Below are positions 1 through 64,000 of a DNA stretch of 64,000 nt, one piece after another. A program made the translations under genes and the position numbers. Each line of letters starts with the position of its first letter. The stretch's first letter is position 1. Below the pieces are notes generated by a model. It did no database searches. It was not told the DNA's origin and saw nothing but the letters and a program-made list of their open reading frames with translations. Origin of the DNA: a virus. The stretch spans positions 1-64,000 of IMG/VR virus record IMGVR_UViG_3300036828_000413. One strand, given 5' to 3'.

Positions 1-332
1 ATTATGAACTGCTGCTTTGGAAATATATCAATCACGTGGGCCAGCACGAGGGCATCACGTTCATGCCGTTCCTCTATAACTACAAGAGCGAGGTCATCTT
101 TACCGAACAAGAACTGGAAGCGCTGAAGCGACTCGACGTCTCAGAAGAACCGAAGGGAGGACCCATGAGCACCATCAAGGCAGAGCGAATACGCCACTAC
201 GCCGAGGAGCTGGACAAGCAGCAGTGCGTCCAGCCGAGCATGAAGATGGTCATCGTGGCCATGCTGCGCCACGTGGCCGACGCCATCGAGGGCAGGGACC
301 CTCCGCCATGGAAGGAGGTCAAACCATCATGA
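1..332 (+). CDS. Partial hypothetical protein, 5' end outside the window
   Basis: The frame is open from the first base to the stop at 330-332, so this is the 3' end of a gene that begins upstream. An in-frame ATG at 165 has a strong GGGAGG Shine-Dalgarno sequence just before it, so a separate 55-residue product starting MSTIKAERIRHYAEELDK may be made from the same frame. That C-terminal part looks helical. I do not recognise a family. The stop overlaps the next start as ATGA. Confidence 0.5.
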   Translation, partial: YELLLWKYINHVGQHEGITFMPFLYNYKSEVIFTEQELEALKRLDVSEEPKGGPMSTIKAERIRHYAEELDKQQCVQPSMKMVIVAMLRHVADAIEGRDPPPWKEVKPS

Positions 333-397
333 AAATCAGAGAAGCCCACGGGCATATGTGCGGGGACGGCTCTATAAAGCCGGATGAATTGACATGA
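329..397 (+). CDS. Very small hypothetical protein, 22 aa
   Basis: Short frame that starts in an ATGA overlap with the gene before it and ends in an ATGA overlap with the next. A GGAGG sequence lies about 11 nt upstream. The peptide has one Cys and no recognisable domain. The support is the perfect fit into a chain of overlapping genes; function unknown. Confidence 0.45.
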   Translation: MKIREAHGHMCGDGSIKPDELT

Positions 398-609
398 TCG
401 GGCTGTGGTTTGAGGAGCAGGCGGTGCGGTGGCTGGTCAAGCGTGGCTACTTGGTACTGAGGCAGGGAGCACCCAGGCTGGTCGTGGCCTATGGGACCGG
501 CACGTTCAAGGAGTTCGAGGATGGAGGCAGGCTGTACAAAATCCTCATGCCGCCGGGCCACAAGTTGTGGGTCGTGTTCAACACCGTAATAACCAGGGAG
601 ATGACATGA
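394..609 (+). CDS. Small hypothetical protein, 71 aa
   Basis: Begins at ATG overlapping the previous stop and ends overlapping the start of the exonuclease gene at 606. Mixed hydrophobic and charged protein starting MIGLWFEEQAVRWLVKRGY, with no membrane segment and no motif I recognise. Its place directly before an exonuclease and a polymerase suggests a replication-region accessory gene, but only by position. Confidence 0.55.
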   Translation: MIGLWFEEQAVRWLVKRGYLVLRQGAPRLVVAYGTGTFKEFEDGGRLYKILMPPGHKLWVVFNTVITREMT

Positions 610-1154
610 TCGTCTGCGTGTTCGACACAGAGACCACGGGGTTGATCGACAACCACGTCAAGCGGCTGGACCGCCAGCCAGAGGTCATCGAGTTCGCCTG
701 CGTGTGGGCTGACTGGGACAGTCTCGACACCATCGAGGCCAGGTATGAGACCCTGGTCAGGCCGCAGTACTCCAGGCTGGCTGATAAGCCCGAGAAGGAG
801 AAGCCCCACCACCTGACCGACGAGGACCTCGCTGGCTGTGCGACCTTCGACCAGGTGGCTGATAAAATCTACGCCCTGCTGACCGGCACCCAGGTGATTT
901 GTGGCCACAACCTCTCATTCGATATGGAGATGATGGACATCGAGTATGAGCGGCTGCGGAGGAGGATCACGTGGCCGGCCGCCAGAATGTGCACCGTGGA
1001 GCAAACCATGCACATGACCGGCAACCGGACCAAGCTTGAGGACCTCCACCAGACGCTGCTCGGCTACAAGCACGAGAACGCCCACAGGGCCATGGACGAC
1101 GTCATGGCCACGCTGCGGTGCCTGCGAGAGATACGAAGGAAGGGATGGCTGTGA
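606..1154 (+). CDS. DnaQ-like 3'-5' exonuclease (DEDDh family)
   Basis: 182 aa single-domain exonuclease. Visible motifs: ExoI FDTETTG at residues 6-12, ExoII GHNLSFDMEMM near 98-108 and ExoIII H-x4-D in HENAHRAMDD near 155-164, so all four metal-binding acids and the catalytic His of the DEDDh class are present. The family trims 3' ends; here it most likely proofreads for the separately encoded DnaE-type polymerase about 1 kb downstream, as epsilon does for alpha. The start at 606 gives an ATGA overlap with the previous gene; a longer frame reaching back to 429 is read through other genes and is rejected. Confidence 0.9.
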   Translation: MIVCVFDTETTGLIDNHVKRLDRQPEVIEFACVWADWDSLDTIEARYETLVRPQYSRLADKPEKEKPHHLTDEDLAGCATFDQVADKIYALLTGTQVICGHNLSFDMEMMDIEYERLRRRITWPAARMCTVEQTMHMTGNRTKLEDLHQTLLGYKHENAHRAMDDVMATLRCLREIRRKGWL

Positions 1155-1384
1155 AGAGAGCAAAGACCATGCTGAGCCCATTCAGAATAGCCAAGCTTGA
1201 GCTGAAGCCTGGAGACATGGTGGTACTCCAAACCGATCTGTTCTTGGATAGGGACCAGATCCAACAATTGAAGAACAACATGGATGAACAGCTGAGGTCG
1301 CTCAAGGCCAAGAGCATCATCTTGGTCGGCGGGCTAAAGATTGGTATCATGCGAAAGACGGGCAAGAGGACTAGGCTGTCATGA
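1145..1384 (+). CDS. Hypothetical protein, 79 aa
   Basis: Starts at ATG 1145 behind a GGAAGG ribosome site, overlapping the end of the exonuclease gene by 10 bases. Basic N-terminus, then a segment LKPGDMVVLQTDLFLDRDQ. No recognised domain. Its stop overlaps the next start (ATGA). Confidence 0.6.
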   Translation: MAVKRAKTMLSPFRIAKLELKPGDMVVLQTDLFLDRDQIQQLKNNMDEQLRSLKAKSIILVGGLKIGIMRKTGKRTRLS

Positions 1385-1602
1385 CCCACATTAAATTCAA
1401 ATCATCTCCAGCCAACCCAGGTCCGGTCACGATTGATGACGGCAAGCACAAGCCCATGGCCCTCCGCAGGTCGACCGATGGCCAACTGCTCCGCGGCGGA
1501 GACCTGGTCGCCGGTCGGGTCTATGAGGTGTACATCGAGACGGGCACGGTGCGGTGGCCTCCCAAGAACCGAAAAGAGAGGAGAAGGCGAGATGACATTT
1601 GA
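1381..1602 (+). CDS. Hypothetical protein, 73 aa
   Basis: ATGA-coupled to the gene before it. Contains a small beta-rich stretch (GDLVAGRVYEVYIETG) and a strongly basic C-terminus (KNRKERRRRDD) that could bind nucleic acid. Function unknown. Confidence 0.55.
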   Translation: MTHIKFKSSPANPGPVTIDDGKHKPMALRRSTDGQLLRGGDLVAGRVYEVYIETGTVRWPPKNRKERRRRDDI

Positions 1603-1777
1603 GATCAGACAACTCGACGATCCATTCGCAGAGCTTCCGGCGCTGGCCGAGCGTCTGGGCGTGGCGCCAACGACCGAGAGCAAAGGGGTCACCTTCGTAG
1701 TCAAAGATGGACGCCGCTACTCGCTGTTCGATCTGGCGAACGCCTTCTTGGATCGCATGGACAGGGCCGGCCAATGA
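1592..1777 (+). CDS. Small hypothetical protein, 61 aa
   Basis: Starts at ATG 1592 after a GAGGAGAAGG ribosome site and overlaps the neighbouring genes at both ends. Acidic N-terminal half and a short C-terminal helix (SLFDLANAFLDRMDRAGQ). No family recognised. Confidence 0.55.
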   Translation: MTFEIRQLDDPFAELPALAERLGVAPTTESKGVTFVVKDGRRYSLFDLANAFLDRMDRAGQ

Positions 1778-2184
1778 GTAGCCCGCTCGACGCGGCGATC
1801 AGGATCGGAGAGGAGGCAGCCAGCCGGGCGATCGCCCTGGCCAACCGGGAGCGCCGGCTGAAGTGGTGGCTCTATCGGATCAAGTTTCTGCTGAAGACCG
1901 GGCGGGCGCAGAGCGCGATCAACACGGCGGACCTGGCCCTGGAGTTTATGAACAAAAGAGAGGAGACTGAGATGGCCCAGGGACCTCCCCACACGTGGGT
2001 CCACGCGCTGCACCAGGTGACCGGCCTGTTCGCAGTCAAGGGCCAGAGGATGACCGAGCAGGACAGGGCCGTAGTCAGGACCATCATGAGGGACGTACTG
2101 GCGGAGATGGAAGATGATTCGAACTGGGTACAGTTTCAGACTGGCCGTGGGCCACGTGCAAACGATAGCGAGCCGTTTGTCTGA
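1774..2184 (+). CDS. Hypothetical protein overlapping the polymerase gene, 136 aa
   Basis: ATGA-coupled start at 1774. Helical N-terminal half; the second half could also be started internally at ATG 1972, which has its own GAGGAG ribosome site. The 3' end overlaps the DNA polymerase reading frame by about 70 bases in another frame. No domain recognised; the overlap suggests translational coupling to the polymerase. Confidence 0.55.
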   Translation: MSSPLDAAIRIGEEAASRAIALANRERRLKWWLYRIKFLLKTGRAQSAINTADLALEFMNKREETEMAQGPPHTWVHALHQVTGLFAVKGQRMTEQDRAVVRTIMRDVLAEMEDDSNWVQFQTGRGPRANDSEPFV

Positions 2185-4942
2185 GCTGGGCTGGCCGGCG
2201 GCCCCGATCGCAGACCGGTCCTCCACATTCGGGTTCGTACCCTGGACCAAGGCCTGCAAGGACGCAAACCTTAGACCAGTCTACGGCGTGGAGCTCGGGG
2301 TCAGCGCCAACTGGGGCGAGAAGCGGCCGAGGATCGACAACTGGGTGTTCCTCGCTAAGAGGTCTCTTAGCGACTTACACGCACTGGTCAAGACGGCCAC
2401 GTCGGCCTCGAACTCCAAGCTCCCAGTGCTGTCCTACGACGAGGCGATGGCCGCAGAGGGCGTGTTCAAGATCGCCCAGGAGCACGTGGACCTGGACTAC
2501 GCGGACTTCGATGTGGCCGACGTATTCATGGGGATCACGCCAGCGACGCCCTTAGCTACCATTAAGGCTGCTAGAGCACGTGGCGCCTGGTTCGTCGCCC
2601 ACCCAAGAAACGTGTACCCACGCACCGAGGACATGGAGCTGTACCGGGTGATGCTGGGCCGGTACTTCGCCTCAACCCAGACCTACCCGCAGCACATTAC
2701 CTCCGACGAGGAGCTGCGCTCCGCGTTGGTGTTAACCGGCGTGGATGTGTCCGAGGCCATAGAGCGCCGAACCACAATCTTAAAAGATTGCGTTGCAGTC
2801 CTCGAGACGGCCGAGCTCCTGAAGTACCACAGCCCCCAGACCCTCCGCGAGTTGTGTTGGCAGGGGGCGGCGACGCTGGGCGTGGACCTGCAGCACCCTG
2901 TCTACGTCGAGCGGCTAGACAGGGAGCTGTCGCTCATCGCCGAAAAGAAGTTCGAGGACTACTTCTTCATCATCGCGGACCTGGTCGCGTGGGCCAAGCC
3001 GCGCATGGTGGTGGGCCCAGCAAGGGGCAGTTCGTGCGGCTCATTGGTCTGCTACCTGCTGGGCATCACTGCCATCGATCCCATCCCGCACGGCCTGATC
3101 TTCGAGCGGTTCATCGACATTACCCGCGCGGACCTCCCGGACATCGACTTGGACTTCTCGGACGCCAACCGGGACCAGGTGATCGGCTACGCCGAGGCCA
3201 AGTATGGAGAGAGGGTGGCCAGGCTGGCCAGCGTCGCCATCTTCCAGCCGAAGTCCACACTGGCCAGGGTCGGCGCCGCGCTCAAGATACCCACGTGGCA
3301 GGTGAACAAGGTGGCCGAGACCGCGATCAAGCGCAAGATGGGCGACTCTCGCAAGAGCAGCACCATCGAGGACACGCTGGTCGAGACGGACGCAGGGAAG
3401 GAGATGCTGCGGGACTTTCCCGAGGCCATGATCGCCAGCAGGTTCGAGGGCCACCCGGACCACTCCGGCATCCACGCCGCCGGGCTCGTCGTGACAGACA
3501 AGCCGGTGACCACCTACGTCGCGGTGGACATGCGCAGCAAGACTGCGATGTGCAACAAGTACGACGCCGAGGCGCTGAACCTCCTGAAGATCGACGTACT
3601 CGGATTGACCCAGCTCTCGATCTTCGAGCGGATACTGGAGCTGATTGGGCAAGAGCCGAGGAGTGGCTGGCTGGAGAAGATACCGACCAACGACCCCGCG
3701 GCCTTCGAGGTCCTGAACAAGAACCGCTACTGCGGCATCTTCCAGTTCGATGCCAACGCCATGCGGGGCCTGGCCCGCCAGATTCAGTTCGACTCGCTCG
3801 ACGATATCATCGCGGCCACGGCCCTGGTCAGACCTGGGCCACTGGCCTCGGGATCGACCCAGCAGTGGGTGGATAGACGATCGGGAAATTCGATCGTCAC
3901 CTACCCGCACCCCATGCTCCAGGAGTACCTCGAGGAGACGCTCGGCGTGCCCGTCTACCAGGAGCAGGTCTTGAAGATAGGGCGCGAGCTCGGGGACCTC
4001 TCCTGGGCCGACGTCACGGCCCTGCGCAAGGCGATGAGCAAGAGCCTCGGCGCCGAGTACTTCTCCCAGTACGGGGACAAGTGGAAGGCCGTGGCAATCT
4101 CGAAGGGCTTGCCAGCAGACGTTGCCAACAAATTCTGGGATGACATGTGCCAGTTTGGGGCGTGGGCATTCAACAAGGCCCACTCGGTCAGCTACGCGTA
4201 CGTCTCATACTGGTGCTGCTGGCTGAAGGCCCACTACCCGGTGGAGTTTGCCGCAGCCACGCTGGACGCAGAGGCCGCGCCCGAGCGACAGATCGCGCTT
4301 CTGCGAGAGCTCGCCGAGGAGGGGATCGGATACGTCCCGGTGGATCCCGAGCATAGCACAGACAAGTGGGAGGCGCGGGAGGACGGCAGGCTACTCGGAC
4401 CCCTGACCAACATCAAGGGCATCGGACCGAAGAAGCTGGCCACCATCGTAGAGGCGAGGAGGCTGGGCTCGCCCCTGCCGACGGGGCTGACCAAGCTGCT
4501 CGACTGCCCCAAGACGGCGATCGACAGCCTCTATCCCATTCGGGACAGACTGAAGACACTCTATCCCAACGGACTAGAGGAGGTCAACATCCACTCCACG
4601 CCCACCCCGGTCTCATGCTGCCAGCCCGGCGTGGCTGGTCTGAGGGTGGTCTTGGTCACGCCGACCCGCCTCCTGCCCAAGGACGAGAACGAGCCGGTCA
4701 AGGTGGCCAAGCGCGGGGGCAAGCTGCTCGACGGGCCCACGGCCGCGCTGAACATGTTCGTCAGGGACGATGGGGACGAGATGTTCGCCAAGATCGGGCG
4801 GTGGAAGTTTCCTACGATCGGGCGCACGGTCCAGGAGGAGGGCAAGCTGAACAAGGTGATCTGGGCGCTGAAGGGCATGGTCCCGGAGACCTTCCGCATG
4901 CTGGACGTCCACATGGTTCGCAAGCTGGGGTATCTGGAATGA
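2114..4942 (+). CDS. dnaE: DNA polymerase III alpha-like subunit (C-family polymerase)
   Basis: 942 aa replicative polymerase, shorter than the roughly 1160 aa of bacterial DnaE. Order: N-terminal PHP region (residues 1-200), palm with GPARGSSCGSLV near 300 and the catalytic PDIDLDF near 341, fingers (FQFDANAMRG near 540, FNKAHSVSYAYVSYW near 686), a helix-hairpin-helix around IKGIGPKK near 767, and a short tail. The PHP part lacks the usual HxH start (it reads GYSFRLAVGHVQ), so it is probably catalytically dead, which fits a separate DnaQ-like exonuclease at 606-1154. The C-terminal OB and clamp-loader binding regions seem reduced. It should synthesise phage DNA, perhaps with host clamp and loader. 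Confidence 0.95.
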   Translation: MIRTGYSFRLAVGHVQTIASRLSELGWPAAPIADRSSTFGFVPWTKACKDANLRPVYGVELGVSANWGEKRPRIDNWVFLAKRSLSDLHALVKTATSASNSKLPVLSYDEAMAAEGVFKIAQEHVDLDYADFDVADVFMGITPATPLATIKAARARGAWFVAHPRNVYPRTEDMELYRVMLGRYFASTQTYPQHITSDEELRSALVLTGVDVSEAIERRTTILKDCVAVLETAELLKYHSPQTLRELCWQGAATLGVDLQHPVYVERLDRELSLIAEKKFEDYFFIIADLVAWAKPRMVVGPARGSSCGSLVCYLLGITAIDPIPHGLIFERFIDITRADLPDIDLDFSDANRDQVIGYAEAKYGERVARLASVAIFQPKSTLARVGAALKIPTWQVNKVAETAIKRKMGDSRKSSTIEDTLVETDAGKEMLRDFPEAMIASRFEGHPDHSGIHAAGLVVTDKPVTTYVAVDMRSKTAMCNKYDAEALNLLKIDVLGLTQLSIFERILELIGQEPRSGWLEKIPTNDPAAFEVLNKNRYCGIFQFDANAMRGLARQIQFDSLDDIIAATALVRPGPLASGSTQQWVDRRSGNSIVTYPHPMLQEYLEETLGVPVYQEQVLKIGRELGDLSWADVTALRKAMSKSLGAEYFSQYGDKWKAVAISKGLPADVANKFWDDMCQFGAWAFNKAHSVSYAYVSYWCCWLKAHYPVEFAAATLDAEAAPERQIALLRELAEEGIGYVPVDPEHSTDKWEAREDGRLLGPLTNIKGIGPKKLATIVEARRLGSPLPTGLTKLLDCPKTAIDSLYPIRDRLKTLYPNGLEEVNIHSTPTPVSCCQPGVAGLRVVLVTPTRLLPKDENEPVKVAKRGGKLLDGPTAALNMFVRDDGDEMFAKIGRWKFPTIGRTVQEEGKLNKVIWALKGMVPETFRMLDVHMVRKLGYLE

Positions 4943-5037
4943 TAGATGCAAACAAGCGGATACCACTGATCATTGCCGGTGTTGCCGTGGTGGCGTTTGT
5001 TGCGATCGTGTTGCTGGTTCTAGCCGGGATATTATGA
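4939..5037 (+). CDS. Single-pass membrane peptide, 32 aa
   Basis: Starts in an ATGA overlap with the polymerase stop. After a short polar start (MIDANKR) the rest is one long hydrophobic helix of Ile, Val and Ala, so it is almost certainly an inner-membrane miniprotein. No family recognised. Confidence 0.6.
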   Translation: MIDANKRIPLIIAGVAVVAFVAIVLLVLAGIL

Positions 5038-5262
5038 ATGATCAAGTTGCTGGTGGAATTTTTTGAGCAAGATGGTTGGGCCATCGACATTGACCGAGAC
5101 CACATTGTTGCGATCCTACCCTCGGACTATGGGTCGGGGCCGGCCGTAGTAGACATAACGGCGTTGGCCGAGCACCTCCAGAAGTACAGGGTCTTGACTA
5201 ACGAGGACGCAGCTGCGCTGAACGCCGAGGCCGACCGCTTGTTGAACAGGAGGAAACGATGA
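5038..5262 (+). CDS. Hypothetical protein, 74 aa
   Basis: ATG follows directly on the previous stop. Compact acidic protein; the segment VVDITALAEHLQKYRVLTNE looks like a small alpha-beta fold. ATGA overlap with the next gene. Function unknown. Confidence 0.6.
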   Translation: MIKLLVEFFEQDGWAIDIDRDHIVAILPSDYGSGPAVVDITALAEHLQKYRVLTNEDAAALNAEADRLLNRRKR

Positions 5263-5414
5263 AGCGACTTCCAATCATTCGCCACATCAGGTGGCTCATT
5301 CTCACCTACAAGGTCAACCGCCACTACGACCAGTGGCTCGAGCTGGGCTACCTGCCCGTCCACGCCCAGCTCGACTACGACCACCTGGACAAGATATGGA
5401 GGGGCGAGGCATGA
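5259..5414 (+). CDS. Small hypothetical protein, 51 aa
   Basis: ATGA-coupled at both ends, with AGGAGG just upstream of the start. Basic N-terminal helix, then an aromatic-rich stretch (HYDQWLELGYLPVHAQLDYD). No recognised domain. Confidence 0.55.
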   Translation: MKRLPIIRHIRWLILTYKVNRHYDQWLELGYLPVHAQLDYDHLDKIWRGEA

Positions 5415-5659
5415 TCCCATCATGGCTGAGGGGACGAGGCAACTGCTGCGAGACCTGCGTAAGCTGGAGCAAGGACAAGTACCTCGACTACTGCGGGACC
5501 TGCTGCAACCCAGTATCGATGGACAGCGGGGAGACCACGGACAGCCGCTACCGCTGTCCCAACTTCCAGAGGAGGCAAGATGACCTTGATATGGATGCCG
5601 GAAGGCCCAATGATCAAATACAGCAACAGTTTCATCGAGATCGAGGACCTCAATCCTGA
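5411..5659 (+). CDS. Cysteine-rich small protein, probable zinc site, 82 aa
   Basis: Contains clustered cysteines: NCCETCVSW near residue 14, YCGTCC near 31 and YRCPNF near 52. The spacing suggests one zinc-binding knuckle pair. The C-terminal 25 residues overlap the next gene in another frame and look less ordered. Role unknown; small zinc proteins of this kind are common in phage early regions. Confidence 0.5.
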   Translation: MIPSWLRGRGNCCETCVSWSKDKYLDYCGTCCNPVSMDSGETTDSRYRCPNFQRRQDDLDMDAGRPNDQIQQQFHRDRGPQS

Positions 5660-5744
5660 GGTCAAGATGCGCTGGCGAATGAGTCGCACAGAGATGGCAC
5701 GACTGGGCTGGCGATGTCTGCTGGCAGCGATCCGTGGACGGTGA
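5580..5744 (+). CDS. Small hypothetical protein, 54 aa
   Basis: ATG at 5580 is preceded by AGGAGG at ideal spacing, which is the main support. It reads MTLIWMPEGPMIKYSNSF and ends in a basic helix with one Cys. It overlaps the genes on both sides. No family recognised. Confidence 0.5.
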   Translation: MTLIWMPEGPMIKYSNSFIEIEDLNPEVKMRWRMSRTEMARLGWRCLLAAIRGR

Positions 5745-6138
5745 GCTCAGGACCATCTTCCGCCAGTACCTGCCGATGGTGGCGTGGACCACCATCGAGA
5801 CGGCCGCCGTGGAGCCTGGCGTGCCCGACTTCGAGGGTTGCTACGAGGGGATCGAGTTCTGGGTGGAGATGAAGAAAACCGGAGCGTGGTCAGTGGAGGT
5901 CAAGCCGAGCCAGGTGGCATGGCACAAGCTGCGGCAGTCCAAGCGCGGGCGGACCTTCTTCGCCGTGCGAAGGAAGAACCGCGGGGTGGACGAGCTCTAC
6001 CTCATCCACGGCCAGCACGCCGCACTGCTCAGGGAGGAGGGACTGAGGCCATGCCCGCACATCCTGATGTGTGGGCGAGGTCCCTCGAAGTGGGTGTGGG
6101 CCGCAGTCTTAGACGCATTGATGAGGAGGCGAGAGTGA
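5734..6138 (+). CDS. VRR-NUC-like PD-(D/E)XK nuclease
   Basis: 134 aa, the normal size for stand-alone phage VRR-NUC proteins. Core: GVPDF at residues 29-33, WVEMKK at 43-48 (the E-x-K of the motif) and Q60-x3-H64 (QVAWH), the typical Gln/His pair of this fold. These enzymes cut branched or replication-fork DNA; the gene sits in the polymerase operon. The start is probably GTG 5734, which has only a weak ribosome site, so the exact N-terminus is uncertain. It ends GTGA-coupled to the next gene. Confidence 0.8.
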   Translation: MDGELRTIFRQYLPMVAWTTIETAAVEPGVPDFEGCYEGIEFWVEMKKTGAWSVEVKPSQVAWHKLRQSKRGRTFFAVRRKNRGVDELYLIHGQHAALLREEGLRPCPHILMCGRGPSKWVWAAVLDALMRRRE

Positions 6139-6296
6139 CCTATCCCCTGCTGGCCATCTACGCGTTCTTCTGTTTGATGACAGGAATTGCGATCGGCTTC
6201 AACGAAGAAAAGATTTGGGTGCTCGTGGCCTTCCTCGTGTCCGGCCTCGTGGCCATCCAGGTCGGTTTCTTCGTGGCCCTCTTGCTGAGAGGCTGA
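6135..6296 (+). CDS. Two-helix membrane protein, 53 aa
   Basis: GTG start overlapping the nuclease stop. Two hydrophobic segments (about residues 4-22 and 29-50) are separated by a short charged turn (NEEKIW). Small size and topology resemble class II holins, but there is no lysis gene nearby, so it is called only a membrane protein. Last gene of this cluster. Confidence 0.55.
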   Translation: MTYPLLAIYAFFCLMTGIAIGFNEEKIWVLVAFLVSGLVAIQVGFFVALLLRG

Positions 6297-6351
6297 AAGG
6301 GGGTGGTCCCCACGAACGCTATCCACACACGGCTGGCAGAGATAAAACCGA

Positions 6352-6377
6352 GGGGAGGTCCGTGAGGGCCTCCCCTT
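6352..6377 (+). terminator. Possible factor-independent terminator after the polymerase operon
   Basis: GGGGAGGTCC, loop GTGA, then GGGCCTCCCC form a 9-10 bp GC stem 55 bases after the last stop codon. The following T-tract is weak (TT then CAG), so termination may be partial. Confidence 0.45.
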
Positions 6378-6830
6378 CAGACTTCTTGAAATCCTAAATT
6401 CCAGCGAAAACAGGCCCAAACCAGGGTCTTTACTTTCTTATTCTTTTACTCTATATATAGCCCTGAGGTTAGGTAGCTCGATAGCAAGTTTTACCTCTCC
6501 TCCATAGGGCTTCTCCCTGCGGCTTCGGCTCACTTTACGAGGGGGATAGAAAAGGGACTAGGCGCGGATGAGGAACCTCTCCCCTAGTCTTCAGGGACCA
6601 ATAAAATGGCCAGCCCGGAGTACTCTAGAGCAAGCGCGGGGCGCGCCATAACGGCCCTGCGAAAAATCTGGAGCCATCCCGCACGAAGGCGACTTTGTGA
6701 AGGTAGTAAGGCGCGAGCCGGTTCCGAATGCCCCCGAGGCCGTAGTAGGAGCTACCCTAGCAATTTCCGCAGTGACCAGGGTTTCTGTGAAGGCGGCTCT
6801 TTTATGGGTGCGCGCATTTTTCCGAATTCA
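6378..6830 (+). other. Non-coding gap with AT-rich promoter-like stretch
   Basis: No convincing gene. Bases 6416-6466 are unusually A+T rich for this genome (TTTACTTTCTTATTCTTTTA then CTATATATAG) and could hold the promoter for the following early run. A 7-bp inverted repeat GACTAGG/CCTAGTC lies near 6563-6595. No tRNA-like fold was seen. An open frame across 6606-6932 has no good start or ribosome site and runs through the leader. Confidence 0.4.
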
Positions 6831-6915
6831 TCGACCCTGCCCTCTGCGTCCATTAACGCAGAGGGTAGTACGATGCATTTCGCATCGCATAAGCAAGCAA
6901 AAAAGGAATATCCCC
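6831..6915 (+). promoter_or_regulatory. Tandem-hairpin leader, copy 1
   Basis: TCGAC box at 6831-6835; stem 1 CCCTCTGCGT/ACGCAGAGGG at 6840-6849 and 6856-6865; stem 2 CGATGC/GCATCG at 6871-6876 and 6882-6887; AAGCAAGCAA at 6891-6900; ribosome site AAGGA; start codon 28 nt after stem 2. It shares long identical blocks with the copy at 9674-9747, but the stem 1 sequence differs while still pairing. Confidence 0.75.
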
Positions 6916-7008
6916 ATGGCTACCGAACTTGATCTCGACCTGATCCTTGAGCTCCTCGCAGAGGGCGTCATCCTCGAGGGGATCGACGCAGAGGAGGAGG
7001 CTGACTAA
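6916..7008 (+). CDS. Small acidic protein, 30 aa
   Basis: First gene behind leader copy 1, with AAGGA 8 nt before the ATG. Strongly acidic, Leu/Ile-rich amphipathic helix (LDLDLILELLAEG), ending EEEAD. Its charge resembles small phage proteins that bind host factors or mimic DNA, but that is speculation. It overlaps the next start as TAATG. Confidence 0.5.
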   Translation: MATELDLDLILELLAEGVILEGIDAEEEAD

Positions 7009-7076
7009 TGAAATACGTCAACCGACTGCTCGACGCCCTGCTCCTTCCGTTCATGCAGGGCACCCACCGGCGATGA
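7008..7076 (+). CDS. Very small hypothetical protein, 22 aa
   Basis: TAATG-coupled to the acidic peptide and ATGA-coupled to the next gene. Sequence MKYVNRLLDALLLPFMQG then basic residues; amphipathic. Only the coupling supports it. Confidence 0.35.
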   Translation: MKYVNRLLDALLLPFMQGTHRR

Positions 7077-7150
7077 GCACGACCACCTTCCTGCTCATCC
7101 TCGCCCTCGTCTTCCTCTTCCTCTTGTCATCACTGAAAGGTTCAACATGA
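7073..7150 (+). CDS. Single-pass membrane peptide, 25 aa
   Basis: ATGA-coupled start; one hydrophobic helix (TFLLILALVFLFLLSSL) fills most of the peptide. ATGA-coupled to the following gene. Probably an inner-membrane miniprotein. Confidence 0.45.
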   Translation: MSTTTFLLILALVFLFLLSSLKGST

Positions 7151-7458
7151 AATACGCAAATGAAATGGGCTACTCGGACGTCGAGCCCCACGAGGTCGTT
7201 CGCCAGGTCTCCGATAAGTGCCTGGAGATACGAGCAATGAAGGCTGACCGAGACCCCTCGTGGAAGCCAGAGTTCATCCCCGGCGGGTTCGCCGGTCACT
7301 GCACCAACCAGAGCTCACAGCGCTGGGTGATCTCACCCAACGCGAGCCAGCCGACCGTTCGCATTCGACTGGGCAAGAATGGCAAGTGGAAGGACAGGAA
7401 CGGCAATCGCTACGTCCTTTCCGACCATCCCATAAAGTTCTACGACTACAACTTCTAA
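7147..7458 (+). CDS. Hypothetical protein, 103 aa
   Basis: ATGA-coupled start. The N-terminal half is helical and charged; the C-terminal half is a beta-rich segment (VRIRLGKNGKWKDRNGNRY) with many aromatics. No recognised domain. Followed after 9 bases by the next gene. Confidence 0.65.
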   Translation: MKYANEMGYSDVEPHEVVRQVSDKCLEIRAMKADRDPSWKPEFIPGGFAGHCTNQSSQRWVISPNASQPTVRIRLGKNGKWKDRNGNRYVLSDHPIKFYDYNF

Positions 7459-7467
7459 GGAGACCAC

Positions 7468-7632
7468 ATGACTAGAATGCAAAAGATCGCCCACCACCGG
7501 GATATGGCCAAGCTCGCCCTGAAGAGGGCGAGACGGGCCATCTCCCAGTCAGAGATCGTAAGGCACCTGAACGCCCACACGAGGCACAAGCGGATCGCGC
7601 TCAACCTCGCCCTCTATGGCATCGAAGTCTGA
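7468..7632 (+). CDS. Small basic helical protein, 54 aa
   Basis: Start at ATG 7468 behind AAGGAG. Lys/Arg/His-rich, all helical (MAKLALKRARRAISQSEIVR), no Cys. It may bind nucleic acid; no family recognised. Ends just before leader copy 2. Confidence 0.55.
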   Translation: MTRMQKIAHHRDMAKLALKRARRAISQSEIVRHLNAHTRHKRIALNLALYGIEV

Positions 7633-7639
7633 GAATTTT

Positions 7640-7718
7640 CCGACGGTGCGCTGGCTAGTCCCAGCGCACAACGGAGCATTCCGCTCCCGGTCCAAGACCG
7701 CAAATCAGGAGAACTACA
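7640..7718 (+). promoter_or_regulatory. Tandem-hairpin leader, copy 2
   Basis: CCGAC at 7640-7644; stem 1 GTGCGCTGG/CCAGCGCAC at 7646-7654 and 7661-7669; stem 2 GGAGC/GCTCC at 7673-7677 and 7683-7687; a small extra stem GGTC/GACC at 7689-7692 and 7696-7699. The AAGCAAGCAA linker is absent in this copy. AGGAG at 7707-7711; start codon 31 nt after stem 2. Confidence 0.65.
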
Positions 7719-8027
7719 ATGGCTGCCACTACCAAGAAGACGACCAAGACCTCGGCCCGCAAGACGAGCAAGAAGGCTCGCAAGACTGCCAAGACCACTA
7801 AAGCGGTCACGCGCAGCAGGGTCGTGGATGCCGCGCGTGACTCAAAGATCATCGCGGCGCTGAAGAAGGGCGTGACCACCTCCCAGTTCCGAGATGACCT
7901 GGGCGTCTACACTTCGGGCTCCATGCTGAGCAACCTGAAGCCGGTTGCCAAGCGCCACAACCTGAAGATCAAGCAGGAAGGCACCAAGGGCAAGTACGTC
8001 TACAAGTTCGTCGGCTCTGGCAAGTAA
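7719..8027 (+). CDS. Histone H1-like basic protein with winged-helix-like C-terminus
   Basis: 102 aa. Residues 1-35 are almost only Lys, Ala, Thr, Ser and Arg (TKKTTKTSARKTSKKARKTA), like the tail of bacterial H1-type DNA-binding proteins. Residues 40-102 look like a small winged helix (SKIIAALKKGVTTSQFRDDL, then LKIKQEGTKGKYVYKF as the wing). It probably binds DNA without strong sequence preference. It follows leader copy 2 and is closed by a strong terminator. Confidence 0.7.
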   Translation: MAATTKKTTKTSARKTSKKARKTAKTTKAVTRSRVVDAARDSKIIAALKKGVTTSQFRDDLGVYTSGSMLSNLKPVAKRHNLKIKQEGTKGKYVYKFVGSGK

Positions 8028-8049
8028 GTCGGGACCTCCTTTCACCTTC

Positions 8050-8090
8050 CTGCTCTGTGGGGACCACGCCCCACAGGGCAGAACTTTTTT
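8050..8090 (+). terminator. Factor-independent terminator
   Basis: CTGCTCTGTGGGG at 8050-8062, loop, CCCCACAGGGCAG at 8069-8081, then AAC and six T residues. A long GC stem plus U-tract is textbook. It separates the H1-like gene from leader copy 3, so that leader either follows a promoter in a very short gap or is reached by read-through. Confidence 0.85.
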
Positions 8091-8113
8091 GAAGGGAGAC
8101 CCTATGGATTATT

Positions 8114-8190
8114 CCGACACTGCACTCCCCCAGCGGGAGTGCAGCACGGAGCAATCACGCTCCACTAAGCAAGCAAAAAGGACTACGACT
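8114..8190 (+). promoter_or_regulatory. Tandem-hairpin leader, copy 3
   Basis: CCGAC at 8114-8118; stem 1 TGCACTCCC/GGGAGTGCA at 8121-8129 and 8135-8143; stem 2 GGAGC/GCTCC at 8148-8152 and 8159-8163; AAGCAAGCAA at 8167-8176; start codon 27 nt after stem 2. It lies 24 nt after the U-tract of a strong terminator. Confidence 0.75.
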
Positions 8191-8391
8191 ATGTCAATCA
8201 TCGCATTCATTCTGGCCATCATCTACGTCGTCTGGCTCAACCGGCTGATCAGCTTCGGGGTCAAGACGGCCATGCGGATCGCCACGGCCACCGAGGCCTC
8301 CGCTCGCAACACGGCCATCCTGGTCGAGATGGCCCAGGCGAGGGCCGGTCACCTGGGCTACGACGCAGTGGCAAGGGAGCTCGCCCAATGA
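8191..8391 (+). CDS. Membrane-anchored small protein, 66 aa
   Basis: Start at ATG 8191, right behind leader copy 3; longer in-frame starts (8104) would translate the hairpin leader and are rejected. One N-terminal membrane helix (IIAFILAIIYVVWL), then a helical cytoplasmic tail. Function unknown. ATGA-coupled to the next gene. Confidence 0.6.
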   Translation: MSIIAFILAIIYVVWLNRLISFGVKTAMRIATATEASARNTAILVEMAQARAGHLGYDAVARELAQ

Positions 8392-8552
8392 CCAATCAAG
8401 AGTACTGGGATTTCAATCTCACCCACAAGGGGCGGGCCAAGATGCTTACGCTGCTTGGCCGCGCCCTCGGCTTCCAATTCAAACAGTGGAGTGACCTGCC
8501 TGAGGACCTCAGGCAGCAACTCGAAATCCTATGGAGGAGACACATATCATGA
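8388..8552 (+). CDS. Small hypothetical protein, 54 aa
   Basis: ATGA-coupled at both ends. Helical, with Trp residues (EYWDFN and QWSDLPEDLRQQLEILW). No family recognised. Confidence 0.55.
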   Translation: MTNQEYWDFNLTHKGRAKMLTLLGRALGFQFKQWSDLPEDLRQQLEILWRRHIS

Positions 8553-8791
8553 AGATCACCTACGAGAACAAGGACCAACTCGACGTCCACGAGTACGAGA
8601 CCCACAAGTGGTCCGCAGAGGCCTCCACGCTCGGCCTCAAACCGGGCGAGTGGCCCCGCACCATAGAGACCACGCTCGGCAATGGCATGGTGTTCATCGC
8701 CCAGCGCCGGGAGGTCCGAGACGGGGACCTCCTGTGGGTCGACTACTTCCAGGGCAACGGCTGCATCAGCCTTCGCATCTACAACGACTAA
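8549..8791 (+). CDS. Hypothetical protein, 80 aa
   Basis: ATG 8549 has GGAGGAG upstream and overlaps the previous stop. Predicted beta-rich (IETTLGNGMVFIAQRREVRD then GDLLWVDYFQGN). No recognised domain; looks like a small folded protein. Confidence 0.65.
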   Translation: MKITYENKDQLDVHEYETHKWSAEASTLGLKPGEWPRTIETTLGNGMVFIAQRREVRDGDLLWVDYFQGNGCISLRIYND

Positions 8792-8805
8792 AGGAGGAGT
8801 GACCA

Positions 8806-9063
8806 ATGATGAAGATAGGAGACGTGCTGGCAATGAAGAATGGATCCACGAGGGCAAAGTACTGGATGTCCCCGGTCCCGGTGTTTGATGACTTCGGGTC
8901 CAAGATCGAGGACGTCATGTACGACGGCAAGACGAGGATGGGACCGTGGGCCCTGATGACCCCGGCCTCATGGCTCGCCTACGGCGTGGGCCGGACCGGC
9001 ACGGGCTGCGGCCAGAAGTACAAGAAGGTCCCCGGCGGGAAGTGGCTCAAGGTGGAGGGATAG
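8806..9063 (+). CDS. Hypothetical protein, 85 aa
   Basis: Start behind AAGGAGGAG. Contains GDVLAMKNGSTRAKYWMSP and a Gly-rich centre with one Cys; ends GKWLKVEG. May start at the second Met. No recognised family. Confidence 0.6.
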   Translation: MMKIGDVLAMKNGSTRAKYWMSPVPVFDDFGSKIEDVMYDGKTRMGPWALMTPASWLAYGVGRTGTGCGQKYKKVPGGKWLKVEG

Positions 9064-9064
9064 G

Positions 9065-9301
9065 ATGACTGAAGACCGAACTACCGAACTGGCCGTGCTC
9101 AACCTGGTTAGCGCCATGGACAAGCGGCAGCGACTCGAGCTTCTGCGGGAGGTCGTTGATAACATGGCCGAGCGCGGGGACGCGGAGGAGATGGCCGACT
9201 TCGTCCTGGCCCAGCTGGGCGGGGACGCGGTCCAGGTCTGCTCAGAATGGCTGGGCATCAAGACGACCGTCGAGGACTGGCTGAACAGGAGGACTAAGTG
9301 A
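9065..9301 (+). CDS. Hypothetical helical protein, 78 aa
   Basis: ATG one base after the previous stop, with GGAGGGATAGG upstream. Acidic, all-helical (LVSAMDKRQRLELLREVVDN); one Cys. GTGA-coupled to the next gene. Function unknown. Confidence 0.6.
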   Translation: MTEDRTTELAVLNLVSAMDKRQRLELLREVVDNMAERGDAEEMADFVLAQLGGDAVQVCSEWLGIKTTVEDWLNRRTK

Positions 9302-9456
9302 CCAAGAAGAAACTGAAGACCAGAGCCGAGATGGTTCACTTCCTCTACGGGCGAGGAATGAGCTGCGAGGAGCTGGTCGTGATGACCGACCTGGAGATCA
9401 AGGACGGCTATGAGTTCGCCCTTGAGATGGATAAGAAGGACAGGAGAGCCAAGTGA
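9298..9456 (+). CDS. Small hypothetical protein, 52 aa
   Basis: GTG start in a GTGA overlap, behind AGGAGG. Basic N-terminus, acidic C-terminal half (CEELVVMTDLEIKDGYEF). GTGA-coupled to the next gene. Confidence 0.55.
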   Translation: MTKKKLKTRAEMVHFLYGRGMSCEELVVMTDLEIKDGYEFALEMDKKDRRAK

Positions 9457-9668
9457 CACCGAGAGAACTAGAGGAGATAGCCCGGGGTGCGGTCGAGCGC
9501 AACCTCGGGGACGTGGCCGCAGACTACGAGAGCGAGGAGGCGGCCGCCGACGCCATCTACGACGAGGCCTACACCCTGGCCTATGACGCACTGCACGACG
9601 CGGGGGTGGACGATCCCACCGCCCGCAGGATAGCCCAGAGCGTGGCCCAGTGCTACGCCCAACCGTAA
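9453..9668 (+). CDS. Acidic helical protein, 71 aa
   Basis: GTG start in a GTGA overlap. Very acidic and Ala/Asp/Tyr-rich (DYESEEAAADAIYDEAYTLA), helical, with a single Cys near the end. No family recognised. Leader copy 4 begins immediately after it. Confidence 0.6.
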   Translation: MTPRELEEIARGAVERNLGDVAADYESEEAAADAIYDEAYTLAYDALHDAGVDDPTARRIAQSVAQCYAQP

Positions 9669-9673
9669 GTCCA

Positions 9674-9747
9674 TCGACCCTGCCCTCCCCTTGCCGGAGG
9701 GCAGTACGATGCACTTCGCATCGCATAAGCAAGAAAGGAACTATCAC
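9674..9747 (+). promoter_or_regulatory. Tandem-hairpin leader, copy 4
   Basis: TCGAC at 9674-9678; stem 1 TGCCCTCC/GGAGGGCA at 9681-9688 and 9696-9703; stem 2 CGATGC/GCATCG at 9707-9712 and 9718-9723; shortened linker AAGCAAG; AAAGGAA; start codon 24 nt after stem 2. Confidence 0.75.
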
Positions 9748-10404
9748 ATGGCACCAAGAAAGAAGAAGGAGGTGGCGATTATCCCGCCTCAACAACCCGT
9801 AGAGACACTCGTCTCTTGGGACCAAGCGATCAAGCGAGGCAAGGAATGCCTCGTCAGGGCTAGCGACATCCAGTGGGAGCTGGGTGAGCTGGCCGACCGC
9901 ATAGAGCCAAAGTACGGAGACGAGACCCTAAAGAAGTTTGCGGAGGAGCTAACGGTTAGTCCGCTTACATTGAGAAACTATCGAGCCGTTTTCCGCGCAT
10001 TTCCACAAAAAAACCTACGTAGGTTTAATTCATTTGGGGTCTGTGCAGTCTTCGCATCTCAAGAGGATCGTCTCAAGCTCGTAGCCAAGAGGACATGGAC
10101 TGTGACCGAGGCGAACAAATTTATCAAGGCCCGTAAAGAGAAGTTACTGGAGAAGGCAAACAACGAGCGAGGCCCAGACACAGTAGAGGAAGAAGATGAG
10201 CAAACAGAAAATCCAGAGGAGAGGTGGCAGAGGAGCTTGAGCAATTACACGGGAGACATCTTGGCCATGACCAGCCTCTGGAAGAAGCAGTTTGGAGACT
10301 GGAGGAAGTTCAAAGTGCCCTCCGACTTGATGAAGCTCGCATTACAGGCCGAGGAAATATGGTCTGAACTTGTACACGAACTTAGGGAGAAAACAGATGG
10401 CTAG
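9748..10404 (+). CDS. Putative DNA-binding protein with helix-turn-helix
   Basis: 218 aa. Basic start (MAPRKKKE), then a segment KKFAEELTVSPLTLRNYRAV (about residues 70-90) that fits a helix-turn-helix, a Lys-rich middle helix and an acidic stretch (TVEEEDEQTENPEE). It may be a regulator or a partition-like protein; no family can be named. Start chosen at ATG 9748 because the longer frame would translate the leader. A/T use is higher than in its neighbours, suggesting a different history. Confidence 0.6.
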   Translation: MAPRKKKEVAIIPPQQPVETLVSWDQAIKRGKECLVRASDIQWELGELADRIEPKYGDETLKKFAEELTVSPLTLRNYRAVFRAFPQKNLRRFNSFGVCAVFASQEDRLKLVAKRTWTVTEANKFIKARKEKLLEKANNERGPDTVEEEDEQTENPEERWQRSLSNYTGDILAMTSLWKKQFGDWRKFKVPSDLMKLALQAEEIWSELVHELREKTDG

Positions 10405-10948
10405 ACGAAAGTCCTACACGAGAATTTACTATGGTCCAGAGGGCCACGAGCGAGACCTGTGGTGGACCGTAGAGGTAAGGGACGCCACCAAGGCGGTCAA
10501 GATCAATGGAAAATTGATCCACGCCATAGAGGGCCAAGCGGGTACTACCGTTGGATGCTCTATGTCGAACACTGCAGTGGATTTGGACAACGTGGGAGAG
10601 TTTCCTCACTCGGTCTATCTGGCTGCCTTTACTCGCAGTCGAGCCTTCGTAGTCGACAAGATCAAGAATGGCGCTCCGAGTAGTGCGGTCAAATACAGAC
10701 ACAGCTACGGAGACATTATCGATCTGAACGACGGTAAGGCTCTCGAGCGTATAGCTAAGAAAGACCCATCAATCATAGAGCGAGAGTTTGTGTTGATGGT
10801 TCCGAAAAAGCGCACTCCAAAATCTCTCCTGCCTGGACCAGGATTGACCAAGACAGGCATCACCACCAAGGCATTCGTTCCTCGAGGCGCGCTCAGGCGA
10901 GCTCAGAAGGCTGGACTTATCAGCCAGGGAGTAAGGATTAGAAAATGA
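10397..10948 (+). CDS. Hypothetical protein, 183 aa
   Basis: ATG 10397 overlaps the end of the previous gene by 8 bases. Mixed alpha-beta, with a Lys-rich C-terminus (KAFVPRGALRRAQKAG). The region TVGCSMSNTAVDLDNVGEFP suggests a folded core. Like the gene before it, codon use is somewhat more A/T-rich than the rest of the run. No family recognised. ATGA-coupled to the next gene. Confidence 0.6.
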   Translation: MARRKSYTRIYYGPEGHERDLWWTVEVRDATKAVKINGKLIHAIEGQAGTTVGCSMSNTAVDLDNVGEFPHSVYLAAFTRSRAFVVDKIKNGAPSSAVKYRHSYGDIIDLNDGKALERIAKKDPSIIEREFVLMVPKKRTPKSLLPGPGLTKTGITTKAFVPRGALRRAQKAGLISQGVRIRK

Positions 10949-11148
10949 AGAATGAAGACGAGGGCAGGCTGTGGGAGGTCACGCTGATGGCCAGCGTGTT
11001 TGCCAACCGCCCCAGCCTTACCAAGCTGGTCCGGGTCCGCGCCTGGACCGGGGCTGGGGCTGAGCTCAAGGCGGTCGAGCTGAACCCAGACTGGAGACCA
11101 GTCGTCCGCCACACCAAGATCGTAGAGCAACCACTAAAGAGGAGGTAA
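10945..11148 (+). CDS. Small hypothetical protein, 67 aa
   Basis: ATGA-coupled start. The sequence LWEVTLMASVFANRPSLTKL reads like a beta-alpha unit. Basic end (PLKRR). Unknown. Confidence 0.6.
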   Translation: MKNEDEGRLWEVTLMASVFANRPSLTKLVRVRAWTGAGAELKAVELNPDWRPVVRHTKIVEQPLKRR

Positions 11149-11154
11149 AGAGTC

Positions 11155-11364
11155 GTGACTTTAATAGCGAAGTACCCAACGAAGCAGGCGGCCAAGGAGG
11201 CCGTCGGCCAGAAGCTGAAGTACCAAGAGACGAGCCTGTTCGGAGCTGAGTATCGAGATGACGGCCGGCTCACCGTTGCCAACCGCCCGCTCATAACGGG
11301 ACTGGGCAGGGAGTGGTTCGGCATCATAACGATGAGAAACGGCAGGATAGTCAAGGTCGAGTAG
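11155..11364 (+). CDS. Small hypothetical protein, 69 aa
   Basis: GTG start behind AGGAGG. Begins MTLIAKYPTKQAAKEAVGQK; ends with a beta hairpin (GIITMRNGRIVKVE). The length and pattern suggest a compact fold. Unknown. Confidence 0.6.
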   Translation: MTLIAKYPTKQAAKEAVGQKLKYQETSLFGAEYRDDGRLTVANRPLITGLGREWFGIITMRNGRIVKVE

Positions 11365-11368
11365 TTCA

Positions 11369-11459
11369 TCGACGGGACGGCCGGGAGCTGGGGTCATAGG
11401 ACCGGCCGTCCAACGATGCACTCCCGCATCACCAAGCAAGCAAGACAGGAGACTAGAGT
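11369..11459 (+). promoter_or_regulatory. Tandem-hairpin leader, copy 5
   Basis: TCGAC at 11369-11373; stem 1 GGACGGCCGG/CCGGCCGTCC at 11375-11384 and 11402-11411 with a long 17-nt loop; stem 2 GATGC/GCATC at 11415-11419 and 11426-11430; AAGCAAGCAA at 11434-11443; AGGAG; start codon 29 nt after stem 2. Stem 1 has a sequence unlike the other copies but pairs over 10 bp. Confidence 0.75.
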
Positions 11460-11657
11460 ATGGCTAAGGCGACCACGAACAACGACAACGGCAAGTCCAT
11501 ATCGGTCAAGATGACATTGGCCAAGACGACCAAGGGCACGTACGTGTACAACTCCGTAGACAGCTCGGCTGCCATCAGGTCGGTGTACATCAACAAGGAT
11601 GGGATGCCGGACGGGGCCTGGCAGACGATCCGCATGAACGTCGTGGAGGAGAAGTAG
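11460..11657 (+). CDS. Small hypothetical protein, 65 aa
   Basis: First gene behind leader copy 5. Polar start (MAKATTNNDNGK), then a beta-rich body (GTYVYNSVDSSAAIRSVYIN). It resembles small single-sheet phage proteins; function unknown. Confidence 0.6.
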   Translation: MAKATTNNDNGKSISVKMTLAKTTKGTYVYNSVDSSAAIRSVYINKDGMPDGAWQTIRMNVVEEK

Positions 11658-11658
11658 C

Positions 11659-11856
11659 GTGCACTGGAAGGTCAGACTAGACGACCAGAATGGCCGGTTC
11701 TGGCTGGAAGAGGACCGCAAGTGGTCCGACTCTACCGACCGCGCCCAGAGGTTCACCACGGAGAGGGAGGCCGACCTGGCCGCATCCAGGGCCAGGGCCT
11801 CGGCCGCAAAGTCCGAGGATTGGTTTCCCAAGATCAGGGTGGTGGTGTTCAAATGA
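11659..11856 (+). CDS. Small hypothetical protein, 65 aa
   Basis: GTG start one base after the previous stop. The reading WKVRLDDQNGRFWLEEDRKW looks like a beta hairpin, followed by an Ala/Arg helix. ATGA-coupled to the next gene. Unknown. Confidence 0.55.
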   Translation: MHWKVRLDDQNGRFWLEEDRKWSDSTDRAQRFTTEREADLAASRARASAAKSEDWFPKIRVVVFK

Positions 11857-12041
11857 TCAACGAGGAGGGACAGCAGTGGCTCGCAGAGGCGGCCTATGAG
11901 CACTTTCGAGAAAGAGTTACCAGAGAGCAGATGGCCGACATGATCGACATGCTGCTCTCGGACAAGGAGTCATCACCGCTGCTGAAGAAAGTGGTCCTTC
12001 GCATGGCCATGATCTTCAGCTCCAAAGAGGGACACTCGTAA
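11853..12041 (+). CDS. Small helical protein, 62 aa
   Basis: ATGA-coupled start. Helical and acidic (EQMADMIDMLLSDKESSPLL). No motif recognised. Confidence 0.55.
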   Translation: MINEEGQQWLAEAAYEHFRERVTREQMADMIDMLLSDKESSPLLKKVVLRMAMIFSSKEGHS

Positions 12042-12058
12042 CGAAGGGGACTGGGATT

Positions 12059-12268
12059 ATGGACGACCGGACTGCGACGACGACTGTGACTAGAGAGCAA
12101 CTAGCCGAGGCCATCGAGCTGGCCGAGGCGAGACTGAAGCAACTGCACAACTGGGCATTGACCAGGCAGATAGCCCGGCTGAGAGACCTCGAGGCCAGGC
12201 TCCTGGAGCTGGAGGCCTGGGAGGCAGAGCCCAGGCTGCTCAGGCCTGGGGAGTACTCGGGACTATAG
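12059..12268 (+). CDS. Small coiled-coil protein, 69 aa
   Basis: Begins MDDRTATTTVTREQLAEAIE; residues 12-60 form one long heptad-like helix rich in Leu, Glu and Arg. Likely oligomeric. Ends directly before leader copy 6. Confidence 0.55.
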   Translation: MDDRTATTTVTREQLAEAIELAEARLKQLHNWALTRQIARLRDLEARLLELEAWEAEPRLLRPGEYSGL

Positions 12269-12275
12269 GATTGTA

Positions 12276-12351
12276 TCGGGCCTGCACTCCCTCCGGGGAG
12301 TGCAGTGCGATGCAATTCCGCATCAATAAGCAAGCAAAGAAAGAGACGACA
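12276..12351 (+). promoter_or_regulatory. Tandem-hairpin leader, copy 6
   Basis: TCGGG (variant box) at 12276-12280; stem 1 TGCACTCCC/GGGAGTGCA at 12283-12291 and 12296-12304; stem 2 GATGC/GCATC at 12309-12313 and 12320-12324; AAGCAAGCAA at 12328-12337; start codon 27 nt after stem 2. Stem 1 is nearly that of copy 3, stem 2 that of copy 5. Confidence 0.75.
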
Positions 12352-13104
12352 ATGAGAAAGGTTTTGATGACTACCGTCGCGGCAGCGTCCCTCCTCTGCG
12401 GAGGGGCCAGTGCTGAGACCCTCGTGGTCCAGGCCAACGACGGATACATGAACATCCGTACGGGTCCAGGGACGAACTACTCCCTGGTCGGGACGGTGCC
12501 CAACGGCAAGAGGATCAGCTGGTCGGGTCCGGCCACCTGCGTCAGGCGGCAGGATGGGATCGCCGGCGCTGACTGGTGCAAGGTCAACGTGTACAATGGC
12601 CAGCTGGCCCCGGTCGGGAGCTACTACAACCAGACGGGCTGGGTCTCTCGTGCAGGCCTCATGCCGGTCTACGAGGACGAGACGCCCGCCCATCCCCGGG
12701 CGAGCGCTGATCCTTTGGGCATAGACAACCAAGACGCGCTCGTCTGCGACCGTCCCCAGATCATGCTGGGCGACGACCGCGATCCCAACCCGGTCACGTG
12801 GATCGAGGTCTCGTATGTCCAGGCGGACCACGCCTGGCGCATCTTCCACCACTTCCAAAATGGTGGCGTAGTCTCCAGGTCGGAGCAGTACGCGATCGTC
12901 GATGAGACCAACCCGAGCAAGTTCCAGTGGAGTGGAAGCCTAAACCGCAATCGCTCCCTGTACATGGTCGGCGAGGTGAAGCGCGACGGGTACTACTACG
13001 AGTGGCTCTACGACCGCTCGCACGGCAACCGGCTGGATATGTCCACGCGGTCCAAGTGCCGCCTGGCCCATCCCGAGCTGGCCATACCCCACCCTGCATC
13101 GTGA
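12352..13104 (+). CDS. Exported protein with bacterial SH3 domain
   Basis: 250 aa. Signal peptide MRKVLMTTVAAASLLCGGASA with likely cleavage after ASA. Next comes an SH3b domain (about residues 25-100) with YMNIRTGPGTNYSLVGTVPN, the usual SH3_3 signature. The remaining 150 residues are Trp/Tyr-rich with Cys pairs and unassigned. It should act in the periplasm or at the wall. An exported protein inside an early-type gene run is unusual and suggests an effect on the host envelope. Start chosen at 12352; the longer in-frame start would translate the leader. Confidence 0.75.
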   Translation: MRKVLMTTVAAASLLCGGASAETLVVQANDGYMNIRTGPGTNYSLVGTVPNGKRISWSGPATCVRRQDGIAGADWCKVNVYNGQLAPVGSYYNQTGWVSRAGLMPVYEDETPAHPRASADPLGIDNQDALVCDRPQIMLGDDRDPNPVTWIEVSYVQADHAWRIFHHFQNGGVVSRSEQYAIVDETNPSKFQWSGSLNRNRSLYMVGEVKRDGYYYEWLYDRSHGNRLDMSTRSKCRLAHPELAIPHPAS

Positions 13105-13112
13105 GGTGAGAG

Positions 13113-13604
13113 ATGATCAGCACCAGAGCAAACCAGTCGGCCCTGCTGAAGAGCAAGGTCGACCAGCTGGAGCACAGGCTGAGGGAGCTGGAGGCGTCGG
13201 CCGTAGAGATACGGTCGATGATCAGCCGGGTGGAGGCCAGTCCTCCGCTCTCGCCCTCCTCCTTCCTGGCTCCGCACCCGGCGCCCGAGCAGCGGTCGCC
13301 CAGTGTCCCGATCTTGAAGAAGAATGGGCAGGTGCTCAAGAAGGCCCTGCCCCCACCCCCACCCAGGGTCAAGGTAGTCAAGATCAAGAAGGGCCACCGC
13401 AAGACCAAGTTCACCACCGAGGTCATGGCCAAGATCGAGGCCTGGGTCGCAGAGGGACTGACCAGGCTCCAGATCGCAGATCGACTTGGGACCACCCTGG
13501 GCAGTCTCCAGGTCTCGTGCTCCAGAAAGGGCGTGAGCCTGTGGGCCAAGAACCGCGCCCGCAGGCGAGAGGTCGTGATCATCAAGCAAGAGGAGGCCGC
13601 GTGA
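13113..13604 (+). CDS. Coiled-coil plus helix-turn-helix protein
   Basis: 163 aa. N-terminal coiled coil (SKVDQLEHRLRELEASAVEI), Pro-rich linker (KKALPPPPPRVKVVK), then a helix-turn-helix (FTTEVMAKIEAWVAEGLTRL, QIADRLGTTLGS) reminiscent of GcrA or Hin-type recognition helices, and a basic end. Probably a dimeric DNA-binding regulator. TGATG-coupled to the next gene. Confidence 0.65.
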   Translation: MISTRANQSALLKSKVDQLEHRLRELEASAVEIRSMISRVEASPPLSPSSFLAPHPAPEQRSPSVPILKKNGQVLKKALPPPPPRVKVVKIKKGHRKTKFTTEVMAKIEAWVAEGLTRLQIADRLGTTLGSLQVSCSRKGVSLWAKNRARRREVVIIKQEEAA

Positions 13605-13975
13605 TGGCAAGAATAAAGCAATATGATGTCGACTATGTAGGCCACGGAAGCTGGGACTCGTTCGTCAAGCTGCGGGGCCGGATCATCACCGAAGCCCCTG
13701 TGGTCTGGGATGTGGACCGTGAGAGTGAGAGCCTACTGACTTGGCGCAAGACCAAGCGGGACGCCCTTCACCTGCTCAAGGAAGTGAAGACCTTCCCGGT
13801 GGCAGTGTGCTACAAGCCACCAGACTTCGAGAACATCAGAGAGAGCTCGAGCGACAACATCTATAGACTGCTGACCGTAACCGCAGTTGAAATATCTGAC
13901 AAGTCACGAACGAGGTCGGACCTCTATCCCGACGCCCACGCGGTGACTTGCAAGATAGAAAGAGAGGGGCTGTGA
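13604..13975 (+). CDS. Hypothetical protein, 123 aa
   Basis: TGATG start. Beta-rich N-terminus (YDVDYVGHGSWDSFVKLRGR) and a central charged helix. No family recognised. Ends GTGA-coupled. Confidence 0.6.
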   Translation: MARIKQYDVDYVGHGSWDSFVKLRGRIITEAPVVWDVDRESESLLTWRKTKRDALHLLKEVKTFPVAVCYKPPDFENIRESSSDNIYRLLTVTAVEISDKSRTRSDLYPDAHAVTCKIEREGL

Positions 13976-14175
13976 GGTACAGGGTCGTCTTCGAGATCGA
14001 GAGCAAGATGTCCAAGAGGGATGTGAGCCAGGCGTTGCTCAACGGCTTCCTGAAGGACAGAGGGGACATGTTCGTCCCCTCGTCCTGCGGGGAGCTGATC
14101 TACCTGGCCGTCGAGCAGGTCGAGAACCAGATGCTCTTCGAGCACGCAACTCTGTTTGGGAGTAGGATCAGATGA
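13972..14175 (+). CDS. Small hypothetical protein, 67 aa
   Basis: GTG start in a GTGA overlap (a longer start at 13948 would overlap more and has no ribosome site). Alpha-beta pattern (RYRVVFEIESKMSKRDVSQA). One Cys. Unknown. Confidence 0.55.
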   Translation: MRYRVVFEIESKMSKRDVSQALLNGFLKDRGDMFVPSSCGELIYLAVEQVENQMLFEHATLFGSRIR

Positions 14176-14393
14176 CAGGCTACGTGACGGCAATGGGCCA
14201 CTGCTTCGGGTGCGGCAGGATATTCAGCTTCAACCCGGTGAGGGTCCCGTCGATAACGATCAACGGGACCAGGGAGCCGATCTGCGCTGGCTGCGTAGAG
14301 CGGGCCAACCCCCTGAGGGTCAAGAATGGACTGCCGCCGATCATCCCGGCGTCAGACGCGTACGAGGGCTGCGACGAGGGAGAGCTGGAGTGA
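14172..14393 (+). CDS. Zinc-finger-like protein, 73 aa
   Basis: ATGA-coupled. Two CxxC knuckles, HCFGCGRIFSFNP near residue 10 and ICAGCVERANP near 37, make a treble-clef or zinc-ribbon site likely. Proteins of this pattern recur in phage early regions; role unknown. Confidence 0.65.
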   Translation: MTGYVTAMGHCFGCGRIFSFNPVRVPSITINGTREPICAGCVERANPLRVKNGLPPIIPASDAYEGCDEGELE

Positions 14394-14689
14394 TCAAGAT
14401 TTACGCGATGTTGTGTCTGCCATTGATACCGCTTCGCAACGGTAGATTTTTCGGCCTAGTCTGTGCCGAGAATTATGCACGCGGTGGCAGATCGATTCTG
14501 CTCGGCGTGTTCAAGAGGGGGTGGGTGGCGGCCGCCTTGCTGTTGGCAGCCTCCGACTTCCCAACCGTCCGCTTCTATGACCGGAGCGGGCGGAGCGTGG
14601 GTACGACCACCACCTATTCGGGTGGCCAGACCAAGGTGTACGATGAGCGCGGTCGCCTCGTGGGGACCGCAGCAAGGAGACCAAAGTGA
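14390..14689 (+). CDS. Small exported protein, up to 99 aa
   Basis: The GTGA overlap at 14390 gives 99 aa, but GTG at 14507 gives a better signal peptide (VFKRGWVAAALLLAASDFP). The mature part has two related strands (RFYDRSGRSVGT and KVYDERGRLVGT), a repeat seen in small exported proteins of Alphaproteobacteria. Start uncertain. Probably periplasmic; no activity known. Confidence 0.5.
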   Translation: MIKIYAMLCLPLIPLRNGRFFGLVCAENYARGGRSILLGVFKRGWVAAALLLAASDFPTVRFYDRSGRSVGTTTTYSGGQTKVYDERGRLVGTAARRPK

Positions 14690-15579
14690 TTACCGAGGTA
14701 GAGATATTCAAGGGCAGGTGGCTCGGGCGTCTCCTGGAGGAGGGGCCGGAGCAGAGCCTGATCAAGATCACCAAGGGACCGGCCCACATGGTCGGGCTGG
14801 TCCAGTGCTTGATGAATGCAGACTGGGAGAGAGTAAGTGAAAGAAAAAGTCCTGGACGCTTGCGCGGACGGGAGTATGATGGAACGCGAGCTGGGACCAA
14901 AACCAAGGAGAGCCGCATGAGCGATGAGAGCGTACAATCGACAGAGCCAGAGGTGAAGGTGAACTACGTCGAGAAGTACAACGAGCTCGTCGCGGAGGCG
15001 GTAGAGATAGGACTGACTGCCAAGCCCATCTCTACTCGCTTCCGGGACACAGAGACTGGGATCAAACGCTGCGAGGCCCTGGTCAATGCGATCGCCGCCC
15101 ACAGGGAGAAGATCGCGTCTGGAGAAGTAGCAGCACCCCCGCCGGAGGCGGAGACTGAACAGCAGTCACCGACCCCCGCGAAACCAGAGAGGAAGAAGAA
15201 GATGGCAAAGAGTTCGGCAAAGAAGAAGGAGAGGGTGGCCGCACCCAAGAAGGCCGCGAAGAAGGCGACCACGGCGGCCCCAAAGACCAACTCCCAGCTT
15301 AGCGGGGTCGAGGCGGAGTTCTGCGACAAGGGCGGCACGCTCCGTGGCAAGGCGGTGGTCTACCTCCACGGAAAGAAGAACAAGAAGGTCCCGCTCGCTG
15401 AGCTCTACCGCCACGTGTACGACGGGAAGCCCGGGGATGCGGCCAGCATGGTCAAGCTCAAGACCGTGATCATGGGCATCTCCATGCGGATCGAGGACGG
15501 CAAGCTGCCCTACAGAGTGGAGTACGACGGCAAGGGCGAGGACCTGACCGTCATGCTCGGAACCAAGAGCGGGAGGTGA
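14686..15579 (+). CDS. Basic H1-like protein with globular C-terminus, two possible starts
   Basis: The open frame starts at GTG 14686 (GTGA overlap; 297 aa), but ATG 14917 has GGAG upstream and gives a self-standing 220 aa protein starting MSDESVQSTEPEVKV. From the second start: helical domain (1-75), acidic/Pro linker, a Lys/Ala-rich H1-like stretch (KKAAKKATTAAPK), then an alpha-beta domain (GKAVVYLHGKKNKKVPLAEL). It probably binds DNA. Residues 1-77 of the long form may be a fused upstream gene. Confidence 0.6.
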   Translation: MITEVEIFKGRWLGRLLEEGPEQSLIKITKGPAHMVGLVQCLMNADWERVSERKSPGRLRGREYDGTRAGTKTKESRMSDESVQSTEPEVKVNYVEKYNELVAEAVEIGLTAKPISTRFRDTETGIKRCEALVNAIAAHREKIASGEVAAPPPEAETEQQSPTPAKPERKKKMAKSSAKKKERVAAPKKAAKKATTAAPKTNSQLSGVEAEFCDKGGTLRGKAVVYLHGKKNKKVPLAELYRHVYDGKPGDAASMVKLKTVIMGISMRIEDGKLPYRVEYDGKGEDLTVMLGTKSGR

Positions 15580-15600
15580 TCCACGCGAGATAGTACCCAA

Positions 15601-15651
15601 GGCCCCAGCGAGAGCTGGGGCCATCACTGTATCCAGAGAGGGAGATCCAGA
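15601..15651 (+). promoter_or_regulatory. Single strong hairpin before a start codon
   Basis: GGCCCCAGC, loop GAGA, GCTGGGGCC at 15601-15622: a 9-bp perfect stem with a GNRA tetraloop, 29 nt before ATG 15652. The spacing is like that of the tandem leaders, but there is no second stem and no AAGCAAGCAA, and no U-tract follows, so it is not a clear terminator. Confidence 0.55.
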
Positions 15652-15951
15652 ATGAGAGCGAAGACCAGGGCGATGCCGTGGACGGCCACGGAGAGTATTG
15701 TGATCGAGCGGATCATAGACCGCGCCATATTCATGTTTCCAGACAGAGAGAGGCAGGATGTATTCATGGACATCACCGCGACCATCATGGGCGGGTGCAG
15801 GCTGAGGCTCGATGACTGGCTGGCCTCCGACGATGAAAACTTCACCCACGACCTCGTGGGGATCGAGCTCCACCTCAACCGCCAGACCTTCCGATTGGGT
15901 GACTGCTTCCTGCCGAGATTTGCGACGCCACGGGTGGAGGTCTTCAAATGA
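15652..15951 (+). CDS. Hypothetical phage protein, 99 aa
   Basis: Start behind AGAGAGGGAG and a hairpin. Acidic alpha-beta protein: SIVIERIIDRAIFMFPDRER, then DVFMDITATIMGGCRLRLDD. I believe similar proteins occur in other phages, but I cannot name a function. ATGA-coupled to the methyltransferase-like gene. Confidence 0.65.
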   Translation: MRAKTRAMPWTATESIVIERIIDRAIFMFPDRERQDVFMDITATIMGGCRLRLDDWLASDDENFTHDLVGIELHLNRQTFRLGDCFLPRFATPRVEVFK

Positions 15952-16460
15952 ACTACGACCCATTCCAAAAGCTGTTTGCGCTCGGCATGAAGCGCAGCCT
16001 CCCCGAGCTCCTGACCTGCGAGGGACCTGCGTTCGACTGTGGGGCCAGCGGCAGGCACGTGGCGCCTGGGGCTACACCATTGGGGCCACCCCAATGGCGC
16101 ATCCCGAGGGACACGATCCCCGCCGAGGACGGGAGCGTGGCCACGATCCACGCCTACCACTTCCTCGAGCACCTGACCGGCGACGAGGCAGTGTTCTTCC
16201 TGAGGGAGGTCGAGCGGGTGCTCATCCCCCACAGGGGCGTGATGAACTTCTCGATCCCATACTACAACACGGTGCTCGCGGCCCAGAGCCTCGAGCACAA
16301 GAGCGTGTGGTGCGAGGAGACGTTCGCCAAGTTGTTCTCCGAGGACACCTTTGAGTACTACGGGAGGTGGCGGCTGCGGGTCCACTTCTTGGTCATAGCC
16401 GGGATAGTCAGTCGCAACCTGGCCCTCCTGGGCCAGCTCGTAGCGGAGGAAGAAAAATGA
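15948..16460 (+). CDS. Methyltransferase-like protein, degenerate SAM site
   Basis: 170 aa. The segment IHAYHFLEHLTGDEAVFFLR followed by EVERVLIPHRGVMNFSIPYY matches the post-motif part of class I methyltransferases (Methyltransf_11 type, with the HFLEHL after motif II). The N-terminal glycine loop is reduced to FDCGASGRH, so SAM binding is uncertain. Target unknown. Confidence 0.65.
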   Translation: MNYDPFQKLFALGMKRSLPELLTCEGPAFDCGASGRHVAPGATPLGPPQWRIPRDTIPAEDGSVATIHAYHFLEHLTGDEAVFFLREVERVLIPHRGVMNFSIPYYNTVLAAQSLEHKSVWCEETFAKLFSEDTFEYYGRWRLRVHFLVIAGIVSRNLALLGQLVAEEEK

Positions 16461-16735
16461 AGGAGGATAAAAAGATGAAGTACTCCAACTCGGAGCAGAA
16501 GCTGCTCAACCTGATCCCGACAGACGGCACACCGATCTCGACGGAGGAGCTGGCGATCAAGCGATACGAGGGCGAGAAGGTCCCGTTCAACAGTCGGGGG
16601 ATCGTGCTGGCCACGCTCTCCCAGCTCATGCGAAAGGTGGACCACAACAAGGAGAACTTTCGGATCAGAAAGGGCAGGCGGATGGGACCCATCCCCTCAG
16701 AGATTTGGGTGGAGAAGCGGAGGGCCAAGCGATGA
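16457..16735 (+). CDS. Winged-helix-like protein, 92 aa
   Basis: ATGA overlap at both ends. Residues 8-75 read as a winged helix: SNSEQKLLNLIPTDGTPIST, ELAIKRYEG, then a recognition helix GIVLATLSQLMRKVD. Basic C-terminus. Likely DNA-binding and possibly linked to the helicase that follows. Confidence 0.6.
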   Translation: MKEDKKMKYSNSEQKLLNLIPTDGTPISTEELAIKRYEGEKVPFNSRGIVLATLSQLMRKVDHNKENFRIRKGRRMGPIPSEIWVEKRRAKR

Positions 16736-17046
16736 GCTACATCCCAGCCCTGCCCTGCCACCCCCACCAGGAGACCGCAGAGGCCAAGATGAGAGGACGC
16801 AGGGCCTTTGCCCTGCTGATGGCCATGAGGACCGGCAAGACCAAGACCGCGATCGACGACTTCGGGGCAATGGAATTGGACAAGGAGGTCCACGACCTTC
16901 TTGTCCTCGCCCCTGCCGGGGTCTACCGCACCTGGAGGGATGAGTTCGAGAAGCACGCCAGCGAAGACCTGCGGGAGCGAACTCGCGTCCACGTATGGGA
17001 GACCAAGGGAGGCGTGACCCACGATAAGGCGCTGAGAAATTTTTAG
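16732..17046 (+). CDS. SNF2-like helicase, N-terminal part (0 frame)
   Basis: 104 aa up to the stop. It carries helicase motif I (MRTGKTKTAID at 32-42) and motif Ia (LLVLAPAGVYRTWRDEF). The frame ends at A_AAT_TTT followed at once by TAG. The rest of the helicase is open in the -1 frame from this point, so the product is either a truncated protein or, after a frameshift, an ATPase of about 484 aa. ATGA-coupled start. Confidence 0.75.
   Translation: MSYIPALPCHPHQETAEAKMRGRRAFALLMAMRTGKTKTAIDDFGAMELDKEVHDLLVLAPAGVYRTWRDEFEKHASEDLRERTRVHVWETKGGVTHDKALRNF
17037..17046 (+). other. Candidate -1 ribosomal frameshift site
   Basis: A_AAT_TTT at 17037-17043 with the zero-frame stop TAG at 17044-17046. 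Slipping one base back reads AAA TTT TTA GCG and joins the downstream helicase frame without a stop. The heptamer fits the X_XXY_YYZ rule. A plain one-base indel in the T5 run cannot be excluded. Confidence 0.6.
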
Positions 17047-17078
17047 CGGCCGACGACGACGACAGGAGACCTAGACTA

Positions 17079-18185
17079 TTGCTCGCCAACATCGAGGCCA
17101 CCAGTTCAGTGGAAAGAGTGCGGAGCGCGCTCGAGCAGTTCGTAGGCCAGAGGCGGGCCGAGGTCATCATTGATGAGAGCACCACCATCAAGGGACCGGA
17201 CACCAACAGGACAAAATTCGCCATACGAAGGCTGAAGCCACTCTCCTCGTACAGGAGGATACTATGCGGACTTCCGACGCCACGCGACCCACTGGACCTC
17301 TACGGCCAGTTCAGCTTCCTCGACTACGACATCCTTGGCTACACCAGCTTCGTGCTCTTTCGCCGCCAGTACGCCATCGTGGTCATGACCCAGATGCCGG
17401 GGATCAGGTGGCTGGTCCCGATGGTCAGGGGGTTCAAGAACCTCCCCGAGCTGTATGCCAAGATCGAGCCCCACTCCTTCCGAATCCGGCTGGAGGACAT
17501 CGTGGACCTGCCGGTCACCTGGCAGGTCCGCCACGTAGAGCTGACCGACCAGCAGAGGCGGGCCTACGAGAGCCTGAAGAAGAGTGCGTTCGCAGAACTA
17601 GAGGACGGTGGACTAATTACTGCGCAATTAGTCATCGTCCAGATGCTCCGACTCCACCAGCTGCTCATGGGCTACACGAGGGACAGCGAGGGTGTGCTGC
17701 GGGAGTTGCCGGAGAAGCGCACAGAGGCGCTCCTCCAACTCCTCGAGGAGTACGACGGCAAGGCGATCATATGGTGCAGCTACGACTACAGCGTGAGGAA
17801 AGTCTCGATGGCCTTGGCCGAAAGATACGGGCCCAAGGCCATCGCCCAGTTCTGGGGCGGGAACGCCAGCGTGAGAGAGGAGGAGGACCGGAGGTTCAAG
17901 GCAGACCCGGAGTGCAGGTTCATGGTGGCCACCGCCGGCAGCGGGGGCCGAGGCAGGAGGTGGGACGTGGCCAACCTCGTGGTCTACTACAGCAACACCA
18001 ACAACCTCGAGCACCGAGACCAGAGCCAGGAGCGGGCCAAGGACATGACCAAGACCGAGCCCACGGCGTACGTCGACCTCGTGGTCCCCGGCTCCGTGGA
18101 CGAGGTGTTGATCAAGGCGCTCCGCAAGAAGATGGATCTTGCGGCCGTGATCACCAACGACAACTACAGGGAGTGGTTGATCTAA
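17079..18185 (+). CDS. SNF2-like helicase, C-terminal part (-1 frame)
   Basis: Contains motif II as IIDESTTIK (DEST box), motif III region (RRILCGLPTP), the second RecA-like domain (KAIIWCSYDYSVRKVS; FMVATAGSGGRGRRW as motif V; HRDQSQERAKDMTKTEP as motif VI). The frame is open back to 17043, so it most likely continues the 16732 gene by -1 frameshift. Independent start at TTG 17079 is possible because AGGAG lies 10 nt before it. DNA-dependent ATPase, often next to nucleases or methylases in phages. Confidence 0.8.
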   Translation: MLANIEATSSVERVRSALEQFVGQRRAEVIIDESTTIKGPDTNRTKFAIRRLKPLSSYRRILCGLPTPRDPLDLYGQFSFLDYDILGYTSFVLFRRQYAIVVMTQMPGIRWLVPMVRGFKNLPELYAKIEPHSFRIRLEDIVDLPVTWQVRHVELTDQQRRAYESLKKSAFAELEDGGLITAQLVIVQMLRLHQLLMGYTRDSEGVLRELPEKRTEALLQLLEEYDGKAIIWCSYDYSVRKVSMALAERYGPKAIAQFWGGNASVREEEDRRFKADPECRFMVATAGSGGRGRRWDVANLVVYYSNTNNLEHRDQSQERAKDMTKTEPTAYVDLVVPGSVDEVLIKALRKKMDLAAVITNDNYREWLI

Positions 18186-18207
18186 CTCAAACGACAGGAA
18201 AAATTCA

Positions 18208-18627
18208 ATGCCGCACATTCTTATCGTCGAACTAGAGTCGGAAGATTTCTCAGACGAGCTGCTCGCATTTTATCAAATGGCCAGCAAGATTGAGGGGGCG
18301 AAGGTCAAGAGGATGGAGATCAAGACATACGATGATCCAAAATCTCCACCTCCTTCTTCATCTCCAGAGAGGTCTTACGGAAGAGTATCTCGCTACTTCA
18401 GAGAGGGTCACTCGGACAAAGGGATAAAGTCCTGGGACTTGATCAGAGAGCTACTCAAGGACAGACCCATGCCCAAGGAAGTCCTGAGACGAAAGTTCGA
18501 CTCGTGGCCATTCCCGGGCAGAAAAGGTTTCAAGTTCTCAACCAACACGTTCTCAGCCGAATTCGGAAAAATGAAAAAGGCCGGGATAATCACCGAGAAT
18601 GAGGATGGAATAGTTGGCTTAAATTGA
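18208..18627 (+). CDS. Hypothetical protein with winged-helix-like end, 139 aa
   Basis: Start behind AGGAAAAATTCA. The N-terminal 50 residues are acidic alpha-beta; a Ser/Pro linker follows (SPPPSSSPERS). The C-terminal 80 residues (SWDLIRELLKDRPMPKEVLR, then a basic patch and FGKMKKAGIITENEDG) resemble a winged helix. More A/T-rich codons than its neighbours. Confidence 0.55.
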   Translation: MPHILIVELESEDFSDELLAFYQMASKIEGAKVKRMEIKTYDDPKSPPPSSSPERSYGRVSRYFREGHSDKGIKSWDLIRELLKDRPMPKEVLRRKFDSWPFPGRKGFKFSTNTFSAEFGKMKKAGIITENEDGIVGLN

Positions 18628-18643
18628 AAGGGGAGGCTGATAT

Positions 18644-18949
18644 ATGAAGTGTCAAAGATGTGGATTTGAGAGAGAGCGACTACACATTTGGGCGGATAGC
18701 GTATACGTCAAGATGCCGTTCAGCATAAATCAAAACCGTTTCATCATAGAAGTAGAATGCGAGAAGAGGAGTATTGAGATTGAGATTGAGGTCCCTTTGG
18801 ATAAGGTGACAATCACTCAAAAGGCATACATCAACATTGGACACATAGAGCCGTACTGTCCTGGCTGGGATGAACCGAAGGGACGACCCTTTATGGACGT
18901 TCTTCAAGAACTGCATAACAAGATACGCACACTCGAGGGAGGGAAGTGA
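18644..18949 (+). CDS. Small protein with N-terminal CxxC knuckle, 101 aa
   Basis: Begins MKCQRCGFERERLHIWADS; one CxxC near the start and further Cys at about 40 and 71, so a zinc site is possible. The body is beta-rich (IEIEIEVPLDKVTITQKAYI). A/T-rich codon use like the gene before it, perhaps acquired together. AGGGGAGG ribosome site. Confidence 0.55.
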   Translation: MKCQRCGFERERLHIWADSVYVKMPFSINQNRFIIEVECEKRSIEIEIEVPLDKVTITQKAYINIGHIEPYCPGWDEPKGRPFMDVLQELHNKIRTLEGGK

Positions 18950-19228
18950 ATGAGAGAGGCTAAGATCACGATCAACGGAAGAGAGCTGAGCGAACCCCAG
19001 AGCCGGACGGTCAGGCTGGCGATCCTCGCCTTCCTCGGCGAGATGAGTGACCACCGAGTGGCCGAGGCCCTGGGCAACATGGCCCTGGAGTATCACCTGC
19101 GGCTCACCGAGGTAATGGGCATAGTCGATGAGACCCCGGTGGAGCCGGGCCCGACCGCCGGGACTGACGAGCAACTGCTGGCCAGGACGCTGGAGTTCAT
19201 CGCCGAGTTGGCCAAAAAGGAGAAGTGA
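18950..19228 (+). CDS. Hypothetical protein, 92 aa
   Basis: ATG follows the previous stop directly. Helical core (RTVRLAILAFLGEMSDHRVA) and acidic linker, ending FIAELAKKEK. TGATG-coupled to the next gene. Unknown. Confidence 0.6.
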   Translation: MREAKITINGRELSEPQSRTVRLAILAFLGEMSDHRVAEALGNMALEYHLRLTEVMGIVDETPVEPGPTAGTDEQLLARTLEFIAELAKKEK

Positions 19229-19695
19229 TGGGCGGGAAGTGTGGGAGCTGCACGGCGTGCTGCCGGGTGTTTGCCATCCAGGAGTTCAAGAAGCCGGCCG
19301 GGAAGTGGTGCCGGCACTGCGCGATCGGAGATGGGTGTCGGATCTATGACCGGCGTCCATCCGTGTGCACTGAGTTCACCTGCGTCTGGCTGGAGAGTTT
19401 CGGTCACTTGACCGAAGGTCTCCCGCCCGAGGCCCGCCCGGACAAGTGCAAGGTGGTGTTCAGCGCAACCACCAAGGATGGACTTATCTCCGGGACGGTC
19501 ATGCCCGGCTACCCCGACGCATGGAGGAGGGGAGCGGCCAAGTGGATGATAGACAGGATGGTTGGGGGAGGACTATCGGTGGTCGTGGGACTGCCGGCGT
19601 CGACGAGCAAGGTGATGATCGACAGGTACGGAGAGCGAGAGGTAGAGATGACTGAGCCCGACGAGCGAGGGATGCAATGGAGCATAAGTGAATGA
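19228..19695 (+). CDS. Cysteine-cluster protein (YkgJ-like)
   Basis: 155 aa. The N-terminus has the pattern CGSCTACCRVF, WCRHCAIGDGCRIYDRRPSV, C-x3-F-x-C, which matches the CxxCC...C...CxxYxxRPxxC order of YkgJ/UPF0153-type zinc- or iron-cluster proteins. The C-terminal 80 residues are unassigned. Some such proteins occur in phages; the reaction is unknown. ATG 19228 is used in a TGATG overlap. Confidence 0.7.
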   Translation: MGGKCGSCTACCRVFAIQEFKKPAGKWCRHCAIGDGCRIYDRRPSVCTEFTCVWLESFGHLTEGLPPEARPDKCKVVFSATTKDGLISGTVMPGYPDAWRRGAAKWMIDRMVGGGLSVVVGLPASTSKVMIDRYGEREVEMTEPDERGMQWSISE

Positions 19696-19898
19696 CCCAC
19701 ACCTACCTGAAGATGTTCGAGAAGCGATACGACATAGGCCAGTGGCTGATCAACCGGGAGGGCCACCACCAGTTCCAGAGGCTGTTCTCGGTGCCGTCGA
19801 TCACCCAGGCGATGACCGCCGTAAATATGCTGAACGGGGGCACGCGCACGGCGGCGGCCGCGCTACATATCGTAGAGGAGGAGAGGAGGGAAGAGTGA
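19692..19898 (+). CDS. Small hypothetical protein, 68 aa
   Basis: ATGA-coupled start. Reads MTHTYLKMFEKRYDIGQWLI; helical with a Thr/Ala-rich C-terminal half and an acidic end. No family recognised. Confidence 0.55.
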   Translation: MTHTYLKMFEKRYDIGQWLINREGHHQFQRLFSVPSITQAMTAVNMLNGGTRTAAAALHIVEEERREE

Positions 19899-19942
19899 CC
19901 CACTGGAGGAGACCCATTACAGCGAGGAGGAGGAGGAGTGAA

Positions 19943-20413
19943 ATGAACTTTATTGCGATCGACCCCAAGCGGGCCAGCGTTGAGATCGTCGGCGCCGATG
20001 ACGTAACAGACGTCTACGGGCGGGTCGGCCTGGAGCGCAACCAGGTGGACCACGGAATGATCTACAGGTTCGAGAACGGAGAGAGCTTCAACATCGTGGT
20101 CTATGAGGCTGGCTTATTCAAGGGCGACCAGGGCCGCTACTTCAGTATCGGCACCCACCTCTACGAGGGCGGCGCCGTAATCTACGCAGCCGATGCGATG
20201 GGCGAGACCATCTCGATCAACCACAAGCCACCGGTCATGTTCTATCGGGACGTCAGGGAGGTCGAGTACGCCATCGAGACTGGAGAGGTGGTCAGACCGC
20301 AGCGATCCATCAACGGAGAAGTCACGTGGGTCTGGCCGGAGGTCAGGGACCACCGCATGAACGCGCGAGAGACCGAGCTCATGGTCGAGACGCTGAAGAA
20401 GGGTGGACTGTGA
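19943..20413 (+). CDS. Hypothetical protein, 156 aa
   Basis: ATG 19943 has GGAGGAGGAGG just upstream; an in-frame GTG at 19895 would add 16 mostly Arg residues and is less likely. Beta-rich protein (GMIYRFENGESFNIVVYEAG), with no Cys. Compact, possibly a jelly-roll-like fold, but unassigned. Confidence 0.65.
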   Translation: MNFIAIDPKRASVEIVGADDVTDVYGRVGLERNQVDHGMIYRFENGESFNIVVYEAGLFKGDQGRYFSIGTHLYEGGAVIYAADAMGETISINHKPPVMFYRDVREVEYAIETGEVVRPQRSINGEVTWVWPEVRDHRMNARETELMVETLKKGGL

Positions 20414-20426
20414 GGAGGGTGACCCC

Positions 20427-20627
20427 TTGGCACAACACGACTACAGAGAGGTGACCAGGTTCGCAATTGAGTTGGTCACGATCAAGTACCTGGGCGGAAA
20501 CTTGGCCTCGGTCATGCGGGCCAAGTTTCCCGGAATATCCAACCGCATGATCCGCAAGGCACTGGGCGACGCAAGACTGCTGCTCGCCCTGAGGCAAATC
20601 ATCACCAAGGAAGAAGAAGGAGACTGA
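20427..20627 (+). CDS. Small helical protein, 66 aa, TTG start
   Basis: TTG 20427 lies 7 nt behind GAGGAGGG, better than the upstream GTG at 20403. Sequence FAIELVTIKYLGGNLASVMR then NRMIRKALGDARLLLALRQI looks like a small helix-turn-helix protein. Basic. Unknown target. Confidence 0.55.
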   Translation: MAQHDYREVTRFAIELVTIKYLGGNLASVMRAKFPGISNRMIRKALGDARLLLALRQIITKEEEGD

Positions 20628-20629
20628 GC

Positions 20630-21031
20630 GTGGCATTCAAGCTGAGCAAGCAGGAACTGGAGCTTCGAGACCAGCACGTCGAGAAGCTGGAGAGGGCGTG
20701 GTCGAACATCGAGCAGGCCATCTCCAGCTACAACCAAGTAACGAACGAGGAGCTTAGGGAGCCGGTTGAGAAGGCAGTGGCCGACTACAACGAGGTCCTG
20801 GGCGGGGCCAAGGAGTTCGCAGAGAAGATAGCCAACCGAATGGACGGGGAGTTCGACGAGAAGTCCGAGAAGTGGCGAGACAGCGAGAGGGGCCAGGCGG
20901 CCGCAGAGCTGAGGGACACGTGGCAGGAGATGGAGATGGAGAAGCTCGAGCTGGAGTGGCCCGACGACCTGGCCGTGAATGACCCCGACCACGCCCCTGA
21001 GCTCGCCGAGCTCCCGACGGAGGCTGAGTGA
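20630..21031 (+). CDS. Coiled-coil protein, 133 aa
   Basis: GTG start behind GGAGACTGAG. Almost all helix, very charged (ELRDQHVEKLERAWSNIEQA and VEKAVADYNEVLGGAKEFAE), with an acidic tail. Probably a structural or scaffolding-like dimer; role unknown. Confidence 0.6.
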   Translation: MAFKLSKQELELRDQHVEKLERAWSNIEQAISSYNQVTNEELREPVEKAVADYNEVLGGAKEFAEKIANRMDGEFDEKSEKWRDSERGQAAAELRDTWQEMEMEKLELEWPDDLAVNDPDHAPELAELPTEAE

Positions 21032-21046
21032 TGTAAAGAGGGCTTC

Positions 21047-21146
21047 ACCCGGCGCACCCCGGTCTCCTGTAGCGCTGGGTCGAGGAGTGGGGCGGGCGGA
21101 TCGTGGACACTGCCCGTCCCACTTTTGTTCTTGAAAGGAGGGACGC
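21047..21146 (+). promoter_or_regulatory. Double-hairpin leader, related layout
   Basis: Stem 1 ACCCGGCGC/GCGCTGGGT (one G.U) at 21047-21055 and 21072-21080; stem 2 GTGGGGCGGGC/GCCCGTCCCAC (one G.U) at 21087-21097 and 21112-21122; AAAGGAGGG; start codon 24 nt after stem 2. The architecture and spacing match the six-copy leader family, but there is no TCGAC box and no AAGCAAGCAA, so membership is uncertain. Confidence 0.5.
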
Positions 21147-21395
21147 ATGACGGAGACCTGCCCGCACTGCGCTACCAGGCTCAGGCGGCACGTGGACCTC
21201 GTGACCAAGCACCACCATGCCAACGGAGACTACACGCTGTGCGTATGGTGCGGCCACTGGTGCGTGTTCGACGACCACTCACCCGGAGGGATGAGGCTGC
21301 CGTCCCTGAGGGAGCAGCGCTGGCTGGATGCCAACCCGAGGGCCGCCGCGATGGTCGGAGGGTGGAGACTGTGGAGGAGGAACAGACAGACCTAG
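21147..21395 (+). CDS. Zinc-ribbon protein, 82 aa
   Basis: CPHCATRLRRHVDLVTKHHH at residues 5-24 and CVWCGHWCVFDDH near 33 give a CxxC...CxxC zinc ribbon with extra His. The C-terminal half is basic with several Trp. Start behind AAAGGAGGG. Likely nucleic-acid or protein binding. Confidence 0.65.
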   Translation: MTETCPHCATRLRRHVDLVTKHHHANGDYTLCVWCGHWCVFDDHSPGGMRLPSLREQRWLDANPRAAAMVGGWRLWRRNRQT

Positions 21396-21407
21396 CGCCA
21401 AAAAGAA

Positions 21408-21433
21408 GGGCGTGGGACTGAGGCCCCACGCCC
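21408..21433 (+). terminator. Strong GC hairpin between two small genes
   Basis: GGGCGTGGG, 8-nt loop, CCCACGCCC, then AGTTTGTACC. Nine perfect pairs. The T-tract after it is weak, so it may be an inefficient terminator or an RNA-processing stem rather than a true end. Confidence 0.45.
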
Positions 21434-21476
21434 AGTTTGTACCAAGGAGACTGTACCTTATAGGGAGGAGAGGGCT

Positions 21477-21674
21477 GTGACCAAAACCACATTGACGCCG
21501 GAGGAAAAGATTCGGGCCGCCGCCGCCAAGGTCATCTACGGCACGAGTGACGCGGAGATCGCATTGATCCTCGGGGTATCCAACCACGGTCGGGTCAATG
21601 AGGCCTTGAAGGAAATTTTGGCCCCGCTCAAACTGACTGAGCCGGGTTACAAGCAGAGGGACAATGGGGAGTAG
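21477..21674 (+). CDS. Small helix-turn-helix protein, 65 aa
   Basis: GTG start behind AGGGAGGAGAGGG. KIRAAAAKVIYGTSDAEIAL then ILGVSNHGRVNEALKEIL reads as a helix-turn-helix with the turn at LGVSN. Possibly a small regulator. Confidence 0.6.
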   Translation: MTKTTLTPEEKIRAAAAKVIYGTSDAEIALILGVSNHGRVNEALKEILAPLKLTEPGYKQRDNGE

Positions 21675-21676
21675 CA

Positions 21677-21847
21677 ATGGTTGCCAGCAGGACCACCACG
21701 GAGCAGATCATCAGGATACTGCTCAAGTACGTCGACAAAAAGACCGCGATCAAGTTGGCGCGGGACCTCCACAACCACGTCAGGGGCAACCAGAGCGTGG
21801 TGGATACTTTCGGCCGCATCGTGGAGCGACTCCACGATGAGGAATAG
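21677..21847 (+). CDS. Small helical protein, 56 aa
   Basis: ATG two bases after the previous stop, with GGGGAG upstream. All-helical and charged (TTEQIIRILLKYVDKKTAIK). No motif recognised. Confidence 0.55.
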   Translation: MVASRTTTEQIIRILLKYVDKKTAIKLARDLHNHVRGNQSVVDTFGRIVERLHDEE

Positions 21848-21871
21848 TCAAACCCAACCTGAGGAGACCAC

Positions 21872-22354
21872 ATGATCAGAAGAACAGACCCAGGCTTCCA
21901 CGTAGTGTCCGATGACTCACAGGACATCGACCGGATAGCCGGCGACATGGAGAGCGAGGTCAGGGAGCTCGTGAAGCAATCCTCGCCCCTGCCCAAGATG
22001 CCCGACTACGTGACCCACGACCCCGAGGTGGACTACGTGGGCAAGCTGACCAGTGAGGCATTGGTCATGAGCTACGAGGCCACTGCCAAGCAGATCGAGG
22101 CGATGGGCCAGGGGCTGATCGAGGGCGTGAGGGAGTGCGAGCGGTCAGCCCTGGCGTTCGTCAAGGAGCTGGAGCGGACCAAGCAGGAGACCGATGAGGC
22201 CGTGAGGCAATGCCTGGCAGCGGCCGAGGTCTACAGAGGACAGGCGAGGGAGTTGTTCAAGCAAATCCAAGACAGAGCCATGCTCGCGGCCAAGGTCAGA
22301 GAGACCGCGTCCGCGATGATCGATGATCTTCACAAGCAAGGAAGGACTGACTGA
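21872..22354 (+). CDS. Coiled-coil protein, 160 aa
   Basis: Start behind GAGGAGA. Residues 20-155 are a long charged helix with heptads (LERTKQETDEAVRQCLAAAE). Two Cys. May act as a structural bridge or scaffolding factor; no family recognised. Confidence 0.6.
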   Translation: MIRRTDPGFHVVSDDSQDIDRIAGDMESEVRELVKQSSPLPKMPDYVTHDPEVDYVGKLTSEALVMSYEATAKQIEAMGQGLIEGVRECERSALAFVKELERTKQETDEAVRQCLAAAEVYRGQARELFKQIQDRAMLAAKVRETASAMIDDLHKQGRTD

Positions 22355-22717
22355 ATGTTCAAGATTGAGGTACTATGCGACGACAAGAACCTACCCAGAG
22401 TGCTCCACGCGCTCACTGGGCTGATCCTCGGGAGCCCGAAGATCAATCCGGTGGTCAACGCTGAGGAGCGAGCCGGCAAGGTCAGGGCCAAGACCAACGG
22501 CAGCCCATCGGCCCTGCTGTCCGCCTGGCTGGGCCAGCACAAGCTGACCAGGATCACCGCGGCAGAGATCAAGCAGTTCTGTCGCACCAACGGCTACTCG
22601 GAGCGCAGCTACAACAGCGTGATCAGCCAGGCGCTCAAGCACAAGGTGCTGCGGAGGTCGGGCAAGGCCAAGGGCACCGGCACACCGTCCGTCTACACCG
22701 TGATCGGAGGCAAGTGA
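22355..22717 (+). CDS. Protein with winged-helix-like C-terminus, 120 aa
   Basis: ATG directly after the previous stop. N-terminal alpha-beta domain (FKIEVLCDDKNLPRVLHALT), then a Lys-rich linker and a DNA-binding-like domain (TAAEIKQFCRTNGYSERSYN, SVISQALKHKVLRRSGKAKG) where the last part forms the wing. Similar C-termini occur in several small proteins of this window. Confidence 0.6.
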   Translation: MFKIEVLCDDKNLPRVLHALTGLILGSPKINPVVNAEERAGKVRAKTNGSPSALLSAWLGQHKLTRITAAEIKQFCRTNGYSERSYNSVISQALKHKVLRRSGKAKGTGTPSVYTVIGGK

Positions 22718-22718
22718 C

Positions 22719-23006
22719 ATGGCCAAGAAGCGAAAGTCAAACGGCAGCTGGACGCCCCCGGTGTACAAGTCCTACGTGTTCAAGGACAAGGACCCGGTGA
22801 TCGACGAGCTCCGCACGCTCGCCGAGGACTACTTCGGGGAGAAGGTCTCGGCCAAGAACCTGAAGGGGATCGCCACTGCCGGTGGTCCCACCGTCCAGAC
22901 CATGAAGCAGTGGTTCTTCGGCAAGACCAGGCGGCCATCCAGCGCGAGCGTGGAGGCGGCCGGTCGATCGATCGGCTTCGAGCGAACCTGGAGGAGGCGG
23001 AAGTGA
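22719..23006 (+). CDS. Basic helix-turn-helix protein, 95 aa
   Basis: ATG one base after the previous stop. Lys/Arg-rich; the segment VSAKNLKGIATAGGPTVQTM followed by KQWFFGKTRRPSSASVEAAG resembles the loop and recognition helix of XRE-like domains (typical T-RRPS...V...A..LG ending). Probably a DNA-binding regulator. GTGA-coupled to the next gene. Confidence 0.6.
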   Translation: MAKKRKSNGSWTPPVYKSYVFKDKDPVIDELRTLAEDYFGEKVSAKNLKGIATAGGPTVQTMKQWFFGKTRRPSSASVEAAGRSIGFERTWRRRK

Positions 23007-23233
23007 CCATAAGATACAGGTACGAGGTGAGCGGCACGGCCGCAGGCGGCCAGACGTGGACGACCAAGGGCCACGTGGACACGGAGCAAGAGGGAGAGTT
23101 CTCACTGGTGCCCGACGCAGTCATGCGGCTCTCCTTTGCCCAGCTGACCAAGGGGCTGGCCGTCTACGGCCTGCCCGGCGTGGGCTGCAAGGGACCCTAC
23201 ACCTTCCTCCGCATGCTTGTGGAGAGGGTCTAG
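23003..23233 (+). CDS. Small hypothetical protein, 76 aa
   Basis: GTG start in a GTGA overlap. Beta-rich beginning (TIRYRYEVSGTAAGGQTWTT), and a C-terminal helix with one Cys. The last coding gene before the large structured stretch. Confidence 0.55.
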   Translation: MTIRYRYEVSGTAAGGQTWTTKGHVDTEQEGEFSLVPDAVMRLSFAQLTKGLAVYGLPGVGCKGPYTFLRMLVERV

Positions 23234-23256
23234 GGGCGCGGGGGAGGAGGGCTAGG

Positions 23257-23385
23257 TCCAGGGAGGCTCTAGACCTCCCTGGCCTGCTAGGCCCTGCCAG
23301 CCGCCCTCTCTCAGGGCCTGGCAGGGCCTGTGTGGTAGGTGTTTTTTCCTGGGGTATCCTTCCCTGGCTCCATAGAAACACCTAC
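23257..23385 (+). ncRNA. Multi-hairpin structured RNA segment
   Basis: Three strong perfect stems in 130 nt: CCAGGGAGG/CCTCCCTGG (23257-23265, 23273-23281), AGGCCCTGCCAG/CTGGCAGGGCCT (23288-23299, 23317-23328) and GGTAGGTGTTT/AAACACCTACC (23333-23343, 23375-23385). No convincing coding frame crosses it. It could be a stable small RNA or a 3' end protecting the long early transcript. Confidence 0.5.
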
Positions 23386-23413
23386 CAGCCGCCTCCTGCC
23401 AGCCTCCCTCCAC

Positions 23414-23452
23414 GGGGAACTCTAGCCTGCGGGCTAGGGTTCCCCCTTTTTT
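23414..23452 (+). terminator. Strong factor-independent terminator
   Basis: GGGGAACTCTAGCC, loop TGCG, GGCTAGGGTTCCCC (one mismatch) followed by six T. It closes the long early gene run. Between 23453 and 23635 I see no gene; the stretch is purine-rich near its end with the ribosome site of the next small gene. Confidence 0.9.
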
Positions 23453-23635
23453 GCGTTCCATACCCTACAATACTACCTCCAACCAGTCAGGGGTATTTCC
23501 GCATGGGAAGGGGTGTCCCTGCGGGAGCTAGTCCCTGTTCAATTAGCTCTCACGGATCGCTATTCACTTTTGCCGCTACTCCTCTCCGTTCCGGTGAGTT
23601 AGAAAGAAAGAAGAAAGAGAGAGGAGGTGAGACGA

Positions 23636-23800
23636 GTGAGCGACGAGAGATACGGTCGGTTTCTGACCATTGGCCAAAAGGTCTATGACCTGCTCGAGGC
23701 TATCCCTGAGCTAAGGGGATTTGAACTAGACGATCTTGCCGGAGTAATAACCGGAGAGATAGTGGACGAGATAGAGGAGAGGGAGAAGGTAAGTGACTGA
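23636..23800 (+). CDS. Small acidic protein, 54 aa
   Basis: GTG 23636 behind GAGGAGG. Reads as one helical acidic protein (YGRFLTIGQKVYDLLEAIPE, then LDDLAGVITGEIVDEIEERE). GTGA-like overlap with the next small gene. Unknown; short and A/T-richer than earlier genes. Confidence 0.45.
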   Translation: MSDERYGRFLTIGQKVYDLLEAIPELRGFELDDLAGVITGEIVDEIEEREKVSD

Positions 23801-23924
23801 TCGAGAACTGGCCTCTGAGGCTATTGACTTATTGACTGAGTTTATGTGTCACAAAGAGGGCGAGAGCCTGGAGGATTTTAGAGAGAGGGTTGCGGAGTTC
23901 TTGGCAAGAGTACCGCACCCGTAA
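23793..23924 (+). CDS. Small acidic protein, 43 aa
   Basis: GTG start overlapping the previous stop by 8 bases. Helical, acidic (RELASEAIDLLTEFMCHKEG). The pair 23636/23793 is followed by a terminator, which fits a short separate unit. Confidence 0.4.
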   Translation: MTDRELASEAIDLLTEFMCHKEGESLEDFRERVAEFLARVPHP

Positions 23925-23939
23925 AAAAGAGGAGAGGGA

Positions 23940-23965
23940 GGGGCGGCCTGCGGGCTGCCCCTTTT
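23940..23965 (+). terminator. Factor-independent terminator
   Basis: GGGGCGGCC, loop TGCG, GGCTGCCCC (one G.U) followed by TTTT. It ends the two-gene unit before the convergence point with the late genes. Confidence 0.85.
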
Positions 23966-23978
23966 GGTTTGAACGATC

Positions 23979-24107
23979 ATGGAAAGGCAATTTGCGATGA
24001 GCTACACCGTCAGGATTACTGAGGAAGAACGATTGTTACAACGAAAAGAGGACCTCCAAACAATTGAGAATTTACTTCGCGTGTTTGGTACATGCGACTT
24101 AAACTAG
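23979..24107 (+). CDS. Small hypothetical protein, 42 aa
   Basis: ATG 23979, or ATG 23997 giving MSYTVRITEEERLLQRKEDL. Charged helix. Weak ribosome site. It is the last + strand frame before the convergent late genes; 24108-24206 holds no gene I can see. Confidence 0.35.
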   Translation: MERQFAMSYTVRITEEERLLQRKEDLQTIENLLRVFGTCDLN

Positions 24108-24206
24108 CAGCCCTTGCAGATGGATGGAGGCCCGGGTGGGATGGGCGGCATCGGCTCTATCCTGCTCGGATTGTCTGGCGTGGCAGGATGGGGCGCCGCA
24201 GTCTCA

Positions 24207-24449
24207 CTACCGGATTGGGTGAAAGGGCGGGCCAGACCCGACGAGGCACCCGAGCAGGCCGAAGATCATGTAGACCACGAGTATGGCGACGATCGCCCAC
24301 AGGACGATCATGATGATCTGGCCGACCACCGGCATCCCGGTGACGCCGGTCACCCACGGGACCAGCAGCTTGATGCAGGCCACGATGGCCCCGACGATGA
24401 TCAGCCAGACGATCAGCTGCTCCAGAAATCCAAGCGTAAAGCACGGCAT
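24207..24449 (-). CDS. Holin-like membrane protein
   Basis: 80 aa with two strong hydrophobic segments (LIVWLIIVGAIVACIKLLV and VVGQIIMIVLWAIVAILVVY) and a short tail. AGGAGGAG precedes the ATG. It lies directly after the endolysin gene, the usual holin place, so a pore-forming holin is the best call; sequence alone cannot prove it. Last gene of the late strand. Confidence 0.7.
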   Translation of the reverse strand: MPCFTLGFLEQLIVWLIIVGAIVACIKLLVPWVTGVTGMPVVGQIIMIVLWAIVAILVVYMIFGLLGCLVGSGPPFHPIR

Positions 24450-24452
24450 GTC

Positions 24453-25370
24453 CTACTCCTCCTGTTCAAACTCCCAGTCCACGGTGCCCATGCCGTCGAC
24501 CCCCAGCTCGCGGGCCAGGGCAGGCGAGAGGTCTATCCCAGCGCCGTTGGTCTTGCGCCCGGTCATGTCGGTCCCGGTCTCCGCCTGCGGCCGCGTGCCC
24601 TTGTCCCAGTAGGGGTCGTCGATGTTCCACGGGCCGACGTCCCAGATCTCGGCGACGGCGTAGCTCCCGCTCTCACGGTTGTAGACTATGACCCGGGGCC
24701 GCTCGCCCTCGAACCTGTCGGGCAATGCCACGTAGAGGTCCTCGTCATTGAGCACCTTGTCCTCGTCGTACGCGGACACGTTGTAGTCGCCCTCGCCCCC
24801 AAACACGCTGGCCGTGATGGCGGTCTGGTTGTCCGGTACGCCATCGGGGATGAAGTGGAGGCCCGAGAGGCCCACCGCGATTGCGCGGCAAATCCTGTCG
24901 AAGTTCTCCTTGTACAGCCCCACGTCCGCCGAGGAGTCGACGAAGCAGACCTCGAGCAGGACGGCCGGCTCCTCCGTGTTGTTCAGGAAGTACAGGTCCG
25001 TCCGCTTCTTCGCCCCGCGGTTGGTCAGCTCTCCGAACTTGGAGATGGCGTTCGAGAGGTCGCTGGCCAGGGCCGCCTGGGTGACGTACAAGACCTCGCA
25101 GCCCATCGGCTTTGCAGTGTCCGTGTAGGCGTTGAAGTGGACACTCACGTCCAGGTCCCTGGCGTGGTTGTTGTGGAAGTCCACGATGGTCTCGAGGTTC
25201 TCGCCCTGGGTGGTGCTGGTGTCGTCGTGGAACGGACGCGCGTCCACGCCCAGCCTGGCAAGGTAGCGGACGACTTCGTCCGTCACCTTGCGCGCCTCAT
25301 CGACCTCGTCGATGTAGCCGGAGGCCCCACGGACCAACCTGCCGTGGCCGGATGAGATGACGATGTTCAT
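24453..25370 (-). CDS. Endolysin: N-acetylmuramoyl-L-alanine amidase with a DPBB-like C-terminus
   Basis: 305 aa. Residues 1-175 are an Amidase_3 domain: zinc ligand H9 in SSGHGRL, an acidic ligand near 22-25, H78 in SVHFNAYTD and catalytic E140 in AVLLEVCFVDS. Residues 190-305 look like a double-psi beta-barrel of the RlpA type (YAVAEIWDVGPWNIDDPYW, then NGAGIDLSPALARELGVDGM), which would bind or cut glycan. No signal peptide, so release needs a holin, which follows directly. Confidence 0.85.
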   Translation of the reverse strand: MNIVISSGHGRLVRGASGYIDEVDEARKVTDEVVRYLARLGVDARPFHDDTSTTQGENLETIVDFHNNHARDLDVSVHFNAYTDTAKPMGCEVLYVTQAALASDLSNAISKFGELTNRGAKKRTDLYFLNNTEEPAVLLEVCFVDSSADVGLYKENFDRICRAIAVGLSGLHFIPDGVPDNQTAITASVFGGEGDYNVSAYDEDKVLNDEDLYVALPDRFEGERPRVIVYNRESGSYAVAEIWDVGPWNIDDPYWDKGTRPQAETGTDMTGRKTNGAGIDLSPALARELGVDGMGTVDWEFEQEE

Positions 25371-25528
25371 GGCTCTCTCCTCTCGAGCTGTTGTTTGACC
25401 TTCTCAAGCCAGAACAGACAGAGGTAGAGGCCAACCATCTGCCACTGGACCGCGGCCCGGGTCCAGGCTGCCACCGGGTCGTCCCGCGGGATCTGGTCAC
25501 TGACCACCAGTCTCAGCCGCCTGGCCAT
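25367..25528 (-). CDS. Small membrane-associated lysis-region protein, 53 aa
   Basis: Starts at ATG 25528 behind AGGAGAGAG; ATGA-coupled to the endolysin start. Basic N-terminus, then a hydrophobic stretch (VQWQMVGLYLCLFWLEKV) and a charged end. Might assist lysis (antiholin or spanin part), by position only. Confidence 0.5.
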   Translation of the reverse strand: MARRLRLVVSDQIPRDDPVAAWTRAAVQWQMVGLYLCLFWLEKVKQQLERREP

Positions 25529-25742
25529 TTGCTCTCTCCTGGATCTGCACGAGCGCCGCCTGGGGCCACGGATCAACAGTCTGCCTGTCGTCCCAGACCA
25601 CGCCGACCGTGTCAAGGAACTGGGTCTTGGTCTTGACCACGCCGCGGCGCCTGAGCCAGTCTGGCCCGGTCCTTTGCTTCCGCCTCATCATCACCCGGGC
25701 CACTCTTCCCGACAGCTTTACTCGATCTCCTATCTCCACCAT
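25497..25742 (-). CDS. Small beta-barrel-like protein, 81 aa
   Basis: ATG 25742 behind GAGGGG (a GTG nine bases earlier is also open). MVEIGDRVKLSGRVARVMMR and RGVVKTKTQFLDTVGVVWDD look like an SH3/KOW-type barrel. The pattern recurs in phages near the lysis genes. Overlaps its neighbours at both ends. Confidence 0.6.
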   Translation of the reverse strand: MVEIGDRVKLSGRVARVMMRRKQRTGPDWLRRRGVVKTKTQFLDTVGVVWDDRQTVDPWPQAALVQIQERANGQAAETGGQ

Positions 25743-25848
25743 GGCCTGCACCCCTCGCTGGCCCCCTGCCCCTCCGGATCAGTCTCGCGAGCCGCTCGGC
25801 GGCCCTGGCCATGGCCGCCCTCATCTGCTCGCAGGTCTCGCACGCCAT
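25612..25848 (-). CDS. Small protein with N-terminal CxxC, overlapping gene
   Basis: ATG 25848 in a TGATG overlap with the gene before it. The first 30 residues (MACETCEQMRAAMARAAERL) look real and fill an otherwise empty 100-nt gap; the rest is low-complexity and lies in another frame over the 25497-25742 gene. It may be shorter in reality or join by frameshift. Confidence 0.4.
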   Translation of the reverse strand: MACETCEQMRAAMARAAERLARLIRRGRGPARGAGHGGDRRSSKAVGKSGPGDDEAEAKDRARLAQAPRRGQDQDPVP

Positions 25849-26096
25849 CACTTGGCCTTATCTTTATCGGCTTTCTCAAGCGCGTCGATCTTCTGCCTGA
25901 CCTCATTGCAGCTCTCAATCACTGCTACAAACTTGCCATCGGACATGCTGATCGCGCACTCCGCACCGGGAGCCAGGTGCTTGCCCTGGTCTTTCTCCCT
26001 CATGACGGTTATCTCATTTGGATTGATGTCAATCTCATGGCCGTCCAGACCGTGCAGCACGATCAAGTGAAAGGCCAGAGTTATGAACGGATCCAT
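25848..26096 (-). CDS. Hypothetical protein, 82 aa
   Basis: ATG 26096 placed one base after the previous stop. N-terminal beta-rich part with HGLDGHEIDINPNEITVMRE and a Lys-rich helical end. No recognised family. Confidence 0.6.
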   Translation of the reverse strand: MDPFITLAFHLIVLHGLDGHEIDINPNEITVMREKDQGKHLAPGAECAISMSDGKFVAVIESCNEVRQKIDALEKADKDKAK

Positions 26097-26097
26097 T

Positions 26098-26496
26098 TTA
26101 TTTCGGCGCACTGCGGGCCGCGGCGGCCTCTTGGCCCTTCTTCTCCAGCGCGGCCCTCGCCTCAGCCTCGCGGCGCTGGGCCGCATCCTGCTCGTCCCAC
26201 GCCCTCCTGGCCTCCGGGTTGCGGAAGATGTAGGCGCGGTTCTGGGCCTCCAGCTCGCTCGGGGTCGGCGACCTGGGATCGGGCGGCGTCCTGGCCAGGT
26301 CGATGAACTCCTGGAACATCTTGAGGCTGGTGATCACCTGGTTCTGCTGGGCGTGGCCGACGAACTCCACCTCGCCCCTCCTGTCGAACCACTGCACGGC
26401 GCTGACGTTGCGCCCGCGCAGCACCTTGAGGTCCGCGAACATGGCCTTGCCGTCGATCACAACCATGTTGTCTGCCGGGATGATTGATACTCTCAT
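26098..26496 (-). CDS. Conserved tail-fibre-region protein, 132 aa
   Basis: ATG 26496 behind AAGGAGG. The beginning MRVSIIPADNMVVIDGKAMF and AVQWFDRRGEVEFVG match a family I know from many phages, located next to tail fibres and with no proven role. The C-terminal half is a charged helix (EARRAWDEQDAAQRREAEAR). Confidence 0.65.
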   Translation of the reverse strand: MRVSIIPADNMVVIDGKAMFADLKVLRGRNVSAVQWFDRRGEVEFVGHAQQNQVITSLKMFQEFIDLARTPPDPRSPTPSELEAQNRAYIFRNPEARRAWDEQDAAQRREAEARAALEKKGQEAAAARSAPK

Positions 26497-26497
26497 C

Positions 26498-26812
26498 TTA
26501 CTGCCTCCTTCCAATTAAGCGGCCAGCGGCCATGTCTGCGGCCAGCGAGACGGCCTCGGCGACCCCCTCGACCACGCCGTTGCGGAGTGTCTCCAGCGCG
26601 GCGCCAGTCTGGCGCTGCATCTGGGCATTCTCGACCAGCAGCATGGGCAGGATCGCGATCGCGCAGTGCCAGTTGTCGAGCAACTCCTCGCTCTGCGGGT
26701 TCTTGCCGATCACGCGGGTCCACCACGGGCACTTGTGGCAGACCTCGCTGACGTCCTTCTGGTGGAGCGGGCAGACCTGGCCCGCGGCGGCGTGGGGGAC
26801 TTGCTGGGTCAT
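26498..26812 (-). CDS. Conserved phage protein with Cys cluster
   Basis: 104 aa. CPLHQKDVSEVCHKCPWWTR and DNWHCAIAILPMLLVENAQM are a recognisable phage family signature; four Cys and two His in about 40 residues suggest a zinc or iron-sulfur site. Function is not known to me. One-base TGATG overlap with the fibre gene before it. Confidence 0.65.
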   Translation of the reverse strand: MTQQVPHAAAGQVCPLHQKDVSEVCHKCPWWTRVIGKNPQSEELLDNWHCAIAILPMLLVENAQMQRQTGAALETLRNGVVEGVAEAVSLAADMAAGRLIGRRQ

Positions 26813-27651
26813 CAGTTCTTGCTCGCTAGGATGACATCGCAGTATGCGATGCCCATGGTGATCGGATGGCTGTGGGCGCCGCCGCCCGTATTGCTGGACT
26901 GGACCTGAATGTTCTGGGCGTATGAGGCGTAGCCTGCCCCGCTGATGTCATCCGCTGGTCCATTGATGCGCGGCTGCAGCGTAGTGTTGGTCGGGTCGAA
27001 TTGAGAATGGGCCGAGATCCACGTCTGCTGGGAGGTCGGCACCTTCAGCAGCGAGTTGCCAGCGAAGTAGACCGTGATTGTATTGGTGGCGTTGGACAGG
27101 ACGCCGGCCGCCATCTCGCCCAGGGCCAGCGTGTGGTTGCCGGTGGCCGCCTGGGCCATCACGGTCGAGAACGGGTTGGTGCCGCCGGCCACGCCTCCGC
27201 TGCCCGAGACCACCCTCAGCGCCTTGTCGTTCTGGGTGGTCAGCTTGGTCCACCCGACCGGGGCGGCGCCCTGGTAGAACAGCATCACCGTGCCCGCCTG
27301 GATCAGCTGATCCATGCCGACGTTGGCCTGGGCCTGGAGCTTCTGGGGACCGGTCAGGGTCTGCGCGATGTCGTAGCGGACGTTGCCCTGGCCGGCCAGC
27401 GCGGCGATCTGCGCATCGGTGTAGTGCTTGTCGGTCGCGTCCGTCGGGTTTACCGGGTCTCCGAACAGGGTCAGCTGGGCCGTCATCGGAGTACTGCCGT
27501 CCGTGTAGACCGGCACGCTGCCGGGTCCGGGAGGAGCCACGCCGTGCGTGGTCCACGTAGTGCCGTTCCACGTGTACTGCGGCACTCCGGGAGCCGGCGA
27601 GGTTGGGTACTTGTCACCCACCGTGGGAGTATTCGGAAAGTTGAGGGCCAT
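26812..27651 (-). CDS. Tail fibre / collar-type receptor-binding protein
   Basis: 279 aa. Short attachment motif at the start (MALNFPNTPTVGDKYP), a hinge region, then a C-terminal collar-like domain: VGWTKLTTQNDKALRVVSGS, with HTL and GGGAHSHPI near the tip and the ending ILASKN. These are the marks of phage fibre tips that bind the host surface. One-base overlaps with genes on both sides. Confidence 0.85.
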   Translation of the reverse strand: MALNFPNTPTVGDKYPTSPAPGVPQYTWNGTTWTTHGVAPPGPGSVPVYTDGSTPMTAQLTLFGDPVNPTDATDKHYTDAQIAALAGQGNVRYDIAQTLTGPQKLQAQANVGMDQLIQAGTVMLFYQGAAPVGWTKLTTQNDKALRVVSGSGGVAGGTNPFSTVMAQAATGNHTLALGEMAAGVLSNATNTITVYFAGNSLLKVPTSQQTWISAHSQFDPTNTTLQPRINGPADDISGAGYASYAQNIQVQSSNTGGGAHSHPITMGIAYCDVILASKN

Positions 27652-28520
27652 CAGGCGTACCTCCCGCGTGGGTCGATCCAGCCGAAGGTGTTGAGATAGA
27701 GCGTCGGGTTGGTGCCGCCGCCGCGCGCGGCTATCTGGCCAGAGAGGTTGGAGCGAACGTTGAACCTGCCGCCCGCAAACTGGCTGGCCGCCTGCAAGAC
27801 CATCTCAATGCCGGCACCTGCGCCGCCCGGAGCCTGGTCGGTCTCATCCGGGCAGAAGAAACTGACCATGTTCTGGTTGGTCGATCCGTCGATCGCCGCC
27901 CTGAACAGGGCATTCACCGTGATGCCGGTCGGTATGGTCAGCGAGAACAGTGTCCTTGGAGTGAGCGAGAGCGCCACGCCGTTCGCGTCGGCGACGGTCG
28001 TGAGCCAGATGAATTCATCGCCGAATTGGGAGAAGGCAGTCCACTGGCCCGAGGCGTTGGTCCGCATACTCCCGATGCGCCGGGCCAGGCTGTAGCCGCC
28101 GGGCAGCGTCGGCGCAGTCGGCGACAGAGAGACGAGCGCATCCACGACGGACGTGTCCACCCGCTTGATCGCGTGGGCGTGGTACCAGGTGCTGTTGGCG
28201 ATCGCGCCGGTGTCCAGACCCCCGTTGCCACCGCCCACTGCCCACGCGGCCGTCGTCTTGCTGATCGACGCCGCCAGCGTCATCATGTCCGTGAACGATG
28301 AGTCGCAGGCCTGGCCCGCCGCCACTGAGAAGGTGGCCGAGGACCCTGCCGTCGAGAGCGTCATGCCGTGCAGCGCACCGCGGACGACCGGTATGAGCCC
28401 GCTCGACCAGCCGCCAGGCATCCACTCACTGCCGTCCCAGCGCCACACTGGCACGCCCGCCACGGCTGGGTTCGGAAACAGCTGGCCAACGCTAGGCGTG
28501 TTTGGGAAGTCGAGTGCCAT
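27651..28520 (-). CDS. Tail fibre protein sharing a module with the large fibre
   Basis: 289 aa. Starts with nearly the same attachment motif as the next fibre (MALDFPNTPSVGQLFPNPAV). Residues 55-165 (LSTAGSSATFSVAAGQACDS to the RRIGSM segment) are paralogous to the C-terminal module of the 28521-31454 fibre. The last 100 residues are unique. Likely an alternative or accessory receptor-binding protein. Confidence 0.8.
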   Translation of the reverse strand: MALDFPNTPSVGQLFPNPAVAGVPVWRWDGSEWMPGGWSSGLIPVVRGALHGMTLSTAGSSATFSVAAGQACDSSFTDMMTLAASISKTTAAWAVGGGNGGLDTGAIANSTWYHAHAIKRVDTSVVDALVSLSPTAPTLPGGYSLARRIGSMRTNASGQWTAFSQFGDEFIWLTTVADANGVALSLTPRTLFSLTIPTGITVNALFRAAIDGSTNQNMVSFFCPDETDQAPGGAGAGIEMVLQAASQFAGGRFNVRSNLSGQIAARGGGTNPTLYLNTFGWIDPRGRYA

Positions 28521-31454
28521 TTAGAAGCTCTTGCCCCGGTCGTCTGCGTAGCCCTCTGTGGCAAAGAAATAGGCGTTGCCGCCGAACTCAGATATGGCGA
28601 CTTGCGCGCCGGTGTTGGTTAGCGTTCGCTGGCTGCTCCACTGGCCACGGGTCGTGGTGCCGTTGGCCAGCGTGCCGCCGAACAACGGTTGGCCCAAGCC
28701 GGCCTGCGTGGCCCTGGCGCTTTGAAGATCGGGCGACCTGACGCTGACCGTGACCTGATTGCCACTGCCGAATACGGTCATGTCCAAGAACGGCTCCACG
28801 CGCACGCCGGTTGGGACGCCGGCCAGCGTGAAGTTCGCATCGGTCGTAGACGGAGTAATGCTTTCCGTGACCGGCGCCACCCAATAGAAGAAGTCGCCGT
28901 ACTGATTGAACGCGGTCCACAAACTGCTGGCCGTCTTGACGCTGCCGATCCGGCGGAACAGCGTGTAGTTGGCGGGCAGGGTCGGTGCGGTCGCCGAGAG
29001 CGAGAACAGCACGTCGACCACCTGGGTGTCGAGCCGCTTGATCAGGTGGACGTGGTACCACGCGGCGGCCGATATGGTGCCGGTATCCAGACCCCCGTTG
29101 CCGCTGCCTGCCGCCCACGCGCTGGTCGTCTTGCTGATCGCAGAGGCCAGGGTCATCATGTCGGAGTTGGTGCCGTCTGCGGCCTGGCCCGGCGCCACCG
29201 AGAACGTCGCGCTCGAGCCCGCGGTCGAGAGGACCAGCCCAGCGAGGTAGGATCGAACGACGTTTGCCGCGGAGTGGGACGCCGCGAACACCCACTGCGA
29301 GCTGGTGCCGTCGTTGTAGTAGACGTACATCTGGCCGTTGGCGCTGTTCCACCACAATGATCCAGCGGCCGCGCCAACGGGCGCAGTGTCCTGGACGTAG
29401 ACCGAGGCGCCGCCACTGACGGCCGACCATGCGCCGTTCTTGCGGCCATAGGTGTTGCTGTCCGAGGGCGCATCCGACAGCTTGGTGGTGTCGCTGGGAT
29501 GGACGTGGTCCTGGCGCGCAAAGCGCAGCGAGGTCCCGATGGCCACTGAGCCATTCATCAACGGATTGGCGTTGGCGGCCTGGCCCGCCACGAACGCCGT
29601 GGTCGCGAGCAGGGCCGTGTTGTCATTGGCGGCCGGTGTGGGCGCGGCCGGTGTGCCAGTGAACGTGGGCGAGGCCAAAGGGGCCTTGGTCGTGTCGCTG
29701 GGGTGGACGTGGTCCCCTCTGGAGTAGGCAGTGGCCGTGCCGGCCGCGCCCACGCCATCCATCGCCGGAGTGGTCGTGGACGGGGCGGCTATGCCCGCGC
29801 CAGCGATCGCGCCTCCGACGAACGCGGTCGTGGCCAGCTTGGTGGAGGAGTCGCCCGCCGTGGGCGTGCTGGCCGTGGTCGGCACCCCAGTGAACGCAGG
29901 GGACGCCAGGGGAGCTCGCGTGGTGTCTGTGGGGTGGACGTGGTCCGCGCGGGCAAAGTGCGTAGACGCTCCCCGCACCGCAGTCCCGTCCATGGCCGGG
30001 GTACCGTCACCCGCCGCACTGGCCTGTCCTACCACGTAGGCCGTGGTCGCGATCTTGGTGGTGTTGTCGTCGACCGCTGGAGTCGGGGCAGTGGGCGCGC
30101 CGGAGAATGCTGGAGAGTTGAGTGGCGCCTTGGTATCGGCGTACTGCTTGGTGGCCGCGCCCAGGGGCACCGTCGGATCGGCGCTGAGGACCAGCGCACC
30201 CGTCATGGTGCCGCCACTCAGACCAACGACCTTGCCCCACGCCAGGCTCGATCTGCCATAGAAGAAGCCGTCGTTCGGTGCGTCCGCGATCGCGTGGGTG
30301 TCGACGTAGTGCTTGGTGGCGGCGTCGTTGGTGCCTGTGGGATCAGCGCTGAGCGTCAAGACGCCGGTGAGCGTGCCGCCTCCGATCGGCAATACCTGGC
30401 TCCACGCCAGACTGGCCCGACCGTAGGTCTTGCCGTCGTTCGGAGCATCGGCGATGCCGCCGCTGTGAAGATCAACGTAGTTCTTGGTGGCGGCCTGTAG
30501 GCTGGCAGTCGGATCGGCGTAGAGCGTCAGCGCGCCGGTCATGGTGCCGCCAGACACCGGCAGGTAGCCGGCGAGGTCTGGGATCGGCGCCGCGATCACC
30601 CACTGGTGGGAGTCACCGTCGAAGTAGTAGACGTACAGGCAGCCATCCGTGGTATTCCACCACAGCGTGTTGTTGTCTATGCCGGTGGGCGGCGTGTCGC
30701 CCACGTAGACTTGGGAGGTGATGCCACCCGGAGAGCCTGAGGACGCGACCAGCGCCCACAGCCCAGCAGACAAGTCGGCCGCGAAGTCGATGCCGGAGAT
30801 GTGACCCGCCGTGGGCACGTAGGACGCACCGGAGTGCGTCACCAGCGAGGCAGGCGGTCCCGTAGTGTAGGCCGTGCTGGTCGCCCACGGAACTGGCGGG
30901 GTCGACCACGGAGGAGGGCCGCTTGGACCGATCGGCCCGGCCGGTCCCACCGGCCCTACGATCGAAGTGCCCGTGCCCCACGGCGTGGTACCGGTCGAGG
31001 ACTTCGGCCCATAGATCACGTGGTTGGTGGTGTCGATGTAGAAGTCGCCGGGCGTGCCGAGAGGATTGGTTGGCGGCCCTGAGCCGTTTCTGATGGTGTT
31101 GCCTGGCGCGCCCACCGGGCCTTGCGGTCCTACCGGCCCGACTGGACCAATGGGACCAATCAGCGAGAAGCCGGGCGGCCACGCGCCGCCGGCCTTCGGG
31201 CCATACATCAAGGCGGTGCGCAGATCGATGTAGAAGTCGCCATTGATCCCGAAGGAGTTGGCCGGTGGCCCATTGCCGTACAGCACGGAGTTTCCGCGAG
31301 GACCGGGCGGCCCCTGGTCTCCCGTAATGATGTCCGTGGGAGCGTCACCGTCCTCGACCTCTACGTCGCCCTCAAATGGGTCTTGGATGATCTCAACGTC
31401 GCCGATGTCGTCGAGCACTACAACGTCGCCGCTCGGAGACAGGCCATTGGTCAT
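28521..31454 (-). CDS. Large tail fibre with collagen-like stalk and repeats
   Basis: 977 aa. Order: acidic N-terminus (1-45), collagen-like Gly-X-Y stretches (GPIGPVGPVGPQGPVGAPGN and others, about 45-180), then a long array of fibre-shaft repeats of the type LTLSADPTGTNDAATKHYVD and STKLATTAFVGG (about 300-640), then a receptor-like C-terminal domain from residue 740 that is shared with the neighbouring fibre. It should trimerise and bind the host surface. Repeat regions make exact length unstable between strains. Confidence 0.9.
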   Translation of the reverse strand: MTNGLSPSGDVVVLDDIGDVEIIQDPFEGDVEVEDGDAPTDIITGDQGPPGPRGNSVLYGNGPPANSFGINGDFYIDLRTALMYGPKAGGAWPPGFSLIGPIGPVGPVGPQGPVGAPGNTIRNGSGPPTNPLGTPGDFYIDTTNHVIYGPKSSTGTTPWGTGTSIVGPVGPAGPIGPSGPPPWSTPPVPWATSTAYTTGPPASLVTHSGASYVPTAGHISGIDFAADLSAGLWALVASSGSPGGITSQVYVGDTPPTGIDNNTLWWNTTDGCLYVYYFDGDSHQWVIAAPIPDLAGYLPVSGGTMTGALTLYADPTASLQAATKNYVDLHSGGIADAPNDGKTYGRASLAWSQVLPIGGGTLTGVLTLSADPTGTNDAATKHYVDTHAIADAPNDGFFYGRSSLAWGKVVGLSGGTMTGALVLSADPTVPLGAATKQYADTKAPLNSPAFSGAPTAPTPAVDDNTTKIATTAYVVGQASAAGDGTPAMDGTAVRGASTHFARADHVHPTDTTRAPLASPAFTGVPTTASTPTAGDSSTKLATTAFVGGAIAGAGIAAPSTTTPAMDGVGAAGTATAYSRGDHVHPSDTTKAPLASPTFTGTPAAPTPAANDNTALLATTAFVAGQAANANPLMNGSVAIGTSLRFARQDHVHPSDTTKLSDAPSDSNTYGRKNGAWSAVSGGASVYVQDTAPVGAAAGSLWWNSANGQMYVYYNDGTSSQWVFAASHSAANVVRSYLAGLVLSTAGSSATFSVAPGQAADGTNSDMMTLASAISKTTSAWAAGSGNGGLDTGTISAAAWYHVHLIKRLDTQVVDVLFSLSATAPTLPANYTLFRRIGSVKTASSLWTAFNQYGDFFYWVAPVTESITPSTTDANFTLAGVPTGVRVEPFLDMTVFGSGNQVTVSVRSPDLQSARATQAGLGQPLFGGTLANGTTTRGQWSSQRTLTNTGAQVAISEFGGNAYFFATEGYADDRGKSF

Positions 31455-31798
31455 CGCGATGGTCCCGCCTCAACGACCAAGACGCCAGACCAGATCTTCT
31501 TCTTGATGCTGTTGATCGTCATGATCAGAGACTGGTCATAGGACCCGAGCGAGAGTTGGAGCAAGTTGTCCTGAATAATCAGAATGGTGAATTGTCCTCC
31601 CACGGGATTGGTGATTGTGATCTCACCAGTGTCGGTCGAGAGCGTCAGGAACGCGGTCGCGTCCTCCGCGTGGCGGCGCAGCTTCATCACCATGTCCACG
31701 CCGGTCAAGTCTATCGGACTTCCGGTCGTCTTCGTCTTGTAGACGAAGCTGCGATAGAAGTCTGCGTCGTTCGCGCAGGTGATGTTGCAGATCGCCAT
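31451..31798 (-). CDS. Baseplate or fibre-attachment protein, 115 aa
   Basis: ATG 31798, starting MAICNITCANDADFYRSFVY. The following TTGSPIDLTGVDMVMKLRRH is typical of small proteins (BppU-N-like) that sit before fibres in tail operons. ATGA-coupled to the large fibre. Confidence 0.65.
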   Translation of the reverse strand: MAICNITCANDADFYRSFVYKTKTTGSPIDLTGVDMVMKLRRHAEDATAFLTLSTDTGEITITNPVGGQFTILIIQDNLLQLSLGSYDQSLIMTINSIKKKIWSGVLVVEAGPSR

Positions 31799-31800
31799 AT

Positions 31801-32394
31801 CTAGAGACCCACGTAGGCCGAGTCGATTTCGGATGGCAGCGTGATGACGTTGGTCAAAATCTTGTTGGCGGTGTCCGAGAACACCGTGTAGCAAGTGTTG
31901 GTGTGGTCGCCGACCGTCTTGCCCATCTCGATCATCTGTGCCGCATCGAGGTCATAGAAGTTGCCGTCTGAGCCAAACCACTTGGTCGTGAAAGTCGGAT
32001 CGGCCAGCGCCAGCGTGTAGCCGCCCTGGATCAGGTTGCGCGAATAGTCGTCGGTCTTGACCGGCACGCCAGCCGCAATCATACCGCTGTTGACGTGGTT
32101 GAACCTCGTCAGGGCGTTGTAGTTATCCAGCTGGTACTTGTAGTATTGGTTCTCCGCAGGCTGCGACATGGTCGTACCATTCCACAGCCACGCCGGCATG
32201 AAGCGGAATGTGAAGTCCCAGATCTCGCTCTCGTCCGCAGCCGCATAGGGTGACTCTCCAATGCTCGTGACCCAATTGCCGTAGTCCACGTCGGTGGCTG
32301 GATCAACGTAGATGTTTCGCCTCGATCCGTAGACCATTCCGGCAGTGGTAGCGACCGACCAGTACCAATCTTGTTCCTTGAATTGACCGGGCAT
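31801..32394 (-). CDS. Tail protein with DUF4376-like C-terminus
   Basis: 197 aa. The C-terminal part (VPVKTDDYSRNLIQGGYTLA then a segment ending MIEMGKTVGDHTNTCYTVF) follows the pattern of the DUF4376 domain of phage tail-fibre regions. The N-terminal half has aromatic-rich repeats and is unassigned. Likely a fibre or assembly component. Confidence 0.65.
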   Translation of the reverse strand: MPGQFKEQDWYWSVATTAGMVYGSRRNIYVDPATDVDYGNWVTSIGESPYAAADESEIWDFTFRFMPAWLWNGTTMSQPAENQYYKYQLDNYNALTRFNHVNSGMIAAGVPVKTDDYSRNLIQGGYTLALADPTFTTKWFGSDGNFYDLDAAQMIEMGKTVGDHTNTCYTVFSDTANKILTNVITLPSEIDSAYVGL

Positions 32395-32406
32395 ATTTTC
32401 AATCCT

Positions 32407-33762
32407 TTAGTTGGAAGCGTACTGACCACCCGTGTCCTGCCACCCAGCCGCACTCCCCGGAAGATAGCTCAGGGGGATGCCACCGCCCGCGATGATGCCG
32501 TTCCATCTGATCATGTACTTGTAGCCGCTGACGTAACCTGGATTGACGAACGTCATCTGGTATGGGGTTGGAATCAGGATGGTCGAGTCCGGACCGCAGG
32601 CCGCAAAGGCTTGAGTGACCGTCATGGCGCCCAGGAACGTCCACACCCTCTGGCGCACTACGTAGTGACCTGGCGCGTCCCAGTACTGCGGCTGCATCTG
32701 GCCACTATAGATCGACTGCATGCCGTAGGCGCCGGAGTGGCCGGCGCCAAACGTGTGTGCGCCCGGATAGATGATCCCGCCGAACGAACACCAGACCGCG
32801 TTGCGAACAGTGCCGTTGGTCTGACAGTCGTCGGTCCAGATCTGGCCTCCGTTCGCACTGTAGAAGGCATTGTTGTTGATGTCACCGGTGCCGACGGATA
32901 TGCCAATGCCCTTGACCGTGACACGATTCGGGCTGTCCAAGTGGACGGTGTTAGCGACTCCGGTGGGAAGCCCAGTGACGAACGTGTTCGTCATGCTCGC
33001 GCCGATGTAGCTGACCGCCGGCCCAGGCACGGGCGGAATGATGATCTGCTCAGGATAGGTGCCGGCTGCGATCATGACCGTGGCCGTATAGACTGACGGA
33101 CCATATTGAAAGATCGTTGCGGTCGCCTTACCGATGGTCTTAAACGGTCCATGCGGTCCCGAGACGGTCGCGGTCGTGCCGTCGTACAGCGTGTCGCTGC
33201 CGATCCCACCATTGACGTACCACACTGTGTTCGCAGTCAGGATCGGCAGAAAGCCTGGGCCACCCCCACCGCCTGCCGCAGCGAAGTTGATGCCGTAGAG
33301 CTCAAAGTTGTTGTGGAGCTTGCTGTAGGTCAGCAGCGACTTGTAGTTCGCGGGCATGTCGCCGGCCTGCAGCGGATCGCCTCCCCTCCGCACGATATTC
33401 TTGAACCCAAGACCGCTGACGTTGATGGTCGATGGACCGGTATTGGCATTGGCTGGGATGACCCAGATCGCCAAACCGTCCCAGTACTGGAGCGGGGGAG
33501 GAGACAGGGCGATCGAGTAAGCATTGGCCGACCCAGTGTCAAGTCCGTAGGTCAATTGGCCGGACTGGATGCCTCTGGCCAGTTGGTTCAGGTCTGCGTT
33601 GTCCGGCACGATCCCCGTGTTGTTGATCAGGTTGACGATCTCTCGCTGGGGAAACTCGATGGAGGCCGCCGGAGGAATTGATCCAGGAGTCGCGGTGGCT
33701 GGATTTCCGTTTACGTATGCGGCGTTCGGATCGCTGACGCCGTATGGAGCGTTATATTTCAT
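32407..33762 (-). CDS. Tail fibre or spike protein, possible beta-helix
   Basis: 451 aa. The N-terminal segment PQREIVNLINNTGIVPDNAD with LNQLARGIQSG is a classic fibre attachment region of Mu-like phages. A Gly-rich hinge near 165 is followed by short parallel strands (TVMIAAGTYPEQIIIPPV, VHLDSPNRVTVKGIGI) suggestive of a right-handed beta-helix. Probably recognises surface polysaccharide; no catalytic residues can be named. Confidence 0.75.
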   Translation of the reverse strand: MKYNAPYGVSDPNAAYVNGNPATATPGSIPPAASIEFPQREIVNLINNTGIVPDNADLNQLARGIQSGQLTYGLDTGSANAYSIALSPPPLQYWDGLAIWVIPANANTGPSTINVSGLGFKNIVRRGGDPLQAGDMPANYKSLLTYSKLHNNFELYGINFAAAGGGGGPGFLPILTANTVWYVNGGIGSDTLYDGTTATVSGPHGPFKTIGKATATIFQYGPSVYTATVMIAAGTYPEQIIIPPVPGPAVSYIGASMTNTFVTGLPTGVANTVHLDSPNRVTVKGIGISVGTGDINNNAFYSANGGQIWTDDCQTNGTVRNAVWCSFGGIIYPGAHTFGAGHSGAYGMQSIYSGQMQPQYWDAPGHYVVRQRVWTFLGAMTVTQAFAACGPDSTILIPTPYQMTFVNPGYVSGYKYMIRWNGIIAGGGIPLSYLPGSAAGWQDTGGQYASN

Positions 33763-33771
33763 GGCTGCCTC

Positions 33772-34551
33772 TCACGGTGTTCCGGCCATAGGATCACTTG
33801 GTGTTTGAACATTGGAGTAATCATAGACTATCTCGGTGTGGGCTGGCTTCCATCTGTTCAAGACGCACTCCAGGTCTTGGGCTATCCCGATGCGGAGGTG
33901 GGGATCGACGCCGCACTGTCCCGAGGCGCACCTGAACCACGACAAGTTGGATTGGTGTACGTGGACCGTCCAGAAAAATCGGTTCGTGTCGGGTCCCAGT
34001 CCATAGTTGGGATACTCAGACAACTCACCATTCGCAACTCTCTCTCCGTTCGGGTCATAGATGGGCAGGTAGCCACGGACGAACATGTCCGAGAACATCG
34101 GGTCACTGCCGTCTCCGTAGACCCGGTTGTCCCCGCAGCGATCGAGCCCAACCATGAATGGTCGGTACTCAGTGATCGTTATGTCATAGCCGATCTTGGC
34201 TGCAAAGTCGATGTAGAACTGCCTGGACTGAGAGCCCAGGAGGGTCATCCTCTGGACCAGTGCGATCTGGCGCTCCTGGACCGTCTGGGGCGCCGTATAG
34301 CATGGGTCTGGCAGTCCCCAGTTGCGCTCCCAGTCGGGCAACAGCTCTACGGTAATTCTCGGATCACTCTCCCTCTCCAGGAGGTCTGCGGCTCGACCGT
34401 CTACGTAGCCCCAGTACTCACACAAACCGTCGCAGGCCTGCCACAAGAAGCTCCCGATGGAGTGCTTCGGCCACGCCTGGCCATTGGGCAGCAGCGAGAA
34501 GAAGGCCTCTCGATAGTTGCTGCCTGATCTGCGGACGTGGCGGTCACTCAT
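33772..34551 (-). CDS. Baseplate protein, Mu gp48 / YmfQ (DUF2313) family
   Basis: 259 aa. Family marks: LLPNGQAWPKHSIGSFLWQA, LLERESDPRITVELLPDWER and NWGLPDPCY, then IDFAAKIGYDITITEYRPFM. In Mu this protein lies after gp47 and joins baseplate and fibres. The order gp45-46-47-48-fibre is kept here. Confidence 0.85.
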   Translation of the reverse strand: MSDRHVRRSGSNYREAFFSLLPNGQAWPKHSIGSFLWQACDGLCEYWGYVDGRAADLLERESDPRITVELLPDWERNWGLPDPCYTAPQTVQERQIALVQRMTLLGSQSRQFYIDFAAKIGYDITITEYRPFMVGLDRCGDNRVYGDGSDPMFSDMFVRGYLPIYDPNGERVANGELSEYPNYGLGPDTNRFFWTVHVHQSNLSWFRCASGQCGVDPHLRIGIAQDLECVLNRWKPAHTEIVYDYSNVQTPSDPMAGTP

Positions 34552-35632
34552 AGGAGATGGTACCCAAGACTGCCATGTTGCCGTCGCTGTCCATCACGAC
34601 GTCCTCGATCGGACTTGCCAAATAGAACGACTGGACAGATGGGGCATTCATGATCGCATAGTTGATCCAGGACGCATAGATGGTTTGGCCGGGAGCGGCC
34701 CTGAGCTTCAGCATGTTTTGGATGGAGAGCTCGATCTCTGCCTTCACCTCGTCGGTATTTGGAACGAGGTTGCTGATGGTGACGTCGACGAACTGCTTGA
34801 TCGGGGCGACCACGTAGCAGTCCTTGACCGTGACCGGTCTGACCTTGTCGATGTAGCCAGCGACGGTCTCGATGTCTCCTGGAGTTGGCCACCCGTCGTC
34901 GCTGGCCCTCAAGTCATCCATCAAGAACCAGACCACTATGGTGCCGATCCCCATTCCGTTGCCCTTGGCCCACGCCCTGGTCACTCCGGGAATGGCCAGC
35001 GCCCACATCTCGTAGTCGGTGAGGTCTCCGCCCATTGGCGGCTGCCTGATCCGACGCAGTATCCTGGACCTCAGCTCGTCGTTGGTCTCTACGTCGGTCC
35101 CACCATCCATTGTGACTACTGTGGTCGAGGGGTCCACCCCTGGGGGAGCGGCCAAGAAGCCCAGGGTGTCCTCCGGCTCCATATTGCCGACCGTGCCGCC
35201 GTCCAGTGCGGTGACCGGGAGCTCGGTGGGCCCAGACCCAACTACCATTTGGGCGGTGACTTGGTATGTGGCGTTCTGGGAACCAGTGGCGCCCAACAGA
35301 GCGCCGGCAGGAATGATGCTTCCATTCACCCCCGTGGCTGCGACAGATCCAGTAGCCAGTGAGGCCTGCTTCCTCCCAGTGCTCCCATCCGCATTGACCA
35401 GCCAAATGTTGCCGAACCTGTCTAGCCACTCGTCCTCAGCTGTGTCAGGCATGAGCTGGAGTGCCAGCCAGTCCACGTACTCCAGCGTAAGGAAGCACAG
35501 CGCACCCTGGGTGTCGCTCATGACCCTCAGCACACTGTTTGGTACGGTCGCGTCACTTCCTGGAAGCGAGCCATGGATGCTGTCCCTGACCAGGCTCCTG
35601 ACTTCTCTCAGGGTTGGGGTGTTCCATGGCAT
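34544..35632 (-). CDS. Baseplate wedge protein J-like (Mu gp47)
   Basis: 362 aa. Pattern of the BaseplateJ family: start MPWNTPTLREVRSLVRDSIH, residue block EDEWLDRFGNIWLVNADGST, and RRIRQPPMGGDLTDYEMWA with GVTRAWAKGNGMG, which are the usual conserved sites. Forms the wedge around the hub. Overlaps the gp48-like gene by 8 bases. Confidence 0.9.
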   Translation of the reverse strand: MPWNTPTLREVRSLVRDSIHGSLPGSDATVPNSVLRVMSDTQGALCFLTLEYVDWLALQLMPDTAEDEWLDRFGNIWLVNADGSTGRKQASLATGSVAATGVNGSIIPAGALLGATGSQNATYQVTAQMVVGSGPTELPVTALDGGTVGNMEPEDTLGFLAAPPGVDPSTTVVTMDGGTDVETNDELRSRILRRIRQPPMGGDLTDYEMWALAIPGVTRAWAKGNGMGIGTIVVWFLMDDLRASDDGWPTPGDIETVAGYIDKVRPVTVKDCYVVAPIKQFVDVTISNLVPNTDEVKAEIELSIQNMLKLRAAPGQTIYASWINYAIMNAPSVQSFYLASPIEDVVMDSDGNMAVLGTISYE

Positions 35633-36144
35633 TATGGCATTATCCCTTGCCAGAGCATCTGGTACATCAGGTCGATGGCATAAGTCGGACCTCGATAGAT
35701 GCGCACGATCGCATCAATCTGCTGCTTGTCTACTCTCATCGAGAGGATTTCATACCTGCTGGCTATCTTGTGGTCAACGAACGGCTGGATTGCGTCCCTG
35801 ATGTAGTTCGTCGCCCAGGCCTGGGTGGCTCCGAACTTGGACTGGACCGACTCAATGGCGCTCCTCCTCAGCAGCCAGAGCTTGCACCCGATCGGCCAGG
35901 CGTTCCAGATCACGTCTCCATCAAAGTCACCCCACCACCCCTCCCTGTTGGTCGAGTCGGGATCGGGCAGCCTGTCCGTCACGTCGGCCAGCGCGTTGGT
36001 ACCCAGGGCGACCATCACCGCAGTAGCCAGAGCCCTGGTGTCGTCCAGCTCTCCATCAGACAACAACTGCCAGTCGATGTTGACCTGGTACTGGGGATAC
36101 TGGGACTTCTGGACGGTCCTGATGTCTACGGGAAGCGTGGTCAT
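35632..36144 (-). CDS. Baseplate protein, Mu gp46 family
   Basis: 170 aa. REGWWGDFDGDVIWNAWPIG then CKLWLLRRSAIESVQSKFG is the GP46 signature (WWGD..., S-LWLL-R). A wedge component acting between gp45 and gp47. One-base overlap with the next gene. Confidence 0.9.
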   Translation of the reverse strand: MTTLPVDIRTVQKSQYPQYQVNIDWQLLSDGELDDTRALATAVMVALGTNALADVTDRLPDPDSTNREGWWGDFDGDVIWNAWPIGCKLWLLRRSAIESVQSKFGATQAWATNYIRDAIQPFVDHKIASRYEILSMRVDKQQIDAIVRIYRGPTYAIDLMYQMLWQGIMP

Positions 36145-37103
36145 CTGATCGCCAACGCCTGTTCGATCACTGTCAGTCTCGCCTCGATGGCCTCAAGCCT
36201 GAGTGATAGCTCATCGACCCACGTGGGCGAAGCAGCTCTCGATGGCTGCGGTGTCGTTTTCGCCGGAAGCGGGAACGCCATGCCGGGCGGTATCTTCACG
36301 CCGGACGGCAGCGAGGGCATCGGCAGTGACGGCAGTGATGGCATCTTGAAGCCAAGTCCACCAATAATTGCGTCTATGTAACTCTTGGTCGCCAGGTGGT
36401 TCGGCGCCGCCGGAGGAGCGGCCGTCACCTGCTTCATGAAGTGGCCGAAGCCACCGGTGAACTTGTTACCGAAGATCTGGACCAGCTGGCTGGAGCCATC
36501 AAACGCCATAGCGCCGGAGGTTGGCTGGAATGAGTGCAGGGGCGACTTGTGATTTATGGTCTGGTCGTGGGCCAGATCGGTCTCGTCCTTAGTCATTTGC
36601 AAGTATTGCTTGCCGCTCTGGGTATACCGTTGCTTCTGGCCCTGCGCCTTCTGGTTGGACTGCTGGTCCTGCGGAGGGTCGCCCAGCTGGAGCTTCAGCT
36701 TCTTGTCGGTGCGCCCGGTGAGAAACACTCCGTCGTTGTTCATGTGGAGCTGGTGCTGGAGGTAGTCGAACATCGCGACGTCGCCCTTCTGCAACTCCTT
36801 CAGGCGAAAGCGACGGTCGTCCATGTTCCCAAACACAGGGAAGCTCCGGTTGCCACCCATGAATTGAACGAAGGTCTCGGCACTCTGGGTAATCTTACCT
36901 TGGGCGTCCTTGACTGCGTCCCTTACGACGCTGGTAAAGCCGTAGTTCTGCGGGCTCTCGATCGCGCTCCTGGCCTCGTTAGCCATGAAGTTACCCTTGC
37001 TCTCCTGCATGAGCTTTGTGTCATCGACCTCAGGAACGGTGACCCTAGCTCCTCCGGCCACGTAGGACCGAAACGAGGAGTTGGCTGGCGTGGCTCTGTG
37101 CAT
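36141..37103 (-). CDS. Baseplate spike / assembly protein, Mu gp45 family
   Basis: 320 aa. ARSAIESPQNYGFTSVVRDA and ETFVQFMGGNRSFPVFGNMD, DDRRFR are the gp45 (baseplate V) signatures. The central part forms the spike OB-fold and helix; the C-terminus has a short coiled coil (LSLRLEAIEARLTVIEQALA). Pierces the outer membrane during injection. Confidence 0.9.
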   Translation of the reverse strand: MHRATPANSSFRSYVAGGARVTVPEVDDTKLMQESKGNFMANEARSAIESPQNYGFTSVVRDAVKDAQGKITQSAETFVQFMGGNRSFPVFGNMDDRRFRLKELQKGDVAMFDYLQHQLHMNNDGVFLTGRTDKKLKLQLGDPPQDQQSNQKAQGQKQRYTQSGKQYLQMTKDETDLAHDQTINHKSPLHSFQPTSGAMAFDGSSQLVQIFGNKFTGGFGHFMKQVTAAPPAAPNHLATKSYIDAIIGGLGFKMPSLPSLPMPSLPSGVKIPPGMAFPLPAKTTPQPSRAASPTWVDELSLRLEAIEARLTVIEQALAIR

Positions 37104-37107
37104 CTTT

Positions 37108-38340
37108 CTACTCCACTGGCACGATGGCTTGACCCGGAGGCACCTGCTTCGGAAGCTGGTCTGGAATTGACTGATCTGGAGCCTTGCCCACGTTCATCGG
37201 GGCCGTGTCCTTCAGCGCCCACGGCTGCTTCAAATCGAGCTGGGTCTGGGTCCCGTTGCTGTTGTCTTGAGTGAATGTAACGGTCTCTATCTTCATCATC
37301 ATATTCAATGGACACATCGGAGAGTAGACGAACACGTTGTCCCCCGGCCACCACAGATTGGTGTCATCCCTGAACCAGCCCTGCACTGTTGCCGTTGCAT
37401 CTATCTGGGGTCCCTCGTGCCACAGCGCCTCGTTCTTGGCCCTGTCCAAGACCTCCTGGATGTTCTTGACCGGCTGCTCCGAGGGAGTGATCAGCAGGCT
37501 CTTGAGGAAGCCAGTACCACCCCAGCTGGCCTCGAGCTCGCTGGCCTTGGTGCCCCAGTTGTCGTCGCTGGCCGCCGACTGGGCGACCACCTTGTATTCC
37601 TCGTAGGTGTGGTCCTTGTGAAAGACGCACTGCATCTTCTTGATGTTCTGACCCTCGATCAGCTGGGTGTTCAAAACTGGCATGTGATGGTCGCCGATCG
37701 CAAGGAAGTTTCCCCAGCTGTCGCTCCCAAGGATGATCCCTCTCGGCCTGGCTATCCTCTCGAGGAAGTCCCAGATCGGCTCGCCCGGCTGGTTCTGGAG
37801 CTTGTCGAACGGGGTGGCATTCAAACTGCCAACTGGAATTATCTTAGAAGGATACGGGCTGACCACCTTCTGGGCCACCTGGAGCCAGGTCATGCCGTCG
37901 AAGCTGCCACTCTTGGTATTGACGCTGCTCCTGGCCACTGGTGCAGTCGCACTCTTGCCCTGAATTTCGATCCCGTGCTGGTTGGCCTCGTAGGCCACCT
38001 GCCTAGTCTCGATGAAGCCGGCCAGAACATTGACGCCGCCGAGATTGACATAAACTGTTTCTCCAGGCATGAACTGGAGCTTGTAGAACATCCCAGCTGG
38101 GGTATCACGCTCAACGCTCTGGAAGCGAAAGTAAGAGTACGCGTCGTGCCACTTGAGCTGGACGAATATGCTCTCCCAGTCTTCGAAGTTTATCCCATTG
38201 ACGATCAGCGTGGCCTGCTCGTAGGGCACTCTGGAGTTGGGGTCTCGAGCAGGGATCGAGTACTGGGTGACCGGGGGAGCCGGTTCAGTCGTGCCTCCGG
38301 TGATGATCACTCTGGGCGGTGCAGTCCCTCCGTCGCTCAT
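37108..38340 (-). CDS. Baseplate hub protein, Mu gp44 family
   Basis: 410 aa. Contains YEQATLIVNGINFEDWESIF, a central LQVAQKVVSPYPSKIIPVGS and PIWDFLERIARPRGIILGSD, all typical of gp44/late-control-D hub proteins. It closes the end of the tube and holds the spike. ATGA-coupled to the upstream gene. Confidence 0.9.
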   Translation of the reverse strand: MSDGGTAPPRVIITGGTTEPAPPVTQYSIPARDPNSRVPYEQATLIVNGINFEDWESIFVQLKWHDAYSYFRFQSVERDTPAGMFYKLQFMPGETVYVNLGGVNVLAGFIETRQVAYEANQHGIEIQGKSATAPVARSSVNTKSGSFDGMTWLQVAQKVVSPYPSKIIPVGSLNATPFDKLQNQPGEPIWDFLERIARPRGIILGSDSWGNFLAIGDHHMPVLNTQLIEGQNIKKMQCVFHKDHTYEEYKVVAQSAASDDNWGTKASELEASWGGTGFLKSLLITPSEQPVKNIQEVLDRAKNEALWHEGPQIDATATVQGWFRDDTNLWWPGDNVFVYSPMCPLNMMMKIETVTFTQDNSNGTQTQLDLKQPWALKDTAPMNVGKAPDQSIPDQLPKQVPPGQAIVPVE

Positions 38341-39005
38341 TGCGACAGTGCCTGGCCGATGGGCGGACAGAACGCCGGATGAACCACCTTGTTCTCAGCC
38401 CGTATCTCATCGTACCGACTGGCGTCCCCGTAGAGCCTCTGGGAGATGACTAGGGACGGCAGAGGCTTGGCAAACTGGTATGACAGCATGTAAGGCAGCG
38501 GCCTGCCGGTCGCCACCAGGTAGTTAACAATGGCCGCCCTCAGGCCTATGATCGCCTGATAGTCCATCGGATCCATGGTGTCGGCGGCCACTTCCTCGGC
38601 AGAGTTGAACGGGATCTGGATTTGGTTGATCAAGTCATCGACGTCTTGGCGACTCTTGAACGTCATATTCGAGATGATCTTGCCCTCCTGGGCCAGGGCC
38701 AGGTGGATGCTCCTGTCCCTGACCATGGTGGCCCCGAGCGACACTGGTCGCTCAGCATCCAGCAGCACCCTAACCTCCTCCATCTGGGGTAGAGTGGCGC
38801 CGGTCTGGCGGACTAGATCGAAACACATGTCCAGGGGAGGACCCATCTGGTCATAGTAGAGCAGCGAGAGCGCATTCGCCAACGTCCATCCTATCACGAC
38901 CTTGGCCTGGATGGCCGCTTGGTCCGTTCCAGAGATGCCAATCGACAAATTAGCCAGCGTCCTCTGGATGATCCCCTCGGCCTCTATGGCGTCTGGCTTG
39001 TCCAT
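38337..39005 (-). CDS. DNA circularisation-type protein, C-terminal half (split gene)
   Basis: 222 aa. The end PLPSLVISQRLYGDASRYDE and NKVVHPAFCPPIGQAL is the pattern I know from the C-terminus of DNA-circulation (Mu N-type) proteins. The N-terminal domain is in the preceding gene, and the two are joined by a TGATG overlap, so this is one family protein split in two. Helical. Likely sits on the hub. Confidence 0.7.
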   Translation of the reverse strand: MDKPDAIEAEGIIQRTLANLSIGISGTDQAAIQAKVVIGWTLANALSLLYYDQMGPPLDMCFDLVRQTGATLPQMEEVRVLLDAERPVSLGATMVRDRSIHLALAQEGKIISNMTFKSRQDVDDLINQIQIPFNSAEEVAADTMDPMDYQAIIGLRAAIVNYLVATGRPLPYMLSYQFAKPLPSLVISQRLYGDASRYDEIRAENKVVHPAFCPPIGQALSQ

Positions 39006-39592
39006 CACTTTCCCCAGTTTCCAAATCGATCATTGAACGTGGCATTCTCCACGGGAGGGTCTGGCCCAGCCAATCCTCGCTGGGTCTGCTGGCGGAGCGT
39101 GTCTGCCGCCGAGTTCAATACGGTATTGGTGTTCTGCGAGGGAGAGAGATATTGGGGAGGCACACCAAACTCTGAAAATTCTATGTCAAACGTGCAGTAG
39201 CCTCCGAACCTGTCCTCCTCCGTCATCCTGTATCTCGTGACGACTACGTTCTCAGATGGCCTCGTCGAGAAAACTAGCGCACCTGGTCCTGGTTGGTCCA
39301 ACGCAGTGATCAGAGCGTCCCTGCCGACTCTGTAGTCCACGTTATATAAACCATCTAGGGTCGGGCCTTCCGCGGTGAATGGGTACGTGATGAAATACGC
39401 CCGAACGGTGAAGCTCTTGGCCCTCCTGCCCATGTCCTCTGCGTACGGCAACTCCTTCTTCGGAAACTCGTGCTCCACTACCCTTCGACCAGTGTCTCTG
39501 CTGTTGGCCTCAGTGAAAAACATCGCGCTCCTGAATGAGGCCGTGATCCATGCGTCTCGAAATGGAAGATGGATGTCCTTGATCGTGCTCAT
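39005..39592 (-). CDS. DNA circularisation protein N-terminal domain (Mu N-like)
   Basis: 195 aa, much shorter than the roughly 450-490 aa full family. The start (LPFRDAWITASFRSAMFFTE, then GRRVVEHEFPKKELPYAEDM) is the DNA_circ_N signature. It ends before the helical half, which is a separate gene downstream. Role: tail/hub component in Mu-like phages. Confidence 0.8.
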   Translation of the reverse strand: MSTIKDIHLPFRDAWITASFRSAMFFTEANSRDTGRRVVEHEFPKKELPYAEDMGRRAKSFTVRAYFITYPFTAEGPTLDGLYNVDYRVGRDALITALDQPGPGALVFSTRPSENVVVTRYRMTEEDRFGGYCTFDIEFSEFGVPPQYLSPSQNTNTVLNSAADTLRQQTQRGLAGPDPPVENATFNDRFGNWGK

Positions 39593-41799
39593 CAGTCGGC
39601 CGTTTCTGCAAACGTTGATGGACCGGTCTTGGCCGGAACCATCTGGGTGCTTCGCTCCGGACCAGTTGGTTTGAACAATCGCTCACTGCCCAAAGTGGCG
39701 TCGCCCCCTCCGCCACCAATGTTCACAGCTACCTTGCCGGTGGCATCTACCTTCACGGTCTTGATCGATCTTTTATCCACGATGTCTCTTGCCGCCTGAG
39801 ATGATTCGCCGGCAATGCGATTTGCCTCTGCCAAACGATTAGCCACGCTTTGTGGGTGACTCCCAATTGTTGAAAATCTTCTTCCCAATATCCCACCGCG
39901 CAGACCTCTGCCGCTTTGCACTGAGCTCTCTGAATCTCTCACAAAAGCATTGACCGAAGCGTCAATGTCATAGGCATTCCCGCCGGGCACTTGACTGTGG
40001 CTGTATTGGAAAACACCAAAGGATCCACCCGGATCACCTAAATTCTTTGCTTTTGGATTAAATTCAGACTCGGATGCAGCTACGGCAGTCCCAAATTTTG
40101 CCCATTCCTCGGCAGAGCCGGTCTTGAACCCAAAGCGAGCGCCGTCTGGAGGAATAGTACCAACTAAGTTGGATTTCTTATACGCCGCAAGCAACTTCTG
40201 ATAAACGCTCCCACCCCTCGTGCCAGCTTTACCACCAACGGCGGCAGCTGGCTCAGGACCGACGGCAGCTGCTCCAGCCATTGTGGCTGCGGCCGCTTCA
40301 GGCGTCTTGGCACCGATCGTGCCCATGGACTTTGCGCCAGTGGTAAAAGGATCAAGTCCGGGCGCCCCAAGATTGCCCATACCAGAAGAAGATGGAGCAG
40401 CTGAAGATGGACCGGTCGATGGACCAGTTGAAGATGGACCAGGACCGGATGATGGACCGGTCGATGGACCAGATGGACCAGATGGACCAGCTGAAGCTGG
40501 AGCGCCGCCACCTCCAGGTGTAGCGCCGCCACCTCCGCCTCCAGGCGGAACGTTGATCCCCAACTGCTGGGCGGCCAGGTAGTCATTGAGTCGCTTCAAC
40601 TGGCCAGTATTGTCCTTCATCGTGTTCTTGTATTCTTCATTGTCGTCGGACATCGAAGAAAGCAGGTGCGTAGCTTTTGCCTCTCCCTCTTCGCCCTTTG
40701 TCTTCGGCAGAGCGTCGAGACCGAGTTGCTCACCCAAGCCCTTCTTGTCCGCCTCGCCCTTGCTGGTGCTCTGGTACAGGTCTGTGATCCACTTCCAGAA
40801 CTTTATCGTATTCACGCCAGGGATCATGAACGACATGGTATCGAATGTACCCTTGGCGACCTGCTTGGTCAGCGGCTTCTCCCACAGCTCGTGCAGGGTC
40901 TTGGTCAGAGAGATGGCTAGATGAAGTCCTGTAACAACCACGCCATTCGGCGAGAGCGCGGACGTCGATATGTCGTCCATCCAGTCGTTCCACTCCTTCT
41001 TGAGGTCCTTGATGCCCGTGTAAAATTCTTTCGTTGCAGCAGTTTGGGCATCGATCCTGGCCCTATCTTCTCCACTCACAGGCTTCAGCTGGACGCCTCG
41101 CAGTATCGAGTCGAGTCCCCACTGCTCCAAGAACTTCTTTGTAAACTCAGTGGCATCAGCCAAGTTGTTATTGGTGTCCTTCATCCTCTCGTTGAAGACG
41201 ACCTGGGCCTGGGCCATCGCTTTATTCATGGCAAGGATCGGGTCCTGCTCCTTGAGGATGCTCTGGATGCCGGCCTCCATCTCATCTCTGTGGCGGCCAG
41301 CCATATCCAGCAATTTGAGATGTTCAGCGCTGCCGACGCGGCCTATCTGAGCGTAGGCCTCGTTGAACCTTGCTACGTTCGCATCGGCCTGGTCCGCACC
41401 GAGCCCAATCCGATCAAGCTGCTCCTCTATGCTCTTCAAGACCGCAGGATGAACGCCGAACACCTTGGCCTTGTTGTTCAGCTCTGTGATCTTGCTCGAG
41501 AACTCATTCAGGCCGTGGATACCGGCGATCACCACAGTGCCTAGTGCCGTAACAGCTGCACCTGCCGCTCCGAACTTTCCGATGAAGCCGAGCATGGCCT
41601 TCTCGCCGCCAGTCGCCAGCTCTTGAAGCTCCTTTATCTGCTTGGCCAGCTCCGCATGGCCGCGCTTAAACCGCTCAACGTGAGCCTGGGCTGCCCCACC
41701 GCCCAACTGAGCCATATGCTGGTGAACAGCTTTAAAACCGGCGGACGCATTGTCCGTCAGCGTTATAACCAGCCTGAGTTCTTCAGTCTCAGTGGGCAT
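39592..41799 (-). CDS. Tape-measure protein 1 with transglycosylase-like end
   Basis: 735 aa. Starts ETEELRLVITLTDNASAGFK, then coiled coils and one hydrophobic patch (AAGAAVTALGTVVIAGI). A long Pro/Ser/Gly linker (GPSGPSTGPSSGPGPSS) covers about 405-475. The C-terminus (550-690) is lysozyme/transglycosylase-like: AVAASESEFNPKAKN gives the catalytic Glu, and GGSFGVFQYSHSQ the following motif. Should help the tail cross peptidoglycan. Paralog of the next gene, TGATG-linked. Confidence 0.85.
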   Translation of the reverse strand: MPTETEELRLVITLTDNASAGFKAVHQHMAQLGGGAAQAHVERFKRGHAELAKQIKELQELATGGEKAMLGFIGKFGAAGAAVTALGTVVIAGIHGLNEFSSKITELNNKAKVFGVHPAVLKSIEEQLDRIGLGADQADANVARFNEAYAQIGRVGSAEHLKLLDMAGRHRDEMEAGIQSILKEQDPILAMNKAMAQAQVVFNERMKDTNNNLADATEFTKKFLEQWGLDSILRGVQLKPVSGEDRARIDAQTAATKEFYTGIKDLKKEWNDWMDDISTSALSPNGVVVTGLHLAISLTKTLHELWEKPLTKQVAKGTFDTMSFMIPGVNTIKFWKWITDLYQSTSKGEADKKGLGEQLGLDALPKTKGEEGEAKATHLLSSMSDDNEEYKNTMKDNTGQLKRLNDYLAAQQLGINVPPGGGGGGATPGGGGAPASAGPSGPSGPSTGPSSGPGPSSTGPSTGPSSAAPSSSGMGNLGAPGLDPFTTGAKSMGTIGAKTPEAAAATMAGAAAVGPEPAAAVGGKAGTRGGSVYQKLLAAYKKSNLVGTIPPDGARFGFKTGSAEEWAKFGTAVAASESEFNPKAKNLGDPGGSFGVFQYSHSQVPGGNAYDIDASVNAFVRDSESSVQSGRGLRGGILGRRFSTIGSHPQSVANRLAEANRIAGESSQAARDIVDKRSIKTVKVDATGKVAVNIGGGGGDATLGSERLFKPTGPERSTQMVPAKTGPSTFAETAD

Positions 41800-43973
41800 C
41801 AGTCGCTCTCGATGGGCATAGTTCTATTTGTCTCAGTACTCTTGAACGCTCCATCACCCTCCACCTTGACGTCAGAGCCTCTGGGAGCCTTGACGTCTGC
41901 GGTCAATTTTCCATTGACTTCAACTTTAGTAGTTCTAACCTCCTTGTCGGTCTTATCCAGCAAGCCTCGTGCCTCCAATATTTTTTTCTTGTGAGCCGCA
42001 GCTTCCGGGGACATAACCTCAAAGTGCATAGGGTCTCCAAAACGACCTCCCCATGAAATTCCCCTAGCCCAAGCCATCTCCTCTATGTCGGCTGGCATAT
42101 CGGTCGTGTTACCTCTGAATTCATTTCTCCCAGGATTGACATCGACGGCCGTACCCCAGGAATGTTCGGACAAGCCTCCGCCTCCACGCTTCTGGCGAAC
42201 ATTCAAACCAGATATATCATTGATCTTGTAGCCTCGATCCAACAAGTCATTGAAGAGCGCCTTGAACTTTTCTGCACCAGCCGCGTTGACCTGGACCTTT
42301 TTTCCGTTCTTCAAGGTGATCCACGTCTGATTAGTTCCTGGCCGACCAAATGCTCCTGTCTCTGCGTAGTTAAACTCTCCACGCTCTCCCTTGCGACGCT
42401 CATATCCACGCGCCACGCCTCCAGCGGCCGTACCCTTTACACGCTCTCCAGTGTCCCCGGTATCGGGTTCGCTTGGAGCACCTTTGTCATCTACACCACC
42501 GCCCTTCCCGCTGCGAGGATGGCTGTCACCAGCTCCATCTCCAGACCCAGGACCAACTCGACTACCATTCGGACCCCAATCTCCACCTGCACCGCCACCT
42601 CCAAACCCTCCGCCTCCGCCGCCCCCACTGAACCCAGGCAAACCTCCGAGACCCTTCAGCTCCACATCACCCCGGTCGAGCAACTTGAAATTCTCATTCA
42701 ACCGCTTCGTTTCCGCCGTATTCTTTTCAATGTTCTTGAGGTAGTCATCGCCCTGTCTCATACTGTTGTCGACTTCCCTGCGATCCTCAATGTTCTCAGA
42801 TCGCCTCATCCACTCCCAACCCTTGCCTATGCTTGGGATTTGATCGCCGACAGTCGAACCAGGAGCTGGAGCTGACATCAACCCAGCGGATTGTTCAGAG
42901 GCCGGCTTTGCCGGAGCGGTTGGAGCGCTGGGCCAACGCTCCTCAAACGTGGCACCACCACCCTGATCTCCAATGCCTGTCGCTGCATGCTTGAGCAAAT
43001 CCACAGTAGTGAGAGCGCCAGATTTTACATTGGTAGGAACCCACGGCTGCTTCCAGAGCTCGCGAAGCTCCTTGACCAAATCCAGCATGAGGTGGAGACC
43101 GGTAACGATCACTCCACCTGAACCCAACAGGGCCGTACTCAAATCAGCTCCAAGCTCCTCCACCTCATGGCTAAGATCGGAGACTGTTTTCTTGTATTCT
43201 GAAGTCGCCTTGGCCCTGGCCTCAAACCGTTTCTTTTCTTCCTCGGAGACTTCTTCGACGTGACGAAGGACCTTCAGCACCGGGTCCAGCTCCCACAATT
43301 TCAGGAAATCGTTCTGGGACTTGATAGCGTCAGCCCGATTACCATCAGTCTCCTTCATTCTTTCTTCATACACCACATACGACTGGCGGATAATTTCCTG
43401 GAGCTTGCCGGCCTGAGTGGTCTGAGCCTCGATGCGCTGAATGCCCTGTTCCATCAAAGTGCCAAATTGTCCGGCGGCCTTGATCATCTCCATTCGCTTT
43501 TCACTGCCGATCCTGTTCACCTGAGCCAGCACGTTGGACAAACCAGCCATGCTCTGCTCTACAGTTCCGGCCGAGACCCCAAGCCTGTCATACTGCTCTA
43601 TCAAACTCTTCAGCTCAGCTGGGTTCATCCCGATGACCTTGGCCTTGTTGGTCAAATCCACCACCCTGTCTGCAAACTCCTTCAAGCTGCCCAAGCCTAC
43701 GAGGATCGAGGCAGCAAAGCCACCCATGGCAGCACCGGCTACGCCAAACTTTCCAATGTAGCCAGTCAATGCTCTACCGCCGCCCTCAGCTAACTCGCCC
43801 AGCTCCTTGATTTGTTTTGCCAGCTCTGACTGTTCTTCCTTCAGCTTGTCCATAGCCGTCTTGCCAGCTCCAGTGGCAAGCTCTTTAATATCATCACGTA
43901 TCCTTGAGACGCCCTCTGATGCCTCATTGATCAGAGAGACGCGAAGCTGGAGTTCTTGGAGCTCGTTTGGCAT
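41799..43973 (-). CDS. Tape-measure protein 2 with M15-type peptidase end
   Basis: 724 aa. The first 270 residues closely follow tape-measure protein 1 (NELQELQLRVSLINEASEGV; ELAKQIKELGELAEGGGRAL; IGKFGVAGAAMGGF). A Gly-rich linker follows (GGGGGGGFGGGGAGGDWG). The C-terminus carries a D-Ala-D-Ala carboxypeptidase/endopeptidase fold: LSEHSWGTAVDVNPGRN near 604 and GDPMHFEVM near 648, giving the His/Asp/His zinc ligands of family M15. It should cut peptide cross-links. TAATG-coupled to the chaperone extension. Confidence 0.85.
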   Translation of the reverse strand: MPNELQELQLRVSLINEASEGVSRIRDDIKELATGAGKTAMDKLKEEQSELAKQIKELGELAEGGGRALTGYIGKFGVAGAAMGGFAASILVGLGSLKEFADRVVDLTNKAKVIGMNPAELKSLIEQYDRLGVSAGTVEQSMAGLSNVLAQVNRIGSEKRMEMIKAAGQFGTLMEQGIQRIEAQTTQAGKLQEIIRQSYVVYEERMKETDGNRADAIKSQNDFLKLWELDPVLKVLRHVEEVSEEEKKRFEARAKATSEYKKTVSDLSHEVEELGADLSTALLGSGGVIVTGLHLMLDLVKELRELWKQPWVPTNVKSGALTTVDLLKHAATGIGDQGGGATFEERWPSAPTAPAKPASEQSAGLMSAPAPGSTVGDQIPSIGKGWEWMRRSENIEDRREVDNSMRQGDDYLKNIEKNTAETKRLNENFKLLDRGDVELKGLGGLPGFSGGGGGGGFGGGGAGGDWGPNGSRVGPGSGDGAGDSHPRSGKGGGVDDKGAPSEPDTGDTGERVKGTAAGGVARGYERRKGERGEFNYAETGAFGRPGTNQTWITLKNGKKVQVNAAGAEKFKALFNDLLDRGYKINDISGLNVRQKRGGGGLSEHSWGTAVDVNPGRNEFRGNTTDMPADIEEMAWARGISWGGRFGDPMHFEVMSPEAAAHKKKILEARGLLDKTDKEVRTTKVEVNGKLTADVKAPRGSDVKVEGDGAFKSTETNRTMPIESD

Positions 43974-44161
43974 TATTCTCCCGACTCTATCGCTCGCGTC
44001 CTCTCAAGCTGGGCCGTCCTGGATAGGTGAAGCTGAACCTCACTGATGGACATCTCTAGAAAAGTGCGAGGATCGAGGTGGTAGTAGCTGGCCAGTCGAT
44101 AACAATCGATGATCATACCGTCGTCGATGACGGTAGTCACCACGCCCGCAGATCTGGTAAA
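43973..44161 (-). CDS. Tail assembly chaperone, frameshift extension
   Basis: From the T8 run (44166-44159 on this strand) the -1 frame is open for 61 codons, TRSAGVVTTVIDDG through IESGE, and ends at TAA 43975-43973, which overlaps the tape-measure ATG. There is no ribosome site inside, so it is best read as the second half of a G-GT or E-E' type chaperone of about 220 aa, made only after a frameshift. Confidence 0.7.
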   Translation of the reverse strand, partial: FTRSAGVVTTVIDDGMIIDCYRLASYYHLDPRTFLEMSISEVQLHLSRTAQLERTRAIESGE

Positions 44162-44634
44162 AAAAATTTTCTCAGGCGATACGCACAGCTGTTCCAGTCA
44201 CGTGGATCCATCGCCTCTAGCAGGGGCGGGAGGATGCCACTGAGCGCGCCCATGATGTAGGTCATCTTGCGCTCCTCGATGATGATCTCTCCATCCCAGA
44301 GCATCCTGGTCGGATTGCCGATCCGGTTGATCTCGCTCGCCCTCGGCTCTCTGAACGTCAGGCTGGTGACCTGCTCTCCCTTGTCATTCATGATTGATCT
44401 GTACAAGAGTTGTACGGTCACTGGCCACTGGTCGGCACTCTCTCGAATTTCTTTCCTGAGCTGGTCAGCTTCGCTTATCGGAGGCTCGGGAGTTGGAGCC
44501 TCGATCTTCTTTTGTGATGGGAGCGGTTCCTGAGGAATTGCCGATAGCGGAGCCTCAGGCAGCGGACCCTCCGGTGGAACAAAGCCCTCCCTGATCCGCG
44601 GTTGGCCATTTCCCTTGGTCGGTTCTACTGTCAT
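44137..44634 (-). CDS. Tail assembly chaperone, short form
   Basis: 165 aa. Pro-rich N-terminus, then the family region TSLTFREPRASEINRIGNPT, MTYIMGALSGILPPLLEAMD, PRDWNSCAYRLRKFFLPDL. This is the Mu gp41/P2 E-type tail chaperone that binds tape-measure protein. A slippery run AAAATTTTTTTTA lies ten codons before its stop and leads into the -1 extension. Confidence 0.85.
   Translation of the reverse strand: MTVEPTKGNGQPRIREGFVPPEGPLPEAPLSAIPQEPLPSQKKIEAPTPEPPISEADQLRKEIRESADQWPVTVQLLYRSIMNDKGEQVTSLTFREPRASEINRIGNPTRMLWDGEIIIEERKMTYIMGALSGILPPLLEAMDPRDWNSCAYRLRKFFLPDLRAW
44159..44170 (-). other. Programmed -1 frameshift site in the tail chaperone gene
   Basis: On the - strand, AAAA (44170-44167) and eight T (44166-44159); zero frame reads AAA TTT TTT TTA. 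A one-base back-slip on TTT TTT enters the -1 frame, which is open to the tape-measure start. This layout is well known for tail chaperones. Confidence 0.75.
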
Positions 44635-44642
44635 TTTTCACC

Positions 44643-45011
44643 TCACGCGATTGAAATCTCCTGGCAGGCCAGGCCCTCCCAGCGAACCCTGACCTGACCG
44701 TCCCGAGTATTGTTCTCAAAGCCACACTTGCAGGTCCCACCAGTCAGCGTGTACTGCATCCCATTGGCCAATTGGGCAATCACGGTTACGTCAGTTTCTG
44801 TCTCAAGGTCCTCGAGCAAGAGACCCGGCACAGTGGACAAGTCTCCCTCTATGTACGGAACGCGAGGAAGTTCTTGAAAACCATGGACGCCGTCTTGACC
44901 CGCGATCATGGTCCGCTCAACCGAGCTTGGACTTACAGTAAAGTTACCGCGGAGGGCCAGTTGGACGCCGTCCACGGTCAGAAACGCGATACCAGCAAAG
45001 CGCTGTGCCAT
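44643..45011 (-). CDS. Tail tube protein (Mu M-like)
   Basis: 122 aa, normal for Mu-type tubes. AQRFAGIAFLTVDGVQLALR and SVERTMIAGQDGVHGFQELP, then VPYIEGDLSTVPGLLLEDLE match the phage tail-tube family. Forms the inner tube stacked within the sheath. Lies between chaperone and sheath genes as expected. Confidence 0.9.
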   Translation of the reverse strand: MAQRFAGIAFLTVDGVQLALRGNFTVSPSSVERTMIAGQDGVHGFQELPRVPYIEGDLSTVPGLLLEDLETETDVTVIAQLANGMQYTLTGGTCKCGFENNTRDGQVRVRWEGLACQEISIA

Positions 45012-45044
45012 AGTTCAGTCTCCTTTCTTGAGGGTCTACGTGTT

Positions 45045-46634
45045 TCAGCCAGGAGCACCAGAGGAGGCCTGGAACGGAGGCGGAGCTTGGCCGATGATCT
45101 GAAGATCAATTCCACGATCATACTGGAGCCTGAACTGAGCCAACACGGCGAAGATGCGAAGCTGGTTGATCAGGTCTGGCGGATAGAGCACGTTGACCCT
45201 GTTCGGATTGTTCGGATCGCGCTCCACGATCAAGTTGGCCTTGAACGCCTTGAGGTTCTCGACCAAGCCGTTCCACATGTCCATCTGATACTCATTGACT
45301 AGCTCGGCCTTGATGATGCCAGGGGTCACAATGGCCTGACCTGGACCAAACTTGGTCCCGTCGTCGGCCAGCTTGCTCCTCGGGAACTTGCTAGTGATCG
45401 CATGCTTCTGATTGCGGAGCAACTTGGCCAGGGTAGCCAGCGTAGTCACCAGTTCATACGCATCGTCCGGAGACCCATAGAGGTTCAGCTGGTAGGTCGT
45501 CTGTTCCCTCAGGATCATCGGCTGGTCGTCGGTCCCAACTTCCTGGATGGCCAAACCATTGGAGGCCAAGCTGTTCAGCTCAACAAAGTCGAACCTGTCC
45601 TGCAGCGGACAACCCTTGATATTGTTCAGCGAGAGGGTCTGGAGCGGTCTCGCCGGGTCATTGATCAGAGCCCGCTGGGCCTTGGCGGTATAGGCTGCGG
45701 CGCACTCAAACATCGGAGACGGTGTAGTCGTCTCAAACGCCATGATGCTCTCCACGCCGCTGTTCAGGGTGTCTCCAAACGCAATCAAGGCGGCGTAGGT
45801 CCCTCGCTTGGCACTGAACACGTGGCCGAACTGCTGGCGCTGCCATCCCCAGCGACCAGTGTCCGTGAAGCCATACTCCTGGTCCCACGCGAACAGTGAA
45901 TTGGTGTCCGAATAGGGCAGGGCCACGTACTCGTAGGCCTTCTTTTGAATGTTGGCGATGGCCGTCGTCATGACTGGCACGCCAGTGCCTCCGGTCAAGA
46001 GGCCGGTCGCCGGCAGGGCCATCACTAGACCTGGAGGAGTTATCTCTGATCCAATCGTGCCATAGTAGTTCAGCTGGATCGTAATCTCATTGCCGTTGAC
46101 ACCCTTGAACAGAGAGGTCAGCGTCACTGTGCCACCAGTTGATGCCGCCGATACGGGCAGAGCTGGGTTTCCAACCGTGTCAGTAAACGCATTGATGGCA
46201 TCGGCGATGGCTTGACCAATGGTAACGACCGTGTCGGTGGACATGATATTGATCGGAACGTGGGTCCCAGCGATGTAGAGGTGGATCGTTCCGGCCTCAG
46301 TTGGAGCCGTGGTCACGTTGATGGTTCCGGTACTAGCGACACCTCCCGTCGGCTCTGCGAGCGGGAGACCCCAAACCTCATTGGCAAAATTATTTTTATA
46401 GAAGGCCTGGAACATTCGAGAGAGCTCGGACCCAGGACCAAAATGCTTATCGGCCTGGGCTTGGCTTCCAATCGGGATCGGAATGTCATGAACGGCGTCT
46501 CCATCACTGGTCATAACGCCCACCACCAATGATATTAGATTGACCGTTGGGAGACCAGCCATGCTGGGATCGACTTCGACCCAATAGAGCGGCACCTTGA
46601 TATTGGCTGGAATGTTGGAAAAACTGATCGGCAT
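45045..46634 (-). CDS. Contractile tail sheath protein (Mu L-like)
   Basis: 529 aa. SFSNIPANIKVPLYWVEVDP at the start, GSELSRMFQAFYKNNFANEV, a central insertion domain (IQLNYYGTIGSEITPPGLV) and the C-terminal sheath arm (PNRVNVLYPPDLINQLRIFA). Its presence proves a contractile-tail phage. Ends FQASSGAPG. Confidence 0.95.
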   Translation of the reverse strand: MPISFSNIPANIKVPLYWVEVDPSMAGLPTVNLISLVVGVMTSDGDAVHDIPIPIGSQAQADKHFGPGSELSRMFQAFYKNNFANEVWGLPLAEPTGGVASTGTINVTTAPTEAGTIHLYIAGTHVPINIMSTDTVVTIGQAIADAINAFTDTVGNPALPVSAASTGGTVTLTSLFKGVNGNEITIQLNYYGTIGSEITPPGLVMALPATGLLTGGTGVPVMTTAIANIQKKAYEYVALPYSDTNSLFAWDQEYGFTDTGRWGWQRQQFGHVFSAKRGTYAALIAFGDTLNSGVESIMAFETTTPSPMFECAAAYTAKAQRALINDPARPLQTLSLNNIKGCPLQDRFDFVELNSLASNGLAIQEVGTDDQPMILREQTTYQLNLYGSPDDAYELVTTLATLAKLLRNQKHAITSKFPRSKLADDGTKFGPGQAIVTPGIIKAELVNEYQMDMWNGLVENLKAFKANLIVERDPNNPNRVNVLYPPDLINQLRIFAVLAQFRLQYDRGIDLQIIGQAPPPFQASSGAPG

Positions 46635-46638
46635 GGGA

Positions 46639-46920
46639 TTAGTCCTCCTCTGACTTTTGCCCGCTTAATTTGACCGAGCCTTCCTTCAACCTTCTATTGG
46701 TGAAGGTGTCCTTCGGCCACTCGATGTCGCCGGTGCTGCGAAAGCCTCCAGCGACGGGATGCTTGAGCAGTCTGCGCATGTCATCCGCAGTAAAGCCCTC
46801 TCCATCTGCCGGCTCCACGCGCACACCCTCAACCTTCCTCATGTCCTTCACTCTCTGGAGGCGAGCCTTTGCTCGCTGGCCAGGGGTGAGCACTTCAGTC
46901 TTGACATCAACCATGATCAA
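46639..46920 (-). CDS. Small tail-region protein (DUF2635-like)
   Basis: 93 aa just before the sheath, where Mu-like phages have gp38. KVEGVRVEPADGEGFTADDM and WPKDTFTNRRLKEGSVKLSG resemble the short DUF2635 pattern, but with a long basic N-terminal extension. Assignment by position and partial pattern. Confidence 0.6.
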   Translation of the reverse strand: MIMVDVKTEVLTPGQRAKARLQRVKDMRKVEGVRVEPADGEGFTADDMRRLLKHPVAGGFRSTGDIEWPKDTFTNRRLKEGSVKLSGQKSEED

Positions 46921-47549
46921 CTCCTTCTCGCTGCCCTTAGCACATCCAGCATGTACTTAACCGAGACCTGCTGGCGCTGATCCATCTCGGTTTGAGTATC
47001 TCCCGCCTTAATCCCAGTGGTAACGTCGATCTCATCCAGCATGTCAGTGATGTCCGGATACCACTCGCTGCGGGTGAAGCAACTGACCTCGTACTGGAGT
47101 TCACCGATGGGCGTCTCGTTATTGAGCCCTGCGTTGCCAAACACGTGGCGCCTCGATCCCCTGGTGACGCTCTCTATGCCCACGCCCTCCGGGTTGTTAT
47201 TGGTCAACACATTCATCAACTTTATATTCGTCCAAAGAGAGCTCATGATCTGGAGGTAGGCCGCGTCGATCCCATGCTCCAACGCATCCTGATCATTGTT
47301 GGCTTGAATTACCGAGAAGCCCACGCGACACGTGTGGTTGAATCGAATGCACCCGGCGTTGGCGTCCCCGTCGGGGACCATGACCTCATCCACGACGTAG
47401 ACGCCGAGGAACGGCAGCAGATTGGCTTGCACCGGATGCATCTTGGTCTTGCGAAAATTATAGCCAGAGAAATATGAATTGGCCGTGACGACGTCATACA
47501 TCGCGTCCCTGATGTCTACGGCGAAGCTCTGGGTCTCCGTTACAGCCAT
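46917..47549 (-). CDS. Tail terminator-like protein (Mu gp37-like position)
   Basis: 210 aa, ATG 47549 in a TGATG overlap. IRDAMYDVVTANSYFSGYNF, FLGVYVVDEVMVPDGDANAG, and FNHTCRVGFSVIQANND suggest the tail-completion fold that caps the tube. Position between connector genes and sheath supports it. Confidence 0.65.
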   Translation of the reverse strand: MAVTETQSFAVDIRDAMYDVVTANSYFSGYNFRKTKMHPVQANLLPFLGVYVVDEVMVPDGDANAGCIRFNHTCRVGFSVIQANNDQDALEHGIDAAYLQIMSSLWTNIKLMNVLTNNNPEGVGIESVTRGSRRHVFGNAGLNNETPIGELQYEVSCFTRSEWYPDITDMLDEIDVTTGIKAGDTQTEMDQRQQVSVKYMLDVLRAARRS

Positions 47550-47896
47550 CACACGAGCGCCTTCAGCTCCAGAGTGACCTCGCCGCCCCCGTTGTGGAAC
47601 ACATTGGTTATCTCGAAGCCACCCTCCGCTGGCAGGCCTGAGATGGGCTCGGGGGGAATGTCTATGGTATCTCCCTGCACGGGCAGGACTGAGAACTCAC
47701 TGGCCCTTATGTCCAAGATGGTCTGTTGGTCGGAGAAGATGCTGCCATCCTCGAGCATCACATTCAGGGTGCGGCTGTCATAGATGCCTCTGTTGCCTCC
47801 AGTAAACGAGTTGCCCAGCGTGGACGTAAAGTTCACCGGGCGACCAAACACGTCCTGGGTCTGCATATAAATGAGCGTGGAGAAGTTTACCGCCAT
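47549..47896 (-). CDS. Head-tail joining protein, 115 aa
   Basis: Beta-rich protein: NFSTLIYMQTQDVFGRPVNF, GGNRGIYDSRTLNVMLEDGS and FSVLPVQGDTIDIPPEPI. The size and place fit a neck or FII-type joining protein. Overlaps the gene on each side. Confidence 0.65.
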   Translation of the reverse strand: MAVNFSTLIYMQTQDVFGRPVNFTSTLGNSFTGGNRGIYDSRTLNVMLEDGSIFSDQQTILDIRASEFSVLPVQGDTIDIPPEPISGLPAEGGFEITNVFHNGGGEVTLELKALV

Positions 47897-48261
47897 GTCA
47901 GCTCCTTCGCCATCAACTCATCCATCCTCTTGACCAGCTTCTCATAGAGCTCGGGCCTCAGGATTGGTCTGTTCGTGCCGGATCTGACTACGCCGAGGCG
48001 CGGCCTGTTGGCCGTCTTGCGGGCTCTCAGGACGGCATTGATCTTCTTCTGGTCTCGTTCTGCTATCCTCGAGGTCGGCCAGATGTCCGTCTCTACAGTG
48101 TTCTCATCCGGCGTCTCTGTGTTTGGAAAGCGGCGCCGCATGTCCTCCGTCTGCCAATTGGTCAGCTCTTGGGCCATGTGCTTGGGAAACTCCTCGAGCT
48201 TCTTGGTCATCGCCTCAAGCCTGGCGATCAATCCACTCACGTCTAGGGATATGACCAGCAT
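47887..48261 (-). CDS. Head-tail/neck protein (HK97 gp10-like)
   Basis: 124 aa. Helical N-terminus (VSGLIARLEAMTKKLEEFPK), basic middle, and PILRPELYEKLVKRMDELMA. Resembles HK97 gp10-type neck proteins by order and composition, though motifs are weak. One-base overlap with the connector gene. Confidence 0.6.
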   Translation of the reverse strand: MLVISLDVSGLIARLEAMTKKLEEFPKHMAQELTNWQTEDMRRRFPNTETPDENTVETDIWPTSRIAERDQKKINAVLRARKTANRPRLGVVRSGTNRPILRPELYEKLVKRMDELMAKELTWR

Positions 48262-48920
48262 CAGACCTCAAGCCTCACATAGTGCATGAGCAGGCTGTTG
48301 GCCGCTCCGCCGATGATCCCCTGGATCGTAAGACCCTTGCCCTGCTGGGTGGCGTCAAAGTACATCACGCGGCTGTCCTTGTGGGATATGCTTCGTATCC
48401 CTATCACGGCCAGCCTGTTCATCAGGGCCTGACCCTCTCGCACCAGCAGGGCCGCCGCCTGCTTGAGTGCGGGCGGCGTCTCGTCAGGTAACAGATAGCC
48501 TCCCCAGTAGGTCACCTTGACCGGCTCATCATTGGTTGAGAGCAGCTCAATCTTTCCAGACTTCTCCTCGATCTCGTAGGTCGATGGGTCGAGCACGGAT
48601 CCAGTTGGGCTCTCCACCGTTAGCGATGCGCTGAGGTCGAGGGGATAGTGGCTCAAGAACATTCGCGTCATCGTGTTGGTAGCGTCGTAGTTCACGCATC
48701 GCCAGATCTCGCTGACCTCCTCGTAGGCAAACACCCTGTTGCAGACGGTAGCGATCACGTCCGAGTATTGGGTTATGTACTCCTGGAGCACCTGGTCCTG
48801 GGTGGTGTCCGTAGGATGGATGCCGATCAAGACCTTCAGGTCAGCCAGCGAGATCAAGTCGTAGTTGTTTGCCGGAGTGAGAACCTTTATGACCCGATCA
48901 GCCACGTCCAGTCTCCTCAT
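48261..48920 (-). CDS. Head-tail connector protein (gp6-like)
   Basis: 219 aa. DLISLADLKVLIGIHPTDTT, QEYITQYSDVIATVCNRVFA then a middle beta part and helical AALLVREGQALMNRLAVIGI. This is the typical pattern of DNA-packaging/connector adaptor proteins that bind under the portal. Overlaps the collagen-like gene by 23 bases. Confidence 0.8.
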   Translation of the reverse strand: MRRLDVADRVIKVLTPANNYDLISLADLKVLIGIHPTDTTQDQVLQEYITQYSDVIATVCNRVFAYEEVSEIWRCVNYDATNTMTRMFLSHYPLDLSASLTVESPTGSVLDPSTYEIEEKSGKIELLSTNDEPVKVTYWGGYLLPDETPPALKQAAALLVREGQALMNRLAVIGIRSISHKDSRVMYFDATQQGKGLTIQGIIGGAANSLLMHYVRLEV

Positions 48921-50199
48921 TGTATTGCTCGAAGAGCGATCGGATGCAGACCGGCTCGACCTCCATTCCGTTGGATAGAACTGGAGTGATCGTATAGGTC
49001 TGCCTGTCCAGCCTCCACGTCTTGATCACAGGCGCGTCCCTGCCAGGCGCTCCTGGACTACCATTCGGACCATGGTCGCCTCGGTCTCCCTTCGGTCCCG
49101 GCTTGCCAGGCTTGCCGTGAGATGCAATCAGCTGCCAGTTGTCTCCCGGACACGATCCTGGATCGTCACACTTGGCGATGAAGCTGGAGCCATTGAGCGC
49201 CACGATGTTCAACTGGTCATAGTGCCAGTCTTCGCGATAGGTCCCACACACGATCGGCACTGGAGCGTTGCGTCCACCGGCCGCGATGCATGTCCAGTCC
49301 TCATGCGGAGGGGCATGGACCGTGTCTCGCTTGGCCTGGTACGTGCTACCCTCGAGAGAAACCAGATCGCTCTGGTAGTTGACTTGGCCTCTTGCGAACG
49401 GCCTGACGTCCTTCAAGACCCCCGGCGCACCATCCTTGCCGGCCTGGCCGTCCTTGCCTGTGAGGCCTTGCTCGCCCTTCTCGCCTCTTTCGCCTTGTTG
49501 ACCGCAATCGCCTTGTTCACCCTTCTCACCCTTTTCGCCATCCTTGCCTCCAATTCCATTCTCGCCTCGCTCACCACGCTCACCCTGGGGACCAGAATCA
49601 CCCTTCTCGCCCCGCTCCCCCGATGGCCCGCCGGGACCAAGATCGCCAGCTGGACCGACATCTCCCCGGTCGCCCTTCTCACCCTGCTCGCCACGCTCGC
49701 CGTTGAGCCCATTCTCTCCGGGCTCTCCGTGGTCACCGGGGTCGCCCTTCTCGCCGACCTCGCCCTTTTCTCCACGCTCACCGCTCTGGCCAATCTCTCC
49801 GCGCTCGCCCTGTTCTCCGCGCTCACCCTGCTGTCCACGCCATCCCTGCTCTCCACGCTCGCCCTGCGTACCTCGCTCACCCTGGGGTCCTGGCTCACCT
49901 CGCTCTCCCTTTTCTCCCGGAGGACCAATTGGACCAGGTTCTCCGTCTCTCCCGTCCTTCAACTCGGCGAGCCTGGAGTTAATCCGCTCGTTCAAGGTAG
50001 CAACCTGGGTCTCGAGCTTGGCAATGATCGCGCCCGACTGGGCCTCCATCAGCCTGCAGTGACGCTCCCACTCCGCGTCCTTGCGATCGAGTATCTCGGC
50101 GAGGGCTATTCGCCACGCATCAAGCAGAGTTTCTTCGCCGCTGTCCAACTCGCTCAGTGAGGCGGAGAAGGTTTCTGACTTCCCGTTGGATATCATCAT
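48898..50199 (-). CDS. Collagen-like protein with carbohydrate-binding-like repeats
   Basis: 433 aa from ATG 50199 (GAAGGG upstream). Residues 20-85 form a helix/coiled coil; residues 85-275 are Gly-X-Y collagen-like repeats rich in Glu, Arg and Lys (GERGEQGERGEIGQSGERGE); then two CBM5/12-like repeats (GQVNYQSDLVSLEGSTYQAK; HYDQLNIVALNGSSFIAK), a short second Gly-X-Y stretch and a beta-rich end. Probably a trimeric fibre attached to the head or neck. It overlaps the portal gene by 80 bases. Confidence 0.8.
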   Translation of the reverse strand: MMISNGKSETFSASLSELDSGEETLLDAWRIALAEILDRKDAEWERHCRLMEAQSGAIIAKLETQVATLNERINSRLAELKDGRDGEPGPIGPPGEKGERGEPGPQGERGTQGERGEQGWRGQQGERGEQGERGEIGQSGERGEKGEVGEKGDPGDHGEPGENGLNGERGEQGEKGDRGDVGPAGDLGPGGPSGERGEKGDSGPQGERGERGENGIGGKDGEKGEKGEQGDCGQQGERGEKGEQGLTGKDGQAGKDGAPGVLKDVRPFARGQVNYQSDLVSLEGSTYQAKRDTVHAPPHEDWTCIAAGGRNAPVPIVCGTYREDWHYDQLNIVALNGSSFIAKCDDPGSCPGDNWQLIASHGKPGKPGPKGDRGDHGPNGSPGAPGRDAPVIKTWRLDRQTYTITPVLSNGMEVEPVCIRSLFEQYNEETGRG

Positions 50200-51541
50200 G
50201 GTTACCCTTCTCGGGTGGAGTAGGCTTGGCGTCCCCCGGAGGTGGCTTCGGCTCAGGACCAGCTGAGGGAGGAGCCGGAGGAGCCGCAGGGATCGCCCCA
50301 GCCGCACTCAACGGAACGACCTGTTGCTGCACCCTTGGCTCATCCCCAAACTTGACGTCCGGCAAACCCTCAGTGTTGCGGGCCTCATTGGGCGCTAAGA
50401 TGCCACCCTGAACGCCCCTGGCCAGGGCGTCAATTCTTTCCTTCATGGCGGAACGCAGCAGCGCAGCGGTATCGAACTCCACATACTCATCCGGCTGGCC
50501 CTTGAGCTGGAAGAGCAGTCCAAACGCCTCTTCAACGTGGTTGAGGCAGAAGCCCAGGCCACTGGCAATCCAGCTCTGCATCAGGAGCTCAGAGCTTCCA
50601 TAGGGAGCGCCGCCTATACCCAAGATCTGGAGCGGTACTCGAAAGGCCAGCGCGATGTGCTCATTAGTCAACTTCATCATCTCTGCGGTCGCGGCGTCCT
50701 TGCCTCCAACGGCCCACGGCTGGACCTTCAATCCCGCCGTCAGGATCGGCGTACCACCCTGGTGGATGCCCTGGACCTGCTCGTTCCATCTGTCTCGAAG
50801 GGCCTGGACCTGGTCCTTGTCCAACACGAGGTCGGTAGACAAGACGGCGGACGGCCTCGCCTCGTTCATATAGAACGACTGCTGTTGCTTCGAGATCGCT
50901 CCAGCGACCGCCATGTCTCCATAGGCCGCCAGGATCGGGCTCTCACCAACCAGAGGGTTTGGAAACCGGCGGTTCACGTGGAGCTTGATGTGGAGCACGT
51001 CGCGCATGGGCACGACGAGATACTCTTCCTTGAACCTCTTGGCCACTATGTCGTTTCCGGCCAACCAATAAAATACGTCTCCGGTCTCGGCCAGGCGGGG
51101 ATAGGACATCTCCGGATGCATCGGATGGAGCTCATCGATCTCATAGCGATCGTTGCGGAGCGCCAGAGCGTACGCATTTCCGGTCAGATAGAGCTGGCGA
51201 ACTATGTTCAGAAGGAAGTCACTGATCGATTGGTAATCGTTGGGATGTCTCAAAGTGCGGGCGAGTGCCGAGTTCTTCACCCGGTCTCGCCCGCCCTTAG
51301 TGTTCAGTCTCCAATGGTCCCCTGGACACATGGCGACCGTCTGGGCGTAGGCTGAGACACACGCCTCAACCATGGCCGAGCAGGTCGTCATGAACAGAGG
51401 ATCGTAGCCCTGCTGCCACCAATTGATCCCCGCGCCCGAGGGCAACCAGCCTCCCGTGATGGGAAGATAGTATGGCCCAGGACGAAAGCCGCCCTCGACG
51501 GCCTTCAAGACGGACCTGAATTTGGCGATCAATCCGGCCAT
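50120..51541 (-). CDS. Portal protein (HK97 type)
   Basis: 473 aa. TTCSAMVEACVSAYAQTVAM, ISDFLLNIVRQLYLTGNAYA, LHPMHPEMSY and VGESPILAAYGDMAVAGAIS, then EHIALAFRVPLQILGIGGAP are the usual portal blocks. Forms the dodecameric DNA gate. Its C-terminus is Pro-rich and reads in another frame through the start of the collagen-like gene. Confidence 0.9.
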   Translation of the reverse strand: MAGLIAKFRSVLKAVEGGFRPGPYYLPITGGWLPSGAGINWWQQGYDPLFMTTCSAMVEACVSAYAQTVAMCPGDHWRLNTKGGRDRVKNSALARTLRHPNDYQSISDFLLNIVRQLYLTGNAYALALRNDRYEIDELHPMHPEMSYPRLAETGDVFYWLAGNDIVAKRFKEEYLVVPMRDVLHIKLHVNRRFPNPLVGESPILAAYGDMAVAGAISKQQQSFYMNEARPSAVLSTDLVLDKDQVQALRDRWNEQVQGIHQGGTPILTAGLKVQPWAVGGKDAATAEMMKLTNEHIALAFRVPLQILGIGGAPYGSSELLMQSWIASGLGFCLNHVEEAFGLLFQLKGQPDEYVEFDTAALLRSAMKERIDALARGVQGGILAPNEARNTEGLPDVKFGDEPRVQQQVVPLSAAGAIPAAPPAPPSAGPEPKPPPGDAKPTPPEKGNHDDIQREVRNLLRLTERVGQRRRNSA

Positions 51542-51544
51542 AAA

Positions 51545-51829
51545 CTACTCAGACTTCGCGTGCTGCTGTCTGGTCGAGTATGGCCTCGCAGAGGAGGGAC
51601 TGGCCTCAACGTGCCTGGTCTGGACGCTTGGATCAGGCCCGCTACCATCCTCTTCATGCTCGAGGATGTGCGCACCCAGGGCGGACATATTGAGCTCCTC
51701 CTGGGTGGGCGTCGGCTTGCCCTTCATGCGCTCGGCAAAGTCAGCCCGAGACTTCTCGGTGGCCTTCTGCTCCTCGGCGAGAACCTTCTTGGCGTTCTCG
51801 GTCGAGGCATCGTCTGCGTACTTCGTCAT
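51545..51829 (-). CDS. Small conserved head-region protein, 94 aa
   Basis: Charged helical N-terminus (NAKKVLAEEQKATEKSRADF) and KPTPTQEELNMSALGAHILE, HEEDGSGPDP. I believe the TPTQEE segment recurs in small proteins between capsid and portal genes. Role unknown, possibly head decoration or assembly. Confidence 0.6.
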   Translation of the reverse strand: MTKYADDASTENAKKVLAEEQKATEKSRADFAERMKGKPTPTQEELNMSALGAHILEHEEDGSGPDPSVQTRHVEASPSSARPYSTRQQHAKSE

Positions 51830-51938
51830 AGTATCCTCTCTTTCTGAATGGAAGTGGAGCGGTGGTTTCCTAAGCTAAACCACCGCTCCTGGGGCAGCGG
51901 GCTCTCGCCCTCCACGTCCACCACTTCCTTGCGGAAGC

Positions 51939-54182
51939 TCACCAAGTGACGCTCTGGGTCCAGGCCACCGTGCCAGCCCGGCGCTGCAGCCAGTTCAGAG
52001 GCAGCACCATTCTCAGGGCCAGCGAGTCGGTCTGGAACAGCGAGCGCTGCGGAGTCGCAACGACGCCCGGAGAGCCAGCGACCAGGTCGGTCGGACTGGT
52101 GTCCTCCATGTGCAGCGTGGCCTGGTCGCTCATCTCCATTCTCGGAGCGTCACCACCGACGACCACGAAGTCGGCCGCATCCACCAAGACCATCGTCTTT
52201 GCGGGAACGACCGCGGAGTCGATGAACGGGATGGTGGCCAGAGACCCTCCGCGGATCTCATCCCTGAACGGGAAGATGCCCGTATTGGCGGCTGAGAGCA
52301 GAGACGCGCGGAGCATGTCCGTCTGGTTGACCAGCCAGACCAGGTTGCGGACGTTGCCATAGGTCGCTGTACTGATCGCGTTGATCAGGCCAACGATGTC
52401 TCCAACCAGCGCCGCAATGCCGCCACCTGCGGTTGCCGTAGTGGCCGCCACGGCATTGAGCAGGCCGGCTGGCCTGATCGTGGTCGCAGGGTTCGCGTCG
52501 ATCAACACCGTGTCGATCGCCACCGTGGTGTCCTGCTGGATGGCCTCTCGCAGGAGACCCTCAATCGCCGGGATGGAGTGCTCGTCCATCTCCTTGGTCC
52601 AAGTCGTAATGACCGCCATCTTCTTCGGAGTAAGCGTCTGGCTGGTGAACGCACCCTGCCTGACCGGGATGGCCAGACCCTCACCCACGAACGAGCCAGC
52701 CAGGCTGGGCGTGCGGGAGCGAGTTGGAATGATGATCTTTCCAGTCAGTCCGAAGCTCAGGCTCAGTCCTTTCGGCGCAAGCCGGGTGAGGATGCCCTTG
52801 GGCATCAGCAGCGGCATGAGCGGAGCGAACGTGGTCTGGACGAGCTCCTGGGCCCAGCCCGCTACGGTAGTCATGGCCGGGGCTGAGGCTGAACGGAGCA
52901 CGATGTCAGCAATCAGCTTGACCGCGTCATCCTTGTACTCAGGATAGCGCGCGGCGATCTTGGCCAGAGTGTCCTCAAGGTTGCTGCCCCAGCCCTTGGA
53001 GAAGTAGGCCAGGGTGCCAGCCTTTACGAACAGATCGAGCGGATCGAACTCCTTCGTTCGGTTGTGGATCACCGTTGGTGCCTGCACCCGCTCGGTGCGC
53101 TCTCCGGTGGAGACAACGAGCGACCGTCCACCGCGGACGGTCTCCTGGACAGACCGCGCCAACAGCTTCTCACTGTCGACGAGGGTGTCGTGGGTCCGCT
53201 CAAGTTGGACGATGTCCTCCCTGAGCTTGCCGATGGCCTCCAGCTCAGTGCCGCTTACGTTGCTGTCATCCATCTTGTCGATATGGTCTTGAAGAACATC
53301 ACGCTTGGAGGTAATTGCGGCCTCCAGGTCCATGATGCGTTGAGCGAGGCTAGACATTTGTCTGCCCTTTCCATTGCCACGATTATTCCTGGCGTGCCCG
53401 CCGTTGATCGCCTTCCTGATCGTACGGTCTCTTTTGCCTTGCCCGGCGAACACCATGTCGATCGTCTCAGACGAGATACCCAGGGACTTTGCTACGGCGA
53501 GTGCGTTTGGGTTTGCCGGTACGGCAACCACACTGGTCTCGATCAGTTCGCACTTGGTGTAGACGCTGCCCCAGTCAGTTCCTTCTCTGTCCTTTCGCTC
53601 CTTTGGTCTGAACCCAACGGAGACTGCGCGGAGGATGTCTGCGTCGATCAGTCTCCTGATCTCATCGATCCTCTGGCTGGTACCCTCCTTGGCCAGCTCG
53701 AGGTGACCGCGTAACTGCTTGTTCTCAATGCGGACGTTCGCCCACTTTCCAATCGGAAAAGTGCTGTTGTGGCCAAACAGCGCGATCGGGTTCTTCTTGA
53801 ACTCCCGGAGGTCCCACCCGTCGGACATGATCACGTCATCCATCCGGTCCGGCGTCTCGTCCGAGAGGATGAACTCCATCCCGCTGACCTGCGAGGCGTG
53901 GGTCTTGTACTTCAGATCACTGGCCTTTCTGTCCTCCCAGAGCATCTGGCAGACGTCCTCGTTGCCGATCTCATCGACGCAGTCGGATATGAACTCATCC
54001 TGCTCGTCGTCCTCGTAGTCACCTGGGTCAGGCACCTGCTTGTCCTTGTTTCGCCAGATGTCCATGCAGATGGCCACGGCCTGGTCCTGCGGACGCTTGT
54101 CCGGACCGGTGCCAACCATCTCTGGCACGCACCTGGCCATGAAGTCACTCTGGCTCTCGCCCTTGTGGGGTTTGATTGGCAT
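51939..54182 (-). CDS. Prohead protease fused to major capsid protein
   Basis: 747 aa from ATG 54182. Residues 1-100: conserved Cys-containing leader region. Residues 100-240: HK97-type prohead serine protease with H138 (ALFGHNS) and S188 (AVSVGFRP). Residues 280-350: coiled-coil delta/scaffold-like part. Residues 380-747: HK97-fold capsid (ASAPAMTTVAGWAQELVQTT, FVGEGLAIPVRQGAF, QRSLFQTDSLALRMVLPLNW). Self-cleavage should release the capsid part. The C-terminal part is paralogous to the 55933-57006 gene. Confidence 0.9.
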   Translation of the reverse strand: MPIKPHKGESQSDFMARCVPEMVGTGPDKRPQDQAVAICMDIWRNKDKQVPDPGDYEDDEQDEFISDCVDEIGNEDVCQMLWEDRKASDLKYKTHASQVSGMEFILSDETPDRMDDVIMSDGWDLREFKKNPIALFGHNSTFPIGKWANVRIENKQLRGHLELAKEGTSQRIDEIRRLIDADILRAVSVGFRPKERKDREGTDWGSVYTKCELIETSVVAVPANPNALAVAKSLGISSETIDMVFAGQGKRDRTIRKAINGGHARNNRGNGKGRQMSSLAQRIMDLEAAITSKRDVLQDHIDKMDDSNVSGTELEAIGKLREDIVQLERTHDTLVDSEKLLARSVQETVRGGRSLVVSTGERTERVQAPTVIHNRTKEFDPLDLFVKAGTLAYFSKGWGSNLEDTLAKIAARYPEYKDDAVKLIADIVLRSASAPAMTTVAGWAQELVQTTFAPLMPLLMPKGILTRLAPKGLSLSFGLTGKIIIPTRSRTPSLAGSFVGEGLAIPVRQGAFTSQTLTPKKMAVITTWTKEMDEHSIPAIEGLLREAIQQDTTVAIDTVLIDANPATTIRPAGLLNAVAATTATAGGGIAALVGDIVGLINAISTATYGNVRNLVWLVNQTDMLRASLLSAANTGIFPFRDEIRGGSLATIPFIDSAVVPAKTMVLVDAADFVVVGGDAPRMEMSDQATLHMEDTSPTDLVAGSPGVVATPQRSLFQTDSLALRMVLPLNWLQRRAGTVAWTQSVTW

Positions 54183-54195
54183 CGTATTGTCCTCC

Positions 54196-54825
54196 TCACT
54201 TTCGCATGAACGCCAGCCAAGAGCCCTCCACGGACTTGATCGGCCAGCCATCCGCGACTAGACGCTCGAGCGCCCTGGTCACCTCCACGGCTGGGTTGCC
54301 GTAGTCGTGCCAAACAATAATCCCACCCCGCCTGACCAGCTCCTCAGCCAGGTAGCTCTCGTGGGTCACGGCCTCATCGCTGTGGTCTCCGTCTATGAAC
54401 ACGGCGTCACACGGCTCGAGGTCATCTCCGCTCAGTCTGATCGACGGAGAGGTGAGCAGGAAGAAGCGAGGGTCATCCGCCGCATATGCCCCAGCCCTCT
54501 CCGGGACCTCGGAGAGTTGGCACGAGAGCGTAGTTATGTGGTCCGGACCCACGTCGACCCCAATGTACCGCTCCAGGGTCTCCACGCACTCCAGCACCCG
54601 CTTGGCCGTGATCCCAATGTTGCAGCCAAACTCAACCATGACTCTCGGCGAGACACTCCTGACCAGATCGACCAAGATTGAGGTCTCGCTGCCGTTGAGA
54701 TACTTGCTGAAGTGACTCGCCTTGACCTGGGTTGGTTTTATCGAGACCTGGCTCAGCGCTGATCCAGTGCGCTGAGCCAGTCTCCGTCCACGACTTGGCG
54801 ACACAATCTGACGTTGTCGTACCAT
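54196..54825 (-). CDS. Class I SAM-dependent methyltransferase
   Basis: 209 aa. Motif I VMVEFGCNIGITAKRVLECV, the acidic strand end (YIGVDV) and VFIDGDHSDEAVTHESYLAE with GGIIVWHDYGNP are typical of Methyltransf_24-type enzymes, often acting on sugars or small molecules. It overlaps the glycosyltransferase-like gene and together they sit between two capsid genes. ATG 54825 chosen; a GTG 12 bases earlier is possible. Confidence 0.8.
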   Translation of the reverse strand: MVRQRQIVSPSRGRRLAQRTGSALSQVSIKPTQVKASHFSKYLNGSETSILVDLVRSVSPRVMVEFGCNIGITAKRVLECVETLERYIGVDVGPDHITTLSCQLSEVPERAGAYAADDPRFFLLTSPSIRLSGDDLEPCDAVFIDGDHSDEAVTHESYLAEELVRRGGIIVWHDYGNPAVEVTRALERLVADGWPIKSVEGSWLAFMRK

Positions 54826-55928
54826 CTCACACCCCACCTCCAGCTCGACCAGTACGATAGCAGTCCAGTTACTCTCGGGTGGCCGATCGCTCCAGCGAGG
54901 TGGAGCGCGGCCGTGTCTACGCTCACGATCTCATCCATGGCCGTCATCAACCCAGCGCAGTCGGCAAAGTCCTCAAACCTGTGGGGGATGACTCCGAGAT
55001 CGGCCGCGAGCTCAGCACCCTGGGACTGAACGCTGTGCAGCTCTGCGTCTTGGCCCAGGGCTCGCGCGAGCAGGCCTAGCTCGATCTCTCTGGGGTAGTC
55101 TGCGTCGCAGGGCTTGCCCACTGACCACGCCAGGCCTATCCGCCTTCGCCTCTTCGACCCGAGCTCTATGTGCCACTTGTTGGTCAGGCGCATGGGCGGG
55201 CGGAGGTACGGCGCACCCAAGACGACGTCGTCTGGGGTGATGTTGAGTATGTAGAGCAGGTGGAGGATCGGAGCGAAGAAGTCGCAGTCAATTGGCTCCG
55301 CGACCACGATCCCACACTGCTCGGCCAATTTGCGCAGCTCGGGAGGCATGACCATGATCGTCTTGGGCATGTCCCGCACGTAGCGCATCATCATGATGCT
55401 GTCACCGAACCCGTGGGCGTGGAGCAAGAGCAATCGCTTTCCGGTCAGTGGCTCACCCTTCCACGGCCGCAGACCCAGCGAGAGCGCGTGCTCGACCTGG
55501 GGTCTCATGAACGGCCTGCTCTGCTCACACTCCCAGTACTCGTGGAGACCCTCGCGCCACCTTCCGGCGGACAGCAGGATCATGGCCCGATTGAACTTGG
55601 CCCTCAGCGTGGGTGCCGCCAACAGTGTCAGGTCCGCTTCCACGAGAGCGTCCGATAGCTCATTGCGCCTGTACAGCTCAACCATCCGGTTGAAGTGGAG
55701 GAGGTAGTCATCGATGTCGGTCTTGAGCTCATTGGTGACCCTCCTCCTGCCGATCGGTCTACCCTCATAAGACACGAGGGTAGACTCGGGCACGACCGCC
55801 CTGTGCCCGTTCTCGCCCCTGACCTCAAATACCTCTCCGCAGCCGGTCAGTCCCCTCCAGCCATAGGGCGTCTGCTCGCAGGAGACGATCGGATCCATGT
55901 CCGGCAGGTCATCGAAGAAGCCAGTCAT
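54753..55928 (-). CDS. TPR-GT9-like putative glycosyltransferase
   Basis: 391 aa from ATG 55928. Residues 90-165 have helical repeats like TPRs (LRAKFNRAMILLSAGRWREG, LHEYWE). The rest resembles the GT9/heptosyltransferase GT-B fold: KRLLLLHAHGFGDSIMMMRY, RRIGLAWSVGKP, and MDEIVSVDTAALHLAGAIGH as the C-terminal sugar-nucleotide loop. TPR-GT9 fusions are common near phage capsid genes or in bacterial glycosylation loci. Substrate unknown. Confidence 0.75.
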   Translation of the reverse strand: MTGFFDDLPDMDPIVSCEQTPYGWRGLTGCGEVFEVRGENGHRAVVPESTLVSYEGRPIGRRRVTNELKTDIDDYLLHFNRMVELYRRNELSDALVEADLTLLAAPTLRAKFNRAMILLSAGRWREGLHEYWECEQSRPFMRPQVEHALSLGLRPWKGEPLTGKRLLLLHAHGFGDSIMMMRYVRDMPKTIMVMPPELRKLAEQCGIVVAEPIDCDFFAPILHLLYILNITPDDVVLGAPYLRPPMRLTNKWHIELGSKRRRRIGLAWSVGKPCDADYPREIELGLLARALGQDAELHSVQSQGAELAADLGVIPHRFEDFADCAGLMTAMDEIVSVDTAALHLAGAIGHPRVTGLLSYWSSWRWGVRWYDNVRLCRQVVDGDWLSALDQR

Positions 55929-55932
55929 CGCG

Positions 55933-57006
55933 CTACTTCCACGCTGGCGTGAGCCAGGCCACACCTCGCGCGTCTCGGAGCACCCAGGACACGGGCCACC
56001 TCAGCTTGAGCGCGATCGAGTCGCTCTGGAACAGGCTTCGCTCTGGACCGGTTGAGCCGAACGTGCCGGTTGGAACGGTGTCCATCAGCAGAGTGCCGGT
56101 GCTGGCCGTCTCTATGTCCGGGGTTGGACTGATCGCGGCCGCGAGTGCCTGCGGGGCGATCACGATGACGTCGGCGCCGACCGCGGGTGAGGCCACTGGG
56201 ATGATCATCGCGTCGGTGCCCTCGGCCTTGAGGCTGCCGTACCGCCCGCTGGCGCTGGCCAGGCGACCGATTGAAGAGACGATGAAGAACGGCCCATTGC
56301 CTCCGACCTGGCCCACGCCGTTGAGCAGCGTGGCCATGTCCTCGAAGAAGGCGCCGAACGCGTCCGCGTTGCCACTGGCCGTGAGCGCCACGATCCCGTT
56401 GCGGATGCCCGCTGGCGCTGCGGGGGTGGCCACAGTGTTGCCGAACAGCACCGCGTCCAGGGCCAGACCCGCAGACCTGACCAGGGTGTCTCCGATGATC
56501 GCCTCTGCGTTCGAGCTCTCGACCATCTCCCGCGTGAGCACGGCTATCGAGGCCAGCTTGTGCGGGAGCAGCGTCTGGCCAGTGTCGGAGAACTGGCGGA
56601 CTGGGATGGGGTCGCCCTCGGCGACGAACCCTCCATTGGCCGCCGAGGCCACGAACCCGGGCACGCCGAGGCTCCCGGCCCCATTCCACGTGAGCAGCAG
56701 GCTTCCACCCAGCACCCTCGCCCCAGACGAGGCGGCGCCGAGCGCCTGCATGACGTCTGCGGTCACCTTGTGGGCGAGCTCCATGGCCCACCCAGGGATC
56801 GTAGTCATCGCCGGGGCTGAGGCCGCCTTGACCACCGCGGCCAGCTCTCGGTCGCTGGGCCAGAGCTCGGCGACCACGGCCTCGAACCTGGACTTTCTCA
56901 CCACGGCCACGGCCCTGGCCACCAGCATTCGCCGGAACAGGTTGCCCCGAGGCAGGTCGAGCGGGGGCTCGCTCTTTTTGAAGGTTTGTATGACCAGCTC
57001 GTTCAT
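55933..57006 (-). CDS. Second HK97-fold capsid protein (no protease)
   Basis: 357 aa. It shares with the fused capsid the blocks ASAPAMTTIPGWAMELAHKV, EGDPIPVRQFSDTG, and the end RSLFQSDSIALKLRWPVSWV. The delta region is reduced to a short N-terminal helix part. It may form a minor capsid protein, pentons or a second shell type. No frame defects seen, so it is probably functional. Confidence 0.85.
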   Translation of the reverse strand: MNELVIQTFKKSEPPLDLPRGNLFRRMLVARAVAVVRKSRFEAVVAELWPSDRELAAVVKAASAPAMTTIPGWAMELAHKVTADVMQALGAASSGARVLGGSLLLTWNGAGSLGVPGFVASAANGGFVAEGDPIPVRQFSDTGQTLLPHKLASIAVLTREMVESSNAEAIIGDTLVRSAGLALDAVLFGNTVATPAAPAGIRNGIVALTASGNADAFGAFFEDMATLLNGVGQVGGNGPFFIVSSIGRLASASGRYGSLKAEGTDAMIIPVASPAVGADVIVIAPQALAAAISPTPDIETASTGTLLMDTVPTGTFGSTGPERSLFQSDSIALKLRWPVSWVLRDARGVAWLTPAWK

Positions 57007-57016
57007 CGTGCGACTC

Positions 57017-58615
57017 CTATGCGATCAGGGTGTCCAGGTCGACGACCTTCTTCGGCTCCTTCACGGCGCCGGCGGACAGGGCCATGGCCATGGCCACGAG
57101 GGCGTCGATCCTGGACCGGTACTTGGTATTTGACTTGTCGAACTTGCGGCCGCCCGCCGGGTCCTTGACCACGACGGCGTTGTTGGCGCACCAGGTCAGC
57201 ACGGGATTGAGCCCGTGGCGGATCTTCTCCTGGACGATCAGTCGCTCCACGCAGTCGACTGCTGGGGACATGTCCTTGTAGCCCTGCCCGTGCTCGACCA
57301 GCGGGACCCGGCAGCCGATCTGGTCGAGCTCCCGCTTGAGCTCGTGGATCCTCCACCGGTCGAACGCGAGGCCCTGGATCGGGTTGATCCCGTTGATCTC
57401 GGCGATCTTCCTCGCGACGGCCCGAGGGTCGGTGGCCACGCCGCTCCCGATGACCAGGCCCTGCCGCTCCCAGACCTCGTAGGGGACGCCGTCCTCCTCG
57501 CCCTTGTCCCTGAGGTTGCCCGGCACCCACACCCACGGCTTGACGTTCCAGTCCCCGCGCTCATCGAGGTAGGCGACCACCAGCGCCGTGAGGTCCCTCG
57601 TGCTGCCGATGTCCAATCCAGCCCAGACCCGCGCGCCCTGGGGGATGACCGGCTCCTGGCCGCAGGCCCGCCACGCACTCGGCTCCATGAACCTCGCCTC
57701 CGCGGCCACCCGCTGGTTCAGGATCAGGTTGCGGAACGCGTTCTCCTTCGTGGCCATTCTCTGGGCCTGGCCGGCCAGTCGCTTGACGTCCTCCCTCGAC
57801 CTGAAGTCGCCCAGCGCGGGGTTGGCCAGCTCCCACGTGTCTTCGGACCACGGGTCAGCGTCCTCGGGCGCCGCATACAGGGTGAGCAGAAAGGAGTGGT
57901 CCTTGATCTCGCCGGCGTTCACCTTGATCCCATAGTCGATCAGGTGGGAGAGCGGGGCGTAGGAGTCGGCCGCCTGCGTGGAGATGACCAGCATCAGCGG
58001 CTCCTTGCGGGCACCCATCGCGCTGTCCATGGCGTCGTACAGCTCGCGAGAGTTGGCCTGGCCCAGCTCGTCGTACACGACGAAGCTCGGGGAGAGGCCC
58101 ATCTTGGTCTTCGCCTCGGAGGTCAGGGTGTAGTAGATACTCCCGTTGTACACGTCGGTCATGCTCTTCGTGAAACTGGAGATGTTCACCCGGGCGCACA
58201 GCCACGGGTGGTGCATGACGATCGCCTCCATCTCGTTGTATATCTTGCCGGCCTGGAACCGATCGTTGGCGCAGGCGTACACCTCGCCGCGGCTCTCGGC
58301 CTCGGGACCACAGAGGTGGCAGAGCGCGAGCGCCGCAGCCAGCTGGGTCTTTCCATTCTTGCGGGCCATCGAGAGCACTGCGGTCCTGACCAACCGCAGG
58401 TCTCTCTGGTTGACCCGGTAGACCCTCCTGATGAACAGCTTCTGCCACGGTCTCAGGAGCAGCTTCTTCCCGGAGTCGGCGCCACTGGTGACCGTGAGGT
58501 CCTCGATGAACGCCATCACGCGCTCGGCGCGGGAGAGGCCAGGCTTGTCCCACGGGTTCACCCTCTGTGGGGGTGTGGACGCCTTCGGGATGGCGCCTAT
58601 GCCTCTCCTGCCCAT
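57017..58615 (-). CDS. terL: Terminase large subunit
   Basis: 532 aa. ATPase Walker A SMARKNGKT at 82-90, Walker B FVVYDELGQ near 178, and the coupling motif (LMLVISTQA). Nuclease domain begins with WAGLDIGSTRDLTALVVAYL, where D of GLDIGS is metal-binding, and ends with Asp in DALVAMAMAL. It packages DNA into the prohead. No clear small terminase was found nearby. Confidence 0.95.
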   Translation of the reverse strand: MGRRGIGAIPKASTPPQRVNPWDKPGLSRAERVMAFIEDLTVTSGADSGKKLLLRPWQKLFIRRVYRVNQRDLRLVRTAVLSMARKNGKTQLAAALALCHLCGPEAESRGEVYACANDRFQAGKIYNEMEAIVMHHPWLCARVNISSFTKSMTDVYNGSIYYTLTSEAKTKMGLSPSFVVYDELGQANSRELYDAMDSAMGARKEPLMLVISTQAADSYAPLSHLIDYGIKVNAGEIKDHSFLLTLYAAPEDADPWSEDTWELANPALGDFRSREDVKRLAGQAQRMATKENAFRNLILNQRVAAEARFMEPSAWRACGQEPVIPQGARVWAGLDIGSTRDLTALVVAYLDERGDWNVKPWVWVPGNLRDKGEEDGVPYEVWERQGLVIGSGVATDPRAVARKIAEINGINPIQGLAFDRWRIHELKRELDQIGCRVPLVEHGQGYKDMSPAVDCVERLIVQEKIRHGLNPVLTWCANNAVVVKDPAGGRKFDKSNTKYRSRIDALVAMAMALSAGAVKEPKKVVDLDTLIA

Positions 58616-58618
58616 CGT

Positions 58619-59260
58619 CTATTTCGTCGGTGCCGGGTGGTCTACGTTCGGAGTGCCGACCACGACCCAGCCGGTGCTCTCGCTCCAGCCGAGGTGCCAC
58701 TCGATCAGCTTCTGCCTCTCCTCGTCCGGCGTATCCGGCGGCAGGAAGATCGGTGGGGTCGGGAACGGCTGGTTTGCGCCGCCCCAGATCCCGAGCGGGG
58801 GAGGAGGAATCACAATCGGGTGGCTGGGCACTCCAGGCTCGACCGCGTCCGGAGGGATGACGATCGGGTGGGCTGGGTGGCCAGGCGAGGGCCAGATGCC
58901 CGGCGGCAAATAGATCGGGTGCTCAGGCTTGCCACCGCCAAGGCTGCCCGGAGGAATGACGATCGGGTGGCCGGGATACACCGGGAGATAGATCGGGTGG
59001 GTGGGCACGCCGGGGGCGATCGCGTCCGGAGGGATGATGATCGGATGCGATGGACCTCCGCCCGGAGCGATCGGGTGGGCTGGGTGGCCAGGCGAGGGCC
59101 AGATGCCCGGAGGAGGTCCGCCGGGAGCGATCGGGTGCGCCGGGTAGCCTGGCCCAGGCCAGACCTCTGGCGGGGGACCGCCAGGGGCGATCGGGTGGGT
59201 CGGCACATTGCCCGACGGCTCGTCGAGCAGCATGATGTAGGCCAGTGAACCTCTTGGCAT
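58619..59260 (-). CDS. Proline-rich HPI-repeat protein upstream of the terminase
   Basis: 213 aa. Nearly all of residues 20-170 consist of repeated units such as GYPAHPIAPGGPPPGIW and HPIVIPP. The C-terminus (EERQKLIEWHLGWSESTGWV) is ordered. AGGAGG before the ATG. Its place is that of a small terminase, but the sequence does not look like one. Structural or surface role unknown. Confidence 0.7.
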   Translation of the reverse strand: MPRGSLAYIMLLDEPSGNVPTHPIAPGGPPPEVWPGPGYPAHPIAPGGPPPGIWPSPGHPAHPIAPGGGPSHPIIIPPDAIAPGVPTHPIYLPVYPGHPIVIPPGSLGGGKPEHPIYLPPGIWPSPGHPAHPIVIPPDAVEPGVPSHPIVIPPPPLGIWGGANQPFPTPPIFLPPDTPDEERQKLIEWHLGWSESTGWVVVGTPNVDHPAPTK

Positions 59261-59279
59261 GTTAAAACCTCCTGGTTTG

Positions 59280-59307
59280 GTCTATTGCCGGATTTCCGGC
59301 AATAGAC
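59280..59307. promoter_or_regulatory. Perfect 13-bp inverted repeat
   Basis: GTCTATTGCCGGA and TCCGGCAATAGAC separated by two T. It lies 20 bases upstream of the start of the Pro-rich gene on the - strand. It could be an operator for a dimeric repressor or an RNA hairpin in the leader. Confidence 0.6.
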
Positions 59308-59319
59308 TGTTGAACGAAC

Positions 59320-59335
59320 GCCACCCCCTATGCAA
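59320..59335 (-). repeat. 16-bp repeat, copy 1
   Basis: + strand reads GCCACCCCCTATGCAA; the identical 16-mer occurs again at 61113-61128. A GTCTATT lies 40 bp before it at 59280, as another does 31 bp before the second copy. Both copies are upstream of - strand late genes, so a late promoter or activator box is possible. Confidence 0.55.
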
Positions 59336-59427
59336 TACGCAGAAGAGGCCCGCCTGTTAAGACGAACCTCCTCTGAACCTAGACGGACCGAAAGCCAGGG
59401 GGTGAGGGGCCTCGGTCCAATCTTCGG

Positions 59428-59790
59428 TTAGGGCGTTACACGGGTGAACCCGATGCCAACACCGGCACCCACGTTATTGGATAGCGCACCGGAGGCCGCA
59501 GCGCCATTCCCGATGCTCAACGCACCGGACGCGGCATTGCTCTGGCCAGCCGAGGCACCGACCGCGGACGACAGGCTGCCCGCGGGCGAGTTTGCGGCGA
59601 TCCCAGCACCGAGCGAGGTGTTGGTTCCAGTTGCGAGCGATCCGGCCGCGGCAGATCCAGTAGAGCCAGCAACCGTCGCCGTATTCACGTGACCAAAGTT
59701 AAATCCGGTGCCGACGGCCACGCTGGAGCCAGCAAGAGCTGGGCCAGACATGAGGGCGGCAGCGGCCACAGAGAGCAATAATTTACGCAT
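59428..59790 (-). CDS. Exported Gly/Ala/Ser-rich protein, 120 aa
   Basis: ATG 59790: signal peptide MRKLLLSVAAAALMSGPALA with clear cleavage site. The mature part is made of short repeats (GASAGQSNAASGALSIGNGA) with no charged residues. Probably secreted or periplasmic. Between this gene and the next (59308-59427) are GC-rich inverted repeats but no gene. Confidence 0.7.
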   Translation of the reverse strand: MRKLLLSVAAAALMSGPALAGSSVAVGTGFNFGHVNTATVAGSTGSAAAGSLATGTNTSLGAGIAANSPAGSLSSAVGASAGQSNAASGALSIGNGAAASGALSNNVGAGVGIGFTRVTP

Positions 59791-59863
59791 AGGTCTCACC
59801 TTTGTTAGCTGCCCCGAGTGCTAGACTGGCCCGGGTGCGGCAGCGACCACCCGAGCGAGCTCG

Positions 59864-60604
59864 CTAAGACTTGGCTCCATCTGGTGCGGAGGGCTGCGCA
59901 GTCTTTTTCTTCGGGTGGTGGGTGTAGGCCCAGACCCGGCACTTCTGGCCGGGCTCGTCGTAGTCATTGCAGAGGCGGTCCCTTCCGGTCTTGCCGTCGA
60001 CCAGCAGGATCGGTCCGCCGGAGTGGTTGAATGCCTGCCTGAAGTTGTCAGGCGGTGGCGGCGGAGCGGCCGCCGGGAATAATACGAAGCCCGCCGACTG
60101 GGGCGGTGGCGGCAGATAGACCACGCATATCTCGGGCATCGAGCGGTAGACGTCTGGCTGGAGGCAGAGCCTGGCGATGGCCGCCTTCTTCAGGCCGAAG
60201 CTCCAGAGCGTACGCGCATCCAGCCTCGCAGCGCAGCTTGGGTCTGGGATCGTTGTCCCAAACGTGGCCCCGGTCCCAACCACGCCAGCTCCCGCAGATA
60301 CAGACCCAAGGCAGGTCTCCAGGCCCGCGGCCGCCAGACCCGGGGCGAACACGGTGGGCACGTTTTTTATGGTCTGGGTCCCGGTGTTGTTGACGGTCTG
60401 GACGGCTGGGGTGTTGGCGTTGACCGTGAGGCTAGAGGTGGACGATCCACCCTGGCCTCCCTGGCCAGAGATCGCGACGGCCTTGGCCGCCGAGGCGGAG
60501 CTAGACTTGGCTACCCCAACCCCGGTGGCCGTGGTGGTCTGGGCGATCGCCGGGGCCGTGGTCAGCGCCAGCGACAGCGATAGTGCGTAGACGAGAGGTC
60601 TCAT
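59864..60604 (-). CDS. Exported protein, 246 aa
   Basis: Signal peptide MRPLVYALSLSLALTTAPAI ending at AQ. A Ser/Ala-rich repeat region, then a Cys-containing part (LAAAGLETCLGSVSAGAGVV, AIARLCLQPDVYRSMPEICV), a Pro-rich stretch (YLPPPPQ, AAPPPPPDNF) and a basic C-terminus. The four or more Cys suggest disulfides in the periplasm. I believe similar proteins exist in other alphaproteobacterial phages; function unknown. Confidence 0.7.
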   Translation of the reverse strand: MRPLVYALSLSLALTTAPAIAQTTTATGVGVAKSSSASAAKAVAISGQGGQGGSSTSSLTVNANTPAVQTVNNTGTQTIKNVPTVFAPGLAAAGLETCLGSVSAGAGVVGTGATFGTTIPDPSCAARLDARTLWSFGLKKAAIARLCLQPDVYRSMPEICVVYLPPPPQSAGFVLFPAAAPPPPPDNFRQAFNHSGGPILLVDGKTGRDRLCNDYDEPGQKCRVWAYTHHPKKKTAQPSAPDGAKS

Positions 60605-60821
60605 GCTCAGTCCCCTTTTGTTTTCACGCCCCTTTTTAGTGGCGGGGACCTTAAACGCTTTGTGGCTTTTTGGCAGTAGCTTTTTGGCAACACTAAGGCA
60701 AAAAATTTCTCACGAGAGGAACTGCACGGGATTTTAATCACCGCCCGTGCTCGGTGAGGGGCAGACAAAGTTGGGTGTTCGCCCAACTCCTCCACGGTCC
60801 ACCACTCCCTTGCGGGAGACG

Positions 60822-60917
60822 CTAATAGAATGCGAATGTGAGCAAGAGAACTACGATCACTAGCAGCGTAATGACAACCATAGCGGTCCTCCGGTCGTCA
60901 TCCCAGGGCGTCTGCAT
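60822..60917 (-). CDS. Small single-pass membrane protein, 31 aa
   Basis: MQTPWDDDRRTAMVVITLLV then VLLLTFAFY: an acidic start followed by one hydrophobic helix. Weak ribosome site. It is followed on the - strand by short hairpins (CTCCCGCAAGGGAG; GTTGGGCGAACACCCAAC). The stretch 60605-60821 holds no other gene. Confidence 0.4.
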   Translation of the reverse strand: MQTPWDDDRRTAMVVITLLVIVVLLLTFAFY

Positions 60918-61112
60918 TGTTTACCCACTGTCTCACCCCGAGATTTTGAGCCGACCTCACTGCCTCCCGTCAAACCAGGAGTTAAACCGAGAGGCAGGAG
61001 GCCGGGCCCACTGCCGAAGCCTCTCGGCCACGGAAGAAAAGAGCGGCGGGCGCTTGCAGTCGCCCCTACAGTTTGAAGTCCGTCTATTCGGACTGCCGCC
61101 AAGTTTAGGGAG

Positions 61113-61128
61113 GCCACCCCCTATGCAA
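61113..61128 (-). repeat. 16-bp repeat, copy 2
   Basis: Second identical copy of GCCACCCCCTATGCAA (+ strand). It is in the non-coding stretch upstream of the exported-protein genes. See copy 1 at 59320. Confidence 0.55.
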
Positions 61129-61149
61129 GGCGTCCGCCCAGGAACCCAA

Positions 61150-61480
61150 TGGAACCGATTAATCCGTGAATACTGGCTTACCTCACGGTCTGAAAGAAGA
61201 AAATTCTACTACGGTTCCCGAGCTCGGTAGAATGGGTCGCCGGATACCTCCAGAATTACGGATTACGGAACTCACTTAGCCGGGTTCCAAATCCGTAAAC
61301 CGTGGTGTTCACTACGGAAATCCGTTGGCCCAAATCTGATTTGAAATATGTATAAATTCCCGCGCCGCCGCGGAACAATTCGTGGGGGGAATAACTTTCT
61401 CGGCAGCCCCCCCTCCCCGTAATTTCATTCCCCGCAGGAGAATAACATTCTCTACGGTTCCCGAGTTCCGTGAGGTATCG
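61150..61480. repeat. Non-coding region rich in ACGGA/TCCGT repeats
   Basis: No gene across 60918-61486. Core motif ACGG(A/T) or its complement occurs about ten times (for example 61211, 61258-61269, 61291-61303, 61311-61325). CTACGGTTCCCGAG is repeated exactly at 61209-61222 and 61452-61465; GAATAACNTTCTC occurs near 61387 and 61438. An AT-rich patch (GAAATATGTATAAATT) lies at 61341-61357. It may be a replication origin with iterons or a regulator-binding array. Confidence 0.55.
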
Positions 61481-61486
61481 TATTAT

Positions 61487-61825
61487 TCACCCGCTGGCTC
61501 GGCCAGTCCTGGCTCTCTCGTTCGAAGGATGGGCAGGATCGAGCGGCCAACCGTCCGCACCAAACTTCACATCGTAACCGCGCAGCTCTTGCAATCGCTT
61601 GCGTCTGTCATGGCAGTCGAAGCAGAGTGACTGGAGCTCACCTATCAGGAACGAGTTATAGTCTCCACGATGAGGTACTACGTGGTCGGCCACTCTGGCC
61701 GCAGAGACCTTCCCTGCGTCGGCACACTTCCTGCATAGCGGCTCTAGCCTGAGCTGGAGGGCTCTACGCTTCCACCACCTAGCGCTATGATACCACTCGT
61801 GATACTTGCCTTTCCGTGCTGCCAT
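61487..61825 (-). CDS. HNH endonuclease
   Basis: 112 aa. CRKCADAGK at 31-39 and LCFDCHDRRKR supply the two zinc knuckles; ADHVVPHRGDYNSFLIGELQ carries the catalytic DH of the HNH fold. Small HNH proteins like this are common near terminase genes and assist packaging in some phages. ATG 61825 preferred; GTG 61834 possible. Confidence 0.85.
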   Translation of the reverse strand: MAARKGKYHEWYHSARWWKRRALQLRLEPLCRKCADAGKVSAARVADHVVPHRGDYNSFLIGELQSLCFDCHDRRKRLQELRGYDVKFGADGWPLDPAHPSNERARTGRASG

Positions 61826-61916
61826 GCTTCGCACTCTGCCAAAACCACCAGCAGACTGATTAGACTAAGCGCGAGCGAACCGTAGGGCGGCTTGTATTGG
61901 TTCTTGATTGGCCGAC

Positions 61917-62420
61917 TTATGCGGCTGCCAAGTCCGTCTCGCTATGCCAGACTGGTGTTTCTCCTCCAAAAAAGTTGGTTACGATCTTTACGCTGTTTCC
62001 GCGAAACTCATTGCACGTTCCGACGTGACCTCGCATCACTCCGGATAAGATCACGACCTTGCGACCAACGGTCAAGCGAGGCGCGACTTGGACGATCGGT
62101 GCGGGCACGAGACCCTCGCTCTCGCTGGAACGCATCTTGGAAATTTCCTCGTCTAGCCGATCACTGCTCGCCGGGCTCTCGCCTTCCATGACGACGCCGG
62201 TTATTCCGTCTACATCGAACAGGAAATAAAACACCCTGCTCCTCACGAACAGGTAGCAGGGATAAAGCGGTTTTACGATCCAGCGCTTGCGGTGAGAGCG
62301 GCGGTCTATGGTCTGCTGGGCGAACTTGGGCCAGTAGCTCTCGGTGTCCAGCCGGGCCAGGCGCGAGACAACCGTGCTCTCCACGTTGGCCATCACCCTA
62401 GCTACTATCCAAGCTGGCAT
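61917..62420 (-). CDS. NusG/RfaH-like transcription elongation factor
   Basis: 167 aa. NGN-like domain (1-105): PAWIVARVMANVESTVVSRL, KRWIVKPLYPCYLFVRS and GVVMEGESPASSDRLDEEI. KOW domain (115-160): GRKVVILSGVMRGHVGTCNE. The family binds RNA polymerase and modifies pausing or termination. In a phage with many terminators it may act as a specific antiterminator. ATG 62420 is chosen as the domain start; a longer frame reaches 62555. Confidence 0.8.
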   Translation of the reverse strand: MPAWIVARVMANVESTVVSRLARLDTESYWPKFAQQTIDRRSHRKRWIVKPLYPCYLFVRSRVFYFLFDVDGITGVVMEGESPASSDRLDEEISKMRSSESEGLVPAPIVQVAPRLTVGRKVVILSGVMRGHVGTCNEFRGNSVKIVTNFFGGETPVWHSETDLAAA

Positions 62421-62546
62421 CCTGGGGGAAGCTCCTTGAGCGAGGAGGTGAGGACTTGGCTTGGGGCGCGAGCATCCTCCAAACGAAAAAGTTTGTCCAG
62501 CTCTCAAGCGGAAGTGGCCTTGCCACACAAGATCCGATGGCTTTTT

Positions 62547-62652
62547 CATTTCCATTTTAGGGGCACTTTTCTAAAAGTTGCTTACTTAATTCCTTCTCTT
62601 TTTTTCCTATTCTCACACCAACTAAGAGAGCAAGGCCTAAAAAATGGAAATG
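62547..62652. promoter_or_regulatory. AT-rich intergenic region with long inverted repeat
   Basis: CATTTCCATTTTAGG at 62547-62561 and CCTAAAAAATGGAAATG at 62636-62652 are inverted copies (two-base indel) around a 74-nt T-rich centre. The stretch 62421-62751 is much more AT-rich than the genome average. Likely promoter/operator region for the NusG-like gene. No gene seen in 62556-62751. Confidence 0.45.
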
Positions 62653-62751
62653 GAAATGCCAGAAACATTAGAGAAACAGGAATGAATGAATAAACACTAC
62701 TTTTTGTGGCAGCAAGCCTGACCCAAAGAGGGAACTAAAAAACCTCACGGA

Positions 62752-64000
62752 TTAAAGGCCCTGTAATTCTAGTGCAAGCTTGCTCAAATCTATGATGCAA
62801 AGGTCCTTGGCATCGGCGCCAGCCCAGGTGATCTCATTAGGGTCTCTGGCTGCCAGCTCCTTAGAGGTGGAGATGACCCTGGCACCTAGCGAGCGCTTGT
62901 AGCCTGGGGCAGGCTTGCTCACTTTTTGCTTGCCCACATACAGACCCTCCTGCTCGGCGATCTTTCTGATGTACATCGGTCTCTCAGTCTTTTCGCTGGA
63001 GCGACCATTGTTGTAGACCTCGTCGATGGCCCGAACGCCGTCCTTATCGAACATGACGATCGGCAGGCCATCCTTGGCCGCGGTAGCCAACCTGTGCACC
63101 TCGGGTGACGCTGACTTCTCCAAGTGGCCGAGCTCGCCCTCGCCGTTGCTCTCGCAGGTCATCTTGCACCAGCGAAAGTCGTTGCGGATGAGCTCTTGCC
63201 CAACGCTGTCCGACTCCTCGACCATCTGGGTCTTGGTCGGTGTCCACGGGGCCTCGCTGCCGGCCACGACGTGGCCCCTGTCCCTGACGTAGTCCTTGGC
63301 CCACTGCTTGACCTTGCGGTAGCCGTCCTCCATGTCCAGCCAGTCGTGCAGCCTGATCCAGTACTCGTGCGACTGCTTGGACGAGCTCACCTGGGGGACG
63401 AACCACCTGCGGTCCGTGTTATCCAGCCTGAGCGCCCGCATGGAGTTGCTGCACGCGATGATGTGGACGTGGTTGTCGACGTAGTACTCGCTGACGAACT
63501 TCTTCTCAACTCTCAGCGTCTTGTCGGTGATCACCTCCTTCAGGCGGTTGTACGCGGCGGTGCTGTGGCCCTGGTAGATTTCGTTGACCACGACCAGCTG
63601 CTTCTCAGCCCACTCCGAGAACCTGCCCAGGATGCTGCTCTCACTGGTGGTGGCCACGTTGCTCCGGCCGAGCACCCTGGACACGATGTCGGACAGCGTG
63701 GTCTTGCCGACGCCCTGCATCTCCGAGATCAGCAATAATCCGTAGTTCATCTTGACGCCCGGCTTGGCCATCAGCGTGGCCAGCCACTGCTTGATGATCT
63801 CTCGCTCATAGTCGCTTGGAAACAACCTGTCGAGAAAGTCCGTGAACAGCGTGTAGTCCACGTGCTTGGCCTCCTTGGCAGTGTAGTCTCGCACACCGGA
63901 CGGCTGGTAGACGTTCAGGCTCATCTCTCGCTCCTTGGAGAACAGGCCTGGCTTGGCCGCGGGATCGTAGATCACCTTGACGCCCTTGCCCTGCCACACC
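62752..64000 (-). CDS. Primase-helicase, C-terminal part (DUF5906-like SF3 helicase), partial
   Basis: At least 415 residues; the frame is open to the window end. ATPase: Walker A SEMQGVGKTTL, Walker B KQLVVVNEIYQG, sensor VHIIACSN and the Arg finger area LDNTDRRWFVP. The C-terminal 150 residues contain a winged-helix-like part. This is the helicase half of D5/DUF5906 proteins; the primase half would lie outside the window. Replication initiation is the likely role. Confidence 0.85.
   Translation of the reverse strand, partial: VWQGKGVKVIYDPAAKPGLFSKEREMSLNVYQPSGVRDYTAKEAKHVDYTLFTDFLDRLFPSDYEREIIKQWLATLMAKPGVKMNYGLLLISEMQGVGKTTLSDIVSRVLGRSNVATTSESSILGRFSEWAEKQLVVVNEIYQGHSTAAYNRLKEVITDKTLRVEKKFVSEYYVDNHVHIIACSNSMRALRLDNTDRRWFVPQVSSSKQSHEYWIRLHDWLDMEDGYRKVKQWAKDYVRDRGHVVAGSEAPWTPTKTQMVEESDSVGQELIRNDFRWCKMTCESNGEGELGHLEKSASPEVHRLATAAKDGLPIVMFDKDGVRAIDEVYNNGRSSEKTERPMYIRKIAEQEGLYVGKQKVSKPAPGYKRSLGARVISTSKELAARDPNEITWAGADAKDLCIIDLSKLALELQGL

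Follow-up and report, generated by a model that had tools for sequence, protein, structure and literature searches.

A phage-borne RNA element with two mutually exclusive folds between genes, apparently of an undescribed family

Introduction

The R1.1 site of phage T7 contains a 4/5-nt internal loop and is cleaved into pieces of 47 and 13 nt, and RNase III preferences vary between bacteria (PMC6121014). The put sites of phage HK022 are composed of two adjacent stem-loops within about 70 nt and act in cis (PMC9378689). In mycobacteriophages of cluster K, the ESAS are repeated inverted repeats, located just upstream of the starts of a subset of non-structural genes; these 17-bp repeats have a fixed consensus, are associated with a 13-bp start sequence (GGGATAGGAGCCC) and their function is unknown (PMC3203893).

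An earlier note on the window (the whole 64,000-nucleotide stretch of virus DNA that was analysed, positions 1 to 64,000 of IMG/VR record IMGVR_UViG_3300036828_000413) described six tandem-hairpin leaders and regarded them as a conserved RNA structure, perhaps put-like, placed before unrelated genes. We recovered all six leaders on the + strand with a covariance model, and the compensatory changes on which that proposal was based were upheld and strengthened when homologues were added. At the level of sequence comparison, this covariation establishes a cis-acting, intercistronic and phage-borne three-strand RNA element, in which both of two alternative pairings are kept.

Architecture of the element

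Comparison of 53 copies, parsed in more than 25 virus contigs, revealed a layout of three strands, A, B and C, around a variable hairpin, P1. Strand A pairs over 9–11 positions with strand B (the 5′ arm and loop of stem 2 in the earlier description) and encloses P1 (the former stem 1), while B can alternatively pair with strand C (the 3′ arm of stem 2) to form the hairpin P2. Since both pairings use strand B, A:B and B:C are mutually exclusive. The element begins about 10 nt further upstream than had been claimed, and what was described as a (T/C)CGAC box is not a sequence motif in its own right, being the 3′ end of the strand complementary to stem 2 and its loop (TTCCG with CGGAG, ATCG with CGAT). 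In the window, the components are located as follows:

6822..6833, + strand: copy 1, strand A (CCGAATTCATCG), 9 of 11 positions pairing with B
6837..6868, + strand: copy 1, stem P1, 13 bp
6871..6886, + strand: copy 1, P2 hairpin (B 6871–6881, C 6882–6886); start codon at 6916
7631..7642, + strand: copy 2, strand A (GAGAATTTTCCG), overlapping the upstream stop TGA (7630–7632)
7646..7669, + strand: copy 2, stem P1, 9 bp
7672..7687, + strand: copy 2, B and C, P2 hairpin GGAGC/GCTCC; start codon at 7719
8105..8116, + strand: copy 3, strand A (TGGATTATTCCG)
8120..8144, + strand: copy 3, stem P1, 10 bp, with compensated sequence differences from the orthologous copy in L004
8147..8163, + strand: copy 3, B and C, P2 hairpin GGAGC/GCTCC; start codon at 8191
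9665..9676, + strand: copy 4, strand A (GTAAGTCCATCG), containing the upstream stop TAA (9666–9668)
9680..9704, + strand: copy 4, stem P1, 9 bp
9707..9722, + strand: copy 4, B and C, P2 hairpin GATGC/GCATC; start codon at 9748
11360..11371, + strand: copy 5, strand A (AGTAGTTCATCG), containing the upstream stop TAG (11362–11364)
11375..11411, + strand: copy 5, stem P1, 10 bp, with a large apical loop
11414..11430, + strand: copy 5, B and C, P2 hairpin GATGC/GCATC; start codon at 11460
12267..12278, + strand: copy 6, strand A (AGGATTGTATCG), overlapping the upstream stop TAG (12266–12268) and pairing with B over 11 positions
12282..12305, + strand: copy 6, stem P1
12308..12324, + strand: copy 6, B and C, P2 hairpin GATGC/GCATC; start codon at 12352

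The lower stem, A:B, spans about 10 positions and the upper stem, P1, 9–13 bp (8–10 bp in the earlier note). Between them lies a small internal loop, with 1–4 nt in its variable 5′ spacer and 2 nt on its 3′ side in 50 of the 53 copies; the 3′ linker is 3 nt long in 50 of 53, including all six copies of the window, for which a gap of 2–5 nt had been given. P1 and A:B together reach at least 17 bp in 50 copies and 14–16 bp in the other three. Across unrelated phages, P2 keeps its sequence in both stem and loop (GATGC-RATYCC-GCATC), while neither the sequence of P1 nor its apical loop is constrained. A:B with P1 is predicted to be more stable than P1 with P2 in 52 of the 53 copies (mean difference of 5.2 kcal/mol); the two tandem stems of the earlier note do exist as a fold, but only as the less stable of two exclusive ones and, therefore, the conserved P2 requires strand A to be removed or occupied.

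The A:B pairing was found without selecting for it, in an identical register in all 20 first copies, with energies from -8.8 to -18.5 kcal/mol and a value of -11.4 for own pairs versus -7.8 for exchanged ones. In a set of 13 copies picked by P1 and P2 alone, 83% of the A:B cells were paired and six pairs had changed on both sides; A:B and P1 jointly were paired at 90% in the true register versus 33–50% in slid controls. With 40 copies, these values were 86.7% and 34–48%, and B:C covariation was also present; the helix has mismatches, A:B alone being 78% paired. The sequence classes of A and B, together with the P2 loop, co-vary (TTCCG/CGGAG, ATCG/CGATG, TTTCG/CGAAG and TACCA/TGGTG). As early MAFFT alignments put copies with long loops in the wrong position, P1 was cut back to its outer 8 bp in the rows added afterwards.

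This joint change of classes argues against a passive mRNA-stability or insulator hairpin, in which P1 and P2 alone would matter: all copies do place hairpins directly upstream of an open ribosome site, but the covariation of A extends beyond B to the P2 loop, which would not be maintained as a side effect, and we consider this explanation quite improbable.

Distribution and genomic context

The covariance model scored the six window copies at 26–64 bits. It was built with copies 3, 5 and 6, and the held-out copies 1, 2 and 4 reached 34.1, 26.5 and 39.7 bits (E-values of 3.5e-7, 7.4e-5 and 6.1e-9, with 1.2 Mb searched). No copies beyond the six were found in the whole 71,760-base record. Up to six copies lie between genes in this and other uncultured bacterial viruses, and the carriers include phages whose replication and virion genes are unrelated.

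Single hairpins are common in this GC-rich genome, and a loose descriptor scan without the sequence core returned nearly as many matches on the wrong strand (146 and 119 on the two strands, mostly chance). Nevertheless, an origin of the element by chance or artefact can be taken as already refuted, as model E-values reach 1e-17, no start codon follows on the opposite strand, and P1 and A:B were in register in 28 of the 41 matches that an 18-nt core gave in viruses, versus 4 of 80 bacterial matches listed for nearly the same core with upstream ATCG. Among those 80 listed matches from bacterial genomes there was no convincing copy, and they appear to be at chance level. Three scans anchored on A and half of B, used as a null, gave no convincing copy among 357 new matches listed, three of which had a P1 of at least 7 bp.

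Among cultured phages, short-query blastn gave matches within coding genes only, and model R1 found no real copy in 15 of them, selected because they share polymerase, primase, sheath or helicase genes or had given weak blastn matches. The weak matches in PaMx25 and VPv62 were inspected and set aside, having no tandem-hairpin leader. As the earlier note anticipated, no described family matched: Rfam 15 gave no gathering match in the window (mir-4018 gave chance matches only, at 27.5 and 25.5 bits against a cut-off of 66) and, for 12 related loci, nothing at E-values up to 1. The element appears to represent a structured RNA family, apparently undescribed, spread over unrelated tailed phages.

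The stop codon of the upstream reading frame lies inside strand A in 45 of the 53 copies, versus 8% at random places, its position ranging from -4 to -16; window copies 1 and 3 and a few other copies have no stop codon in A. A start codon with a ribosome site follows in 43 of 53 (5% at random), about 20 nt past C in the 53-copy set and 25–31 nt after stem 2 in the window (24–31 nt in the earlier note). An A-rich tail, AAGCAAGCAA or AAACAGAG, comes after the element, the former restricted to the window phage and a sibling phage. The view of the leader as portable is borne out by the six downstream proteins, which have no detectable mutual similarity. The gene after copy 6 (start at 12352) encodes an SH3-domain protein, whose N-terminus looks signal-like by eye. 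No promoter tied to the copies was found in a sigma-70 scan.

Possible roles

By analogy with T7, we tentatively favour an RNase III-type processing site with an R1.1-like build, whose 3′ product would refold into a protective 5′ hairpin. As long as the polycistronic message is uncut, the A:B and P1 hairpin would form first and be the stable form; RNase III of the host, or a similar nuclease acting on double strands, may cut the 3′ side of the internal loop, as at R1.1, and the removal of A would let B refold with C. The downstream gene would gain a 5′ end made of a tight hairpin, 1–3 nt from the terminus, with an open ribosome-binding site behind it. In this way, a long transcript would be split between its genes, each downstream message receiving a stable, context-free 5′ end. 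A simulated cut at the place matching R1.1 left P2 at the 5′ end in all 53 copies, with products folding at -3.8 to -11.1 kcal/mol, and the element's lower stem, internal loop and upper stem agree with the T7 sites. Some observations run against this processing model: the mismatches in A:B (78% paired in 40 copies) and the three copies with only 14–16 bp, a constant linker and conserved P2 loop that would equally fit protein binding to P1 and P2, and a stop-codon position that also fits a ribosome-driven switch.

In such a switch, which we regard as the main rival but as unlikely, a ribosome ending on the upstream stop would cover A and free B for B:C, A:B would persist without upstream translation, and the state would tune downstream translation, Rho loading or decay. 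The frequency of stops in A (45/53 versus 8%) and the default A:B fold (52/53), by which P2 needs an event occupying A, are consistent with it. Nevertheless, the mean unpaired probability of the ribosome site barely differs between the states (0.63 versus 0.69, with a difference above 0.2 in only 4 of 53), so a change of fold does not alternately block and expose the site. C has no consistent anti-Shine-Dalgarno sequence, several copies (window copies 1 and 3 among them) have no stop in A, and the variable stop position may merely reflect compact packing. A role of C as anti-Shine-Dalgarno strand was rejected, the match occurring in some copies (GCTCC with GGAG, GCATC with GGATG) without being general; a stop-codon read-through element was also discarded, as stop positions vary and are missing at some copies.

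Recognition of the P1 and P2 tandem hairpin by a phage or host protein, or a put-type antiterminator that modifies RNA polymerase, is improbable. The constant 3-nt linker and the conservation of P2, but not of P1, across unrelated phages would suit it, but in 52 of 53 copies P1 with P2 is predicted to be less stable than A:B with P1, and the sequence and apical loop of P1 are free. The only convincing strong terminator in the region (8050–8081), upstream of copy 3, has no counterpart at this position in the sibling phage. The put-like antitermination proposed in the earlier note finds little backing, since put sites are two per genome, downstream of early promoters (PMC9378689), whereas here up to six copies lie between genes, most of them starting no more than about 16 nt from a preceding stop codon.

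A further reading, which we consider doubtful, is a strand-exchange RNA device common to unrelated phages and located where one gene stops and the following one starts, in which either a terminating ribosome or a nuclease cut would flip B from A to C. Every gene on a polycistronic phage message would then report on its neighbour or be insulated from it. We know of no described RNA family that relies on an A/B/C exchange of this kind where genes meet.

The three-strand covariation pattern is unusually clear, which makes the mechanism directly testable. As a self-capping processing site, the element would be nature's equivalent of those engineered insulators in which a cleavage site is coupled to a 5′ hairpin, and would account for separated gene expression on one long phage transcript. 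As the element marks gene borders, it may also aid the annotation of small phage genes.

Comparison with known systems

Attenuators and riboswitch expression platforms share with the element mutually exclusive pairings with a common strand. In contrast to these, the element has no poly-U after P2 (the G+C-rich stem and U run of an intrinsic terminator or attenuator were not found, an A-rich tail following instead), no consistent sequestering of the ribosome site and no aptamer that we could see, and its P1 is sequence-free.

The ESAS are also repeated inverted repeats just 5′ of start codons, but an A/B/C exclusivity is not reported for them and no sequence relation was seen; their start-associated 13-bp sequence is absent at all window copies and in the printed tails of the others. 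HK022 put likewise has two adjacent stem-loops, which correspond here to P1 and P2 with the 3-nt linker, not the preferred fold. The two put sites, just after early promoters, have conserved stem contacts to RNA polymerase and suppress termination through its beta-prime zinc-binding domain, unlike the intercistronic copies of the element (up to six, 45 of 53 beginning within 16 nt of an upstream stop), with their variable P1 and competing A:B fold.

The element also resembles the RNase III processing sites R0.3, R0.5, R1.1 and R1.3 of the T7 early region, which likewise occur as several copies between the genes of a phage operon and have a lower stem, a small internal loop and an upper stem of about 10 bp with a free loop; the four T7 sites folded likewise in our analysis. 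The element has this layout of an intercistronic long hairpin, with putative cleavage by RNase III, and no recognised sequence relation to the T7 sites. The T7 sites have no third strand, whereas the alternative 3′-strand hairpin P2 is present in all copies of the element, and T7 3′ products, at -0.3 to -5.8 kcal/mol and with their folds away from the terminus, lack the tight 5′-terminal hairpin predicted for those of the element (-3.8 to -11.1 kcal/mol).

Strands and pairings of the leader element

The earlier note described six leaders with two tandem stems and an upstream box, and all six were found at the claimed places on the + strand of the 71,760-base IMG/VR virus record. Stems 1 and 2 are present, whereas the box proved to be a missed strand that pairs with stem 2. 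When the copies are written in register, the box varies in step with stem 2 (boxes ending in TTCCG with CGGAG, in ATCG with CGATG and in TTTCG with CGAAG), and the pairing continues into the stem-2 loop in copies 4 and 5 (AGT opposite loop ACT) and in copy 6 (GGATTG opposite loop AATTCC). As read from sequence comparison, the element combines a variable stem, P1, with three strands, A, B and C: pairing of A with B closes P1 into a single long hairpin interrupted by a small internal loop, B pairs with C as P2 (stem 2), and A:B and B:C are unable to coexist. In A strands of the type GGGTGATCATCG (contigs L006, 17138, and L073, 17358, and similar), A:B has a central internal loop in which tandem G-A pairs are possible, with paired ends on either side.

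Duplex prediction gave an identical A:B register in each of the first 20 copies examined (-8.8 to -18.5 kcal/mol), with a mean energy of -11.4 kcal/mol for own partners versus -7.8 kcal/mol for exchanged partners; since these copies were picked only for P1 and stem 2, the test is independent. An alignment of 13 of these copies has 83% pairing in A:B, with six pairs changed on both sides, and 90% over A:B and P1 together, versus 33–50% for slid versions.

Compensatory change in stem 1, claimed earlier, was borne out, and the covariation was kept when homologues were added. In an alignment of 40 distinct copies, all with 6-nt loops and with only the outer 8 bp of P1 retained, from contigs partly related to one another, A:B+P1 is 86.7% paired (slid versions 34–48%) and P1+P2, P2 having belonged to the selection criteria for most copies, 99% (slid versions 28–50%); pairs changed on both sides amount to 8/8 in P1, 7/11 in A:B and 3/5 in P2. 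The parser of the larger, 53-copy set chose the spacer using the 5-nt A:B core, so the clean test of A:B is that of the 20-copy duplexes and the 13-copy alignment. P1 also differs by compensated changes between orthologous copies of the window and its sibling phage contig (L004/L080/L380), as in copy 3 (CTGCACTCCC/GGGAGTGCAG to CTGCACTGGGC/GCCCAGTGCAG, surroundings all kept), which is direct evidence that selection acts on P1 as a helix rather than on its sequence.

Distribution and genomic context

The features of the leader region and its surroundings are:

429–1154: RNase T/DNA polymerase epsilon-type exonuclease gene (PF00929, 2.3e-17), upstream of the polymerase
2114–4942: DNA polymerase III alpha-like gene, a short distance upstream of the leader region
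about 6822, 7631, 8105, 9665, 11360 and 12267, + strand: starts of copies 1–6
8104–8391: open frame containing copy 3, with GGGAG upstream of its ATG and in frame with the downstream start; probably non-coding, since the sibling does not preserve it

No near-identical DNA for the leader region was found among phage records. The closest contig found was the sibling (polymerase 90% identical), which has orthologues of copies 1, 2, 3, 5 and 6 and one extra copy further along. In the relatives L012–L016, L027–L032 and L072, tblastn spans over the polymerase genes exceed the 942-aa query by about 0.8–1.2 kb, which suggests an intein or intron.

A covariance model of P1+P2 found copies in contigs with related polymerases and also in many contigs first reached solely via the 18- or 17-nt core (B, loop and C), which are phages with different genes:

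L375: primase-helicase pair
L377: Mu-type tail sheath, portal and major head protein
L376: UvrD-like helicase
L379: HNH endonuclease

In total, 53 copies were parsed in more than 25 contigs. With the GATGC core alone as selector, P1 and A:B were in register in 28 of 41 virus matches; in bacterial genomes, with nearly the same core and a required upstream ATCG, this held for 4/80 among the matches listed, none of which was a convincing element on inspection. No copy was found in 15 cultured phages picked for related genes or for weak hits, and all members known so far are in uncultured or unnamed virus records. L095, L091 and L104 (two copies) carry an additional small GGGC...GCCC inverted repeat between C and the ribosome site.

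In 45/53 copies, the stop codon of an upstream frame (counted if open for at least 45 codons) falls between -16 and -4 relative to the end of A, versus 8% of random positions drawn from the same contigs. On the downstream side, 43/53 copies are followed by an ATG with a Shine-Dalgarno core (5% at random positions; no such case on the opposite strand). The start codon lies a median of 20 nt after C. This placement indicates an intergenic element, read as RNA, that begins at the end of the preceding gene; most copies leave too little space between the two genes for a promoter. The P1–P2 linker is 3 nt in 50/53 copies and 4 nt in three, and the 5' spacer ranges from 1 to 4 nt. By eye, about a dozen downstream genes encode small proteins with apparent signal peptides (window 12352; L006 17570 and 18018; L109 11467; L072 13964; L097 3908), and some are homologous across phages with the element kept (L109:11478 versus window copy 6, 44% identity).

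Putative mechanism and comparison with known systems

A:B+P1 is predicted to be more stable than P1+P2 in 52/53 copies (mean difference 5.2 kcal/mol, ViennaRNA) and, since A is transcribed ahead of C, A:B would be expected to form first. P2 is thus possible only with A removed or occupied, whether through cutting of the RNA, a terminating ribosome or binding of a factor. Mean ribosome-site accessibility is nearly equal in the two predicted folds (0.63 and 0.69 unpaired, with a difference above 0.2 in only 4/53 copies), so the device does not act by masking this site; no U run follows P2.

The best alternative is an exchange driven by a ribosome terminating in A, where the stop codon indeed sits, although it is missing from A in copies 1, 3 and a few others, and such a switch has no obvious output. 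A protein binding P1+P2, or antitermination of the put type as suggested in the earlier note, would account for the linker being constant and for the conservation of the P2 loop. Against this, P1+P2 is the less stable of the two folds, and put RNAs are located downstream of early promoters (PMC9378689), which leaves the put-like idea weak. A strong intrinsic terminator shortly before copy 3 (about 8050–8088) is missing from the orthologous gap of the sibling, although copy 3 is kept there, and must have been gained or lost recently.

Both A:B and B:C are conserved; beyond this, we infer that the most likely mechanism, by analogy, is a T7-type RNase III processing site that caps its own product. 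Such a site would explain the retention of both pairings, the fixed 3' linker as opposed to the variable 5' spacer, and the freedom of the P1 sequence. ESAS identity was ruled out (PMC3203893). The statement that no described family matches stands, as there was no match in Rfam and no description of such an element was found in open-access full-text literature. We place the element among the processing or leader RNAs that lie between phage genes, with an appreciable chance of its being a new RNA class.

The sites that we take to be T7 R0.3, R0.5, R1.1 and R1.3 folded in the same way (lower stem, internal loop, upper stem), while R0.7 and R1 were not recovered by a simple search. R1.1, which is 60 nt long and has an internal loop of 4/5 nt, is cut into fragments of 47 and 13 nt (PMC6121014), which puts the cut on the 3' side. 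A matching cut would fall in the 2–3-nt P1–P2 linker, and the downstream message would then begin with B, which would pair with C; the simulated product has a hairpin within a few nt of its 5' end in 53/53 copies (-3.8 to -11.1 kcal/mol). Hairpins in 5' untranslated regions were reported to extend mRNA half-life, and RNase III cleavage can be stabilising or destabilising, according to the cutting mode (PMC6993053). The anatomy of the element is therefore like that of T7 RNase III sites, as judged from predicted folds, but the 3' strands of the latter form nothing comparable to P2, and this exchange hairpin would be the extra feature of the element relative to a T7-type site.
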